Source: Candidatus Agathobaculum intestinipullorum
GTDB lineage: Bacteria > Bacillota > Clostridia > Oscillospirales > Butyricicoccaceae
Length of the DNA: 51,095 nt
Reading direction: 5' to 3'
Assembly: GCA_019117485.1 (NCBI GenBank)
Contig: DWZQ01000036.1
Location: forward strand, 1-51,095
Below the pieces are notes generated by a model. That model did no database searches, had not been told where the DNA came from, and saw only the letters and a list, made by a program, of their open reading frames with translations. Numbering within the stretch: position 1 is the first letter of the stretch; the number at the start of each line of letters is the position of its first letter. Below are positions 1 through 51,095 of the stretch, piece after piece. The translations under genes were made by a program, and so were the position numbers.

Positions 1-660
1 TAAGTGACGTAGTATCCTAGTCAGCGCATACGATTCCCAGGACGGGCCTAAAAATCCGTAGAAGGGCATATCGATGAAGTCTCTGGTGTTTGCTTCTTAC
101 GCCCAGTTTGGGGTGGATGCTGGAGGTTAAGGCTTGCGGGCGCGCTTCAATGGCATGAAGTACCGACCCGCCTGCCGTGGAGACCCGCGACTGTCGGACA
201 CCTATAGCATCCCTTTTGGGGTTGATGGATGTCCAACGGCACGGGATGAAACCTGTATTGCGGTGCGGCGGCAGCCGCGCGGCAAACGCCGGCCGTTTGG
301 CTGGTGGCCCGCATGGATGCCAAAACGCTGTGTGCAGTGTAGCCTGCCTTGCGTGGCCATGGTGGATATCGTATCCGCCCGTGCCTTCCCGGCCAGGAAG
401 GGATGGGAATTGACGGTTGAAACCATGTCTGCAAAAGAGGCTAAGAATCGTGTTGCCTGCAGTGGAAATCACCTAGGCTATTCAGCAATGAGGCAGGCTG
501 AGGATTGCAGTGCGGACTCAGTGGCAATTCGGTCCCGGTGATGGTAACATCCCGGCACGGACTTTAATGGGAAACCCCCACGACGGCGACGCGTGGCAGT
601 CCGCGGGGAAAGCCAACCGAACCTCAAGCCGCAAGATTAACTCGGCCTGCCGTCACTTAC
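1..660 (+). ncRNA. ole: OLE RNA (ornate, large, extremophilic noncoding RNA)
   Basis: No credible protein gene fits here, yet the stretch is rich in nested helices. Bases 1-9 are the exact complement of 651-659 and would close the whole molecule. Other visible pairs are 146-150 with 157-161, 163-167 with 193-197, 384-389 with 396-401, 558-563 with 598-603 and, nested inside the last, 578-582 with 592-596. The length matches OLE RNA (about 600 nt in Bacillus halodurans), and the position directly upstream of oapA and dxs is the defining OLE context. OLE forms a membrane-bound ribonucleoprotein with OapA and has been linked to stress tolerance and magnesium; its molecular role is not settled. 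The identification rests on context, size and structure, because no covariance search could be run. The 5' end may lie a base or two outside the window, and the promoter is not visible. Confidence 0.88.
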
Positions 661-706
661 TTTTTGATAAAGTGGTCATATGACCTTTGGAATAAGGAGC
701 ATTTCT

Positions 707-1297
707 TTGCAAGCATCGGATAAACCGAAAAAGAAAAACCAACCGTCCCAGAAGCCGCGGCTGGTCAACACCAAGTGGGTGGCGACCATCATGCCGGTCA
801 GCTTTGTGCTGTCGGTTGTGATGAGTTACCTGTCTAACGAGGCGCTGGGCAGTTCGGGTACATTTTTGTCCTTTGTGGTGTTGTTTTTCTTCATCGCACT
901 GGGCATCGTATTTGATATGATCGGCATTGCCGCTGCCTCCGCGACGGAAAAGGAATTCCACTCGATGGCGGCGCACCGCGTGCGCGGCGCCAAGGAGGCC
1001 GTTTGGATGACGCGTAATGCGGAAAAGGTTTCCAGCATCTGTAATGACGTGGTCGGCGATATCTGCGGCATCGTGTCCGGTGCGACGGGCGCGCTGATCG
1101 TGGCGAACATCACTGCGGGCATGAACGGTGTGCAGGTGGTGCTGATTTCGCTTTTGATCACCGGCATGATTTCCGCATTGACCATTGGTGGTAAGGCTGC
1201 GGGTAAGGGCGTGGCAATCGCGTTTAGCAGCCGTGTGCTTTCAATCTGCGGGCGAATCCTGAGTGTGTTGCCGGTTTCGCTTGACGGCAAAAAATAG
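707..1297 (+). CDS. oapA: OapA, OLE RNA-associated membrane protein
   Basis: A 196-residue membrane protein lying 47 bases after the OLE RNA. Its N-terminus is very basic (KPKKK near residue 6, further Lys/Arg to about 23), followed by four hydrophobic segments at about 27-45, 52-75, 115-135 and 140-160. The soluble loop carries Arg/Lys residues, and a D-x3-D motif (Asp114, Asp118) lies at the start of the third segment; this motif is known from OapA. OapA binds OLE RNA and anchors it to the membrane. I chose the TTG at 707 because AAGGAG (694-699) sits seven bases upstream; an in-frame ATG at 680 has no ribosome site and would add nine residues. The dxs start follows 31 bases after the stop, so the genes are probably co-transcribed with the RNA. 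Confidence 0.88.
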   Translation: MQASDKPKKKNQPSQKPRLVNTKWVATIMPVSFVLSVVMSYLSNEALGSSGTFLSFVVLFFFIALGIVFDMIGIAAASATEKEFHSMAAHRVRGAKEAVWMTRNAEKVSSICNDVVGDICGIVSGATGALIVANITAGMNGVQVVLISLLITGMISALTIGGKAAGKGVAIAFSSRVLSICGRILSVLPVSLDGKK

Positions 1298-1328
1298 AGA
1301 AAACCGTTTCCGTGGTGGGAATAACGAT

Positions 1329-3200
1329 ATGAAAAAGTACGGGATTCTGGACAATATCACAAGCCCTGCCGATTTGCGCGGTTTATCATACGACACGCTG
1401 GGCGTGTTGTGTGCGGCGCTGCGCGCGTTTATCGTCGATTCGGTTTCGCGCACGGGGGGACATCTGGCCTCGAACCTTGGCGTGGTCGAATTGGCTGTTG
1501 CGCTTGAGCGGGAGTTCGATTCCTCGCGTGACCGCATCATTTATGATGTGGGCCACCAGAGTTATATCCATAAAATTTTGACCGGCCGCCGTGACCGCTT
1601 TGCTACATTGCGGCAGTACGGCGGTCTTTCCGGTTTTATGAAGCCAGAGGAAAGCGTCGCCGACCCTTGTGTGACGGGGCATGCCTCAAATTCGGTATCG
1701 GTTGCGTTGGGCATGGCGCATGCGCGCACGCTCAAGAATCAGAAATACCATGTGGTCGCCGTGATTGGCGACGGCGCGTTGACTGGTGGCATGGCATATG
1801 AGGCGCTTAGCAGTGCAGGCACGTCGGGTGAGCCGCTGCTTGTGGTGCTCAATGACAACAATATGTCCATTGCAAAGAATGTCGGCGGGCTGAGCCGGCA
1901 TTTGTCGCGTCTGCGCGTCAGCCCGCGATACCTGCACGCCAAAGCGCGAGTGAAGGGGCGTCTGGCGCGTATCCCGGGCGGCGATGCAATTTCACGCGCG
2001 ATCTCGCGCTGCAAGGCGCGCCTCAAGCGTCTGCTGCTGCCGACATCGCTGTTTGAACAGATGGGGTTCACCTATCTCGGCCCGGTCGATGGGCATGACC
2101 TCAAAAGTGTGTGCGAGCTGCTTGCGCAGGCCAAAAAGATGAAAAAACCGGTCTTGCTGCATGTAATGACGCAAAAGGGGCGCGGTTATGTGCCAAGCGA
2201 GCGTGAGCCGGAGAAATACCACGGCGTGTCGCCGTTTGACCCGCTGACCGGCGTGTTTCAGGGCAGTAAAAAAGAGGACTTCTCTGCAAGTTTTGGTCGC
2301 GAACTGTGCGCATTTGCAGAAAAGGACGCGCGCATCTGTGCGATCACGGCGGCTATGCCGTCCGGCACTGGACTGACGCGGTTTTTCCAGCGTTTTCCTG
2401 ATCGCTTTTTTGATGTCGGTATCGCCGAGGAGCACGCGGTCGCAATGGCAGCCGGCATGGCGGCACAGGGACTTGTGCCGGTTGTGGCGATGTATTCCAC
2501 CTTTTTGCAGCGCGCTTACGACCAACTGGTACACGATGTGGCAATCGAACATCTTCATGTCGTGTTCTGTGTCGACCGCGCAGGCATTGTCGGTGCGGAC
2601 GGCGCGACACACAACGGTGTGCTGGATGTGGCGTTCCTGCGCTCGATACCGGGCGTCAAGATTTTCTGCCCGTCAAATTTTGCTGAACTGCGCAGCATGA
2701 TGTCGCATGCCCTGTATCATGAGACAGGCCCGGTTGCCATCCGCTATCCACGTGGGGGCGAGGGTGCCTTCCGCACGGATGCGTCGCATGGGGCGTTGGT
2801 CCGGGTGCGTGAGGCAGCCGGATACGAGGTCACATTGGTCACGCACGGTGTGTTGGTCAATGAAGTCATTGGAGCGGCTGAGGTACTCGCGGAAAAGGGT
2901 GTGCGGGCACAAGTTTATAAGGTTAATGAGATTAGTCCGGCGCTTGACGAAGCGCTCGACGAACAGGCGGCAGACTTGTCTGGCCGCGTGGTCGTGGTCG
3001 AAGATGTGGTCGACAGCGGCAGCTTGGGCGAATGGGTCGCGGCGCGTCGTGATGGTCAGACAGAACGGCTGAATACCGGTGACCGTTTTTTGCCGCATGG
3101 CAGCGTGGGCGAGTTATATCACCATTGCGGATTAGATGCGGCAGGCATTGCAGCGTTTGTGATGAACAACCAACAGGGAAAGGAAGACGGCCTTGGCTAA
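1329..3200 (+). CDS. dxs: 1-deoxy-D-xylulose-5-phosphate synthase
   Basis: Makes 1-deoxy-xylulose 5-phosphate from pyruvate and glyceraldehyde 3-phosphate using thiamine diphosphate, the first step of the MEP isoprenoid pathway. The 623 residues match the family length. The cofactor motif runs from GDGALTGG (about residue 146) to NDNNMSI (about 175). The transketolase central domain has the conserved EEHAVAMAAGMA stretch near residue 368, and VDRAGIVGADGATHNG follows near 417. The ATG at 1329 follows a weak GGTGGGA; the upstream in-frame ATG at 1263 lies inside oapA and gives a non-family extension. The 3' end overlaps tlyA by eight bases. Location beside OLE/oapA and upstream of tlyA-nadK-argR-recN is the usual Firmicute arrangement. 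Confidence 0.97.
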   Translation: MKKYGILDNITSPADLRGLSYDTLGVLCAALRAFIVDSVSRTGGHLASNLGVVELAVALEREFDSSRDRIIYDVGHQSYIHKILTGRRDRFATLRQYGGLSGFMKPEESVADPCVTGHASNSVSVALGMAHARTLKNQKYHVVAVIGDGALTGGMAYEALSSAGTSGEPLLVVLNDNNMSIAKNVGGLSRHLSRLRVSPRYLHAKARVKGRLARIPGGDAISRAISRCKARLKRLLLPTSLFEQMGFTYLGPVDGHDLKSVCELLAQAKKMKKPVLLHVMTQKGRGYVPSEREPEKYHGVSPFDPLTGVFQGSKKEDFSASFGRELCAFAEKDARICAITAAMPSGTGLTRFFQRFPDRFFDVGIAEEHAVAMAAGMAAQGLVPVVAMYSTFLQRAYDQLVHDVAIEHLHVVFCVDRAGIVGADGATHNGVLDVAFLRSIPGVKIFCPSNFAELRSMMSHALYHETGPVAIRYPRGGEGAFRTDASHGALVRVREAAGYEVTLVTHGVLVNEVIGAAEVLAEKGVRAQVYKVNEISPALDEALDEQAADLSGRVVVVEDVVDSGSLGEWVAARRDGQTERLNTGDRFLPHGSVGELYHHCGLDAAGIAAFVMNNQQGKEDGLG

Positions 3201-3990
3201 AAAACGTCTGGACGTATTGCTATTTGAAAAGGGGTTGTGCCCCTCGCGTGAACGCGCAAAAACCGCCATTATGGAGGGCATTGTCTACATTGCGGGTCAG
3301 AAGGCAGGCAAGGCGGGCGATATGGTGGATGAAAACGCTGAGCTTGAGGTGCGTGGCAACGAAAACGCGTTTGTATCACGCGGCGGCAAGAAAATTGAAA
3401 AGGCGCTTGATTATTTTAACATTGACCCTGCAGGGCTGGTTGTGATGGATGTCGGCGCATCAACCGGCGGCTTTACCGACTGCCTGTTGCGTCGCGGCGC
3501 GGATTACGTCTATTCCATTGATGTTGGGTATGGACAGCTCGCGTGGAGCTTGCGGCAGGACGCGCGCGTCAAGTGCATGGAGCGCACGAATATCCGCTAT
3601 GTCACGCCTGACATGCTCGACCGCACGCCGTCCCTATGTGTGATTGACGTATCGTTTATCTCGCTGCGGCTGGTGTTGCCGGTCGTTTCCGGCTTGCTGA
3701 CCGAGGATGGGCGTGTTGCCTGTCTGATCAAGCCGCAGTTTGAAGCGGGCAAGGGCAAGGTCGGCAAAAAAGGCGTTGTCCGTGAGCCAGCCATTCACCT
3801 TGAGGTGCTCGAACAGTTTGTTGAAAACGCGCACGCAGCAGGCTTTGCTGTACGCGATGTGACTTTCTCGCCCATCAAAGGGCCGGAGGGCAACATAGAG
3901 TTTCTGGGCTATCTGTTCAAGCAAGGCGAGGACAGCGTACCCGACCTGCGGATGGTCGTGCAGCAGGCACATGACGAATTGGACGGCTGA
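3193..3990 (+). CDS. tlyA: TlyA family rRNA 2'-O-methyltransferase / hemolysin-like
   Basis: A 265-residue protein with an N-terminal S4 RNA-binding domain (about residues 3-60, beginning KKRLDVLLFEKGL) and an FtsJ-like Rossmann methyltransferase domain. The SAM loop is DVGASTGGFTDCLL near residue 85, and the IKPQFEAGK stretch near 180 belongs to the catalytic domain. TlyA proteins methylate ribose 2'-OH groups of 16S and 23S rRNA; the YqxC-type Firmicute homologues are less well studied. The start is a TTG overlapping the dxs stop by eight bases, with AGGAAG upstream, so translation is likely coupled to dxs. nadK starts five bases after the stop. Confidence 0.93.
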   Translation: MAKKRLDVLLFEKGLCPSRERAKTAIMEGIVYIAGQKAGKAGDMVDENAELEVRGNENAFVSRGGKKIEKALDYFNIDPAGLVVMDVGASTGGFTDCLLRRGADYVYSIDVGYGQLAWSLRQDARVKCMERTNIRYVTPDMLDRTPSLCVIDVSFISLRLVLPVVSGLLTEDGRVACLIKPQFEAGKGKVGKKGVVREPAIHLEVLEQFVENAHAAGFAVRDVTFSPIKGPEGNIEFLGYLFKQGEDSVPDLRMVVQQAHDELDG

Positions 3991-3995
3991 GACAG

Positions 3996-4844
3996 ATGAA
4001 AACGATCTTTATCTATCCCAACACGCGCAAGGAAGGCGCACGTGCTGTGTTGCCGCAGGTTTGCGACCGGTTGCGGCGTGAAGGGGTGCGGCTGATGTTG
4101 CCGTTGCAGTTCCGCACGACAACGTCCGGGATTGAGGATGTGGATTACATCGAAACAGGCGACGCGGTGCGTCTGGCGGATCTGGCCGTTGTGCTGGGCG
4201 GGGATGGTACCATGTTGCGTTTGGCGCGTGCCGCCGCGCAGCAGGAGCTGCCGATGCTGGGCATCAATGTCGGCCATGTTGGTTTTATGACTGAACTGGA
4301 ACCGGTCGAATTAAACCAGATGGAAAAGCTATTCGATGGGGATTATACGATCGACAGCCGCATGATGCTGCACGTTGCAGTGCAGCGGCAAGGGCGTGTG
4401 GTATATGAGAACGACGCGCTCAATGATATCGTGCTGGCCAAAGGCACGGCGTTCCGCGTGGTGCGTGTGCGTTTTGCCGCGGATGACGAGCAGGTCACGC
4501 ACTTCAGCGGCGATGGCTTGATTGTCGCCACGCCGACCGGCACAACGGCCTACGGCCTGTCTGCGGGTGGGCCGGTGATTGAGCCGAGTGCGGAGAACAT
4601 AGCGGTTATCCCGATCTGTGCGCATGCGCTGACGGCAAAATCGTTTGTCTTTGCGCCCGAACGACGGATTTCCCTCAGTGCGGCCTGCGAAGGTGGCAGC
4701 GAGGTGTTCCTGTCGGCGGATGGCGGGCAGGGTTTTGCTATCCGGCCGGACGACCGTGTTGAGATCACGCGCTCGCCGTTGCGTACCCATTTGGTGCGCC
4801 TTAAAGGACTAAGTTTTTATCAGATTTTGCAGCAAAAGCTCTGA
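3996..4844 (+). CDS. nadK: NAD kinase
   Basis: Phosphorylates NAD to NADP in the cytoplasm. The 282 residues have the family layout: a Rossmann-like N-terminal domain with the GGDGTMLRLARAA motif at about 68, a conserved NDI motif near 145, and a C-terminal domain with GTTAYGLSAGGP near 182. It lies five bases after tlyA and 13 bases before argR in the compact operon that starts at OLE/oapA. The position between tlyA and argR is the same as in Bacillus. Nothing unusual is seen in length or motifs. Confidence 0.97.
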   Translation: MKTIFIYPNTRKEGARAVLPQVCDRLRREGVRLMLPLQFRTTTSGIEDVDYIETGDAVRLADLAVVLGGDGTMLRLARAAAQQELPMLGINVGHVGFMTELEPVELNQMEKLFDGDYTIDSRMMLHVAVQRQGRVVYENDALNDIVLAKGTAFRVVRVRFAADDEQVTHFSGDGLIVATPTGTTAYGLSAGGPVIEPSAENIAVIPICAHALTAKSFVFAPERRISLSAACEGGSEVFLSADGGQGFAIRPDDRVEITRSPLRTHLVRLKGLSFYQILQQKL

Positions 4845-4857
4845 CAGGGGGCGGAAC

Positions 4858-5313
4858 ATGAAATTTCAACGACAGGCAAAAATCCTTGAACTCATCGACC
4901 GGTTTGAGATCGAAACGCAGGAGGATCTGACCGATCATCTGCGCGCACTGGGCTATAACACCACACAGGCAACGGTCTCACGCGATATCAAGGAATTGCG
5001 GCTGATTAAATCGCTTTCAGCAGAGACCGGCAAATATAAATACACAGCGGCTACTGCGGGCGCGGCGGATAGTTTTACTTCCCGCCTGCGCAACATTTTC
5101 CGTGAGTGCGTCACGGAGATCAACGCTGCGCAGAATATGGTGGTCATCAAAACGCTGCCCGGCCTGGGGCAGGCGGCTGCTATGGCAATTGATGCAATGC
5201 GTGCTTCCGATGTGGTTGGCACGCTGGGCGGCGATGATACGGTGTTTGCCGTTATGCGTGACAACGAGAGTGCTATGCGGTTTTGCCAGCAGGCGCAGGA
5301 TATTTTGAAGTAA
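4858..5313 (+). CDS. argR: Arginine repressor ArgR/AhrC
   Basis: A 151-residue hexameric transcription regulator of arginine metabolism. The N-terminal winged helix (about 1-70) carries the SRDIKELRLIK recognition region. The C-terminal domain (80-151) carries the arginine-binding and oligomerisation motif GTLGGDDTVF at about 121. In the family, arginine acts as corepressor. The gene sits between nadK and recN, as in Bacillus, with a GGGGCGG ribosome site just upstream of the ATG. No arginine biosynthesis gene lies in this window, so its targets are elsewhere. Confidence 0.96.
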   Translation: MKFQRQAKILELIDRFEIETQEDLTDHLRALGYNTTQATVSRDIKELRLIKSLSAETGKYKYTAATAGAADSFTSRLRNIFRECVTEINAAQNMVVIKTLPGLGQAAAMAIDAMRASDVVGTLGGDDTVFAVMRDNESAMRFCQQAQDILK

Positions 5314-5331
5314 AAAGGGGAGGAAGCGGCG

Positions 5332-7011
5332 ATGCTGCAATTACTCCACATTGAAAATATTGCGGTCATCGAGCGGGCGGATATCGAACTGGAAGATGGG
5401 CTGACCGTACTGTCCGGTGAAACCGGCGCAGGTAAGTCGATTGTGATCGACTCGGTTGGCGCGATCCTTGGCCGGCGTGTCAGCCGCGATTTGGTGCGCG
5501 CGGGCGCGGATAAGGGCTTTGTCAGTGCGGTGTTTACAGATCTGTCGGATGGGTTGGTTGCGCTGCTCGAAGAACTTTCGCTGACAGGCGACGAGCCGGA
5601 CACGCTGCATATCCAGCGGCAGATCACGGCAGATGGAAAAAGCTCCTGTCGGGTGAATATGAAGCCGGTGTCGGTATCGGTACTGCGGCAGTTGTCTCCG
5701 TTTCTCATCGATATCCACGGTCAGAACGACGGACAGAAGCTGCTCGATGAGCAGCATCACATCGACTATCTGGATGGTTACGCCGGGCTGGACGGCCTGC
5801 TTGCAAAGTACCGTCCCCGGTATCAGGCGCTGCTCGCCCTGCGGCGTGAGATTACAGCGCTCGAAACCGGTGAGCAGGAGCGTTTGCAGCGCATTGACAT
5901 GCTGTCCTTCCACAAGGAGGAAATCGAGCAGGCGGCGTTGCAGCCGGACGAGGATGAAACGCTTGCCCAGCGCAAAGCGTATTTCGATCACGCAGGCAAG
6001 GTTGCAGGCGCGCTGAACGAGGCGCGGCTGGCGCTGAACGGTGACGACGAGGTGGGCGGCGCGTGCGCGCTGCTCGATCAGGTAGCGGCGGCGCTGGCTG
6101 GACTGCATGAAGTTTCGGAAGCGTTTGACACGATGGCCGAGCAGGCCGAGGAGGTGCGCCTGCTGGCCGCCGATTTGCGAGATAGCGTGGTCAGCCGCAG
6201 CGATAATCTGGACTTTTCCCCGGCGGAGCGGGAGTGGGTCGAGCAGCGGCTTGATCTGATCTACCGCCTCAAACAGAAGTACGGCGGCACGCTCGGGGAG
6301 ATTGCAGCCTATCACGACCGTATTACGGCGGAACTGGAAACGCTGGCCGATTCGGACAACCGGCGTGATGCGTTGCGTGAACAGTATCGTGCGGAACTGG
6401 CAGAAGCCAAGCGTCTGGCAGGCGAGATTACGGCGCGGCGGCGCGCGGCGGCGGCAAAACTGGAGAAGGAAATCGTGCGTGAACTGGCCGGTCTGGACAT
6501 GGACAAGGTGAAAATGCGCGTGGCGGTGCATACGGGTACGAAGCTTGCGGCGCATGGGTTCGATACGGTGACGTTTGAGATTTCGGTCAACCCGGGCGAG
6601 CCGGAAAAACCGCTTTCCAAGGTGGCGTCCGGCGGCGAGCTGAGCCGCATCATGCTGGCGCTTAAAAATGTGCTGACGGCGGGCGAGGAGGTCGGTATGC
6701 TGATCTTTGACGAGATCGACACCGGTGTTTCCGGCCACGCGGCGCAGCAGATTGCGCGCAAACTGTCTGCGATTGCAAAGAAAAAGCAGACGCTTTGCGT
6801 AACACATTTGCCGCAGATTGCGGCGATGGGGGACCACCATCTGCGCATTGCCAAATCGGTACAGGGCGGACGCAGCTTTACCGCGGTCAGCCCGATGGAT
6901 CGGGCGCACCGTGTTGATGAGATCGCGCGGCTGCTGTCCGGTGAGCAGATTTCGGATGCTGCGCGGCGCAATGCAGAGGAACTGCTTGACGCGGCGCGGC
7001 AGGAGGGGTAG
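5332..7011 (+). CDS. recN: DNA repair protein RecN
   Basis: An SMC-like ATPase that acts early in double-strand break repair. The 559 residues show the N-terminal Walker A GETGAGKS at about 30, a central coiled-coil region rich in Glu, Ala, Arg and Gln (about 150-380), the ABC-type signature ASGGELSRI near 431 and Walker B LIFDEIDTG near 458. It starts 18 bases after argR with GGGGAGG upstream and is probably the last gene of the operon. No intrinsic terminator is visible before tyrS, so some read-through into tyrS is possible. Confidence 0.97.
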   Translation: MLQLLHIENIAVIERADIELEDGLTVLSGETGAGKSIVIDSVGAILGRRVSRDLVRAGADKGFVSAVFTDLSDGLVALLEELSLTGDEPDTLHIQRQITADGKSSCRVNMKPVSVSVLRQLSPFLIDIHGQNDGQKLLDEQHHIDYLDGYAGLDGLLAKYRPRYQALLALRREITALETGEQERLQRIDMLSFHKEEIEQAALQPDEDETLAQRKAYFDHAGKVAGALNEARLALNGDDEVGGACALLDQVAAALAGLHEVSEAFDTMAEQAEEVRLLAADLRDSVVSRSDNLDFSPAEREWVEQRLDLIYRLKQKYGGTLGEIAAYHDRITAELETLADSDNRRDALREQYRAELAEAKRLAGEITARRRAAAAKLEKEIVRELAGLDMDKVKMRVAVHTGTKLAAHGFDTVTFEISVNPGEPEKPLSKVASGGELSRIMLALKNVLTAGEEVGMLIFDEIDTGVSGHAAQQIARKLSAIAKKKQTLCVTHLPQIAAMGDHHLRIAKSVQGGRSFTAVSPMDRAHRVDEIARLLSGEQISDAARRNAEELLDAARQEG

Positions 7012-7089
7012 CGCATGGTCATTATTGACGAGCGGTATAAGGAGCGCGCCCCGTGAGCGGCTCACGCCATAGGATAACGGTATAAAAAT

Positions 7090-7095
7090 TATAAT
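7090..7095 (+). promoter_or_regulatory. Possible -10 element for tyrS
   Basis: A TATAAT hexamer sits 20 bases before the tyrS start in an AT-rich patch, with a GGAG site between the two. No good -35 hexamer stands at the expected distance. The gap from recN is only 103 bases, which leaves no room for a T-box leader. Confidence 0.35.
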
Positions 7096-7114
7096 AGATG
7101 CAGGAGAAATTCAC

Positions 7115-8338
7115 ATGACAGTTTACGAAGAACTCAAGGCGCGCGGGTTAATCGCGCAAGTGACCAATGAGCAGGAGATCAGCGAAATGATCAACAACGG
7201 CAAGGCCACGTTTTATATTGGCTTTGACCCAACGGCGGACAGCCTGCATGTCGGTCACTTTATGGCGCTGTGCCTGATGAAGCGCTTGCAGATGGCAGGC
7301 AATAAGCCGATCGCGCTGATCGGCGGCGGCACGGGCATGGTTGGCGACCCGTCCGGGCGCACCGATATGCGCTCGATGATGACGGTTGAGACCATCGAGC
7401 ACAACTGTGCCTGCTTCAAAAAGCAGATGGAGCGCTTTATTGAATTTGGCGAAGGCAAGGCGCAGATGGTCAATAACGCCGACTGGCTGATGAATCTGAA
7501 CTATATCGAGTTGCTGCGCGAGGTAGGTGCATGCTTCTCGGTCAATAATATGCTGCGCGCCGAGTGCTATAAGCAGCGTATGGAAAAGGGGTTGAGCTTC
7601 CTCGAGTTCAACTACATGATCATGCAGTCCTACGACTTCTACTACCTGTTCCAGCATTACGGCTGTAACATGCAGTTCGGCGGCAACGACCAGTGGTCGA
7701 ACATGCTGGGCGGTACTGAGCTGATTCGCCGTAAGCTGGGCAAGGATGCGCATGCTATGACCATTACGCTGCTGCTGAACTCCGAGGGTAAGAAGATGGG
7801 CAAAACCGCGTCCGGCGCTGTTTGGCTGGACCCGAACAAGACTTCGCCTTACGATTTCTTCCAGTACTGGCGCAACGTTGACGACGCGGACGTGCTCAAC
7901 TGCATCCGCATGCTGACCTTCCTGCCGCTCGAGCAGATCGAGGAGATGGACAAGTGGGAAGGCGCACAGCTGAACAAGGCCAAGGAAATCCTTGCTTACG
8001 AGCTGACTGAACTGGTACACGGCAAGGAGGAGGCTGACAAGGCGATGGAGGCCGCTAAGAACATCTTTGCAGGCGGCGGCTCGAGCGAAAATATGCCGAC
8101 GACTACGCTGACCGACGCAGATTTCACCGACGGTCAGATCGGTGTACTGACACTGCTGGTCAAGTGCGGCCTTGCCTCGTCCAATGGCGAAGCGCGCAAG
8201 CTCGTGCAGGGCGGCGGCGTTTCGATCGACGGCGAGAAAGTTGCGGATTTCAAGCAGATGCTGGACAAGGACTTCTTCCAGCAGGAGCGCATGGTGAAAA
8301 AGGGTAAAAAGACCTTCCACAAGGTCGTGCTCGGTTGA
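7115..8338 (+). CDS. tyrS: Tyrosyl-tRNA synthetase
   Basis: Charges tRNA-Tyr. The 407-residue class I synthetase has the HIGH-like motif HVGH at about residue 45, the tyrosine pocket segment GGGTGMVGDPSGR near 70 and the KMSKS-equivalent KKMGKT near 228. A C-terminal S4 domain (about 345-407) contains NGEARKLVQGGGV. The start is preceded by CAGGAGA. Unlike thrS in this window it has no T-box leader. The gene ends in a strong bidirectional hairpin shared with trxA. Confidence 0.97.
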   Translation: MTVYEELKARGLIAQVTNEQEISEMINNGKATFYIGFDPTADSLHVGHFMALCLMKRLQMAGNKPIALIGGGTGMVGDPSGRTDMRSMMTVETIEHNCACFKKQMERFIEFGEGKAQMVNNADWLMNLNYIELLREVGACFSVNNMLRAECYKQRMEKGLSFLEFNYMIMQSYDFYYLFQHYGCNMQFGGNDQWSNMLGGTELIRRKLGKDAHAMTITLLLNSEGKKMGKTASGAVWLDPNKTSPYDFFQYWRNVDDADVLNCIRMLTFLPLEQIEEMDKWEGAQLNKAKEILAYELTELVHGKEEADKAMEAAKNIFAGGGSSENMPTTTLTDADFTDGQIGVLTLLVKCGLASSNGEARKLVQGGGVSIDGEKVADFKQMLDKDFFQQERMVKKGKKTFHKVVLG

Positions 8339-8352
8339 TATTAGGGCAATAC

Positions 8353-8390
8353 GCAAAAGCGCTGTGGCCGTAAGGCCACAGCGCTTTTGC
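8353..8390. terminator. Bidirectional terminator between tyrS and trxA
   Basis: A 17-bp perfect stem (8353-8369 with 8374-8390) around a GTAA loop. A-rich and T-rich bases lie in the outer stem, so it can serve both convergent genes. Confidence 0.85.
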
Positions 8391-8440
8391 CACATAATGT
8401 GGAATAAGGGAAAATAAAAGGGTGGTAAAGTAGAAAGGAG

Positions 8441-8746
8441 TTAAAGTAAGGAAAGAATCTGTGCCTTGGGCTGCGCACCCATCGTGCGGTTTGCAACCTT
8501 GCCGTTCTTCATGACCACGAGCGTCGGGATGCTCATGACCTGGAACGCGCCGGCCAGTTCGGGTTGTTCGTCTACGTTGATCTTGCCGACCTTGATATCG
8601 CTCTTTTCCTCAGCGATTTCATCAATAATCGGGGAGACCATGCGGCACGGGCCGCACCAGCTTGCCCAGAAGTCGAGCAGCACGGGCTTGTCGCTCTGCA
8701 AAACCTGCTCTTCAAAGTTATCTTTCGTGATATGCAGTACAGCCAT
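8441..8746 (-). CDS. trxA: Thioredoxin
   Basis: A 101-residue thiol-disulfide oxidoreductase. The active site is WCGPC at residues 30-34, and the cis-proline loop SIPTL has Pro74. The buried Asp25 and Trp27 in the DFWASW strand are conserved. The ribosome site AAAGGAGA precedes the ATG. It is slightly shorter at the C-terminus than E. coli Trx but keeps all core elements. It is divergent from apbE; a TGTGAC palindrome in the shared intergenic region could link control of the two. Confidence 0.97.
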   Translation of the reverse strand: MAVLHITKDNFEEQVLQSDKPVLLDFWASWCGPCRMVSPIIDEIAEEKSDIKVGKINVDEQPELAGAFQVMSIPTLVVMKNGKVANRTMGAQPKAQILSLL

Positions 8747-8812
8747 CGTTCATTCTCCTTTGCGGTGTTTTTTCTTTGTGACTGTATGATACCACAGGTA
8801 CGGGGGTGCTTC

Positions 8813-8827
8813 TGTGACAGAGTCACA
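8813..8827. promoter_or_regulatory. Palindromic TGTGAC operator candidate
   Basis: TGTGAC (8813-8818) and GTCACA (8822-8827) form a perfect inverted repeat with a three-base spacer. A third TGTGAC copy lies at 8777-8782, near the likely trxA promoter. The half sites resemble CRP/FNR- or Rex-type half sites, but the spacing is not canonical for either. Confidence 0.4.
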
Positions 8828-8853
8828 AACCGTTGCAGAAAGAAAAGCCGGCC

Positions 8854-8882
8854 TTGCGCATTATCGTGTGGTGTATTATAAT
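8854..8882 (+). promoter_or_regulatory. apbE promoter
   Basis: TTGCGC (8854-8859) and TATAAT (8877-8882) stand 17 bases apart. The -10 hexamer ends 32 bases before the apbE start. Confidence 0.7.
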
Positions 8883-8914
8883 GGGACAGGAATTTCTGCA
8901 AGAAGGAGCACGGT

Positions 8915-9949
8915 ATGAAGCGGATTTTGGCGGTGTTTGCGCTGTTTTTGGTGTTGACAGGTTGCGCGGCGAAAACGTCGTCCCACACGGTAGACTTTTT
9001 CGCCATGGATACATTTATGTCGGTTACAGCGTATGGCGCAGACAGCAACAGCGCACAGCAGGCTGCAGTCGCCTGTGAGCAGCAAGTCAATACGCTCGAG
9101 CCTGCGCTGTCGCGCACCCGGCAGGACAGTGACCTGTATCGGCTTAATCACGCGGATGGTGCGGCATGCACAGTAAGCGATGAGACCTATGATGCAATCG
9201 AAGCGGCGGTGCAGTATGCCGAGCTTACAGGTGGTGCGTTTGACCCGACGATGGCGGTACTCACCGATCTGTGGGGCATTGGCACGGAAAACGCGCACGT
9301 CCCTGCGCAGGCGGAAATTGACGTGGCGCTGGATAAAGTAGGCTATGAAAATATCGTCTTACTGGGGAACAACCAAGTACAGCTCAAAAACGGCGCGCAG
9401 ATTGATCTGGGCGGCATCGGCAAGGGCTTTGCGACCGATGCGGTCGCGGATGTGCTCGCTGAGCAGGATGAGGACGCGGTCACAGGTGCGCTTGTGCAGC
9501 TTGGTGGCAACATTGGTGCGTTTGGGAGTAACCCGGCGCGTGATGGCGGTAGCTGGTCGATCGGCATTGCCGACCCGGACGATAACGCGGACTTCATTGC
9601 GACGGTCGAGGTGCGGGATAAGTCGGTCGTTACCTCGGGCGACTACGAGCGCTATTTTGAGCAGGACGGTAAGCGGTACCATCATATTTTCGACCCGGTA
9701 ACCGGATATCCGGCAGATACCGGTTTGCGCAGTGTGACCGTGATAGATGAGAGCTCGACGCGTGCGGATGCATTGACGACTGCACTGTTTGTCATGGGGC
9801 TGGACAAGGGCATGGCGTTCTGCGCGGAAAATGATATCGCAGCTGTATTTGTCACAAGCGACAAGCAGGTGTATACGACTGACGCGGTTGCTACGGCCTG
9901 TACTTACACCTTCCTCGGTGAGGACAAGGGGTACAGCGATGCGCGGTAG
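8915..9949 (+). CDS. apbE: FAD:protein FMN transferase (ApbE), lipoprotein
   Basis: Transfers FMN from FAD onto Thr/Ser of target flavoproteins outside the membrane. The 344 residues begin with a lipoprotein signal whose lipobox ends at Cys17 (LVLTGC). The ApbE fold shows AMDTFMSV near 30, the DLGGIGKGFATD motif near 163 and the Mg/FAD-binding SSTRADALTTALFVMG region near 280. It overlaps by 11 bases the NusG_II-domain gene, which in turn is followed by a Gx-type transporter gene. This trio is recurrent in Firmicutes and is associated with flavin-linked electron transfer. Confidence 0.94.
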   Translation: MKRILAVFALFLVLTGCAAKTSSHTVDFFAMDTFMSVTAYGADSNSAQQAAVACEQQVNTLEPALSRTRQDSDLYRLNHADGAACTVSDETYDAIEAAVQYAELTGGAFDPTMAVLTDLWGIGTENAHVPAQAEIDVALDKVGYENIVLLGNNQVQLKNGAQIDLGGIGKGFATDAVADVLAEQDEDAVTGALVQLGGNIGAFGSNPARDGGSWSIGIADPDDNADFIATVEVRDKSVVTSGDYERYFEQDGKRYHHIFDPVTGYPADTGLRSVTVIDESSTRADALTTALFVMGLDKGMAFCAENDIAAVFVTSDKQVYTTDAVATACTYTFLGEDKGYSDAR

Positions 9950-10310
9950 GCTAAAATGGGGCGATTGCATCATTATCGGCGTAGTGCTGCTGTTGGCTGC
10001 CGCGCTGACGGCGCTTATGGCACAGAACACAGCGGGCGGGCGGCTATACGCCGAGGTTTGGCAGAACGATGTGCTGGTCGAGCGTGTCGTGCTGACCGAT
10101 GAGACCGACCGTACAATCGACCTTGATGGGCATAATGTGATCGTGCTCGCAGGCAAAACCGCGCGTGTAGAATCCGCCGACTGCCACGATCAGGTTTGCG
10201 TGCGCACGGGCACGCTGACGCGCGCGGGACAGGTTGCAGTTTGTCTGCCCAACCGCGTGGTGCTCAAACTCGTGGGTGAGACGGGCGAGATCGACGCGAT
10301 TGTATCATAA
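9939..10310 (+). CDS. NusG domain II-containing membrane-anchored protein
   Basis: A 123-residue protein with one N-terminal transmembrane segment (about 9-28) and an extracytoplasmic NusG_II domain (about 35-123). The domain keeps the paired-cysteine pattern SADCHDQVCV near 76 and the VCLPNRVVLKL strand near 105. I chose the ATG at 9939 because it overlaps the apbE end and begins right before the membrane helix; a longer reading frame from 9789 only mirrors apbE. As I recall, the Listeria extracellular electron transfer locus pairs such a protein (EetA) with a Gx transporter (EetB) and an ApbE (FmnB). The same role here is inference. Confidence 0.82.
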   Translation: MRGRLKWGDCIIIGVVLLLAAALTALMAQNTAGGRLYAEVWQNDVLVERVVLTDETDRTIDLDGHNVIVLAGKTARVESADCHDQVCVRTGTLTRAGQVAVCLPNRVVLKLVGETGEIDAIVS

Positions 10311-10331
10311 AGAAGGGGAGGGGCAACGAAC

Positions 10332-10844
10332 ATGCAGCCGAAAAAACTGACGCTATGCGGTATGCTGACTGCGCTGGCGGTTGTGCTGTCGTTGGTCGAG
10401 CGGCTGTTTCCGCTTGATGCCGTGGTGTCGGTACCCGGCGTCAAGCTCGGTCTTGCGAATATTGTGACGCTGTTCGCGTTGACGCGCCTGTCCGGGCGCG
10501 ACGCGCTGGCGATCTTGCTGTGCCGCGTGGCGTTGTCCAGCCTGCTGATGGGTAGCGTGACTGCGTTTCTGTTTTCGCTGTTCGGCGGTTTGCTGGCGCT
10601 CGCCGCCATGGGGCTGCTGCTGCGTGTGGAAGGCCGGTTTTGCTCGGTACTCGGTGTGAGCGTTGCGGGCGCGGCCGCACACAATATCGGGCAGATCGCT
10701 GCGGCAGTGATTTGGATGAAAACCGGTGCGGTCGTGGCCTATCTGCCGTTGCTGCTTGTGATGAGCGTGCCGCTTGGGCTGGTGACTGGATTGACCGCCT
10801 CGGTCGTACTCACACATTTGAAAAAAATTGATTTTTGCGTATAA
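10332..10844 (+). CDS. Gx transporter family membrane protein
   Basis: A 170-residue hydrophobic protein with about five membrane helices and the family opening KKLTLCGMLTALAVVL. The segment VPGVKLGLANIVTL near 37 is typical of the family once called heptaprenyl diphosphate synthase component I (PF07456). It resembles ECF-type S components, so transport of a flavin or quinone precursor is possible but unproven. GGGGAGG lies upstream of the start. It forms one operon with apbE and the NusG_II gene. Its last codons hold the promoter for the next gene. Confidence 0.85.
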   Translation: MQPKKLTLCGMLTALAVVLSLVERLFPLDAVVSVPGVKLGLANIVTLFALTRLSGRDALAILLCRVALSSLLMGSVTAFLFSLFGGLLALAAMGLLLRVEGRFCSVLGVSVAGAAAHNIGQIAAAVIWMKTGAVVAYLPLLLVMSVPLGLVTGLTASVVLTHLKKIDFCV

Positions 10845-10845
10845 T
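10818..10845 (+). promoter_or_regulatory. Promoter for lipoprotein gene, inside the upstream gene
   Basis: TTGAAA (10818-10823) and TATAAT (10840-10845) are separated by 16 bases. They overlap the last codons and stop of the Gx transporter gene. Confidence 0.65.
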
Positions 10846-10894
10846 TTCGCGCAGTCCTCCTATACTATGGACAAATGCACAAGGAGGAACTGCA

Positions 10895-11245
10895 ATGAAA
10901 AGGCTTATCGCGCTTTTGGCCGCGCTGACGCTGGTGTTCGGCTGCGGCTGCGGCAACACAACGGACAACGAGACTGACAATGGCACAGATAGCAACGTGA
11001 CCGACAATCAGAACGGAGCACCGGCCGATCAGAACGGGGATGGCGTGGTCGACAACGGCAATACGGTTGGCGACGATATTGCAAACGGCATGGACGACAT
11101 GGGCAACGCTATCGAGAACGGCGTGGATGACGCGGGCAACGCGATCAAAAACGGCGTGGATGATATGACCGGCTCGGATACCGGCACAACGGATGGCACG
11201 GCGGATACCGGTGCGGACACCAATCCCAAGACAGCCAATCCGTAA
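10895..11245 (+). CDS. Small repetitive Asp/Asn/Thr-rich lipoprotein
   Basis: A 116-residue protein with a lipoprotein signal peptide (lipobox LVFGC, with further Cys at the junction). The rest is low complexity and strongly acidic. Residues about 62-98 hold imperfect repeats of the pattern NG-x-DD-x-GNAI. I recognise no domain; small repetitive lipoproteins like this are common in gut Clostridia. AAGGAGG sits seven bases before the ATG, which settles the start. The gene has its own promoter and a following hairpin, so it is monocistronic. Function unknown; it could be a surface spacer or a metal-binding acidic tail. Confidence 0.8.
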   Translation: MKRLIALLAALTLVFGCGCGNTTDNETDNGTDSNVTDNQNGAPADQNGDGVVDNGNTVGDDIANGMDDMGNAIENGVDDAGNAIKNGVDDMTGSDTGTTDGTADTGADTNPKTANP

Positions 11246-11265
11246 CGGGCGGAACGGCAAATCAG

Positions 11266-11297
11266 GCGGCATGGCAGAGAAAGCCATGCCGCTTTGT
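11266..11297 (+). terminator. Terminator after lipoprotein gene
   Basis: A 10-bp stem (11266-11275 with 11283-11292) is followed by TTTGT. The T-run is short. Confidence 0.6.
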
Positions 11298-11361
11298 CGT
11301 TGCGGCAGCCGATGCTCAAAAGCACAGGGCGCGATGCATGACGATTGGTGCGGTTTTTGCC

Positions 11362-11390
11362 TTGCGTCATGCGCTGCGCTGTGATAAAAT
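11362..11390 (+). promoter_or_regulatory. gltX promoter
   Basis: TTGCGT (11362-11367) and TAAAAT (11385-11390) are 17 bases apart, about 50 bases before the gltX start. The leader is too short for a T-box. Confidence 0.6.
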
Positions 11391-11440
11391 ATTCCTATCA
11401 TGGGCGAAAATGCTCTTATCTGGAAGTTGGAGTGAACAAC

Positions 11441-13093
11441 ATGGACTATAAGCATCTTGCGGAGCTGCTGTTGCCGCAAATCCATACCACGCCGGAAGAG
11501 ATCGAAGCGCGTTACCCCAAGCGTGAACTGCCTGAGGGCGCCAAGGTCACCCGCATGGGGCCAAGCCCGACCGGCTTTATGCACCTCGGCAACCTGTACG
11601 GCGCACTGGTCGATGAGCGCCTGGCGCACCAGTCGGGCGGTGTGTTTTACCTGCGTATTGAGGACACGGACAAGAAGCGTGAGGTCGAGGGTGGTGTGCA
11701 GACCATCATCGAGGCGTTTTCCTCATTCGGTTTGCCGTTTGACGAGGGCGCGACGCTTGACGGCGACAATGGCCTCTACGGCCCGTACCGTCAGAGTCAG
11801 CGCGCGGAGATCTACCAGACTTTTGTCAAAAGTCTGATTGAGCGCGGCATGGCCTATCCGTGCTTCTGCACCGAGGACGAACTCGCGGCGGCGCATACAG
11901 AGCAGGAGAAAAATAAGGAAAACTTCGGTTATTACGGCAAGTATGCCGTCTGGCGCGACCGGCCGATCGAGGACATTGAGGCAGAACTCGCCAAGGGTAC
12001 GCCGTATGTCGTGCGCTTCCGGTCGGAGGGCAGCATTGAAAACAAGATCTGCCACGAGGATCTGGTCAAGGGCAAGATGGAGGTCACGGAAAACGATCAG
12101 GATGTGGTCATCCTCAAATCGGACGGCATCCCGACCTATCACTTTGCGCATGTGGTCGACGATCATTTGATGGGTACGACCGTGGTCGTGCGTGGCGAGG
12201 AGTGGCTTGCAACGCTGCCGGTGCATTTGCAGCTGTTCCGCGCGATGGGCTGGAAAGCGCCAAAGTACGCGCACACCGCGCAACTAATGAAGCTCGATCC
12301 TGAGACCGGTGGCAAGCGCAAGCTGTCCAAGCGCAAGGACCCTGAGCTCGCGCTGACCTTCTACGAACAGCAGGGCTATCCGGTGCCGGCGGTGCTCGAA
12401 TATCTGATGACGCTGTTAAACTCCAACTTTGAGGAGTGGCGGCGCGCCAACCCGGCCCTTCCGATGAATGACTTCCCGTTCTCGACCAAGAAGATGAGCG
12501 GTTCGGGTGCGTTGTTTGATATTGAAAAGCTGCATGACGTTTCCAAGAATGTTATTTCGCGTATGTCTGCCGACATGGTTTACGACTATATTGCCGCGTG
12601 GAGTGAAAAGAATGACAAGCCGTTCCATGACCTGCTGACGCGCGACCCGGCTTTCTCCAAGGCTTATCTCGCGATTGGTCGCGGCGGGAAAAAGCCGCGT
12701 AAGGATTTGGCGCTCTGGTCAGATGCTAAGGGCTATATGGACTTCATGTTCGACGAGTTGTTCCAGCCGGATTACACCATGCCGGAGCGCGTGTCCGCTG
12801 AGGATGCTAAGGCAATCCTTGCAGACTTTGCGGCAGTCTTTGACGAGTCCGATACGCCGGACGGGTTCTTTGAAAAGATGAAGCAGATTGCGGAAAAGCA
12901 CGGCTATGCTGCGGATACCAAGGCGTATAAGGCTAATCCTGATCAGTATAAGGGCGCGGTTGGCGATGTGTCGATGGTGGTGCGTGTAGCGGTTGCCGGA
13001 CGGCAGAATGCCCCCGATCTGCAAACTGTAATGGGGATTCTCGGCCGCGAGAAGGTGCTCGAGCGGCTTGACCGTTGCGCAAAGGCGCTTTAA
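11441..13093 (+). CDS. gltX: Glutamyl-tRNA synthetase
   Basis: A 550-residue class I synthetase that charges tRNA-Glu. The HIGH-region motif GPSPTGFMHLGN is near residue 40 and the KMSKS-equivalent KLSKRKD near 293. At 550 residues it is longer than the usual ~480-500; the extra length lies in the C-terminal anticodon-binding part, a form I recall from other Clostridia. The ATG at 11441 follows GGAG (11429-11432) by eight bases; a GTG at 11432 overlaps that site. A separate glnS lies 27 bases downstream, so this enzyme may be discriminating rather than misacylating tRNA-Gln. Confidence 0.94.
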   Translation: MDYKHLAELLLPQIHTTPEEIEARYPKRELPEGAKVTRMGPSPTGFMHLGNLYGALVDERLAHQSGGVFYLRIEDTDKKREVEGGVQTIIEAFSSFGLPFDEGATLDGDNGLYGPYRQSQRAEIYQTFVKSLIERGMAYPCFCTEDELAAAHTEQEKNKENFGYYGKYAVWRDRPIEDIEAELAKGTPYVVRFRSEGSIENKICHEDLVKGKMEVTENDQDVVILKSDGIPTYHFAHVVDDHLMGTTVVVRGEEWLATLPVHLQLFRAMGWKAPKYAHTAQLMKLDPETGGKRKLSKRKDPELALTFYEQQGYPVPAVLEYLMTLLNSNFEEWRRANPALPMNDFPFSTKKMSGSGALFDIEKLHDVSKNVISRMSADMVYDYIAAWSEKNDKPFHDLLTRDPAFSKAYLAIGRGGKKPRKDLALWSDAKGYMDFMFDELFQPDYTMPERVSAEDAKAILADFAAVFDESDTPDGFFEKMKQIAEKHGYAADTKAYKANPDQYKGAVGDVSMVVRVAVAGRQNAPDLQTVMGILGREKVLERLDRCAKAL

Positions 13094-13120
13094 TTCGGTA
13101 TTTGGGGGAAAACAAACGTT

Positions 13121-14782
13121 ATGATGGAAAATGTAAATAACTTTTTGACCGAGATTATCGACGCGGATATTGCGGCGGGGCTGAACGAGCAGATTCACAC
13201 CCGCTTCCCGCCAGAACCCAACGGTTATCTGCACATTGGCTCGGCTAAGGCGATCTTCATCAACTGGTCGATTGCGAAAAAGTATAATGGTAAGTTCAAT
13301 CTGCGTTACGATGACACTAACCCGGTCAAGGAGGACACGGAGTATGTCGACTCCATTTGGGAGGACATTAAGTGGCTGACTGGCGAAGAGCCGAGTGGGG
13401 GCGTGTTTTATGGCTCGGATTACTTCGAGACGTGCTACGACTGCGCGGTCGCACTGATCAAGGTCGGAAAAGCCTATGTGGATGACCTGACGCAGGAAGA
13501 AATGCGCGCCTATCGCGGTACGCTGACTGAGCCGGGCAAGGAAAGCCCGTACCGCAACCGTTCGGTCGAGGAAAACTTGCAGCTGTTCGCGGATATGCGC
13601 GCAGGCAAATTCGAGGACGGTTCCAAAACGCTGCGCGCCAAGATCGACATGGCAAGCCCGAACATGAACCTGCGCGACCCTGCGATCTACCGCATTGTGC
13701 GCGCCCATCACCATCGTCAGGGCGACAAGTGGTGCATCTACCCGCTGTACGACTTTGCGCACCCCATTCAGGATGCCATCGAAGGTATCACGCATTCGAT
13801 GTGCTCGATCGAGTTTGAAAACCACCGTCCGTTGTACGAGTGGGTGGTGGATAACTGCCCGCTGCCGCACCATCCCAAGCAGCGCGAGTTTGCGCGTCTG
13901 AACGTGACACACACGGTCATGTCTAAGCGCTATCTGCGCCAGCTGGTGTTCGAGAAGCACGTCGAGGGTTGGGACGATCCGCGTATGCCTACGCTGTGCG
14001 CGCTGCGCCGTCGCGGCTATACGCCGAGCGCCATTCTGGACTTCGTCCAACGCGCGGGCGTTGCCAAGGCGGATTCGCTGGTGGATATCAAACTGCTTGA
14101 GCACTGCATCCGTGAGGAACTGAACGAGACTGCGCTGCGTCGCATGGCAGTCACCGAGCCGGTCAAACTCGTCATCACCAACTATCCAGAGGATAAGTGC
14201 GAGGAGTTTGAAGTGCCGAACAATCCGCGTGACGAGGCGGCAGGCACGCGTAAGGTGCCGTTTACGCGCGAGTTATATATCGAAAAGAGCGACTTTGCCG
14301 AGGTTCCGCCTCCGAAGTTCCAGCGTCTCAAGCCGGACGGTGAAGTGCGTCTGATGGGTGCGTATATCGTCCGCTGCAACGAGGTTATCAAGGACGAAAA
14401 CGGCGAGATCGTGGAGATCCGCTGCACGGCTGATCTGGAGACTGGCAACGGGATGCCGACCGACGGCCGCAAGGTCAAGGGCACGATCCATTGGGTATCC
14501 GCCGCGCACGCGCTTGACGCTGATCTGTACCTGTATGACAATCTGTTTACGCTCGAAAACGTCAATGACGTGCCGGAAGGAACGGATTATCTGGATTACC
14601 TCAATCCGGAGTCTCTCAAAAAGCTGACCGGCTGTAAGCTCGAACCGTCGCTGAAAGACGCGAAGGAGGGCGAACGCTTCCAGTTTGTCCGTATGGGCTA
14701 TTATGTCAAGGACAGGGAAGCGGGACGCTTCAACCGCATTGTCACCCTCAAGGACAGCTTTGCCAAGACGCTGCAAAAGTAA
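13121..14782 (+). CDS. glnS: Glutaminyl-tRNA synthetase
   Basis: Directly charges tRNA-Gln. The 553-residue class I enzyme has the GlnRS signature [15 protein letters not shown] near residue 31 (the PEPNG form separates it from GluRS) and VMSKR near 266. A two-lobed beta-barrel anticodon-binding domain fills the C-terminus. Most Firmicutes use the GatCAB transamidation route instead; GlnRS in a Clostridium-type genome reflects ancient transfer. Pairing with gltX in one unit suggests coordinated supply of both tRNAs. GGGGGAA precedes the double ATG start. Confidence 0.95.
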
Positions 14783-14791
14783 CGGAATATG

Positions 14792-14819
14792 AAAAAAGCA
14801 CCCAAATGGGTGCTTTTTT
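14792..14819. terminator. Bidirectional terminator between glnS and rarA
   Basis: A 12-bp stem (14792-14803 with 14808-14819) around AAAT, with A-run and T-run at either edge. The rarA stop codon overlaps its right end. Confidence 0.85.
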
Positions 14820-16143
14820 ATTTGGGTTTGCGGTGCTGCTGCTTCCATGTCTTGATCTGTTCGAGCCGCGCTTTGTATTTGGCTTCCAGACCCTGTTCGG
14901 TTGGATGGTAGTATTCTCGGCCTTCCAACGAATCGGGCAGGCACTGCATATCAGTCAGTTTGTCGGCTGTGTTGTGCGCGTATTGGTAGCCCTTGCCGTA
15001 GTCCAACTCTTTCATCAGCCGGGTCGGTGCGTTGCGGATGACCAGCGGAACCGGCTCAGCCAACATGGTCAGGGCGTCCTTTTTTGCGCTTTCGTAGGCG
15101 ATATACAAGGCGTTTGATTTAGGTGCGAGCGACATATATACGACTGCATGGGTCAAATGCACGTTGCACTCGGGCATGCCGATGAAATGGCACGCCTGAT
15201 AAGCTGCGACCGCGACCTCGAGTGCGCGCGAGTCGGCCATGCCGATATCCTCGCTGGCAAAGCGGGTCACGCGCCGTGCAATATAGAGCGGGTCTTCACC
15301 CGCTTCCAGCATTCGTGCAAGCCAGTAGACCGCCGCATCTGGGTCGGAGTTGCGCATGGATTTGTGCAGCGCGGAAATCAGATTATAGTGTTCTTCACCG
15401 GTTTTATCATACAGCAGCGATTTTTTTGAAATGCACTGTTCGAGCGTCTCGCGCGTGACGCGCACGGTTTTGCCGTCCGTGTCGCTGTTGAGCACGAGCA
15501 TCTCCAACGTGGACAGCGCCGCGCGCGCGTCGCCATTGGCAAAGTTGGCAATCGCCTCAAGCATATCTGGCTCGATTTCGATTTCCTGACCACCGAAGCC
15601 GCGCGGGTCGGTCAGCGCACGGGCAAGCAGGGAAGTGAGGTCATCCGTTGTCAGTGCTTGCAGGACAAACACTTTGCAGCGTGACAAAAGCGCGCCGTTG
15701 ACCTCGAAGGACGGGTTTTCGGTTGTCGCACCGATCAAGATGATGCTGCCCTTTTCGACAAATGGCAGAAAAGCGTCCTGCTGCGCTTTGTTAAAGCGAT
15801 GGATTTCGTCCACAAACACGATTGTGCGCTCGCCAAAGCGGCGGTTGTCCTCAGCCTGCTGCATGACTTGCTTGATCTCTTTAATGCCGCTGGTGACGGC
15901 TGAAAAGTCGATGAAGGTTGCTTGGGTGTGGTTTGTAATGATGCGCGCGAGTGTGGTTTTGCCCACGCCGGGCGGCCCCCAGAAGATCATGGACGAGATT
16001 TGGTCACCCTCGATCAGGCGGCGCAGCACTTTGCCTTCGCCCAGCAGATGCGTCTGCCCGACAAATTCGGACAGGTCACGTGGGCGCAGCCGCGCTGCGA
16101 GCGGACGAGTATTGTCCCCACCGAACAGCGTCTGTTGTTCCAT
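14818..16143 (-). CDS. rarA: Replication-associated recombination protein RarA (MgsA)
   Basis: A 441-residue AAA+ ATPase acting at stalled replication forks. Walker A is GPPGVGKT (residues 56-63), Walker B is VFVDEIHRF near 108, and the sensor region GATTENPSF follows near 135. C-terminal helical and tetramerisation segments are present (SDPDAAVYWLARMLEAGEDP; HTADKLTDMQCLP). I chose the ATG at 16143, eight bases after AGGAGG; an upstream GTG overlaps the ribosome site. It has its own consensus promoter and converges on glnS. Confidence 0.96.
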   Translation of the reverse strand: MEQQTLFGGDNTRPLAARLRPRDLSEFVGQTHLLGEGKVLRRLIEGDQISSMIFWGPPGVGKTTLARIITNHTQATFIDFSAVTSGIKEIKQVMQQAEDNRRFGERTIVFVDEIHRFNKAQQDAFLPFVEKGSIILIGATTENPSFEVNGALLSRCKVFVLQALTTDDLTSLLARALTDPRGFGGQEIEIEPDMLEAIANFANGDARAALSTLEMLVLNSDTDGKTVRVTRETLEQCISKKSLLYDKTGEEHYNLISALHKSMRNSDPDAAVYWLARMLEAGEDPLYIARRVTRFASEDIGMADSRALEVAVAAYQACHFIGMPECNVHLTHAVVYMSLAPKSNALYIAYESAKKDALTMLAEPVPLVIRNAPTRLMKELDYGKGYQYAHNTADKLTDMQCLPDSLEGREYYHPTEQGLEAKYKARLEQIKTWKQQHRKPK

Positions 16144-16172
16144 GCCGCGCACCTCCTTTGCTCAATAGCATC

Positions 16173-16201
16173 ATTATATCACCGAACAGATGTTCCTGCA
16201 A
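16173..16201 (-). promoter_or_regulatory. rarA promoter
   Basis: On the minus strand, TTGCAG (16196-16201) and TATAAT (16173-16178) are 17 bases apart, just upstream of the rarA ribosome site. Confidence 0.75.
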
Positions 16202-16207
16202 GAGGAC

Positions 16208-16240
16208 GGGAAAAATCCCCTCTGGAAGGGAGGGGATTTC
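16208..16240 (-). terminator. Terminator of the sigma/anti-sigma unit
   Basis: Minus-strand stem (16231-16239 with 16213-16221) with a run of T at its 3' side, directly after the anti-sigma-like gene. Confidence 0.7.
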
Positions 16241-16243
16241 CGC

Positions 16244-17554
16244 TTATTGTAAGGGAATATCTACGCCGTCAAAGTTCAAAAGAACGATCTCAGACGGGTC
16301 AAGGGGTTCGTCAAACATCCATTGGTCGTGGGCGTGTCCCGAACTGCTTGGATCGTTCATGTCGTCCACGCTCCAGCCGCCGTCGATGCAGTTATCGGTC
16401 AGATATAACTTTTCACCGCCTTTGGTCATAGCGTAGGTGGGGCGGTGCCCTAAAATGGTGCCTTCGCTGGCAGAACGCGCAGAGACACCAATCTCGGAGA
16501 CGCGGATTTCCTCGACCAGTGCGCCGCCGACCTGCACATTCGGGTGATAGACCACTTCATCAGCAGTTTCCACCGCGATGGTGAAATACCAGATTCCCTC
16601 AACAGGGTCATGCAGCATATAACTGCCATTCAAATCGCTGAATGTCATATAAGGGAGGTCGTCTGGGGTGATGTCGTATACTGCATCAAAATACCACTGG
16701 CCGTTGTATTGAAAGCATCTTCCGCCGCCAAAGTTTTGCTCGGGGTCGCGTGCGTCGGTCGCATGGCTGGACAAACTGCTGCCGGAATGGTTGGCTTCTC
16801 CCAAAAAGGCGACTTGAATATGCAGTTTGCCGTCCTCGCCAAAGCCGACCGAGGACAGACGGGCGTAGTTGCTCCCTTCTAATTCGCATGGTGTTTGTTC
16901 AGGGATCAACAGAATATGGTCTACAAAAAGTGGTATACCCATGTCCTCCGTCATATTTTTCAGTCCGGTGGCGGACAGCATTTCACGTGGGAAATCGACC
17001 GTTTCCTCTGCGCGTGCAGAAGGTTGGAAACTGCTGAAAGATACGTTGACCTCGGTGCCGTCTGCGATTGGACGGCCGATATTGTCGATCTCGATGAGCG
17101 CGGTGCGGCTGTCCTCATCATAGTGGACAATGTGCGCGCCGCCAGTCCAGCTATTAACAACAGGGGCGGTTTCGTCTCGTTCATAATCGAGCCAGCCGTT
17201 GACCCGCATATCTTCGCTGAGACGGTCGCCGGTTTTGTCCTGCACTTCGACCCAGACGCGCACCAGATTGCTGCTCGACAGCGCGGCCACAGGACGTATT
17301 TCAATGCCGTTGTCCTCGACGGTGATGCCGGTGATCGGCTGGCTTTGTTCGGAAAAGCCGCCGAGCACGTTTTTCAGCGCCTCCCGCAAAGCGGGTACGG
17401 TAGCGGCCAGCGCGGAAAAAGTCAGCAGCACAGCGAGCATGGCGGCCAGCAGGATGCGGGCGGCTGTCCAGCGCAACCGGGTGTGGCGCGGCTCGATACT
17501 GCGCAGAATTTCTGCGCGGCGTGCAGGCGAGAGCGTAATATGTTGCAGTTTCAT
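16244..17554 (-). CDS. DUF4179-like membrane protein, probable anti-sigma factor
   Basis: A 436-residue protein with a short cytoplasmic N-terminus (about 1-28), one membrane segment (about 30-52, ending TFSALAA) and a large extracytoplasmic part rich in beta-strand-like sequence. The layout, and its place directly after an ECF sigma gene, fit the DUF4179 anti-sigma group, in which the cytoplasmic stub holds the sigma factor. No zinc-binding HxxxCxxC motif is present, so it is not a ZAS-type anti-sigma. I prefer the ATG at 17554, nine bases after GAGGAGG; an ATG at 17587 overlapping the sigma stop would add 11 residues. What it senses is unknown. Confidence 0.75.
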   Translation of the reverse strand: MKLQHITLSPARRAEILRSIEPRHTRLRWTAARILLAAMLAVLLTFSALAATVPALREALKNVLGGFSEQSQPITGITVEDNGIEIRPVAALSSSNLVRVWVEVQDKTGDRLSEDMRVNGWLDYERDETAPVVNSWTGGAHIVHYDEDSRTALIEIDNIGRPIADGTEVNVSFSSFQPSARAEETVDFPREMLSATGLKNMTEDMGIPLFVDHILLIPEQTPCELEGSNYARLSSVGFGEDGKLHIQVAFLGEANHSGSSLSSHATDARDPEQNFGGGRCFQYNGQWYFDAVYDITPDDLPYMTFSDLNGSYMLHDPVEGIWYFTIAVETADEVVYHPNVQVGGALVEEIRVSEIGVSARSASEGTILGHRPTYAMTKGGEKLYLTDNCIDGGWSVDDMNDPSSSGHAHDQWMFDEPLDPSEIVLLNFDGVDIPLQ

Positions 17555-17579
17555 ATCCAAATCCCTCCTCATATTGCGT

Positions 17580-18104
17580 CTATTCATCGTAGTACCATCC
17601 TTTCAGCGCTTCGCGCAGCTGCTTACGGGCGCGGGATAGGCGGGCGGTGACGGTCGACACGTCCACGCCGAGGCTGTCGGCGATTTCGCGCGCTTTGAGT
17701 TCCTGATAATAGTACAGCAGGATGACCTCGCGGTATGGGCGGGAAAGTGCCATGATCGCGTGGGGGAGCGTGTCGTCTACCTGTGGGTTGTCCGACGGTG
17801 CGAATAACCGTTGGAGTTCTTCTGCGGGTGCGCGGCGGCGTTTCCAAGGGGAGCGCAGGTAGCTTTTGCACACATTGATGGCGATGCGCGTGATCCAAGT
17901 GATCTCACTGCCGTCGCCACGGAATTTGTCCACATTGCGCCATGCCTTGATGAGCGTCTCCTGCACGGCGTCCTCAGCAAGGTGCGCGTCCTTTAGGTAG
18001 AGTGTGCATAGCCGCAGCAGGCGGTCGCCCCAGTCGTCCAGCAGACGCGCAAAGCCGTCCTCGTCCTGCAGATACGAGGGCGCCGGGTTGTCATTCGTTG
18101 CCAC
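17580..18104 (-). CDS. ECF-type RNA polymerase sigma factor
   Basis: A 174-residue sigma-70 family protein of the extracytoplasmic-function type. Region 2 is seen in LYLKDAHLAEDAVQETLIKAW (about 37-57) followed by FRGDGSEITWITRIA. Region 4 is seen in LPHAIMALSRPYREVILLYYYQELKAREIADSLGV and the HTH TVTARLSRARKQLREAL. The start is a GTG with AAAGGA upstream. It forms a pair with the downstream membrane protein gene. Genes of the SigW/SigV kind answer envelope stress; its own regulon cannot be told from the window. Confidence 0.92.
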   Translation of the reverse strand: MATNDNPAPSYLQDEDGFARLLDDWGDRLLRLCTLYLKDAHLAEDAVQETLIKAWRNVDKFRGDGSEITWITRIAINVCKSYLRSPWKRRRAPAEELQRLFAPSDNPQVDDTLPHAIMALSRPYREVILLYYYQELKAREIADSLGVDVSTVTARLSRARKQLREALKGWYYDE

Positions 18105-18153
18105 GGCATCACGTCCTTTCTATTCATTTGACGCAGCAGGTGAGGGGATTACT

Positions 18154-18189
18154 GCAAAAAAATTGAGGCTTTTTTGCAAAGCCTCAATT
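18154..18189 (-). terminator. Terminator of small membrane protein gene
   Basis: A minus-strand 10-bp stem (18180-18189 with 18161-18170) is followed on that strand by a run of seven T residues. Confidence 0.8.
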
Positions 18190-18202
18190 GTGATGTAACC
18201 CA

Positions 18203-18865
18203 TCACTCATAATCAACCGGCTCACCGGTTAGCACATCGTAATAATACCAACGATCGATATCATCCTCCACGAAAAAGTAAATGCCGAGTGGAGTCTGTG
18301 AGCGGTCGCCTGTAATACGGCCGATAAATCTGCCGCCCTCGGCTTCACCAATCGGTGTGATTTGCGCAATCGAAACCGGGTGCATCACCAGCAAGTACAG
18401 CGGCAAGACTATGAGAAACGGAACATAGAATACCAGCAGCAGGATAAAGACATTTTTCGCTTTACTGCGCGGCTGCCACGGTCGCATGGGTCGGCGGAAG
18501 GGTAGCAGCCGGTACAGCCAAAGCACAATGCCGACCAGCGCCAGCAGGCACAGATACCAGATGCCCGGCTGATACCAAACGTACCAGCTGCCATATGCAA
18601 ATGCTAGATAGGCGATTCCGGTGCATAGTAAAAGCATGAGCGCGTTTGCCCAGCGGGGCGAGCGGTCGGACGGTTCGCGTTCGATGTATTCAACGGCCAG
18701 TAAGGGGATCAGCAGCGTTACTGCCCCCCAAACCCACAGATAGGCCGCATTGATGCCAAGGGCGTCGTCATAAGCGTAATTGAGCCAAGTGGCAAGGCTG
18801 CTTGCCACCAGCCATGCGGCAATGGCCAGCACGGCCAGAACGGGGGTGGAAAGCTGCTTTTTCAT
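18203..18865 (-). CDS. Hypothetical membrane protein
   Basis: I do not recognise the family. The 220-residue protein has an N-terminal hydrophobic segment (about 8-28), further membrane segments near 40-58, 73-90, 99-118 and 140-165, then a soluble C-terminal tail of about 55 residues with a TPLGIYFFVEDDIDRWYYYD stretch. The ATG at 18865 follows a GAAAGGTGGGA site; the longer frame upstream crosses a terminator hairpin. It lies between the phosphofructokinase gene and the sigma factor gene, with hairpins on both sides, so it is probably expressed by itself. Confidence 0.7.
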   Translation of the reverse strand: MKKQLSTPVLAVLAIAAWLVASSLATWLNYAYDDALGINAAYLWVWGAVTLLIPLLAVEYIEREPSDRSPRWANALMLLLCTGIAYLAFAYGSWYVWYQPGIWYLCLLALVGIVLWLYRLLPFRRPMRPWQPRSKAKNVFILLLVFYVPFLIVLPLYLLVMHPVSIAQITPIGEAEGGRFIGRITGDRSQTPLGIYFFVEDDIDRWYYYDVLTGEPVDYE

Positions 18866-18889
18866 CTCTATCCCACCTTTCGGGAAGGC

Positions 18890-18921
18890 AAACGGGCAGA
18901 GCCTTGCGGCTCTGCCCGTTT
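18890..18921 (-). terminator. Hairpin terminator after phosphofructokinase gene
   Basis: A perfect 14-bp stem (18890-18903 with 18908-18921) with a TTGC loop. The T-run on the minus strand is short, whereas the plus-strand side ends in five T. Confidence 0.65.
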
Positions 18922-18964
18922 TTGTATCGTGTTTGCACCGCAAGGCGCTATTTTTAAAGGACGA

Positions 18965-20206
18965 TTACGCTTCTGCCTTGATCTTCTTTAGCTTAGCAAA
19001 GCGCGGCAGGCCGTTCACCTTCGGGCCTACGTTCTCGCCAGCGATCAGCGGCATAGCGTACTCGACGAACTTCTCGGTTACGCCGTTGCCTTCCTCGTTG
19101 ATCCAGTCGCGCGGAACCTTCTTCTCGGTGTTAGCAACTTCGGACAGCGGGAGCAGCTCGATCTCGCACTTGTAACCGTTCTCGTCGCGGGTGCACTTGA
19201 AGCCCGGCATATAGTCGGTCTTGCCAGCAACGGCATTCTCAACCGCAGCCTTACCGGACATATAGGACTCGTCGACGTCGGTCTTGGAAGCGCAGTGTGC
19301 TGCGCAGCGCTGCAGCAGGCTCAGCTCAATGCCGCGTACCTTGCAGCCCAGCTCGTTCTTAACGGTGTCCGCCAGCATCGCGGCAAGGCCGCCCAGCTGT
19401 GCGTGGCCGAAGCCGTCGGTCGCAGAGGTCTTTGCCTCGGAAACGAAGGAACCGTCGGCGTAGTGGATGCCCTCGGAAACAGCAACAAGGCAGTTGCCCT
19501 TTTCTTCGTAGATGCGCTTTACGTCCGCGAGGAACTTCTGCATGTCGAAATCGGTCTCGGGGAGGTAAATCAGATCCGGGCCAGCGCCCATCGCGGTCGC
19601 CAGACCAGCAGCGCCAGCCAGCCAGCCAGCGTGACGGCCCATGATCTCAACAACGCAAACCATGCCGGTGTCGTATACGCGCGCGTCCTGATGGATCTCC
19701 ATGCAGGAGGTTGCGATATACTTGGCAGCGGACGCAAAGCCCGGGCAGTGGTCGGTGCCGAACAGGTCGTTGTCGATGGTCTTCGGGATGCCCATAACGC
19801 GGCACTCGTAGCCGGACTTCATCATATACTTGGAAACCTTGTTGCAGGTATCCATCGAGTCGTTACCGCCGTTGTAGAAGAAGTAGCGGATGTCGTACTT
19901 CTTGAAGATTTCAAGGATGCGCTTGTAATCGGTGTCGTCGACGTCCGGGTCGGCCAGCTTATAACGGCAGGAGCCGAGCGCGGAGGACGGGGTGTAGCGC
20001 AGCAGCGCCAGCTCGTCACGGTCTTCCTTATCGATGTCATACAGTTCATCGTTCAGCAGGCCCTTGATGCCGTGTGCCATGCCGAATACGCGGGTGATGG
20101 ACGGGTTGTCCAGCGCAGTTTCCAGTGCGCCGAGCACAGAAGAGTTGATGACCGAAGTCGGGCCGCCCGACTGGCCGATGACGCAAGCGCCTTTCAGTTC
20201 ACTCAT
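18965..20206 (-). CDS. pfp: PPi-type 6-phosphofructokinase
   Basis: A 413-residue phosphofructokinase. Residues 113-116 read GGND and 141-147 read PKTIDND. In ATP enzymes these are GGDG and PGTIDND; an Asp in the last place of the first motif and Lys in the second mark pyrophosphate-dependent enzymes, so this probably interconverts fructose 6-phosphate and fructose 1,6-bisphosphate with PPi. The Asn in place of the usual first Asp is less common. The MGRHAGWLA substrate loop is present near 190. The ATG at 20206 has GGAGG upstream. It is divergent from fba, the next glycolytic step, and their promoters share a motif. Confidence 0.9.
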   Translation of the reverse strand: MSELKGACVIGQSGGPTSVINSSVLGALETALDNPSITRVFGMAHGIKGLLNDELYDIDKEDRDELALLRYTPSSALGSCRYKLADPDVDDTDYKRILEIFKKYDIRYFFYNGGNDSMDTCNKVSKYMMKSGYECRVMGIPKTIDNDLFGTDHCPGFASAAKYIATSCMEIHQDARVYDTGMVCVVEIMGRHAGWLAGAAGLATAMGAGPDLIYLPETDFDMQKFLADVKRIYEEKGNCLVAVSEGIHYADGSFVSEAKTSATDGFGHAQLGGLAAMLADTVKNELGCKVRGIELSLLQRCAAHCASKTDVDESYMSGKAAVENAVAGKTDYMPGFKCTRDENGYKCEIELLPLSEVANTEKKVPRDWINEEGNGVTEKFVEYAMPLIAGENVGPKVNGLPRFAKLKKIKAEA

Positions 20207-20273
20207 AATGATAAACCTCCTAAACAAACTTGAAATACAGGGATTGCCCGCTGCATTCTCTTGCAATATAAGG

Positions 20274-20299
20274 TTATCATAAAACCAGTCCGAAATCAA
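20274..20299 (-). promoter_or_regulatory. pfp promoter with shared glycolytic element
   Basis: On the minus strand TTGATTTCGG (20290-20299) is followed after 10 bases by TGATAA (20274-20279). The fba promoter has exactly the same arrangement. The -35 is TTGATT; the -10 (TAACCT) is weak but follows a TG extension. Confidence 0.55.
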
Positions 20300-20378
20300 T
20301 GGAAAACAGAATTTTTTGCCTGCGGGATGGAGCGTGTAGCGGGCAAGCAAATTTTGCTTTTCAATTTTGATGATACAC

Positions 20379-20407
20379 TTGATTTCGGTCGAACATCCTG
20401 ATAAAAT
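20379..20407 (+). promoter_or_regulatory. fba promoter with shared glycolytic element
   Basis: TTGATT (20379-20384) and TAAAAT (20402-20407) are 17 bases apart, with a TG extension before the -10. The stretch TTGATTTCGG-N10-TGATAA matches the pfp promoter. Confidence 0.75.
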
Positions 20408-20460
20408 ATAGGAAGAATTGAGCTTAGGCTAAATCTGTTTGTTAGGAAAGGAAGATTGCC

Positions 20461-21429
20461 ATGCCATTAGTTACTACGACCGAAATGTTTAAGAAAGCTT
20501 ATGAGGGCGGCTACGCTGTCGGCGCTTTCAACGTAAACAACATGGAAATCGTTCAGGGCATCACCGAGGCTTGCCAGGAGCAGAAGGCTCCGGTCGTCCT
20601 GCAGGTATCCAAGGGCGCGCGTGCTTACGCTAATCACACCTATCTGGTGAAGATGGTTGAGGCCGCTGTCAAGGAGTGCCCGGATATCCCGATCGCACTG
20701 CACCTCGACCACGGCCCGGACTTCGAGACCTGCAAGTCCTGCATCGACGGCGGCTTCACCTCCGTTATGATCGACTGCTCGAGCAAGCCGTTTGACGAGA
20801 ACGTTGAGATCACTAAGAAGGTCGTTGATTACGCGCACGAGCACGGCGTTGTCGTTGAGGCAGAGCTGGGCACGCTGGCCGGCGTTGAGGACGACGTTAA
20901 GGTTTCCGCAGAGGATTCCTCCTACACCCGTCCGGAAGAGGTAGAGGAGTTTGTAACCCGTACTGGCTGTGACTCGCTGGCGATCGCCATCGGCACCTCG
21001 CACGGCGCGTACAAGTTCACCCCGGACCAGTGCACCCGCAACGAGAACGGCATTCTGGTTCCGCCTCCGCTGCGTTTCGACGTGCTCGAGGAAGTTTCCA
21101 AGCGTCTGCCAGGCTTCCCGATCGTTCTGCACGGTTCTTCTTCGGTTCCGCAGAACTTTGTTGACATTATCAACGCGCACGGCGGCAAGATGCCTGATGC
21201 AATCGGCATCCCGGAGGAAGAGCTCCGCAAGGCTGCTACGATGTCTGTCTGCAAGATCAACATCGACTCCGACATCCGTCTGGCGATCACTGCTACCATC
21301 CGTGAGTACTTCGACGAGCATCCGGATCATTTCGATCCCCGTCAGTACCTCAAGCCCGCCCGTCAGGCTGTCAAGGACATGGTTGCGCACAAGCTGATCC
21401 ACGTGCTCGGCTGCAACGGCAAGGCGTAA
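20461..21429 (+). CDS. fba: Class II fructose-1,6-bisphosphate aldolase
   Basis: A zinc-dependent aldolase of 322 residues that cleaves fructose 1,6-bisphosphate. The zinc/catalytic segment ALHLDHGPDFETCKSCI is near residue 79, the second zinc ligand region lies in AIGTSHGAYKF near 180, and LHGSSSVP (third His) near 221 is followed by CKINIDSDIR near 263. AGGAAAGGAAG is upstream of the start. The gene uses more C/G-ending optimal codons than its neighbours, as expected for a highly expressed protein. It is divergent from pfp and ends in a strong terminator. Confidence 0.97.
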   Translation: MPLVTTTEMFKKAYEGGYAVGAFNVNNMEIVQGITEACQEQKAPVVLQVSKGARAYANHTYLVKMVEAAVKECPDIPIALHLDHGPDFETCKSCIDGGFTSVMIDCSSKPFDENVEITKKVVDYAHEHGVVVEAELGTLAGVEDDVKVSAEDSSYTRPEEVEEFVTRTGCDSLAIAIGTSHGAYKFTPDQCTRNENGILVPPPLRFDVLEEVSKRLPGFPIVLHGSSSVPQNFVDIINAHGGKMPDAIGIPEEELRKAATMSVCKINIDSDIRLAITATIREYFDEHPDHFDPRQYLKPARQAVKDMVAHKLIHVLGCNGKA

Positions 21430-21450
21430 TTCGCATTTGCGAAAAAACGG

Positions 21451-21485
21451 ACAGGCCGTATCCGAAAGGATACGGCCTGTTTTTG
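21451..21485 (+). terminator. fba terminator
   Basis: A 13-bp stem (21451-21463 with 21468-21480), GAAA loop, then a run of T. Confidence 0.9.
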
Positions 21486-21510
21486 CGTTATAATGCAACC
21501 GTTTTCATAC

Positions 21511-21539
21511 TTTACACTATAAAAGTGTTGTGCTATAAT
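21511..21539 (+). promoter_or_regulatory. yerC operon promoter
   Basis: TTTACA (21511-21516) and TATAAT (21534-21539), spacer 17 bases, about 45 bases before the yerC start. Confidence 0.8.
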
Positions 21540-21581
21540 ACAAAGTATCGCAAGCGGATCAAACAGGCAGGAGGGATCGAC

Positions 21582-21878
21582 TTGAACCGCAAATTAAAGG
21601 ATGAGGATATGGATATCCTGTTCCGCGGCATCCTCAAGCTTAGCACGGTGGAGGAGTGTTACGACTTTTTTGAAGACCTGTGCACGATCGCAGAGCTGCG
21701 CGCGATGGTGCAGCGTTTTCAGGTGGCGCGTATGCTGGATGAAGGACGCATTTACAGCGATATCGTGCAGGAGACAGGTGCGTCGACCGCGACGATCAGC
21801 CGCGTCAATAAGTGTCTGGTGTACGGTTCGGACGGCTACCGCAAAATGCTCGATCGACTGAAGGAAGACCATGAATAG
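21582..21878 (+). CDS. yerC: YerC/YecD family TrpR-like regulator
   Basis: A 98-residue helical protein of the TrpR superfamily. The core LSTVEECYDFFEDLCTIAEL is followed by a helix-turn-helix (YSDIVQETGASTATISRVNKCL, about 61-82). Family members are thought to bind DNA, but ligand and targets are unknown. The start is a TTG (21582) six bases after GGAGGGA; upstream in-frame codons cross the promoter. Its stop overlaps the next start by eight bases, so translation is coupled to the methyltransferase. Confidence 0.88.
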   Translation: MNRKLKDEDMDILFRGILKLSTVEECYDFFEDLCTIAELRAMVQRFQVARMLDEGRIYSDIVQETGASTATISRVNKCLVYGSDGYRKMLDRLKEDHE

Positions 21879-22611
21879 TTATCAGACGCTGTCGGCATAC
21901 TATGACCGCTTTACTGACGATGTAGGCTATGCCCAGTGGGCGGAATTCTTCGATGCGTTATTTGCGCGGGAGGGTGTGCAGCCCAAGCTGGTGCTCGATC
22001 TTGCCTGCGGTACGGGCACGCTGACCGGTCTGCTCGCGCGCCGAGGCTATGAGATGATCGGCGTGGATGCTTCGCCGGACATGCTGATGCAGGCTATGCA
22101 GAATACGATGGACTGCACCCCGCGGCCGCTGTTCCTCAACCAGCGAATGGAGCAGCTCGACCTGTACGGCACGGTGGATGTGTGCCTGTGCTGTCTGGAT
22201 AGCGTCAATTACGTCACCGACCCGGCGGCTTTGCAGCGCGCATTGGAGCGCGTGTATCTGTTTCTGGAGCCGAAAACCGGCCTGTTTGTGTTCGACATTA
22301 ACACGCCGGAGAAGTTTGCGCGCATGGATGGCAACAGCTATGTGCGTGAGGACGAGGATGTGTTCTGTGTTTGGCAGGCTGCGGTCGAGAACTGCCTGTG
22401 CGCCTATCAGTTCGATATTTTCGAGAAGGATGGCGATGTGTGGACGCGCGCGCAGGAGACGCACGAAGAACGGATATACACCATCCCGGAACTGACCGCG
22501 ATGCTGAAGCAGGCAGGCTTTGCCGAAATCAAAACCTATGGGGACCAGTCCTTTTCGCCTGTCCGGGGCGGGGAAGACAGGGTCTACTTTACCGCACGAA
22601 AGAGAGATTAA
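21871..22611 (+). CDS. Class I SAM-dependent methyltransferase
   Basis: A 246-residue methyltransferase. Motif I LDLACGTGTLTGLLARRG is near residue 43, the acidic motif II VDASPDML near 67, and the post-motif DVCLCCLDSVNYV near 106. The N-terminus SYQTLSAYYDRFTDD is typical of small-molecule methyltransferases of this clan. The substrate cannot be deduced. It overlaps yerC by eight bases and ends six bases before hslO, forming a three-gene operon. Confidence 0.88.
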   Translation: MNSYQTLSAYYDRFTDDVGYAQWAEFFDALFAREGVQPKLVLDLACGTGTLTGLLARRGYEMIGVDASPDMLMQAMQNTMDCTPRPLFLNQRMEQLDLYGTVDVCLCCLDSVNYVTDPAALQRALERVYLFLEPKTGLFVFDINTPEKFARMDGNSYVREDEDVFCVWQAAVENCLCAYQFDIFEKDGDVWTRAQETHEERIYTIPELTAMLKQAGFAEIKTYGDQSFSPVRGGEDRVYFTARKRD

Positions 22612-22617
22612 AACCCT

Positions 22618-23499
22618 ATGAGCGATACATTACTTCGCGCGATCGCCCGCGATGCGGGCATCCAGATTTCTGCCGCCGTGACGACCGGGCTGGTCGAGCG
22701 CGCAAGGCAAATTCACGATACGTCGCCGGTCGCAACGGCGGCGCTCGGCCGCACGCTGACCGCGACGGCTATTATGGGTAGCCAGCTCAAGACAGACGAC
22801 GGTTCGGTGACCGTGCAGGTCAAGGGCAACGGCCCGCTGGGTACCATCGTGTGCGTCGGCGATGCGGACGGCTGGGTACGCGGTTATCTGCAAAACCCAG
22901 CCTGCGAATTGCCTCTGCGCGCAGATGGCAAGTTGAACGTAGGCGGCGGTGTCGGCCGAGGCTATCTGATGGTCATAAAAGATATTGGCATGAAAGACCC
23001 GATTACGGGCACGGTCGCGTTGGTCAATGGTGAAATCGCTGAGGACTTGACGCGCTACTTTGCCGAGAGTGAGCAGATCCCGTCAGCCTGTGCGCTGGGC
23101 GTGCTGGTTGATACCGACCGAACAGTGCGTTGCGCAGGCGGTTGGCTGGTGCAGCTGATGCCGGGCGTTAAGGACAGTGATATTGACCGGCTGGAGGCTA
23201 ATCTGGCTAAGATCGAACCGATGACGACCATGCTTGACAAGGGCATGACGCCCGAAGAAATCGTGTTGGCGGTGTTGGATGGGTTTTCTGTTGATTTCTT
23301 GCAGACCGACACGATTGGTTATCGTTGCGCATGCAGCCGGGACAAGGTCGAGCGCGCGTTGATCAGCATGGGAAAAACGGAACTTGCCAAGATGGCGGAA
23401 GAACAGGGAAAAAGTGAAGTAACCTGCCAGTTCTGTGACAAAATCTATGCGTTTACCCGTGCAGAGTTACAGAAGCTTTTGCGGCAAGCAGAAAAATAA
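22618..23499 (+). CDS. hslO: Redox-regulated chaperone Hsp33
   Basis: A 293-residue holdase activated by oxidation. The N-terminal chaperone domain is followed by the redox switch: Cys237 and Cys239 (CAC) and Cys270 and Cys273 (CQFC), which bind zinc when reduced. The core motif VKGNGPLGTI near 69 and GRGYLMVIKD near 117 are also present. It is the last gene of the yerC operon; the tRNA cluster promoter follows 19 bases after the stop. Under hypochlorite or oxidative stress the protein unfolds its zinc domain and binds clients. Confidence 0.97.
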   Translation: MSDTLLRAIARDAGIQISAAVTTGLVERARQIHDTSPVATAALGRTLTATAIMGSQLKTDDGSVTVQVKGNGPLGTIVCVGDADGWVRGYLQNPACELPLRADGKLNVGGGVGRGYLMVIKDIGMKDPITGTVALVNGEIAEDLTRYFAESEQIPSACALGVLVDTDRTVRCAGGWLVQLMPGVKDSDIDRLEANLAKIEPMTTMLDKGMTPEEIVLAVLDGFSVDFLQTDTIGYRCACSRDKVERALISMGKTELAKMAEEQGKSEVTCQFCDKIYAFTRAELQKLLRQAEK

Positions 23500-23518
23500 A
23501 AAAATCGCCAAAAAAGTG

Positions 23519-23547
23519 TTGACATTTGGCATTGGTTTCGATATAAT
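23519..23547 (+). promoter_or_regulatory. Promoter of the tRNA cluster
   Basis: Full-consensus TTGACA (23519-23524) and TATAAT (23542-23547), 17-base spacer, starting about 37 bases before the first tRNA. Confidence 0.9.
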
Positions 23548-23583
23548 AAATCTCGCCGCTGATGATTACGGCGGCGGCGATTC

Positions 23584-23660
23584 GGCCCGGTAGCTCAGTT
23601 GGTTAGAGCGCCAGCCTGTCACGCTGGAGGCCGTGGGTTCAAGTCCCATCCGGGTCGCCA
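23584..23660 (+). tRNA. tRNA-Asp (GTC), CCA encoded
   Basis: The cloverleaf is clear: seven-pair acceptor stem with one G-U, D arm TAGCTCAGTTGGTTAGA, anticodon GTC in a CTGTCAC loop, T loop TTCAAGT and encoded CCA. Confidence 0.96.
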
Positions 23661-23692
23661 TTTCTTCAATCGTTATCGGTTGAAGAAAACTT

Positions 23693-23768
23693 GCCTCTGT
23701 AGCTCAGTCGGTAGAGCAGGGGACTGAAAATCCCCGTGTCGGTGGTTCGATTCCGCCCGGAGGCACCA
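23693..23768 (+). tRNA. tRNA-Phe (GAA), CCA encoded
   Basis: Acceptor GCCTCTG pairs with CGGAGGC, with one G-U pair. Anticodon GAA lies in CTGAAAA, the T loop is TTCGATT and CCA is encoded. Confidence 0.96.
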
Positions 23769-23775
23769 TAAATAT

Positions 23776-23851
23776 GCGGCTGTAGCTCATCTGGTAGAGC
23801 GCCACCTTGCCAAGGTGGAGGTAGCGAGTTCGAGCCTCGTCAGCCGCTCCA
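23776..23851 (+). tRNA. tRNA-Gly (GCC), CCA encoded
   Basis: Acceptor GCGGCTG pairs with CAGCCGC. Anticodon GCC lies in TTGCCAA, the T loop is TTCGAGC and CCA is encoded. Confidence 0.96.
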
Positions 23852-23856
23852 TATTT

Positions 23857-23930
23857 GGTACCATAGCCAAGCGGTAAGGCGTGGGACTGCAACTCCCTGA
23901 TCCCCAGTTCGATTCTGGGTGGTACCTCCA
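23857..23930 (+). tRNA. tRNA-Cys (GCA), CCA encoded
   Basis: The acceptor stem GGTACCA with GGTACC opposite, anticodon GCA in CTGCAAC, T loop TTCGATT and encoded CCA. It is the last tRNA of the cluster. Confidence 0.95.
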
Positions 23931-23939
23931 AAAGAACAA

Positions 23940-23968
23940 AAAGAGACGCCAAACGGCGTCTCTTTTTG
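23940..23968 (+). terminator. Terminator of the tRNA cluster
   Basis: An 11-bp stem (23940-23950 with 23955-23965), AAAC loop, then T-rich tail. Confidence 0.9.
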
Positions 23969-24003
23969 TTTTCCTCTGGGAAAAGGGAAAGAAAATCTTA
24001 AGA

Positions 24004-24019
24004 AATTTATGAATAAATT
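24004..24019. promoter_or_regulatory. AT-rich inverted repeat upstream of response regulator
   Basis: AATTTAT (24004-24010) and ATAAATT (24013-24019) are perfect inverted repeats with a two-base spacer, 47 bases before the response-regulator start. Possible autoregulatory site; no better promoter pair is obvious. Confidence 0.4.
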
Positions 24020-24065
24020 CAACAGAAACCTTTGGTATCATAGGAGCATAGAGGAGGGGGACGTC

Positions 24066-24767
24066 ATGGATAAGCTGACGGTGCTGGTGGTGGACGACGA
24101 TAAGGAGATTGTGGACAGCATTGCGATTTTTTTGCAGGCGGATGGTTATGCGGTTGAGAAGGCGTATAACGGTCTGGAGGCGCTCGACGTGGTAATGACG
24201 CGGCCAGTGCACCTACTGTTGCTTGATATTATGATGCCTGAGATGGATGGCATCAAGACGCTGCTTAAGGTGCGCGAGAGCAAGAATATTCCGATTATCC
24301 TGCTGTCAGCCAAGAGTGAGGATGCGGACAAAATTCTCGGTTTAACGGCGGGTGCGGACGATTATATCACCAAGCCTTTCAATCCGTCTGAGTTGGTTGC
24401 GCGTGTCAAAAGCCAGCTGCGGCGCTATACGCAGCTGGGCGCGATGCAGGTGACGGAAAAGCAGATCGCCATCCGTGGGTTGCTGCTGGACACGGAAAGC
24501 AAATCGGTGACGGTAGACGGCGAGGCTGTGCGCCTGACCCCACTCGAGTATAAAATCCTTGAGTTGCTGTGCCGCCATCCGGGCAAGGTGTTCTCAACGG
24601 AGGAAATCTACCGGCAGGTGTGGAATGAGGAGGCGGTGTCGGACAATGCAATCGCAGTGCATGTGCGGCACATCCGCGAAAAGATTGAGATCAACCCCAA
24701 GGAGCCGCGCTACCTGAAAGTCGTCTGGGGCGTAGGCTATAAGATAGAGAGGAGCGAGCAAATATGA
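24066..24767 (+). CDS. OmpR/PhoB-family response regulator
   Basis: A 233-residue two-component regulator. The receiver domain (1-120) has the acidic pair in VVDDDKE, phospho-acceptor Asp54 in LLLDIMMPEMDG, the LLSAKSE switch Thr/Ser region and Lys in ITKPFNP near 104. The C-terminal winged helix (about 135-230) contains LTPLEYKILELL and the recognition helix AIAVHVRHIREKIE. It resembles VanR-type regulators. The ATG at 24066 follows GAGGAGGGGG; longer in-frame starts run into the tRNA terminator. The stop overlaps the kinase start. Signals and targets are unknown. Confidence 0.94.
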   Translation: MDKLTVLVVDDDKEIVDSIAIFLQADGYAVEKAYNGLEALDVVMTRPVHLLLLDIMMPEMDGIKTLLKVRESKNIPIILLSAKSEDADKILGLTAGADDYITKPFNPSELVARVKSQLRRYTQLGAMQVTEKQIAIRGLLLDTESKSVTVDGEAVRLTPLEYKILELLCRHPGKVFSTEEIYRQVWNEEAVSDNAIAVHVRHIREKIEINPKEPRYLKVVWGVGYKIERSEQI

Positions 24768-26812
24768 TGGCAAAAAAGATTTTCCGAAGCGCAGCGGTAA
24801 AGCTGGTTGCGTTTTTGGCTGTTGTCGGCTGTACGGTAGGTGCGATTGCACAGGCTGAGTTGGGGATAATGGATATGCTCCGTTGGTCGAATGACAGCGA
24901 ACTGGTTTACCGTCTGGAAGACCAGTTTTCGGATTCCCAACTTCTCAATGGCATGGTTAATTCGACGATGGCGGATTTGGACTATGCGCTGCATGAGGGT
25001 ATAGATCAAGAAGATTTTAACTGGCGGTTTAACGGGGCGAATTTTATAGGCGATTATTATGCTCGCATGGGCGACCATGTGTTGAAAAATGGTGATTTGA
25101 CAGAAGAAGAGACAGCATCTGCCTTGTTTTTTATCGTAGCGCGTGCGGATGGCACGTTGTATTTTAGCGGGAGTATGGGTTTTATTCCGTTTAAGTATTC
25201 CTATGAAGACCCTGTAACAGGAATGTATCAGGAGGAGCAAGTGCCGGAAAACAGCGTGATTTTTGTCCGTATTACAGAGGAGCAGGCGGCGGGATATGCT
25301 AAGCAATGGTCGGAGCAGCGCAGCGTTTTAATGGGGCTGTTGCAGAACCTAGTCGTTTTGTGCTTGATATCGGTGGCAGCGTATATCTATCTGCTGTTTG
25401 CCACCGGGCGCACTAGCGAGGATGAAATGGTTCATCTCTGCACAATCGACCGTCTGTTTGTGGAATTTAATCTGCTATTACTGTTTGGGTTGCCGATTGC
25501 GGCTGGGGCGTTCAATCTTTATGTAATATTCGAGGGAATGCAACAGCGGGAAATGGGCGGAATATGGTGGTTGCTTACGCCAAGCATTATTTTGTTTGCC
25601 GGTGCGTTTGCACTGGCGGTCGAGCTGTCGCTCTCGCTCGTGCGCAATCTGAAAAACCGTACCTTTGTTGAGCGGTCGTTTATCCTGCGGACGATCCGCT
25701 GGTGCTGGCGCATGGTAAAGCGCATTTGCCGCTGGTTTGCTGCCCGTTGCAAGGATATTTGGCACAGCTTCGGCAACGGTAAGGATAGTTTGTGGCAAGT
25801 GGTTTTCAGTAATTATAAAACGCGAAACGTGGTTCTGGTGTTGCTGGCTTATTCGGCCGTACTGGCGATTTTCGGAATTATGTTTGGTGTGATGATTGAT
25901 TACGGCTGGGGACTTCCGCTTATGTTGGGGATCGGGTGGTTTGCTTCAGCGGCGTGGTTTTTGGTGCGCCGTATCGACGGCTTTGATCGCGTGGTCGAGG
26001 CGTTGCGGCGTCTGCGCGGCGGCGACCTGACCTACAAGCTGACCGATATGCCTGCAGGTGTGTTCGCTGCAATGGCGGACGACATCAACTCGCTGGGTGA
26101 CGGCATGCAGCTTGCACTGCAAAATGAGGTGCGCGCCGAACGCATGAAAAGCGAGTTGATCACCAACGTCAGCCATGATCTCAAAACCCCGCTGACCTCT
26201 ATCCTCAATTATTCCGACCTGCTCTGTCAAGAGCACCTGACGCCGGAGGAGGCCAACGATTACGCCAAGATCATCCACCAAAAGGGGTTACGGCTCAAAA
26301 ATCTGACGAGCGATCTGTTCGATATCTCCAAGGTACAGTCGGGTGCGGAGCAGATCGTCTGCGAGCGTTTGGATGCCTGTACGTTGGTGCGGCAGGCGCT
26401 GGGCGAGCAGGACAAGGCGATTGGTGACGGCAAGCTGACGATTAAGGTTGACCTGCCGGAGCACGAGTTGCCCATCTGGGCGGATGGCCGCAAGATGTCC
26501 CGTGTGATGGAAAATCTGATTGGCAACTGCATTAAGTATGCGATGCCCGGCACGCGCGTGTTTATTTCGGTAAAGCAAGAGGAAAATAGCGCGGTGATCG
26601 AACTGAAGAATATCGCCAACTATGCGATGGATTTTGACGTGAGTGAGATTACCGAGCGCTTTGTCCGCGGGGACGCGGCACGCTCGACAGAAGGCAGCGG
26701 CCTTGGCCTTGCGATCGCTAAGAGCTATGTCGAGGCCTGTGGCGGTACGTTTATGGTTTCGGTCGACGGTGATTTGTTTAAGGTACGGATTTCTTTTGCC
26801 TTGCATATGTAA
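24764..26812 (+). CDS. Membrane sensor histidine kinase
   Basis: A 682-residue kinase, partner of the preceding regulator. There is an N-terminal membrane helix (about 8-28), an extracytoplasmic sensor region (about 30-190), then at least five more hydrophobic segments (about 195-215, 235-260, 270-290, 360-380 and 385-405), an unusually large membrane part. The dimerisation helix carries phospho-acceptor His471 in NVSHDLKTPLTSI. N and G boxes follow (ENLIGNCIKYA; GSGLGLAI). The four-base overlap with the regulator gene uses ATGA; an alternative ATG lies three bases later. VanS-like in its catalytic half. Ligand unknown. Confidence 0.93.
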   Translation: MMAKKIFRSAAVKLVAFLAVVGCTVGAIAQAELGIMDMLRWSNDSELVYRLEDQFSDSQLLNGMVNSTMADLDYALHEGIDQEDFNWRFNGANFIGDYYARMGDHVLKNGDLTEEETASALFFIVARADGTLYFSGSMGFIPFKYSYEDPVTGMYQEEQVPENSVIFVRITEEQAAGYAKQWSEQRSVLMGLLQNLVVLCLISVAAYIYLLFATGRTSEDEMVHLCTIDRLFVEFNLLLLFGLPIAAGAFNLYVIFEGMQQREMGGIWWLLTPSIILFAGAFALAVELSLSLVRNLKNRTFVERSFILRTIRWCWRMVKRICRWFAARCKDIWHSFGNGKDSLWQVVFSNYKTRNVVLVLLAYSAVLAIFGIMFGVMIDYGWGLPLMLGIGWFASAAWFLVRRIDGFDRVVEALRRLRGGDLTYKLTDMPAGVFAAMADDINSLGDGMQLALQNEVRAERMKSELITNVSHDLKTPLTSILNYSDLLCQEHLTPEEANDYAKIIHQKGLRLKNLTSDLFDISKVQSGAEQIVCERLDACTLVRQALGEQDKAIGDGKLTIKVDLPEHELPIWADGRKMSRVMENLIGNCIKYAMPGTRVFISVKQEENSAVIELKNIANYAMDFDVSEITERFVRGDAARSTEGSGLGLAIAKSYVEACGGTFMVSVDGDLFKVRISFALHM

Positions 26813-26842
26813 GGCGGGCGGAAAACAGGACATGTGGGGAAA

Positions 26843-26874
26843 AGCCGATCCGGCATATGCCGGGTCGGCTTTTT
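26843..26874 (+). terminator. Terminator of the two-component operon
   Basis: A 12-bp stem (26843-26854 with 26859-26870, one G-U), ATAT loop, then T run. Confidence 0.85.
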
Positions 26875-26902
26875 GCGTGTCAGAAAAATTTGCGCGAATG
26901 GG

Positions 26903-26940
26903 TTGACATAACGTCTATATTGTATATAATTGATATATAC
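26903..26940 (+). promoter_or_regulatory. gntR-ABC promoter with overlapping operator
   Basis: TTGACA (26903-26908) and TATAAT (26925-26930) are 16 bases apart. A perfect inverted repeat GTATATA-N5-TATATAC (26922-26940) overlaps the -10, where a bound repressor would block polymerase. YtrA-type GntR regulators commonly bind such palindromes in their own promoters. Confidence 0.75.
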
Positions 26941-26961
26941 GATAAGGGAGGAGAGGATGCA

Positions 26962-27339
26962 ATGGATATCATCTTGTCGAATACAGACGGCACGCCAATC
27001 TATGAGCAGATTGCACGGCAGATCAAGGCCAAGATCGTTGGCGGCGAGTTGCAACCGGGCGAAGCGCTGCCATCCATGCGGCTGCTGGCCAAAGACCTGC
27101 GTATCAGCGTCATTACCACCAAGCGTGCTTACGAGGAACTCGAGCGCGCGGGGTTTATCATCACCCAGACCGGCCGCGGCAGCTTTGTAGCGCCGGTGGG
27201 GATTGAACTGCTGCGCGAGGAGCAATTGCGCCGCGTGGAGGAACATCTGGCCGAGGCTGCACGCGCCGCGCATCTGGGCGGTTTGAATAAGGATGAGTTT
27301 GTCGCGCTTGCGGCTGAGACGTATGAGGAGGGGATCTGA
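26962..27339 (+). CDS. GntR-family regulator, YtrA subfamily
   Basis: A 125-residue protein with an N-terminal winged helix (about 10-78) containing PIYEQIARQIKAKI, the turn LPSMRLLAKDLRISVITTKRAYEEL and the wing TGRGSFVA. The short C-terminal tail, without a ligand domain, is the YtrA type, which usually represses a linked ABC transporter. That fits: the ATP-binding gene starts two bases after the stop. GGGAGGAG lies upstream of the ATG at 26962. The palindrome over the -10 is the likely binding site. YtrA-type systems often answer cell-wall-active compounds. Confidence 0.92.
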   Translation: MDIILSNTDGTPIYEQIARQIKAKIVGGELQPGEALPSMRLLAKDLRISVITTKRAYEELERAGFIITQTGRGSFVAPVGIELLREEQLRRVEEHLAEAARAAHLGGLNKDEFVALAAETYEEGI

Positions 27340-27340
27340 C

Positions 27341-28192
27341 ATGGCAAACGCATTGGAAGTGCGCGGCCTATGCAAGCACTATGAAGGCTTTGCGCTGGAT
27401 CATGTATCGTTCACACTGCCGCGAGGCTGTGTGATGGGATTGATTGGTGAGAATGGCGCGGGAAAGAGTACTACAATCAAGGCGATCTTAAATCTGATTC
27501 ACCGGGACGCGGGCGAGATTCGTGTGCTGGGATGGGACAACATTGCTGATGAGCGCACGGTGAAGGAACATATCGGGGTAGTGCTCGAGGATGGGTGTTT
27601 TCTCAACACGATGAACGCCCGTCAGGTGGATGTGTTGATGGGCAAGGCGTACGAAAAGTGGAACTCTGCGCAGTTTTTTGGATTTCTAAAACGGTTTGGT
27701 ATTGATACGGATAAAAAAATCAAGGATTATTCCAAAGGTATGCGTATGAAGACCAACATCGCAGTGGCTATGTCGCATGATGCGGAACTTCTGATTATGG
27801 ATGAGCCGACAAGTGGTCTTGACCCGGTTGTGCGCGACGAGGTGCTCGACCTGTTTTATGACTTCATGCAGGACGATACGCACGCGATTCTGCTGTCCAG
27901 CCACATTACAAGTGATCTGGATAAAATTGCAGACTACATTACGTTCATCCACGGCGGGCGCGTAGCGCTGTCGGAGCCACGAGACACGCTGCTGGATATC
28001 TATGGCGTGCTGCACTGCACGGCCGACCAGCTTAGCGCGCTTGATCCGTCAGCCGTGCGCGGTAAGCGCGTCGGCGCATTCGGTTGCGAGGCATTGGTGC
28101 GGCGGGATGGCGTGCCGCAAGGCTGGCCGGTCGAGCCGGTCAACATCGAACAGGTGATGCTGTTCCTGACAAGAGGGGAGGACGTAAGATGA
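27341..28192 (+). CDS. ABC transporter ATP-binding protein
   Basis: A 283-residue nucleotide-binding subunit. Walker A GENGAGKST is near residue 36, the signature YSKGMRMK near 130 (a variant of LSGGQ common in YtrB/BcrA-type transporters) and Walker B LLIMDEPTSGLDP near 150; the H-loop is in LLSSHITSDLD. The last ~70 residues form a C-terminal extension. It follows gntR by one base and overlaps the permease start by four bases (ATGA). It probably energises the adjacent ABC-2-type permease. Substrate unknown; peptide antibiotic export is a typical role. Confidence 0.93.
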   Translation: MANALEVRGLCKHYEGFALDHVSFTLPRGCVMGLIGENGAGKSTTIKAILNLIHRDAGEIRVLGWDNIADERTVKEHIGVVLEDGCFLNTMNARQVDVLMGKAYEKWNSAQFFGFLKRFGIDTDKKIKDYSKGMRMKTNIAVAMSHDAELLIMDEPTSGLDPVVRDEVLDLFYDFMQDDTHAILLSSHITSDLDKIADYITFIHGGRVALSEPRDTLLDIYGVLHCTADQLSALDPSAVRGKRVGAFGCEALVRRDGVPQGWPVEPVNIEQVMLFLTRGEDVR

Positions 28193-28848
28193 AAGCGATG
28201 CTGTATGCAGACTGGCTGAATTTCCGTCAGTCGATTCGATCTATGTTATTCATTTTGTTGGTGTTTGCATTTACTGCTTTTGCATGGGGTAAGACGATGT
28301 TTTTTATCATGATCGTCGTGATGCTTAGCATTTTGCTGCCTGCGACGCTGTGCGCGTCCGATCAGGCTTACGGGTGGGATAAACTCAGCCTGTCGCTGCC
28401 GATTTTGCGACGCGAAGTGGTACAAAGCAAATATTTGTTGGGGTTATTGGTTAATTTGATGCTACTTTTGTTGGCTGCAGCGATGACAGCAGTAAATTCG
28501 CTGGTTCAGCCATCGACATCAATGATCGAAAATATGTTAAGCTTGTTTGTGGGCGAGTTGATTTCGCTGTTGTTAATGGGCGTGATGTTCGCTGTGACGT
28601 TCCGATTTGGTGCAGAGAAGTCGCGGTATATCCTGATTGGGGTGGTATGGATTCCTATTCTGGTGATGGCGGCAATCGTAAAGCTGGACATCATCCCTGG
28701 TATGGTGGGAGCATTCGAACAGAGCTTTAACCGGTTAGCAACTGAGCCTGCTTACCTGCCGCTGGCAGCAGCGCTGCTTGTCGCCTTAGCAATTTATGCA
28801 TTCTGTTATGCCATTAGCGTATACACCTACCAGAAAAAGGAGCTATGA
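28189..28848 (+). CDS. ABC-2-type membrane permease
   Basis: A 219-residue membrane protein with six hydrophobic segments (about 19-33, 38-55, 85-105, 118-138, 148-168 and 185-207). It begins MKAMLYADWLNFRQS, an amphipathic stretch typical of ABC-2 permeases of this subfamily. It overlaps the ATP-binding gene by four bases. A single permease gene suggests it homodimerises with two copies of the ATPase. The zinc-ribbon gene starts two bases after its stop, and that gene's ribosome site lies within its last codons. Confidence 0.85.
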   Translation: MKAMLYADWLNFRQSIRSMLFILLVFAFTAFAWGKTMFFIMIVVMLSILLPATLCASDQAYGWDKLSLSLPILRREVVQSKYLLGLLVNLMLLLLAAAMTAVNSLVQPSTSMIENMLSLFVGELISLLLMGVMFAVTFRFGAEKSRYILIGVVWIPILVMAAIVKLDIIPGMVGAFEQSFNRLATEPAYLPLAAALLVALAIYAFCYAISVYTYQKKEL

Positions 28849-28850
28849 CC

Positions 28851-29000
28851 ATGAAATTCTGTGAATACTGTGGCAAATCCTTCGACGATGACAAGAACAC
28901 CTGCCCGGACTGCGGCGCAAAGCTTCGTCTCTTGCAGGACGGCGAAACCGAAGAAAACGCATTGACGATCACCGAAATGATGGCGCTCGGCTTGCTGTAA
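28851..29000 (+). CDS. Small zinc-ribbon protein
   Basis: A 49-residue protein. The N-terminal half is a zinc ribbon: two CxxC-type pairs in KFCEYCGK (Cys4, Cys7) and NTCPDCGA (Cys18, Cys21). The rest is acidic and ends in EMMALGLL. The ATG at 28851 is eight bases after AAAGGAG inside the permease gene; an ATG at 28845 would be too close. It is the fourth gene of the gntR-ABC unit. It could sense metal or redox state or tether the transporter; this is inference. Such tiny genes are often missed. Confidence 0.75.
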   Translation: MKFCEYCGKSFDDDKNTCPDCGAKLRLLQDGETEENALTITEMMALGLL

Positions 29001-29061
29001 TGCAAAAAGACGTATAAAACTGCGCGGCACGGCATATCCTGACCGCAAAGGGAGGGATTGT

Positions 29062-29526
29062 GTGCTGCTGGTTTGGGTTATTGGATTGGGACTACCGCTC
29101 GCCGTGGGCGGGGTAGCCGCGTGGCTGACCATGGGAAGCATGGAGGTGTATGGCGCGTTGGTGCAACCACCGCTTTCGCCGCCGTCATGGGTGTTCTCGG
29201 TTGTGTGGAGTATCCTGTATTTGTTGATGGGCGCGGCCAGCGTACTGGTGTGGAAATCAGATGCGCCGCAGGAGGAAAAGCAGCGTGCGCTGCGGTTGTA
29301 CGCCGTGCAGCTGGCGGTCAATTTCGTTTGGCCTCTGCTGTTTTTCCGCGCAGGATGGTATGGGACAGCGATGCTTTGGCTGTTTCTGCTGATTGCGCTC
29401 GTGCTGGCGACGATGGCGGCTTTCCGCAAAATTAGTCCATTGGCCGCTAAGTTGTTGATTCCCTATGTGCTGTGGTTGGTGTTTGCGGCATATCTGAACG
29501 TCGCGGTATGGTGGCTCAACGGATAA
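29062..29526 (+). CDS. tspO: TspO/MBR family tryptophan-rich sensory protein
   Basis: A 154-residue protein of five transmembrane helices. Family marks are PPLSPPSWVFSVVW in the first loop and helix (near 36), NFVWPLLFF near 91, and YLNVAVWWLNG at the end. TspO proteins bind porphyrins and steroids, and a regulatory or porphyrin-handling role has been proposed. The start is a GTG with AAAGGGAGGG upstream. It is followed by a hairpin shared with the convergent hydrolase. Confidence 0.93.
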   Translation: MLLVWVIGLGLPLAVGGVAAWLTMGSMEVYGALVQPPLSPPSWVFSVVWSILYLLMGAASVLVWKSDAPQEEKQRALRLYAVQLAVNFVWPLLFFRAGWYGTAMLWLFLLIALVLATMAAFRKISPLAAKLLIPYVLWLVFAAYLNVAVWWLNG

Positions 29527-29533
29527 AACGTGA

Positions 29534-29565
29534 CAAAAGGGCGGGGGAACCCGCTCTTTTGTTGT
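29534..29565. terminator. Bidirectional terminator between tspO and the hydrolase gene
   Basis: A 12-bp stem (29534-29545 with 29550-29561, one G-U), GGAA loop, with T-rich bases on the plus side. Confidence 0.8.
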
Positions 29566-29566
29566 T

Positions 29567-30232
29567 TCAGCACTGTTCGCATAGCCATTGGAACAGCGGC
29601 AGATGGTTTATTCCCGCTATATCTTCACACACACCGGGCACGAGCCGCTCGGGATGCCATTGTACGCCGAGGATTGGAAGGGATGGATGGACAAGCGCTT
29701 CGATTGTGCCGTCTGGTGTATGAGCGGCGGGGGACAGGCTATCCGCGACATGGTCAATGGTTTGGTGGTGGTAACTGTTAACCTCACCGGACGTATCGAG
29801 CAGTTGCCGCAGCAGGCTGGAATACTGGATTGGATGGCAGCAATCGGCATGCCCCTCCACGTGCTGGTGCAGCGTGCCGCCGAGAAATACGTTAATCGCC
29901 TGCAAACCGCGGCATATGCCGAGCACTGGTTTGCCGCGTGCATAGAATGCTTCAAACAGCTCATGTTCTTCCCCGTCGCGCACCGGGTCGATAGAAAGGC
30001 GCGTGAGGTCGGCACAGTCCTGCCCATAGCAAGCCGGATGCAGGTCGCCGCCGCCTGCAAGCAGAAGCCCATCGCACCGCGCGGCGAGGGCAGGAGCAGC
30101 GCCGCCACTGTACAAAACGCCAGTGCCTCCTGCCGCGGACAAGCAGGCGGCATACAGGGTGGACTGGCAACGTTGTATAGACAAATTTCCAACAAATTGG
30201 CCGCTGGAAACAAGGATAAAAGCTTGATTCAC
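29567..30232 (-). CDS. Class I glutamine amidotransferase-like hydrolase (peptidase C26)
   Basis: A 221-residue protein related to gamma-glutamyl-gamma-aminobutyrate hydrolase (PuuD). The nucleophile elbow is GICRG with Cys107, and the catalytic His/Glu are in GVQWHPE near 197. The N-terminus is shorter than in PuuD. LLLAGGGDLHP near 57 is a family mark. The start is a GTG eight bases after GGAGG; the longer frame reaches into the divergent promoter and neighbouring gene. It may cut gamma-glutamyl amides; the exact substrate is uncertain. It stands alone, divergent from the Na/Pi transporter gene. Confidence 0.85.
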   Translation of the reverse strand: MNQAFILVSSGQFVGNLSIQRCQSTLYAACLSAAGGTGVLYSGGAAPALAARCDGLLLAGGGDLHPACYGQDCADLTRLSIDPVRDGEEHELFEAFYARGKPVLGICRGLQAINVFLGGTLHQHVEGHADCCHPIQYSSLLRQLLDTSGEVNSYHHQTIDHVADSLSPAAHTPDGTIEALVHPSLPILGVQWHPERLVPGVCEDIAGINHLPLFQWLCEQC

Positions 30233-30261
30233 AGTTTTTTCCTCCAAAAAGTTTTTTTTCG

Positions 30262-30290
30262 TTGACAGTACATGTCGAAGACAGTATACT
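30262..30290 (+). promoter_or_regulatory. Promoter of the Na/Pi cotransporter gene
   Basis: TTGACA (30262-30267) and TATACT (30285-30290) with a 17-base spacer. A seven-base direct repeat GACAGTA overlaps both hexamers (30264-30270 and 30280-30286) and may be a regulator site. Confidence 0.8.
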
Positions 30291-30344
30291 GAAGTTTGTA
30301 TGGGGTATGTAAAAGATATGTAAGAGATGAAACGGAGGCAACCC

Positions 30345-32126
30345 ATGGAATTTAACATGCTGTCTGTTGTGCAGCTAATTGGCGGCCTTGCGCTGTTCAT
30401 TTACGGCATGACGACAATGGGAAAAGGATTGGAGCGTGCAGCAGGCTCCAAGCTGGAAAAGACACTGGAAAAAATGACCGGGAACGTGTTCAAGGCGTTG
30501 CTGATGGGCATGGTAGTTACAATGGTCATCCAGTCTTCGTCGGCGACGACTGTTATGGTGGTCGGTTTTGTTAACGCGGGTATTATGTCGCTGCGGCAGT
30601 CGGTTGGCGTTATTCTGGGCGCGAATATCGGTACGACGATTACCGCGCAGATCTTGCGTCTGGACAGCGGCAGTGCAATCGGCGAGAATCTGATGATGCA
30701 GATGCTCAAGCCCAAGAATCTGGCCTATGTGATTGTCTTGGTGGGTGTCATTATCATGATGCTGGCCAAAAAGCGCCGTACACGCGATATTGCGGATATT
30801 TTTTCCGGTTTCGGTATACTGTTTATCGGTATGTCGGTGATGGAAAGCGCGGTTGCGCCGCTGGCGGATTGGCCGCAGTTTGCGCAGTTGTTTGCCACGA
30901 TTGCAAACCCGGTGCTTGGCGTGCTGGTGGGTACAGGTGTCACTGCGATTATCCAGTCGTCCTCGGCATCGGTTGGTATTTTGCAGGCGCTGTCGACAAC
31001 GGGCGCAATCAGCTATGCCGCAGCCATCCCGATTATCCTTGGTCAGAACATCGGTACCTGTATTACCGCGTTCCTGTCCTCGTTGGGTGGTTCGAAAAAT
31101 GCGCGCCGTACTGCAATGGTTCACTTCTATTTTAATCTGATTGGTTCGATTGTGTTCCTTGTCGCGATATATGCGATTGAGTATACTGTTGGTTTTCCTT
31201 TCTGGGACAGTGCGATCGACAAGGGCGGCATCGCAAACTTCCACACGCTGTTCAATGTCACTTGCACGCTCCTGTTCCTGCCGTTTACCGGCGTGTTGGT
31301 CAAGCTGGCAACGTGGAGTGTGCCTTCCGGTGAGACGCAGGAAGACCCGCTGGCCAAGTTGGAACCGCGCTTCTTGACCACGCCCTCTCTGGCGCTGGAG
31401 CAGGCGCAGCGTTGCATTGCGGATATGGGTGATGCGGCAAAGCAAAACTTCCATCTGGCGGTTGGCCCGCTTTTTGGTGAAGGTGAACCCAAGGAGGATG
31501 TGTTCCGCGAACATGAGAGTTTCCTCGACAGGGCGGAGGTAGAGATCGGCCGCTATCTGACCAATATCCATAATATCCGCTCGGTGGACCAGCGCCGCCA
31601 ACTGGCAGAGATGATGCACTCGCTGTCCGATTTTGAAAAAATTGGCGATTACGCGCAGAATATCTTTGGCCGGGTGGATGAATTCCGGCAGTCCGACCTT
31701 TGTTTCTCGCCTGCGGCGATGCAGGAGCTGCATGCAATGTGTGGCGCGGTTGGTGAGGCACTTGATCTGACCGTTGAGGGGTATGTGACGCGCTCTGTAT
31801 CGGTTGCGCGAACAGTTGAGCCGATTGAAGAGGTCGTCGATACGCTCAAGGAACGGCTCAAGAGCCGCCACATCGAACGCCTGAGCCGGAGCGAATGCAC
31901 GATGCAAACAGGTATCCACTTCCTTGATATTGTGCACGATTTGGAGAAAATCAGCGATCACTGTGCTAATATTGCGATCTATACCATTCAGCTTGGCGAG
32001 GGCGCAGAGGAATTTGATACCCATGAATATGCCAAAAAGGAATATAAGTCTACCGAACAGTTTAAGGAAAAGTTGGCGTTCTATCAGCAGAAGTATCTGA
32101 CACAGATCGATCCATCTGCAAAGTAA
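30345..32126 (+). CDS. Na/Pi cotransporter family protein with PhoU-like domain
   Basis: A 593-residue membrane protein. The transporter half has the inverted-repeat motifs QSSSATTVMVVGFVNAG near 61 and QSSSASVGILQAL near 204, which hold the sodium and phosphate sites in the NptA/PhoU family. About eight membrane segments end near 335. The C-terminal third (about 345-560) is helical and PhoU-like. The ATG at 30345 follows CGGAGG by seven bases. It probably imports phosphate with sodium, with the PhoU part regulating flux. It has its own promoter and a strong terminator. Confidence 0.92.
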   Translation: MEFNMLSVVQLIGGLALFIYGMTTMGKGLERAAGSKLEKTLEKMTGNVFKALLMGMVVTMVIQSSSATTVMVVGFVNAGIMSLRQSVGVILGANIGTTITAQILRLDSGSAIGENLMMQMLKPKNLAYVIVLVGVIIMMLAKKRRTRDIADIFSGFGILFIGMSVMESAVAPLADWPQFAQLFATIANPVLGVLVGTGVTAIIQSSSASVGILQALSTTGAISYAAAIPIILGQNIGTCITAFLSSLGGSKNARRTAMVHFYFNLIGSIVFLVAIYAIEYTVGFPFWDSAIDKGGIANFHTLFNVTCTLLFLPFTGVLVKLATWSVPSGETQEDPLAKLEPRFLTTPSLALEQAQRCIADMGDAAKQNFHLAVGPLFGEGEPKEDVFREHESFLDRAEVEIGRYLTNIHNIRSVDQRRQLAEMMHSLSDFEKIGDYAQNIFGRVDEFRQSDLCFSPAAMQELHAMCGAVGEALDLTVEGYVTRSVSVARTVEPIEEVVDTLKERLKSRHIERLSRSECTMQTGIHFLDIVHDLEKISDHCANIAIYTIQLGEGAEEFDTHEYAKKEYKSTEQFKEKLAFYQQKYLTQIDPSAK

Positions 32127-32138
32127 GCGTAATATAGA

Positions 32139-32179
32139 AAACAGCACCGCATCCTTGCAGGATGCGGTGCTGTTTTTTT
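32139..32179 (+). terminator. Terminator of the Na/Pi gene
   Basis: A 16-bp stem (32139-32154 with 32160-32175) followed by a T run. Confidence 0.9.
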
Positions 32180-32228
32180 GCAACATCAATGCTACATATA
32201 AAAACAACGAGAATATGGTTATTAGATA

Positions 32229-32257
32229 TTGTGTATGTTTTTATCTTGTGGTATAGT
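32229..32257 (+). promoter_or_regulatory. Promoter of the TetR-family gene
   Basis: TTGTGT (32229-32234) and TATAGT (32252-32257), 17-base spacer. Confidence 0.6.
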
Positions 32258-32308
32258 AAAGACAGGAAAATAAAAAGCGAAAACATGTGTCGGAAAGGGG
32301 AAAAGAAT

Positions 32309-32854
32309 ATGCAGCGGCAAGAGGATAAACGCGTGCGGCGCACAAAAAAGCTGTTGCGGCAGGCGCTGACACGCTTGATGCAGCAAAAGGAGTTTAAAAG
32401 TATCACCGTCACCGACATAGTGCGTGAAGCGGATATTAATCGCGGGACATTTTACGCACATTACCGTGACGTATATGACCTGCGGGAGCGGATTGAGGGT
32501 GAGATGATTGCGGATTTCCGTACGATGATTGCAGGCCTTCAGCCCAGTCAGACAGCTTCCTTGCAGCCTGTGCTCAGCCGGGCGGTCGACTATCTGGAAG
32601 AGAATCGCGAAATTGTCACCGCCCTGACACAGGACAGTATGGTGGAAGGGTTTGGGAAGAAACTAATCGGCATCCTTGAGGAATGTCGCCTCGAAGGGCT
32701 TCCCTATCGCAGCGTGGAGGATGTATATGTAGCACGGTTTATTGCGATCGGCGTGGTGGGCATGCTGGAAAAGTGGATTACCGAGCCGCAGCCTATCCCG
32801 AAAAAGGAAATGACTGCGCTGATGGCGCGTGTGCTTGAGCCGCTGCTGCGCTAA
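32309..32854 (+). CDS. TetR/AcrR-family transcriptional regulator
   Basis: A 181-residue regulator. The N-terminal HTH (about 8-55) contains RRTKKLLRQALTRLMQQKEF, ITVTDIVREADINRGTFYAHYRD, the hallmark of the family. The C-terminal ligand domain resembles the DhaS-type TetR_C group. GGAAAGGGG sits upstream of the ATG at 32309. It lies directly before a MATE efflux gene with its own promoter, so it may repress that transporter; this is inference from context. No clear palindrome was seen near the MATE promoter. Confidence 0.9.
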   Translation: MQRQEDKRVRRTKKLLRQALTRLMQQKEFKSITVTDIVREADINRGTFYAHYRDVYDLRERIEGEMIADFRTMIAGLQPSQTASLQPVLSRAVDYLEENREIVTALTQDSMVEGFGKKLIGILEECRLEGLPYRSVEDVYVARFIAIGVVGMLEKWITEPQPIPKKEMTALMARVLEPLLR

Positions 32855-32934
32855 GGCAACAAAGGGGTTTGGGCTATTTGCATACTTATCATTTGCCGGT
32901 TTTTCGGACGAGATGAGGGCACATATGCCGTTGC

Positions 32935-32963
32935 TTGACGGAATATGCGGAAAATGGTACAAT
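32935..32963 (+). promoter_or_regulatory. Promoter of the MATE gene
   Basis: TTGACG (32935-32940) and TACAAT (32958-32963), 17-base spacer. Transcription should begin near 32970, so the transcript starts just before a strong hairpin. Confidence 0.7.
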
Positions 32964-32977
32964 AAATGCAGCAAATA

Positions 32978-33010
32978 AGCAAGGGAGGGGCAAGGCACCC
33001 CTCCCTTGCT
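32978..33010 (+). promoter_or_regulatory. 5' leader hairpin of the MATE transcript
   Basis: A perfect 13-bp stem (32978-32990 with 32998-33010) with a seven-base loop, beginning about eight bases after the predicted start of transcription. No T run follows, so it is not a plain terminator; transcript stabilisation or regulation is possible. Confidence 0.6.
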
Positions 33011-33051
33011 TGCCGTCTTGGCGATAGAAAGAAAATGGCAGGGGGAAATAT

Positions 33052-34419
33052 ATGAAAGAGCGGCAGATCGATTTTTCTACCGGCAGCGTGCGCCGGAATA
33101 TACTCGCGGTGGCAGCGCCCATGTTGGTTGCGCAGACGCTCAATCTGCTCTATAACATTGTCGACCGCATTTACATCGGCAAAATTCCGGGCGAAGGTAC
33201 CGTTGCGTTGGCGGGACTGGGTATCTGCTTTCCTGTCATCACGCTGGTGACTGCGTTTGCCAACTTGTTTGGCGTTGGCGGCGCGCCGCTGTGTGCGATT
33301 GCGCGTGGGCAGGGTGATGAAGCCAGCGCGCGTAAAGTCATGGCCAACGCATATTTTATGCTGCTGACAACGGGCGTTGCGCTGACCGTGATAGGCATTG
33401 CGCTGCACAAGCCTTTGCTCTATCTGTTTGGTGCGAGCGATACGACGTATCCTTATGCTGCGGCCTATATGATCCTCTACTTATTGGGCACCGTGTTTGT
33501 TATGACATCGCTCGGTCTCAATCCTTATATCAACAGTCAGGGGTTTGCGCGCGTTGGTATGCTGACCGTGTTGGTGGGTGCGGTGGCGAATATCATCCTT
33601 GATCCGGTGTTTATCTTTGCGTTCGGCATGGGTGTGCGTGGTGCGGCGCTTGCGACTGTACTGTCGCAGTGCCTGTCCGCCTTGTGGGTACTGCGGTTCC
33701 TGACCGGCAAAAAAGCTGAACTTACCCTGCATTTCCGTGGTTTCCGGCCGGACTTCGCTTGCATCCGTAAGATTACACTGCTGGGAACGGCCAGCTTTGT
33801 CATGTCGTTCACCGACTCACTGGTACAGGGGGCGTGCAATGCCATGCTGCGTCAGTTTGGCGGCGACCTGTATATCAGCGTTATGACTGTTATCAATTCG
33901 GTGCGGCAGATCGCGCAGATGCCAGCCTTGGCAATTTCTGATGGTGCTTCACCTGTCATCAGCTACAACTATGGTGCGCGCGCTTATGCGAGGGTACGGC
34001 AGGCGATTCGTTTCACCACGCAGCTCGGCTTTGGTTATACGCTGCTGATTTGGGGATTGATCGCGGCATTTCCTACATTTTTTATCCGTATTTTCAATTA
34101 TGAGCCTGCGCTGCTCAATGCAGCAGTGCCCGCGTTGCACCTGTACTTTTTTGGGTTTGCGATGATGGCGTTCCAGTTTGCTGGTCAGTGCGTATTCAGG
34201 GCGTTGAACCGGGCCCGTATGGCGATTTTCTTTTCTATTTTGCGCAAGGCGATTATCGTAGTACCGCTTACACTGTTACTGCCGCATATCGGTGGTTTGG
34301 GGGTGAACGGTGTGTTTTTGGCAGAGCCGGTTTCCAATTTTGTCGGCGGTTTGCTGTGTTACCTGACAATGCGGCGCACGGTCATGCCTGAACTGCGTCA
34401 AGACAGTGTGGTAAATTAG
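33052..34419 (+). CDS. MATE family efflux transporter
   Basis: A 455-residue membrane protein with about 12 hydrophobic segments in two halves. The start (VRRNILAVAAPMLVAQTLNLLYNIVDRIYIG) and the IPGEGTVALAGLGICFP loop are typical of NorM/DinF-like MATE proteins, as is GDLYISVMTVINSVRQIAQMP in the second half. It would export drugs or cationic metabolites in exchange for Na+ or H+. It sits after a TetR gene, with its own promoter and a leader hairpin. The ribosome site is GGGGGAAA before the ATG. Confidence 0.93.
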   Translation: MKERQIDFSTGSVRRNILAVAAPMLVAQTLNLLYNIVDRIYIGKIPGEGTVALAGLGICFPVITLVTAFANLFGVGGAPLCAIARGQGDEASARKVMANAYFMLLTTGVALTVIGIALHKPLLYLFGASDTTYPYAAAYMILYLLGTVFVMTSLGLNPYINSQGFARVGMLTVLVGAVANIILDPVFIFAFGMGVRGAALATVLSQCLSALWVLRFLTGKKAELTLHFRGFRPDFACIRKITLLGTASFVMSFTDSLVQGACNAMLRQFGGDLYISVMTVINSVRQIAQMPALAISDGASPVISYNYGARAYARVRQAIRFTTQLGFGYTLLIWGLIAAFPTFFIRIFNYEPALLNAAVPALHLYFFGFAMMAFQFAGQCVFRALNRARMAIFFSILRKAIIVVPLTLLLPHIGGLGVNGVFLAEPVSNFVGGLLCYLTMRRTVMPELRQDSVVN

Positions 34420-34430
34420 CTACCTTTGGC

Positions 34431-34459
34431 TTGCTTTTACAGGGGCTTTTCGGTATAAT
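34431..34459 (+). promoter_or_regulatory. Promoter of the YcxB-like gene
   Basis: TTGCTT (34431-34436) and TATAAT (34454-34459), 17-base spacer. Confidence 0.75.
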
Positions 34460-34503
34460 GTCTGCGAGGCACGCAAGACAGCTGCCGGAAAAGGAGAATT
34501 CGC

Positions 34504-35037
34504 ATGGAACTACATTATGAGATTACAAAACAGGATTATATTGACTTTAGCCTGAATTATTTTGAAAACAACGCAATGGTGCAGCGTAGTATTCTGATCA
34601 CACGGATTGCCACGGCAGCCCTTGTTGTGTTGGGCGGTACCGCGTTGATGTACTGGGTCAAAGGGCTGAGTGTACTGTCGGTGTTGGTTTATCTGGCGCT
34701 CGCGGCACTTTGCTTTTTTGGCACGCCATGGTATATGAAGCGCAAGGTGGTGAAAAATACCGCGCGTATTTTGAATAATGCGCGTAATAAGCAGCTTTGT
34801 GGCCCCAAAACCCTCACCCTTGGTGAAGAGATCGACTTGAAAGGCGAGAATGAACACACCACATATGCGTATACCGCTGTGCAGCGCACTGCCTCGGATG
34901 CAGGGCATTATTATGTTTTTGTAGACGAGCTTTCGGCAATTATTGTGCCGTTTACTGCGTTTGCGGATGAGGTGCAGAAGCAGGATTTCTACAACCGCAT
35001 TACGGCAAATATTGAGGACGAAGCGCTCAAGTGCTGA
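34504..35037 (+). CDS. YcxB-like domain membrane protein
   Basis: A 177-residue protein. The N-terminus YEITKQDYIDFSLNYFENN, two adjacent membrane helices (about 33-50 and 56-76) and a C-terminal beta-rich part with a YAYTAVQRTASDAGHYYVFVD stretch fit the YcxB-like family (PF14317). That domain is of unknown function. The gene has its own promoter and terminator, so it is monocistronic. AAAGGAGAA precedes the start. Confidence 0.82.
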   Translation: MELHYEITKQDYIDFSLNYFENNAMVQRSILITRIATAALVVLGGTALMYWVKGLSVLSVLVYLALAALCFFGTPWYMKRKVVKNTARILNNARNKQLCGPKTLTLGEEIDLKGENEHTTYAYTAVQRTASDAGHYYVFVDELSAIIVPFTAFADEVQKQDFYNRITANIEDEALKC

Positions 35038-35042
35038 AACGA

Positions 35043-35068
35043 AACTCCCCATACGGGGAGTTTTTTGT
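35043..35068 (+). terminator. Terminator of the YcxB-like gene
   Basis: An 8-bp stem (35043-35050 with 35055-35062) and T run. Confidence 0.85.
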
Positions 35069-35137
35069 TTGGGCGGGGAACGGGGGCGGTGATTGGAACG
35101 TCTAACCAAATATACCAAAAGAACGGAGGGGATTATC

Positions 35138-36871
35138 ATGAAACGAAGGATATTGGCTTTGTTGGTTGGATTGTGTGTGCTCCTGCCTGTGTCGGCTGGG
35201 GCGGCGCAGGAACCGGAAATCTGCGGCTATCCGGTGGCAGATGTGATGCAGGAACTGCCTAAAACAGTTACGCGTGGCACATTTTTGGATGCGTTGGCTG
35301 CTTCGTCCGGTGAGGATGTGAAGGATAGCGCATGGATTGACATGGAGGATTATTTCATTGACGGTGCAGATGCGTCGGATGGCGTCAAATGGGCGTTTGC
35401 CAAGTGGATTTTAAATGGTGACGGCGTAGGGGAAGCGCGCGGTAAGCTGCGTCTGGATGCACCCATTACCCGGCAGGAGGCCGCAGCGTTGCTGGGGCGC
35501 TACCTCGACTATCGCTATACGGACTTGCCTGCGGGTTGCGGCACAGGAGCGCCTTCCATGGACAACATCGCGGATTGGGCGCAGCAAGGGGTTATGCACT
35601 GTTGGATGTATGGCGTGATCGATACGGAGGACATGCTGGATTTTCGACCGGATGGTTTAGTTTCCGGTGAAGAGGCGGCGCAGTGGATTGCAAACGCCAA
35701 TGCGGTGACCGCGAGTGCTTACTGGACACCGGAGGAGGCAGCCACGTTTGCGGATGCCTTGGTTCGCGCCGCTTCACCTGAAGGCAACTGGGTCATGTCG
35801 CCGTATTCGGCGCGGCTGTGCCTTGCCATGCTGGCAAACGGAACGAAAGGCGAAACACAGATCGAACTGCTTGATGCTTTGCAGATCGACGATTTGGATG
35901 CGTTCAATCAGAGCGTCAAAGAACTGCTCGAAACCTATGATGGCTACGCGCGTATCATGTCGCTCGATACGGCAAACTCAATCTGGCTGAACCAAAGCTG
36001 GTTTGATGGCAAGGGCGCGTACCTGCCGGACTTCGTCGAGAAGATGGATGAAAATTACCGTGCGACTGTCGAGGAAGTTACGAATACCGATTCGGTCGAG
36101 CGGGTCAACGCTTGGGTAAGCGAAAAGACAAACGATAAAATCCCTACAATCCTGACCGAGGACAATCGCGAATTTGTCACCGCGCTGGTAAATGCGGTGT
36201 ATTTCAAAGCCGCATGGGAAAATGAGTTTTCGGAAAGCCGCACGGATAAGGCGGACTTCACAAATGCGGATGGTTCGACCGATACGGTCGATATGATGCA
36301 CCAGACAAGCGGCTTTGGCTATTATGCAACGCCGGGCATCGAGGCGCTCAAGATGGATTACCGAAAATATGCGGTGGACAATCCGGAGGGCGATAACTGG
36401 GAATATTTCCGGGATGCGGATTTCAGCATGTACCTGATTAAGGCTGACCAACAGATCGACGTGCAGGCGCTGCTCGATCAGGCGGAATTTACCTATGGCG
36501 ATGTTGATATCTCTGTCCCTAAATTCAAGGTCGAATACGGTGCGGCGTTGGACGACGCTTTGCAGGCGCTGGGCGTTAAAACCGCCTACGACCGGGATAA
36601 AGCAGACTTGACCGCGATGCTCGACCCGTCCGGCTTGCCGGGCGGTCAGCATTTCCTTGATACGGTGCTGCAAAAGGCGTATATCGCCATTGACGAAAAG
36701 GGCACTGAAGCCGCAGCGGTCACTGTGGCAGCAAGCACCGGTGGGTCTGCCGAACCGCCCCGCCCTACACTGGTGCGCACCTTTACTGCGGACAGTCCTT
36801 TCTGGTTTGTTATCCGTGACAATGCCAATCAGGAAATCTTGTTCGTTGGACGGTACGCAACCGTGGAATAA
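35138..36871 (+). CDS. Secreted serpin with N-terminal S-layer homology repeats
   Basis: A 577-residue protein. It has a signal peptide (about 1-24, cleaved after SAGA), SLH-like repeats at about 45-195 (ITRQEAAALLGRYLDY; VSGEEAAQWIANA) and a full serpin domain at about 205-577. Serpin marks are SPYSARLCLAMLANGTKGET, NAVYFKAAWENEF and the hinge EKGTEAAAVTVAA at 520-532, then a reactive loop with EPPRP and the ending DSPFWFVIRDN. The small hinge residues suggest a working inhibitor. The scissile bond cannot be fixed by eye. SLH repeats would hold it at the cell wall, where it could block host or rival proteases. Gut Firmicute serpins (siropins) are known relatives. Confidence 0.92.
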   Translation: MKRRILALLVGLCVLLPVSAGAAQEPEICGYPVADVMQELPKTVTRGTFLDALAASSGEDVKDSAWIDMEDYFIDGADASDGVKWAFAKWILNGDGVGEARGKLRLDAPITRQEAAALLGRYLDYRYTDLPAGCGTGAPSMDNIADWAQQGVMHCWMYGVIDTEDMLDFRPDGLVSGEEAAQWIANANAVTASAYWTPEEAATFADALVRAASPEGNWVMSPYSARLCLAMLANGTKGETQIELLDALQIDDLDAFNQSVKELLETYDGYARIMSLDTANSIWLNQSWFDGKGAYLPDFVEKMDENYRATVEEVTNTDSVERVNAWVSEKTNDKIPTILTEDNREFVTALVNAVYFKAAWENEFSESRTDKADFTNADGSTDTVDMMHQTSGFGYYATPGIEALKMDYRKYAVDNPEGDNWEYFRDADFSMYLIKADQQIDVQALLDQAEFTYGDVDISVPKFKVEYGAALDDALQALGVKTAYDRDKADLTAMLDPSGLPGGQHFLDTVLQKAYIAIDEKGTEAAAVTVAASTGGSAEPPRPTLVRTFTADSPFWFVIRDNANQEILFVGRYATVE

Positions 36872-36875
36872 ACGG

Positions 36876-36902
36876 TTGACAAATGCCGTTTTGGGGTATA
36901 AT
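36876..36902 (+). promoter_or_regulatory. thrS promoter
   Basis: TTGACA (36876-36881) and TATAAT (36897-36902). The spacer is 15 bases, short but with perfect hexamers. It begins just after the serpin stop. Confidence 0.7.
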
Positions 36903-36907
36903 ATAAG

Positions 36908-37200
36908 CATATATTATTGCAAAAGGCGATGACGGAAATCCTGCCTATATCCCATGAGCATCTGTCAGAGAGCGGACGACGCGGCTGAGAGCGTCCGCAG
37001 GTGCGGGCAAGGCGGTACCGATTCCCGAGCCCCGCGGTTGAAAAACGCAGTATGCCGCGGCGTCCCGTCCACGTTACGGACTCCAGAGCGGTAGGCCCGC
37101 AAGCGGGCTTGCAAGCAGGGTGGAACCGTGGGTTATTCAGACATCGCAAACCGTTGTCCAACAGCTCACCCCTGATCTTATGTCGGGGGTGGGCTTTTTT
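36908..37200 (+). promoter_or_regulatory. T-box riboswitch controlling thrS
   Basis: The 335-base leader carries the T-box signature AGGGTGGAACCGTGGG at 37117-37132, which binds the acceptor end of uncharged tRNA in the antiterminator. A rho-independent terminator follows (stem with arms around 37163-37172 and 37184-37194, then seven T). Stem I includes a clear hairpin with a seven-pair stem (36972-36978 with 36992-36998). ACC at 37017-37019 is a candidate Thr specifier codon. Uncharged tRNA-Thr should switch on thrS. Confidence 0.9.
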
Positions 37201-37236
37201 GTTCTCCCCGCAAAGAAACAAAGGAGGAACATAGTT

Positions 37237-38991
37237 ATGTCCGAAGAAAACAAGTATACGTTTGAAAACCCGGAATACCGCGACACCTATCGCCACACGG
37301 TATCGCATATTTTGGCGCAGGCAGTCAAGCGCCTGTATCCGGAAGTGAAGCTCGCAATCGGCCCGGCGATCGAAAACGGCTTCTACTATGACTTTGACGC
37401 GCCGTTCTCGTTCACGCAGGAGCATCTGGATGCGCTCGAGGCCGAGATGAAGAAGATCTGCAAGGAAAAACTGCCGCTGGAGCGTTTTGAGCTGCCGCGT
37501 GCTGAGGCGCGTAAACTGATGGAGGAGAAGGATGAGCCGTACAAGGTGCAGCTCATCGACGACCTGCCGGAGGATGCGACCATTTCGTTCTACAAGCAGG
37601 GCGACTTTACCGACCTGTGTGCCGGCCCGCATCTTGATTCGACCGGTCGTGTCAAGGGCAACGGTATGAAGCTGATGAATGTCACCGGCGCATACTGGCG
37701 CGGCGATAGTAAAAACAAGATGTTGCAGCGTATTTACGGCACGGCTTTCCCGAAGAAGGATGAGCTGGACGCGTATCTCAATATGCTGGAGGAAGCGAAG
37801 AAGCGCGACCACCGCCGTCTGGGTAAGGATCTCGGCCTGTTTATGCTGACTGAGGAAGGCCCGGGCTTCCCGTTCTTCCTGCCCAATGGCATGACGCTTA
37901 AGAATACGCTGATCGATTACTGGCGCGAGGTGCATAAGAAATACGGCTATGTCGAGGTTTCCACGCCGGTGATCCTCAGCCGCAAGCTGTGGGAACGCTC
38001 CGGTCACTGGGAGCATTATAAAAACAACATGTACACCACCGTGATCGACGAAGAGGATTTCGCCATCAAGCCGATGAACTGCCCGGGCGGTATGCTGGTT
38101 TATAAGTCCCAGCCGCATTCCTACCGTGAGCTGCCGCTGCGCGTCGGCGAACTTGGACTTGTCCACCGTCACGAGCTGTCCGGTGCGCTGCACGGCCTGT
38201 TCCGTGTGCGCTGCTTTACGCAGGATGACGCGCACATCTTCATGACGCCCGACCAGATGAAGGACGAGATCAAGAACACTGTCAAGCTGTTTGATGAGGT
38301 GTATTCGGTATTTGGCCTGAGCTACAAGATCGAACTGTCCACCATGCCGGAAGATCACATCGGTACGGTGGAACAGTGGGAGCACAATCAGGATATCCTC
38401 AAGGAAGCCATCACCGAGATGGGCAAGGACTATGTAGTCAACGAGGGCGACGGCGCGTTCTATGGCCCGAAGCTGGACTTCCATCTGGCCGATTCGCTCG
38501 GCCGTACCTGGCAGTGCGGTACGATCCAGCTCGACTCCCAGCTGCCTGAGCGCTTTGAACTGGAGTATATCGGCGCGGACGGTGAGAAGCATCGTCCGAT
38601 CATGATCCACCGCGTGGTGCTCGGCTCGATCGAGCGCTTCATCGGCGTTATCACTGAGCACTTTGCCGGCGCGTTCCCGACGTGGCTTGCACCTGAGCAG
38701 GTGCGTGTCATGCCGATGACCGACCGCAATATCCCGTGCTCGCAGGAAGTGGTCAAGCAGCTGACTGAGGCTGGCTTCCGTGTAACCATGGACGACCGCA
38801 ACGAGAAGATCGGCTATAAGATCCGCGAGGCACAGGTGCATAAGGTGCCGTATATGGTCGTCATTGGTGATAAGGACGAGGAAAAGGGCATCATTTCGGT
38901 GCGTGAGCGCAAGACCGGCGAGACCACGCCGATGGAACTTGCCGAGTTTATCGAGAAGCTCAGCTATGAGGTCAAGGAAAAACTGAAATAA
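37237..38991 (+). CDS. thrS: Threonyl-tRNA synthetase lacking the TGS domain
   Basis: A 584-residue class II synthetase. It begins almost at once with the editing domain (YRHTVSHILAQAVKRLYP near 18), so the N-terminal TGS domain of the E. coli enzyme (about 60 residues) is missing. The editing motif DLCAGPHL near 129 is intact. Catalytic motifs include PMNCPGGM near 281 and RHELSGALHGLFRVR near 310 (motif 2). A C-terminal anticodon domain follows (WLAPEQVRVMPM). AAAGGAGGA precedes the ATG at 37237; upstream in-frame codons cross the T-box terminator, so the absence of TGS is real. Confidence 0.95.
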   Translation: MSEENKYTFENPEYRDTYRHTVSHILAQAVKRLYPEVKLAIGPAIENGFYYDFDAPFSFTQEHLDALEAEMKKICKEKLPLERFELPRAEARKLMEEKDEPYKVQLIDDLPEDATISFYKQGDFTDLCAGPHLDSTGRVKGNGMKLMNVTGAYWRGDSKNKMLQRIYGTAFPKKDELDAYLNMLEEAKKRDHRRLGKDLGLFMLTEEGPGFPFFLPNGMTLKNTLIDYWREVHKKYGYVEVSTPVILSRKLWERSGHWEHYKNNMYTTVIDEEDFAIKPMNCPGGMLVYKSQPHSYRELPLRVGELGLVHRHELSGALHGLFRVRCFTQDDAHIFMTPDQMKDEIKNTVKLFDEVYSVFGLSYKIELSTMPEDHIGTVEQWEHNQDILKEAITEMGKDYVVNEGDGAFYGPKLDFHLADSLGRTWQCGTIQLDSQLPERFELEYIGADGEKHRPIMIHRVVLGSIERFIGVITEHFAGAFPTWLAPEQVRVMPMTDRNIPCSQEVVKQLTEAGFRVTMDDRNEKIGYKIREAQVHKVPYMVVIGDKDEEKGIISVRERKTGETTPMELAEFIEKLSYEVKEKLK

Positions 38992-39047
38992 TCATCAAAG
39001 GGTAGGACTGTCCGCAAACCGACCGCATACCGAAAGGGGATCTTGGT

Positions 39048-40808
39048 ATGAAAAAGCTGGTTTCTGTTTGTTTTGCCTGCCTGATGTTGACGTTCGCCGC
39101 AGGAGCGGCAAACGTCGGCACGATTGACAACGGTTATCCGGGCGATACTGAGGCACAGGCGCAGATGCTTTACGACCTTGGCCTGTTTCGTGGCACAGAA
39201 AAGGGTTTTGAACTGGAAAAGCCATTGACCCGTGCCGAGGCTTCCGCGATGCTCACGCGTTTGCTCGGCGCGGAGGATGAGGTGCTTGCCGGTAACTGGG
39301 CGCATCCGTTTACCGATGTACCATCGTGGGCGGATAACTATGTCGGCTGGCTGTACGAAAACGGGTTGACCAAGGGTACCTCTGCTACGATGTACGGCGC
39401 AGAAGAAAATGTCACCTGCGGGCAGTATTGCACGTTTCTGGCGCGTGCGTCGACAGACTTTGATTACTATTCTTGGCTGCTCCGGTATAGTGAGGAAGAA
39501 GAACGGTGCGACGCGGCGGGTTTTGTCCGGGGCGATGCAGTTTCCCTTTCTGTACGGCTGCTGCGTGAAACGTATCGGAAAAATGGCGACCAAAGCGGCC
39601 TTTCGATTGCACAGACGCTGATTGATAAGAATATTTTCAGTGCCGAACAATGGAGCAAAGCAACGCGTCATGTCCTGCCGTTCGACTATCGCATAGATGG
39701 GGATGGGGCGGATACCAAAATCCAACGCACCGTTGCAGGCGTTGTCGTCGCTTCAGGCCAGATTGGCGAGCGTGCGGTGATTTGCACACCAGACTGTCAG
39801 CAGGAGCCGGTATATATTGTGACGGGCAGCAACGGACAGCCGCGAACGTTGTACCGGGTCGCTCCAGATACAATGTCGCTCACACAGCTATACACCTGTG
39901 ATGCGAGTTACGATATTGATGCCCTGTGCTGGGTTGGGGATGCGCATTATTTCTATCTCAGCGAGTGGGAAAAGGTGTCATCCCCAATCACCGTATTGCT
40001 CGTGCAGGGTGATACGGCACAGTTGACGGGCATTACCCTGACGCAGAAATGGGAATTGCAACCGCATGAAAATGGGCAAATGCTGCTCGGTGAGACCGGC
40101 TGGCTGCTCACGGAAACAGATGTCCAGCCACAGCAGATGTACGGCACGGTGTTTGCAACACTGGCGGATGGACGCACTGTGACTCAGTCCATCGACGAAG
40201 AACAGACATTGATTATGACTTGGACGGCAGATGGTGCGTCGCTCAACACCATTGCCATCCAGAACAATGTGCTTGCCTATCCGACCGAAGATGCGAATGT
40301 TGCATTCGCGCCGCAGCTTTCAATGCATAATGACGTGTATTTCTGGGGCAGCGCCGGATTATATCGCATGGATGACGACGGCCTGACGCAGATCACCGCG
40401 TTACCGACCTATGACTACACGCGCAATCCGTCGGACGGCAGCTTTGTGATTGTCACGCATAATACGAATCGCTTTGTCACGCGGTCGGACAGTTCCGTGA
40501 TGCGCCGCGCAGGCGATACGCTGTCTCGCATCCTGCCGGATGGCACGGAGGAACGGTTGCTGCCGCAGTTGCCCGAGGGAAGTCTGCTGCTGAGCACAGT
40601 CAATCTGCTGTCCGATGGACGCGTCGAGTTTACGACGCTCAAATGGACGGAACCGCGTATGATGGGCGAGTTTACCTGTGTACTGGACGGTGGCAAGGTC
40701 ACTGTGACGGATGCAACCGACGATATTTTCTATATGTGGGGCGAGGATGCGGTCGAAGCCGAGCAGGCGCGTTTGGACGCGCTTGGCATCGGCAGCGGTG
40801 CGGACTGA
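39048..40808 (+). CDS. Secreted S-layer homology protein with beta-propeller-like body
   Basis: A 586-residue protein with a signal peptide (about 1-20, cleaved near AAGAA), two SLH repeats (about 35-85 with PLTRAEASAMLTRLLG; about 88-140 with FTDVPSWADNYVGWLYENGLTKG), and a long region from about 200 to 570 of repeated strand-rich units that look like a beta-propeller. I know no specific family for the C-terminal part. The start follows GAAAGGGGA. Like the serpin on the other side of thrS, it is built for attachment to the cell envelope. Confidence 0.8.
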   Translation: MKKLVSVCFACLMLTFAAGAANVGTIDNGYPGDTEAQAQMLYDLGLFRGTEKGFELEKPLTRAEASAMLTRLLGAEDEVLAGNWAHPFTDVPSWADNYVGWLYENGLTKGTSATMYGAEENVTCGQYCTFLARASTDFDYYSWLLRYSEEEERCDAAGFVRGDAVSLSVRLLRETYRKNGDQSGLSIAQTLIDKNIFSAEQWSKATRHVLPFDYRIDGDGADTKIQRTVAGVVVASGQIGERAVICTPDCQQEPVYIVTGSNGQPRTLYRVAPDTMSLTQLYTCDASYDIDALCWVGDAHYFYLSEWEKVSSPITVLLVQGDTAQLTGITLTQKWELQPHENGQMLLGETGWLLTETDVQPQQMYGTVFATLADGRTVTQSIDEEQTLIMTWTADGASLNTIAIQNNVLAYPTEDANVAFAPQLSMHNDVYFWGSAGLYRMDDDGLTQITALPTYDYTRNPSDGSFVIVTHNTNRFVTRSDSSVMRRAGDTLSRILPDGTEERLLPQLPEGSLLLSTVNLLSDGRVEFTTLKWTEPRMMGEFTCVLDGGKVTVTDATDDIFYMWGEDAVEAEQARLDALGIGSGAD

Positions 40809-40811
40809 CTG

Positions 40812-41105
40812 TTATTCCAGTGCGCGGAAATTATCCCCACGCCGAAATACCTTGACATGGTAAAGTCGTCCAGGCTCGAGCGGGCCGAAAGCGAACTGCC
40901 CCTGTTCGTCGGTGTATAGCGCGCCGACCGGGGTTTCGGGTGCGTCCGCGCAGAAGATCGTGACGAGCGCTCCTGCGGCGGCTTTGCCGTCCGTACCGGA
41001 TACCGTGCCGAGGAGTGCAGGACGCTGGTCAGCCGAAAGTGCGACCTTGGTTTCAACCACCTCATTGGCTGCGGGCTTGACAAAAAACGATTGCGTATAA
41101 TTCAC
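40812..41105 (-). CDS. Small carboxypeptidase-regulatory-like (Cna B-type) domain protein
   Basis: A 97-residue protein whose main part (about 28-97) is one carboxypeptidase-regulatory-like beta-sandwich repeat: LLGTVSGTDGKAAAGALVTIF then GALYTDEQGQFAFGPLEPG. There is no signal peptide. The GTG at 41105 has AAAGGGG nine bases upstream; a longer frame to 41180 runs into the divergent proS leader. Such single-domain proteins have no known function. It is convergent with the SLH gene, with three bases between the stops, and divergent from proS. Confidence 0.65.
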   Translation of the reverse strand: MNYTQSFFVKPAANEVVETKVALSADQRPALLGTVSGTDGKAAAGALVTIFCADAPETPVGALYTDEQGQFAFGPLEPGRLYHVKVFRRGDNFRALE

Positions 41106-41182
41106 TGGGGCAGACCCCTTTCTGATACAAAATTCTATTGGCATGTTATGAAATTCAAAAGGAAAAGGTGAGGAACTCAATT

Positions 41183-42622
41183 ATGGCAGATAAGAAAAAA
41201 CTGGTCAGCGAGATCACGTCGATGGACGTGGATTTTGCCCAGTGGTACACCGATATCGTCAAAAAGGCCGAGATGATCGACTATTCCTCGGTCAAGGGCT
41301 GCGTCATTATGCGTCCCTATGCGCAGGCAATCTGGGAGAATATCCAGAAGACGCTCGACGGCATGTTTAAGGAGACCGGGCACGAGAACGTTGCAATGCC
41401 GATTTTCATTCCTGAAAGCCTGCTGAAAAAGGAAGCCGACCACGTTGAGGGCTTCGCGCCCGAGTGCGCGTGGGTCACGCATGGCGGCTCGGAAAAGCTT
41501 GAGGAGCGCCTGTGTGTGCGCCCGACCTCGGAGACGCTGTTCTGCGAACATTATGCCAAGATCGTCCGCTCGTGGCGCGACCTGCCCAAGCTGTACAACC
41601 AGTGGTGCTCGGTCGTGCGTTGGGAAAAGACCACCCGTCCGTTCCTGCGCAGCCGTGAGTTCTGGTGGCAGGAGGGTCACACGGTACACGCCACCGCCGA
41701 GGAGGCGATGGAGGAAACGCTGCGTATGCTGAATATCTACGCGACGTTCTGTGAAGAATACCTTGCAATTCCGGTACTCAAGGGCGAAAAGACCGAAAAG
41801 GAACGCTTTGCGGGTGCGGAAAAGACCTACACGATCGAAGCAATGATGCATGACGGTAAGGCGTTGCAGTCCGGTACAAGCCATTACTTTGGCAACGGCT
41901 TTGCCAAAGCGTTTGATATGCAGTATACCGACAAGAACAATACGCTGCAATACATGGAGCAGACCTCGTGGGGCGTGTCCACCCGCCTGATTGGTGCGAT
42001 CATCATGACCCACGGCGATAACGAGGGTCTGGTGTTGCCGCCGCGCATTGCGCCGACCCAGCTGGTCGTTATCCCGGTCGCAGCGCATAAGCCGGGCGTT
42101 ACCGAAAAGGCGCAGGAGTTGCTTGAGACGGTCAAGGCTGCGGGCGTGCGCGCCAAGATCGACGTTTCGGACAACAGCCCCGGTTGGAAGTTCGCCGAGT
42201 ATGAGATGAAGGGTGTGCCGCTGCGTCTTGAGGTCGGCCCGCGCGATATCGAACAGGGCCAGTGCGTATTGGTGCGCCGTGATAATCGTGAAAAGACGGT
42301 TGTCAAATTTGAAGATCTGGCGTCTACTGTTCCGACCCTGCTCGAAGACATCCAGAAGGCGCTGTTTGAAAAGGCGCTCAAGAACCGCGAGGAGCACACC
42401 TACACGGCAAAGAGCTTGGACGAGATGAAGGCGATCATGCAGGATCATGTTGGCTTTGTCAAGTCGATGTGGTGCGGTGATCTGGCGTGTGAGGAAAAGG
42501 TCAAGGAAGAGACTGGTATGCCCAGCCGCTGCATGCCGTTTGAGCAGGAAACCATTTCGGACGTTTGCCCGGTGTGTGGCAAGCCCGCACATAAAATGGT
42601 CGTTTGGGGCATCGCATACTGA
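41183..42622 (+). CDS. proS: Prolyl-tRNA synthetase, compact (archaeal/eukaryote-like) type
   Basis: A 479-residue ProRS. It lacks the ~180-residue editing insertion of the E. coli-type enzyme and ends with a C-terminal zinc-binding-like domain containing several Cys ([19 protein letters not shown]) and terminal Tyr (WGIAY), as in the archaeal/eukaryote-like group. Motif 2 ([33 protein letters not shown]) and motif 3 ([16 protein letters not shown]) are present. The ATG at 41183 follows AGGTGAGGAA. Proofreading of Ala-tRNA-Pro would need a separate factor. No T-box leader fits in the 77-base gap. Confidence 0.94.
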
Positions 42623-42652
42623 TCGGACAGGGCACAGGGAAGGAGTGACCCA

Positions 42653-43519
42653 ATGCTGGAATGGGTGCATAACTTTTTAGATACGAAAGTCGGCGAAGTT
42701 GTCGGCTCGATCGTGTTTGCGTTGGCGGTTTTAGCGGTTACGCTGCTGTTGGCCAGCATCGTCAGCCGCGTGATGCGCCGCTTGGTTGACCGGCATCGGA
42801 AGAGCAACAGCAGCCTTGCAACGATATTGGGATTTGCACGTTATATTGCAGTTGCAGCCGTATATTTTGCGGGCGTGATGGTTGTTGTGTACAGTATTCC
42901 GCTGCTGTCAAGCGCGGTGCGCACATTGCTGACAGCCGGCGGCGTGATCGCGGTCGTAGCCGGCCTTGCCGCGCAGGAAGCGCTGGGCAGCGTGGTCAGT
43001 GGTATGATGATCTTGGCTTTTAAGCCGTTCCGCATGGGTGATGTGGTGCGCTACATCGATCTGGATATTTCAGGTGTGGTGGAGGAGATCACGCTGCACC
43101 ATACGGCTATCCGCACATGGGAAAATAAGCGCGTCATCATCCCGAATAGCAAGATGAACAGTTCGATCATCGAGAATGCGGATTATGCGGACAGCAAGGT
43201 CTGCGTGTTCTTGCAAGTCGGCGTATCGTATGAGTCCAACCTTGAACTGGCCAAAAAGTTGTTAGCGGACGAGATCACGCAGCACCCGGATTTTCTCGAT
43301 GTGCGCACGCCGGAGCAGAAGGCTGCAGGCGTACCGGCGGTTCAGGTAGTCGTGTTGGCGTTGGCCGATTCCTCGGTTACGCTGCGTGCCTCACTCTGGG
43401 CGCGGGATAACGGCACGGCCGCAGCCTTGCGCTTTGCTGTGCAGGAACGTATCGTTTCGGTATATGCACAAAACGGCATTGATATTGCATACCCGCATCT
43501 GGTTGTGATGCAGAAATAA
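42653..43519 (+). CDS. mscS: Small-conductance mechanosensitive channel (MscS family)
   Basis: A 288-residue membrane protein. It has three membrane segments (about 18-40, 62-85 and 88-115); the last is the Gly/Ala-rich pore helix (GGVIAVVAGLAAQEALGSVVSGMMI). The cytoplasmic beta domain follows with FRMGDVVRYIDLDISGVVEEI and the PNSKMNSS stretch. It releases solutes on hypo-osmotic shock. It lies 30 bases after proS with GAAGGAG upstream and ends at a bidirectional hairpin. Confidence 0.94.
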   Translation: MLEWVHNFLDTKVGEVVGSIVFALAVLAVTLLLASIVSRVMRRLVDRHRKSNSSLATILGFARYIAVAAVYFAGVMVVVYSIPLLSSAVRTLLTAGGVIAVVAGLAAQEALGSVVSGMMILAFKPFRMGDVVRYIDLDISGVVEEITLHHTAIRTWENKRVIIPNSKMNSSIIENADYADSKVCVFLQVGVSYESNLELAKKLLADEITQHPDFLDVRTPEQKAAGVPAVQVVVLALADSSVTLRASLWARDNGTAAALRFAVQERIVSVYAQNGIDIAYPHLVVMQK

Positions 43520-43556
43520 CCCGTCAAGTATGTGCTTATGGCATCATAAACAAAAA

Positions 43557-43582
43557 AAACCGCTGCTTGTGCAGCGGTTTTC
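43557..43582. terminator. Bidirectional terminator after mscS
   Basis: A 10-bp stem (43557-43566 with 43571-43580), TTGT loop, T-rich on the plus side and A-rich before it, so it works for both strands. Confidence 0.8.
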
Positions 43583-43586
43583 TTGT

Positions 43587-43799
43587 TTATGATTGGTTCT
43601 GACCCTGCGTGTTGCTACGGAACAGCAGTGAAATGCACCACAGTGCAGCCAGCCCGACAAGGATGAAGATGATCCGGCTCATGGTGCTGGCTTGTCCGCC
43701 AAACAGGAAGCCAACCAAGTCGAAGCCGAACAGGCCGATACTGCCCCAGTTCAGGCCTCCAACAATGGCAAGCGCCAGTGCGATCTTATCAAGTACCAT
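43587..43799 (-). CDS. DUF378 small membrane protein
   Basis: A 70-residue protein with two membrane helices. The opening LDKIALALAIVGGLNWGSIGLFGFDLVGFLFGG is the DUF378 signature (PF04070), and the second helix is RIIFILVGLAALWCISLLF. Function unknown. The ATG at 43799 follows GAAAGGGG; the longer frame lacks a ribosome site. It lies downstream of the sirtuin gene on the same strand, though the 88-base gap may hold its own promoter. Confidence 0.88.
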   Translation of the reverse strand: MVLDKIALALAIVGGLNWGSIGLFGFDLVGFLFGGQASTMSRIIFILVGLAALWCISLLFRSNTQGQNQS

Positions 43800-43887
43800 A
43801 AAAATACCCCTTTCCGGTTTTGCCATAGTATGACCGAAAAGGGGCAAATATATGCAAATATTTCGATTTTATTGCGGATGCATATTG

Positions 43888-44604
43888 TTAAAGCTGGGAG
43901 AATACCTGTCCAATCGGTGCGTGGATGACAAGGTTGGCACGGCGGTCGGCGGGCGTTTCACTTTTGTTGACCAGTACCAGCTTGTCGCCGCGGTAATAGT
44001 CGATCAGCCCGGCAGCAGGGTAGACGGCGAGCGAAGTGCCGCCAATAATCAGGATATCCGCATTGCGGATGTACTCTACACTCTTGTTGATCGTGTAACT
44101 ATCAAGGCTTTCCTCGTAGAGCACGACGTCCGGCTTGATGATGCCGCCGCAGGTGCATTTTGGCACGCCGGTGCCAGCGGCGATATCGCGCACGTCATAC
44201 GGTTTGCGGCAGCGCATGCAATAGTTCCGCAGTACCGAGCCGTGCAACTCGAGCACCTCTTTGGAGCCTGCTTTCTGGTGCAGGCCGTCGATGTTCTGCG
44301 TAACGACTGCGCGGCACTTGCCTTGAGATTCCCATTCGGCGAGTTTTTTATGCGCCGCATTGGGCTCAGCGTCCAGTGCGAGCATTTTGGCACGATAAAA
44401 ACGGTAGAATTCTTTCGGCTCGGAATGAAAAAAACTTGCACTCAGAATGGTTTCGGGCGGATACTTGTACTGTTGGTTGTACAGGCCGTCCACCGAGCGG
44501 AAATCCGGAATGCCGCTCTCGGTCGATACGCCCGCGCCGCCGAAAAACACAATGTTATCGCTTGTGTCCACCCATTCTTTCAGCTTGGCAATCTGTTCAT
44601 CCAT
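43888..44604 (-). CDS. cobB: NAD-dependent protein deacetylase (sirtuin)
   Basis: A 238-residue Sir2-family enzyme that removes acyl groups from lysine using NAD. The NAD-binding GAGVSTESGIPDFRS is near 24, TQNIDGLHQKAG near 103, the catalytic His is in ELHGS near 122, and four Cys form the zinc site (CMRC; CTCGG). KPDVVLYEE near 160 and GGTSLAVYPAA near 189 complete the fold. It begins 15 bases after the nitroreductase stop and is probably co-transcribed with it from the promoter at 45173-45201. Confidence 0.94.
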   Translation of the reverse strand: MDEQIAKLKEWVDTSDNIVFFGGAGVSTESGIPDFRSVDGLYNQQYKYPPETILSASFFHSEPKEFYRFYRAKMLALDAEPNAAHKKLAEWESQGKCRAVVTQNIDGLHQKAGSKEVLELHGSVLRNYCMRCRKPYDVRDIAAGTGVPKCTCGGIIKPDVVLYEESLDSYTINKSVEYIRNADILIIGGTSLAVYPAAGLIDYYRGDKLVLVNKSETPADRRANLVIHAPIGQVFSQL

Positions 44605-44619
44605 GGACTTTCCTCCTTG

Positions 44620-45141
44620 TCATTCGACGATGGAAACAATACCTTCCTTGCGGGGCTTGGCAGGGGTTTCCTTGGCGATATAGCCAATTGCGGCAGAGCA
44701 TACGACCAAATGATCTTCAGGTACGCCGTACTCGGTCAGGATAGCGCGTACCTTGGGATCGTCGCAGCATTCGCGGATTTGGTTAATCCAGCACGAGCCG
44801 AGGCCAAGTTCGGTCGCCATGAGCAGCAGGTTCTCCATCGCAGCCGCGCCGTCTACAAAAGCGTGGTGCTCGTCTTTTTTATAGGAAATGATGATGTTGA
44901 CCGGTGCGCCGTAGAAGTTATACTCTGGGCCGCGGTTGTCCGCTTCGGCCACCGCGCGAGCAAGACGAAGTGACTTTTCGGCGTTGTACACTACTGTGAA
45001 ATGCCATAAATATTTGCCCATGCCGGAAGGCGCCCACTCGGCGGCCTCGACCAACTGCATGATCTGCTCCTTGGGTGGGAGCTTGCTTTCAAACGCACGC
45101 GTGGAGCGGCGGGATTGGATGACTTGCATCAGATCGGACAT
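44620..45141 (-). CDS. Nitroreductase family protein
   Basis: A 173-residue flavoprotein of the nitroreductase fold. FMN contacts are in QSRRSTRAF near 9, APSGMGKYLWHF near 37 and the MATELGLGSCWI stretch near 110. It probably binds FMN and reduces nitro compounds, quinones or similar molecules with NAD(P)H; the substrate is uncertain. The ATG at 45141 has AAGGAGGG eight bases upstream; a longer frame extends over the promoter. First gene of a unit with the sirtuin. Confidence 0.9.
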   Translation of the reverse strand: MSDLMQVIQSRRSTRAFESKLPPKEQIMQLVEAAEWAPSGMGKYLWHFTVVYNAEKSLRLARAVAEADNRGPEYNFYGAPVNIIISYKKDEHHAFVDGAAAMENLLLMATELGLGSCWINQIRECCDDPKVRAILTEYGVPEDHLVVCSAAIGYIAKETPAKPRKEGIVSIVE

Positions 45142-45172
45142 AGAAAAAACCCTCCTTGATAAGAATAAATAT

Positions 45173-45201
45173 AGTATAGACTCTGTGTGGCCCGGTTTCA
45201 A
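45173..45201 (-). promoter_or_regulatory. Nitroreductase-sirtuin promoter
   Basis: On the minus strand TTGAAA (45196-45201) and TATACT (45173-45178) with a 17-base spacer. Confidence 0.75.
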
Positions 45202-45261
45202 TACAACATGAACAAAAATCCCGAACAGGTTGTAAAAAAACTGTGAAAAGGCGGGTTTGTA

Positions 45262-45270
45262 TGATATACT
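45262..45270 (+). promoter_or_regulatory. Extended -10 promoter of the ABC-F gene
   Basis: TGATATACT forms an extended -10 (TGn plus TATACT); the -35 is weak. It stands 40 bases before the ABC-F start. Confidence 0.45.
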
Positions 45271-45309
45271 GTTACAGATTAAAAATGAATATGCAGGAGG
45301 TATCATGCA

Positions 45310-46914
45310 ATGCTGACCATTACCGATCTGAGCTTAAATTTCAGCGGCGAGCCGCTGTTTAAAGATGTTAACCTGAAATTCACCGAGGGCAACTGTTACG
45401 GCGTTATCGGCGCCAACGGCGCGGGCAAATCGACGTTCCTGCGCATCCTTTCGGGGGATCTTGATCCGTCCACCGGCACGGTGTCGATCGCGCCAAAAAC
45501 GCGCATGAGCGTACTCAAGCAGGACCACTTTGCGTTCAATGAGGAAACCGTGCTGAACACGGTGCTCGGCGGCAACCCGCGCCTGCTCGAGGTCATGCGG
45601 GAGAAAGACGCGCTTTATATGAAGGACCCATTTACCGAGGAGGACGGCAACCGTGCTGCCGAGCTCGAGGCTGAGTTTGCCGAAATGGGCGGCTGGGATG
45701 CCGAGACCGAGGCTGGCCAGCTGCTCAATGGTTTGGGGCTGGACGCGGACGCGATCGCGTATACGGAAATGCAGTATCTCGGTGACGTGGAAAAGGTCAA
45801 GGTGCTGCTGGCGCGCGCGTTGTTTGGCAAGCCGGATATCCTGCTGCTCGACGAGCCGACCAACCATCTGGATATTCAGGCGGTTCGCTGGCTGGAGGAT
45901 TTTTTGGCCGAGTTCGAGGGTACAGTGCTGGTCGTTTCGCATGACCGCCATTTCCTCAACAACGTTTGTACGCATATTGTTGATATCGACTATGGCAAGA
46001 TTAAGCTGTACGTCGGTAACTATGAGTTCTGGTACGAGTCTTCTCAGCTCATTCAGCGCATGATTAAGGATCAGAACCGCAAGAATGAGGAGAAGATTAA
46101 GGAACTGCAAAATTTTATCCAGCGTTTTGCAGCGAACAAGTCCAAGTCTCGTCAGGCCACCAGCCGCCGTAAGTTGATCGACAAGCTGACCGTCGAAGAA
46201 CTGCCGGCATCCTCGCGCCGTTATCCGTGGGTATCGTTTGCGGCTGACCGCGAGGCGGGCAAGGATATCCTCGAGGTGCGTGGCATTTCCAAGACGATCG
46301 ACGGCGAAAAGGTGCTGGATAACGTATCGTTTATTGTGCGCCGCGGCGATAAAATTGCATTTATCTCGGATAATGAGCTGGCCATGACCACGCTGTTCCA
46401 AATCCTGATGGGCGAACTTGAGCCGGATGAGGGCAGTTTCAAGTGGGGCGTGACTACCTCGCAGAGTTATTTCCCCAAGGATAATAACGAGTTTTTTGAG
46501 GGGCACACCGAAACCATGCTCGACTGGATTGCGCCGTATTCGCGCACGGATACGCTTGAGTCCACGCTGCGCGGCTTCCTCGGCCGGATGCTGTTCTCAG
46601 GCGACGATGTATACAAGCCGGTGCGCGTGCTGTCGGGCGGTGAAAAGGTGCGCCTGATGCTCGCGCGTATGATGCTGTTCGGCTCGAACGTACTGGTAAT
46701 TGACCAGCCGACCAACCACCTTGATCTGGAGTCGATCACGGCGGTCAACAACGGCGTACGCGACTTTAAAGGCACAGTGCTGTTTGCCTCGCACGACCAT
46801 GAGTTTGTTCAGACGATTGCGACCCGCATTATTGAGATCCGTGAGCAGGGGGTTCTCGACAAGGAATGCACCTACGACGAGTTCCTTGAGTTCCGCGAGA
46901 CCTACAAGGGCTGA
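45310..46914 (+). CDS. ABC-F family ATPase, YbiT/YkpA type
   Basis: A 534-residue protein with two ABC domains and no membrane segment. Domain 1 has a normal Walker A (GANGAGKST near 36), Walker B LLLDEPTNHLD near 178 and a degenerate signature (LGDVEKVKV). The linker is charged (about 240-305). Domain 2 has a degenerate Walker A (SDNELAMTT near 352), a good signature LSGGEKVRL near 440, and Walker B reads VIDQPTNHLD near 463, with Gln in place of the catalytic Glu. ABC-F proteins act on the ribosome. The Gln should block hydrolysis at one site. The YbiT-like layout makes antibiotic resistance less likely than a housekeeping role. Confidence 0.92.
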   Translation: MLTITDLSLNFSGEPLFKDVNLKFTEGNCYGVIGANGAGKSTFLRILSGDLDPSTGTVSIAPKTRMSVLKQDHFAFNEETVLNTVLGGNPRLLEVMREKDALYMKDPFTEEDGNRAAELEAEFAEMGGWDAETEAGQLLNGLGLDADAIAYTEMQYLGDVEKVKVLLARALFGKPDILLLDEPTNHLDIQAVRWLEDFLAEFEGTVLVVSHDRHFLNNVCTHIVDIDYGKIKLYVGNYEFWYESSQLIQRMIKDQNRKNEEKIKELQNFIQRFAANKSKSRQATSRRKLIDKLTVEELPASSRRYPWVSFAADREAGKDILEVRGISKTIDGEKVLDNVSFIVRRGDKIAFISDNELAMTTLFQILMGELEPDEGSFKWGVTTSQSYFPKDNNEFFEGHTETMLDWIAPYSRTDTLESTLRGFLGRMLFSGDDVYKPVRVLSGGEKVRLMLARMMLFGSNVLVIDQPTNHLDLESITAVNNGVRDFKGTVLFASHDHEFVQTIATRIIEIREQGVLDKECTYDEFLEFRETYKG

Positions 46915-47276
46915 TGAAAAAAGGGCTGTACGGGCTGTTGGTACTGGCTGCATTGGCAGCGCTGGCGCTGCTTTCGGCGGTAACGCTGGGCTGGAATTGT
47001 CCGGTGCAGCATTTTACCGGCGTACCTTGTCCAGGATGCGGATTATCCCGCGCGGCGGTCGCACTGCTGCGGCTGGACTTCCACACGGCGTTCCGGTATC
47101 ACCCGATGGTGTTTGTGCTGCCGCCGGTGGTGTTGTATGCGCTGTTCGGGAAGAAACCGCTGCTCGGCAGTAAAACCCGCGAGCGTGTACTGCTATGGGG
47201 TACGATGGCGCTCTGGACGGCAGTTTGGGTGTGGCGGCTTGTGACGCACGACCCTCTGGTTTGGGGCGCGGCATGA
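46914..47276 (+). CDS. DUF2752 membrane protein
   Basis: A 120-residue protein with three membrane helices (about 7-25, 62-80 and 90-110). The motif CPVQHFTGVPCPGCGLSRA near 29 holds three Cys and is the DUF2752 signature (PF10825). Its role is unknown. The ATG shares one base with the ABC-F stop (TGATG), so translation is coupled. Confidence 0.88.
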   Translation: MKKGLYGLLVLAALAALALLSAVTLGWNCPVQHFTGVPCPGCGLSRAAVALLRLDFHTAFRYHPMVFVLPPVVLYALFGKKPLLGSKTRERVLLWGTMALWTAVWVWRLVTHDPLVWGAA

Positions 47277-47292
47277 ATCACTGGATATGGAA

Positions 47293-47330
47293 CAAGCAGG
47301 CGCATGGGGGAATGCCCGTGCGCCTGCTTG
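47293..47330 (+). other. Long hairpin after the DUF2752 gene
   Basis: A 16-bp stem (47293-47308 with 47315-47330, with one G-U) and six-base loop. No T run follows, so termination is uncertain; it may protect the 3' end of the transcript. Confidence 0.55.
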
Positions 47331-47360
47331 TCCGTTCGGTGTGTAAATGTCCGGTATTGC

Positions 47361-47390
47361 TTGCCTGACCGCAAGAATTTGTGGTATACT
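47361..47390 (+). promoter_or_regulatory. Promoter of the CpXC gene
   Basis: TTGCCT (47361-47366) and TATACT (47385-47390), 18-base spacer, 40 bases before the start codon. Confidence 0.6.
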
Positions 47391-47429
47391 ATATATAATT
47401 GGGCATCACCAAGGAGGAATATAACCGTT

Positions 47430-48041
47430 ATGACAATCACCTGTCCGCACTGTCAGGCCGAGACTGACCATAAGGTGCTCGACCACATCAATATTGACCG
47501 AAATCCCGAGTTGCGGGCCAAGGTGCAGGATCTGTCCTGCTTCCGTGTCCAATGCCCCAATTGTGGCGAGACCGTTCTTGCCGTGCATCCTTGCCTGTAC
47601 CACGATATGGCAAACCAGTTTATGGTCTGGTTATGGCCGGAGGAAGGGGAAGCGCCGCATGCGCAGTTTGACCCGCTGGCAGGCTATACGTTGCGCCGGG
47701 TGGATAGTTTGAATGCGTTCCGCGAGAAAATCAATGCGCTGGAGTGCGGTTTGGACGACCGCGCGGTGGAAATCATGAAGCTGCTGTTGTTTACGCAGCT
47801 CAACCGTGACCTCGATGTGGTTGAACTGCTGTTCCACGCGTTGGATGACCGTACAGGTGAGCTGCGTTTTGTTGCCGTGTTGTCCGATGGCGCTGAGCAG
47901 TATGCCGCTATGCCGGGGGCTACCTATCAGCGTCTGCGGGAGGATGTCGAAGCCTATCTGTATACGCCGGGCGCTGATTTCGCCGTGATCGACATGGCAT
48001 GGGCAAGCAGTGCGCTCGAACTGCTGCACGAAATGAGATAA
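47430..48041 (+). CDS. CpXC domain protein
   Basis: A 203-residue cytoplasmic protein. It opens with the CpXC zinc-binding pattern (TCPHC near 4, then CFRVQCPNCGE near 40), the PF14353 signature. The rest is mixed helix and strand without a motif I know. AAGGAGG precedes the ATG at 47430; earlier in-frame codons cross the promoter. Function unknown. It has its own promoter. Confidence 0.88.
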   Translation: MTITCPHCQAETDHKVLDHINIDRNPELRAKVQDLSCFRVQCPNCGETVLAVHPCLYHDMANQFMVWLWPEEGEAPHAQFDPLAGYTLRRVDSLNAFREKINALECGLDDRAVEIMKLLLFTQLNRDLDVVELLFHALDDRTGELRFVAVLSDGAEQYAAMPGATYQRLREDVEAYLYTPGADFAVIDMAWASSALELLHEMR

Positions 48042-48045
48042 AAAA

Positions 48046-48070
48046 ACGGTCTCCCAAGAGGGGAGACCGT
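48046..48070 (-). terminator. Terminator of the ArsP_2-type gene
   Basis: A 10-bp stem (48046-48055 with 48061-48070). On the minus strand it is followed by a T run; on the plus strand there is none, so it serves mainly the minus-strand gene. Confidence 0.75.
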
Positions 48071-48087
48071 AATCCTGCCGGGTTGCT

Positions 48088-48945
48088 TTAGCCGTAGAAT
48101 ACCTGCACCAGCGTGCCGCCGATCACGGCGACTGCCAGCGTCGCTGCAATCACAGGCAGCGCGCGGCGGCGTCCTTCTTTTTCTTCAAAGAGGACAATGT
48201 AACCGAAGCCGGCGCCGGTCGACAGGCCGGCAACCAACGCGCCGAAACTGATGGTGCCGCTGACAAATAGTTCAGAAAGAAGCACGCTCATCGCACAGCT
48301 GGGGATCAGACCGAGAACCGCACATAGCAATGGCTGGAAGATGCTGTCCGATAGCAGCAGGGATGCCAAAACATCCTCTCCGATCAGGTGCACGCCAAAA
48401 TTTAGCAGGAATAGTACTGCGAACAGGAAAAATGCGGTTTTGACCGTGTGCCAAATGACGCTCCATACAGGAGAGCCAGCGCTGCAATCACAGGGGGACA
48501 TTTCGATTTCCAATTCTTCGTCTGGTGCGCGGTGGCCGCGGAATACGGTGTAGCGCAGGATGTAGCCGCCGATGACAGCAATGGAAAACTTGACCACCAG
48601 CAACAATATAACTTGCGGAGCACTTGCGCCGCCTGCCAGCATAACGGGTACGGCTTCATCCGAGGTGGCTAAGAAGACCGCAACCAGCGTGGCCGGTGCA
48701 AGATAGCCTGCGGAAAACAGCGCGGCCGCTGCGGCCGAAAACCCACACTGTGGGATGGTACCGGCCAGTGCGCCGACAACCGGGCCAAACCGGGCCGCGC
48801 GCGATAGCAGCGCCGGGGTATTGGTCAGGCGGTTGTCGATATAATAGAGCAACGCGTACACCACGAGCAGCAGCGGCACGGTTTTGAGCACATCAAAAAA
48901 TGCTTCAGAGAAAACGTGGGATAGGATATGGAGCAAAGACTTCAC
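48088..48945 (-). CDS. Putative metal permease, ArsP_2 family
   Basis: A 285-residue protein with about nine or ten membrane segments. Two related motifs lie in the two halves: IPQCGFSAAAAALFSAGY near 64 and IPSCAMSVLLSELFVSG near 213, with STSDEAVP-like ATSDEAVPVML near 92. This matches the family annotated as putative manganese transporter or 10-TM heavy-metal exporter (PF11449). The middle loop is acidic with a Cys pair (PCDC near 152). The metal is uncertain. AATGAGGTG upstream of the ATG serves as a ribosome site. It has its own promoter and terminator. Confidence 0.82.
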   Translation of the reverse strand: MKSLLHILSHVFSEAFFDVLKTVPLLLVVYALLYYIDNRLTNTPALLSRAARFGPVVGALAGTIPQCGFSAAAAALFSAGYLAPATLVAVFLATSDEAVPVMLAGGASAPQVILLLVVKFSIAVIGGYILRYTVFRGHRAPDEELEIEMSPCDCSAGSPVWSVIWHTVKTAFFLFAVLFLLNFGVHLIGEDVLASLLLSDSIFQPLLCAVLGLIPSCAMSVLLSELFVSGTISFGALVAGLSTGAGFGYIVLFEEKEGRRRALPVIAATLAVAVIGGTLVQVFYG

Positions 48946-48977
48946 CTCATTGCAGAAACGGATTGCAAACTTTTATA

Positions 48978-49007
48978 AGTATAACACAGGTCTGTGCGTT
49001 TGGGCAA
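48978..49007 (-). promoter_or_regulatory. Promoter of the ArsP_2-type gene
   Basis: Minus strand TTGCCC (49002-49007) and TATACT (48978-48983), 18-base spacer. Confidence 0.65.
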
Positions 49008-49057
49008 GCGGGATTTGCCAGCGTATGGCTGTTTTGTAAAGGAAACGAAAGGGTATT

Positions 49058-50680
49058 ATGAAATTTAGCGAACTGAAGATTGAAAAAAGCATCTTGAAAG
49101 CACTGCGCGAAGCAGGCTATGAGGAGCCGACGCCGATTCAGCAGAAGGCAATCCCGCCGCTGTTGGACGGCCATGATTTAATGGGCTGTGCGCAGACCGG
49201 TACGGGTAAGACCTGTGCGTTTTCTGTGCCGATTATCCAGCATATCGCCAGCGAAAAGGGCAAGCCCGGCACGGTGCGCGCCCTGATTCTGACACCGACG
49301 CGCGAACTGGCATTGCAGATTTTTGAGAACGTCTGCCAGTATGCGCGGTATACCTCCTGTACGGCGGCGGTTATTTTCGGCGGTGTTTCGCAGGTGCCGC
49401 AGGTCGAGGCGATTGCGCGCGGCGCGGATATTCTGATTGCTACGCCCGGCCGCCTGTGGGATTTGATGGGGCAGGGGGTCGTCAAGCTTGGCAAGGTAGA
49501 GTGTTTTGTGCTGGATGAAGCCGACCGCATGCTGGATATGGGCTTTTTCCCGGATGTTAAGCGCATTATTAAGTATCTGCCTGCCAAACGGCAGACGATG
49601 TTGTTTTCGGCAACCATTCCGCAGGAGATTGCGGCGCTGGCCGACAGCTTGCTGCACAATCCTGCCCGTATTTCTATCACACCATCTGCCAAACCGGTTG
49701 AGAAGATAGAGCAGAAGGTTTTTTTGGTAGAAAAAGCAGAAAAGAGGGAACTGCTGATCGACACCATCCGTCAAAGCAATGTGCATCAGACGTTGGTGTT
49801 TACCCGTACTAAACATGGCGCCGATCGCGTTGCGCGCGATCTGAACCGTGCGGGCATCAAGGCGAAGTCTATTCACGGTGACAAGAGCCAGAACCAGCGT
49901 CAGCGTGCGTTGGAGGAATTCAAAGCCTGCAAGATTGCAGTGTTGGTCGCGACGGATATCGCTGCACGTGGCATTGATATCAGCGAATTGCCGCTTGTTA
50001 TCAACTTTGATTTGCCCAATATCCCGGAAACTTATGTCCACCGCATCGGCCGTACAGGCCGCGCAGGGCAGGAGGGGACGGCTATTTCGTTTTGCGACCG
50101 CTCGGAGCGGCCATATCTGGCGGATATTGAAAAGCTGATTGGCAAACGCATTCCGCTGGCAGGCGAGATTGCCCATACCGAGCCGTCGGCGGAGCGTGCG
50201 CCGCGGGAAAGCGGACAGCGTAAGACGACCAACACGCGTTCGCGGCGCGGCAAGCTAACATCGGAGAATGCCCCTGCCGAAGCGGTTGCAGCAGAGGCGG
50301 CAAAAGAAAAAGAGGCCAAACAGAAAGCACGCAAGCAGCGCGCGGCAGCGGCCAAACAGCCCAGTCGCAAAGAAAAAACAGTAGCGGCACAGACGGAGCA
50401 GCGCGCCAAAGCGGTAGCGCCACGTGCGCGTAAAGCGTCCGCAGGCCGTGGACGGGGACGCCGCAACGATCCATATGCACGCTATGAGAGAAATGAGCCG
50501 CGCGTGGACGCGCATACGCCGTCACGTGCCTATGCATTAAGCGAGGAAGCTGCTGCACGGATTCGTCAGAAGGTGGCAGCTGCGTTAGCCGCACGCACGC
50601 AAAAGATAGAGAACGCACCGGTGGCAGGAGAGACAAAGACAAAGCCTGCCGCCCGCCGTAGATGCCGTAGAAATCCGTAA
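49058..50680 (+). CDS. DEAD-box RNA helicase with a long basic tail
   Basis: A 540-residue RNA helicase. It has the Q motif (PTPIQQKAIP near 27), motif I AQTGTGKT near 46, PTRELALQ near 80, DEAD in VLDEADRMLD near 151, SAT near 183 and HRIGRTGR near 328, all typical of RhlE/CshA-like enzymes. From about residue 375 the sequence turns into a ~165-residue Ala/Lys/Arg/Glu-rich tail with stretches such as GRGRGRRND, probably disordered and RNA-binding. It unwinds RNA, for instance in ribosome assembly or mRNA decay. The start follows GAAAGGG. Confidence 0.94.
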   Translation: MKFSELKIEKSILKALREAGYEEPTPIQQKAIPPLLDGHDLMGCAQTGTGKTCAFSVPIIQHIASEKGKPGTVRALILTPTRELALQIFENVCQYARYTSCTAAVIFGGVSQVPQVEAIARGADILIATPGRLWDLMGQGVVKLGKVECFVLDEADRMLDMGFFPDVKRIIKYLPAKRQTMLFSATIPQEIAALADSLLHNPARISITPSAKPVEKIEQKVFLVEKAEKRELLIDTIRQSNVHQTLVFTRTKHGADRVARDLNRAGIKAKSIHGDKSQNQRQRALEEFKACKIAVLVATDIAARGIDISELPLVINFDLPNIPETYVHRIGRTGRAGQEGTAISFCDRSERPYLADIEKLIGKRIPLAGEIAHTEPSAERAPRESGQRKTTNTRSRRGKLTSENAPAEAVAAEAAKEKEAKQKARKQRAAAAKQPSRKEKTVAAQTEQRAKAVAPRARKASAGRGRGRRNDPYARYERNEPRVDAHTPSRAYALSEEAAARIRQKVAAALAARTQKIENAPVAGETKTKPAARRRCRRNP

Positions 50681-50733
50681 GCGGCCTGCGGCGCTGCCGT
50701 GTACACCGGATACCGCAAAAAGGAGTAGACACC

Positions 50734-51095
50734 ATGAACGGCGCACGACATCGCTTTGCCTTAGGGCTAACCTGCTTTTTTTTAATTTGCCTGACGGTAG
50801 TTTACCCCTTTTTGCTCTATACGCCAAACCAGTTTATCACTGGCTGGCGTGAGTGGTATATTGAAACCGCAATGGGGACGATGACCCATCAGTGGTTGGC
50901 GACGTGGTTTATTCCAAACGATATTATCGAAGAGGTTATGACCAAGCGGTATTTGCTCAATCAGAAGCAGCAGGGTGTCACAAGTTCGTGGGATGCTTCT
51001 TCTGATGTTATGCAGGCGGCTGCTACACCGGAAGAACAGTTTTACCAGACCTTCTCCGAGTTGGATCGGGAAAGCTTTGAGGCATACTTAAAAGA
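50734..51095 (+). CDS. Phosphodiester glycosidase family protein, N-terminal part (cut by window edge)
   Basis: The reading frame starts at 50734 (AAAGGAG upstream) and stays open for 120 codons to the window end. The N-terminus has one membrane segment (about 9-29, ending PFLLYTPNQ), then WYIETAMGTMTHQWLATWFIP and a polar region. This stretch resembles the leader of membrane-anchored phosphodiester glycosidase (NAGPA-like) proteins of Clostridia, but the catalytic domain would lie beyond the window, so the assignment is tentative. Confidence 0.6.
   Translation, partial: MNGARHRFALGLTCFFLICLTVVYPFLLYTPNQFITGWREWYIETAMGTMTHQWLATWFIPNDIIEEVMTKRYLLNQKQQGVTSSWDASSDVMQAAATPEEQFYQTFSELDRESFEAYLK

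Follow-up and report, generated by a model that had tools for sequence, protein, structure and literature searches.

Among conserved bacterial RNAs whose biochemical function has yet to be settled, OLE is one of the largest. In the published work, it was counted in 2,822 Bacillota genomes, the gut clades TANB77 and RF39 included, and these two clades are also the source of the variant 1 and variant 2 OLE RNAs (PMC11332333). Processing of the OLE 3' end was reported for Halalkalibacterium halodurans in the same paper. A k-turn (PMC9723947) and dimer contacts through the loops L4, L5, L6, and L9 (PMC12286853) have been described, the P3/P3.1 helix has been proposed to cross the membrane, and the J6/7-P8 region has been described as variable (both PMC12265935).

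Identity and extent of the OLE RNA gene

The stretch of DNA analysed here, referred to as the window, is the entire 51,095-nucleotide contig C4 of genome G000. An earlier note, made from the sequence, had placed a near-complete OLE RNA gene at its start and proposed a search with the Rfam covariance model. When this search was run with cmscan, RF01071 (cut-off 50 bits) was matched far above its cut-off at window 1-672 on the plus strand, with 444.2 bits and an E-value of 3e-127 over model positions 14-616.

1..672, plus strand: OLE RNA gene (Rfam span, RF01071); transcription predicted to begin at base 1-3, structure ending at about 659

In the alignment to the model, 228 of the 249 strongly conserved consensus bases (those in upper case) are identical in the window, and 139 of 156 pairs are standard when the Rfam structure is laid on the window. 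By our own grouping this structure comprises 17 helices, where at least five had been noticed inside the outermost one; the latter, recognised in the note from the exact complement between bases 1-9 and 651-659, is helix P1. The OLE assignment thus stood, and it was the extent that had been understated: the 13 absent model positions sit outside P1, and a promoter-bearing contig of the same genome overlaps window 1-131, so that the copy looks complete rather than near-complete, and the mature RNA, as judged from the sequence, would lie wholly within the window. Window 1-672 is a genuine, ordinary, and apparently full-length member of a known RNA family.

A protein-coding reading of region 1-660 could point to frames of 151 aa (minus strand) and 135 aa (plus strand), but the former is open and in frame in only five of 23 same-genus copies and the latter in three. 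Five frames were considered as candidates for a conserved protein gene and rejected, being intact in only 3 to 6 of the 23 copies, and the two longest had no Pfam match. We regard this reading as having a negligible chance of being right, in keeping with the earlier view that no convincing protein gene fits here.

Helices, covariation, and dimer loops

The alignment held 39 OLE genes, being all those found in 60 genomes with the own genome included, and pairs were counted by script. Across these genes, 5323 of 6022 Rfam pair cells are standard (88.4%; shuffle mean 77.1%), and double changes were seen in 107 of the 156 Rfam pairs against a maximum of 81 in 200 shuffles, which form a weak null in that related rows count many times. 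Two further helices, P1 and P3, both lie outside the Rfam structure of OLE, and P3 is plain in the window.

2..8, plus strand: helix P1, 5' strand (partner 652-658)
652..658, plus strand: helix P1, 3' strand (partner 2-8)
22..36, plus strand: helix P3/P3.1, 5' strand (14 pairs with 445-459)
445..459, plus strand: helix P3/P3.1, 3' strand (partner 22-36)

For the seven inner pairs of P1 (2-8 with 652-658), standard pairing was counted in 251 of 259 cells, and six of the seven show double changes (shuffle mean 3.6, maximum also 6). For P3, 491 of 544 cells are standard and all 14 pairs carry double changes (shuffle mean 8.2, maximum 13), a pair count covering all 39 genes; eight of the 39 loci had no anchor and were left out of the P3 folding. 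With the partners displaced by 1 to 3 columns, the share of cells still able to pair was 25-64% in P1 and 32-45% in P3. Within the genus alone (23 rows), where variation is low, both-side changes occur in one pair of P1 and two of P3, counts that are equalled by shuffles. Taken over the 39 genes, both P1 and P3 covary.

All four loops assigned to dimer contacts in print are kept in the window copy.

48..55, plus strand: A-rich P4 loop (L4), dimer contact; CTAAAAAT in 37 of 39 aligned genes
101..105, plus strand: P5-region loop (L5, on the second Rfam helix), dimer contact; GCCCA in 36 of 39
150..155, plus strand: P6-region loop (L6), dimer contact; ATGGCA in 36 of 39
391..394, plus strand: P9 kissing-loop palindrome GGCC (L9); the four columns read GGCC in 35 of 39

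The P8 arm is longer than in the Rfam model.

266..325, plus strand: P8 extension, 60 nt beyond the Rfam model (insert in the cmscan alignment; the fold includes the known P8 base)

Among the 23 same-genus genes, the P8 stretch measures 49 to 104 nt, and the long arm is a trait of the lineage. The extended hairpins gave z-scores of -5.1 in the size class of the own copy and -6.6 in the larger class (nine genes each, the remaining five same-genus copies being folded singly). The known P8 base contributes to these scores, and in the two classes only 2 of 29 and 5 of 32 pairs show double changes, so that the arm is not established as a new helix proven by covariation.

Upstream side and probable promoter

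Contig C3 of the same genome, reached via the IspA of a relative, ends in 131 bases identical to window 1-131. Its order is ispA (PF00348), the stop codon, 23 nt, TTGAAA-N17-TAAAAT with a TG before the second box, and then OLE; a promoter search in this upstream stretch returned one site (shuffle mean 0.2). Transcription initiation is expected some 7 nt after a -10 box, and window base 1 lies 7 nt past this one, so that the RNA should lie entirely inside the window; from the sequence, the transcript start is predicted at window base 1-3.

Upstream stretches of at least 120 nt were available for 20 of the 23 same-genus OLE genes. In 18 of these 20, the promoter stands at a fixed distance as TTGAAT or TTGAAA, 17 nt, and a -10 box; the same promoter is absent from the other two (G011 and G024). 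The information per column reaches 1.7-2.0 bits in the -35 box and 1.5-2.0 bits in TGTG, as against 0.1-0.7 bits in the first twelve spacer columns, and an A/T-rich block 5' of the -35 box is conserved too. Because a 9-of-12 site is reached by approximately 8-22% of shuffled upstream stretches, single scores carry little weight, and the case for the promoter is built on its conservation and its position. G024 (locus L010) has a gene other than ispA upstream of OLE and a TATAAT further out. At 12 loci from other genera, a site stood at the usual distance in six (G070, G072, G075, G068, G111, and G067) and at a different distance in G078, with none by the rule used in G066, G074, G087, G086, and G037; given this mixed outcome (6 of 12), other-genus and detached OLE loci were not taken as general support for the promoter. 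No statement on an OLE promoter was found in the excerpts of PMC10898510 and PMC12054373, nor did literature searches return a title on one, the 2006 discovery paper lying outside this comparison.

Several assemblies break at or inside OLE, as seen in the contig ends of G006, G012, and G021 and in the exact 131-base overlap of two contigs in the own genome. These breaks were probably caused by conserved sequence confusing the assembly of mixed samples.

Downstream genes

The oapA-dxs context that had been recognised from the sequence is borne out, with oapA and then dxs lying directly 3' of OLE.

694..699, plus strand: likely ribosome-binding site of oapA (AAGGAG, 7 nt before TTG 707)
707..1297, plus strand: oapA, OLE-associated membrane protein (TTG start most likely), between OLE and dxs
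1329..3200, plus strand: dxs (TIGR00204, 685 bits)
3193..3990, plus strand: tlyA family gene (TIGR00478, 276 bits)
3996..4844, plus strand: NAD kinase (PF20143, PF01513)
4858..5313, plus strand: argR (PF02863, PF01316)
5332..7011, plus strand: recN (TIGR00634, 518.5 bits)

Further along the window, a cluster of four tRNA genes occupies 23584-23927. The name oapA is a putative one, given from the place of the gene, a weak CNNM match under the Pfam cut-off, and co-occurrence with OLE, in a comparison made without the H. halodurans OapA; no NCBIfam match was found for the protein.

No terminator-like site was found in window 560-1400, consistent with the report of 3'-end processing in H. halodurans (excerpts of PMC11332333). 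This absence, together with the short gap of about 48 nt between the OLE end and the oapA start, would also suit an OLE working chiefly in cis, as a long leader controlling oapA-dxs rather than as a trans-acting particle. However, oapA is not directly 3' of OLE in G072, G074, G075, and G078, mfd follows it in G037, and the published binding partners and membrane location favour a role in trans (excerpts of PMC12265935). A leader function is accordingly considered improbable, and a trans-acting OLE particle is preferred.

Distribution and co-occurrence with OapA

The closest named relatives of the OapA protein are from Agathobaculum, with identity of up to 92%, which bears out the proposed gut Clostridia-type host as an Agathobaculum-like genome. 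The suggestion that such a host is unusual for OLE does not survive the counts: OLE is present in 39 of 60 genomes examined, in 23 of 25 genomes of the genus, and in 50 of 87 of the family, besides the Bacillota of the published survey (PMC11332333, in excerpt). With such shares of the genus and family carrying OLE, its presence in this gut genus is the rule. OLE was not found in the same-genus genomes G009 (81% complete) and G017 (78% complete), laxer filters included. A literature search returned no paper joining "OLE RNA" with "Agathobaculum", or "Ornate Large Extremophilic" with "Butyricicoccus".

Among the 87 family genomes, OLE and OapA are concordant in 82, occurring together in 49 and both absent from 33; the OapA family is present in 49 of the 50 OLE bearers. 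The sole genome with OLE only is G034, whose contig ends 81 nt past OLE; OapA only was recorded in four (G033, G077, G083, and G109). In G083 and G109, OapA lies near or at the contig start, and a similarly placed named contig (L075) retains the last 87 nt of OLE. G033 (99% complete; L047 2152-2808) and G077 (65% complete; L095) have oapA-dxs and returned no OLE in genome searches, nor was any found directly 5' of oapA over about 2.1 kb and 0.9 kb, respectively (L047 1,000-2,400 being searched with E up to 1). Both belong to one genus whose sister genomes carry OLE apart from oapA, and therefore their OLE may lie in an assembly gap. With contig ends on the one hand and detached OLE in sisters on the other, OapA without OLE is not established as a firm exception. 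L069 was dismissed as a further such case, OLE being elsewhere in its genome, and G066 was dismissed as a detached OLE, its OLE and oapA each lying near a contig end.

In one sister genus, oapA is not directly 3' of OLE at L091 (G072), L092/L097 (G074), L093 (G075), L094 (G078), and L090/L098 (G070); in G074 the two are about 20 kb apart on one contig. In G037 (L048 and L049), mfd follows OLE, and oapA-dxs is on another contig that ends about 0.2 kb upstream of oapA.

Partner proteins and the MpfA-type transporter

Genes for OapB, OapC, and bS21 are a common, non-universal criterion for OLE hosts, and the own genome encodes all three. OapB (93 aa; phmmer to PDB 7k9b, E 5e-7), which was missed by the KOW family search and by Pfam, lies between map and infA; OapC/YbxF (87 aa; E 1e-10 to YbxF structures) lies between rpoC and rpsL; and bS21 was found with an E-value of 4e-21. 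A second L7Ae-type protein adjoins nusA-like genes. The neighbours are what we take to be map, infA, rpoC, rpsL, and nusA, as read off the frames.

The own genome also holds a transporter gene of the MpfA type.

L046 419-1675, minus strand: MpfA-type transporter of the own genome (CNNM, two CBS stretches, CorC_HlyC)

Counting as MpfA-type any CNNM match above the cut-off in frames of at least 340 aa, with the domain make-up checked in the own protein only, such proteins occur in 14 of 23 OLE-bearing same-genus genomes, in none of 16 OLE-bearing genomes of other genera, and in 17 of 21 genomes lacking OLE. The published anticorrelation of OLE and MpfA is visible in this sample, with the genus as its exception; one MpfA-type copy is allowed in OLE bearers according to the excerpts of PMC11332333. 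The MpfA-type protein may do part of the job of OLE.

It could be supposed from the 14 of 23 against 0 of 16 that OLE is here a decaying relic, tolerated since an MpfA-type transporter took over. Against such decay stand the 139 of 156 standard pairs, the 228 of 249 conserved bases, and the intact dimer loops, as well as the conserved promoter and the presence of OapA, OapB, and OapC; we give a relic even less credence than the cis-acting leader. The account that we consider very probably right as a whole is that of an Agathobaculum-like gut bacterium with a functional OLE RNA gene of full length, which has its own promoter and whose RNA forms an OapA-held stress particle.

Proposed mode of action

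The sequence contains a structured RNA gene, its context, the partner genes, and a conserved promoter-like sequence. By analogy with H. halodurans work and Clostridium cryo-EM, a sigma-A-type promoter just past ispA would drive transcription from helix P1, reading into oapA and dxs, and the 3' end of OLE would probably arise by processing. The RNA would then fold and dimerise via its L4, L5/L6, and L9 loops, OapA would hold it at the membrane, and OapB, OapC, and bS21 would bind it. The resulting particle would most likely aid in coping with stresses such as high Mg2+, cold, alcohols, or carbon stress.

A more specific proposal is put forward tentatively, at somewhat short of even chances: that the Agathobaculum OLE is a self-standing gene whose own extended -10 promoter fires at P1, its 5' end being the point of initiation rather than a cut made in an operon transcript, and that, with an enlarged P8 and an MpfA-type transporter lasting in many of these genomes, it does something MpfA cannot replace. 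If this is true, OLE would have a role in these gut bacteria for which MpfA is no substitute. Since named Agathobaculum isolates carry OLE, with a predicted start at P1, and many genomes of the genus have an MpfA-type gene too, the functions common to OLE and MpfA could be explored in Agathobaculum.

Comparison with known systems

MpfA-type CNNM transporters share with OapA a weak CNNM similarity and an overlapping function proposed in print, and differ from OLE/OapA in having CBS and CorC_HlyC domains and no RNA. The variant 1 and variant 2 OLE RNAs (PMC11332333, in excerpt) have gut-dwelling Bacillota hosts and core bases in common with the window copy, whereas their P7/P8 are short or absent and OapB and OapC are for the most part missing from their hosts. 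The window copy has a full P7, P8, and P9, and its genome encodes both proteins; assignment to the variant classes was rejected on the helices at 184-245 and 253-337, with P8 enlarged instead of shortened or missing. With the full-length OLE of H. halodurans and Clostridium acetobutylicum (RF01071), the window copy shares sequence, structure, dimer loops, the adjoining oapA, the dxs and ispA neighbours, and the OapB, OapC, and bS21 genes in the genome. From these it differs in its longer P8 arm and in the presence of an MpfA-type gene, and where the H. halodurans OLE cluster is described as one polycistronic transcript (excerpts of PMC12265935), a promoter-like site stands here directly before P1.
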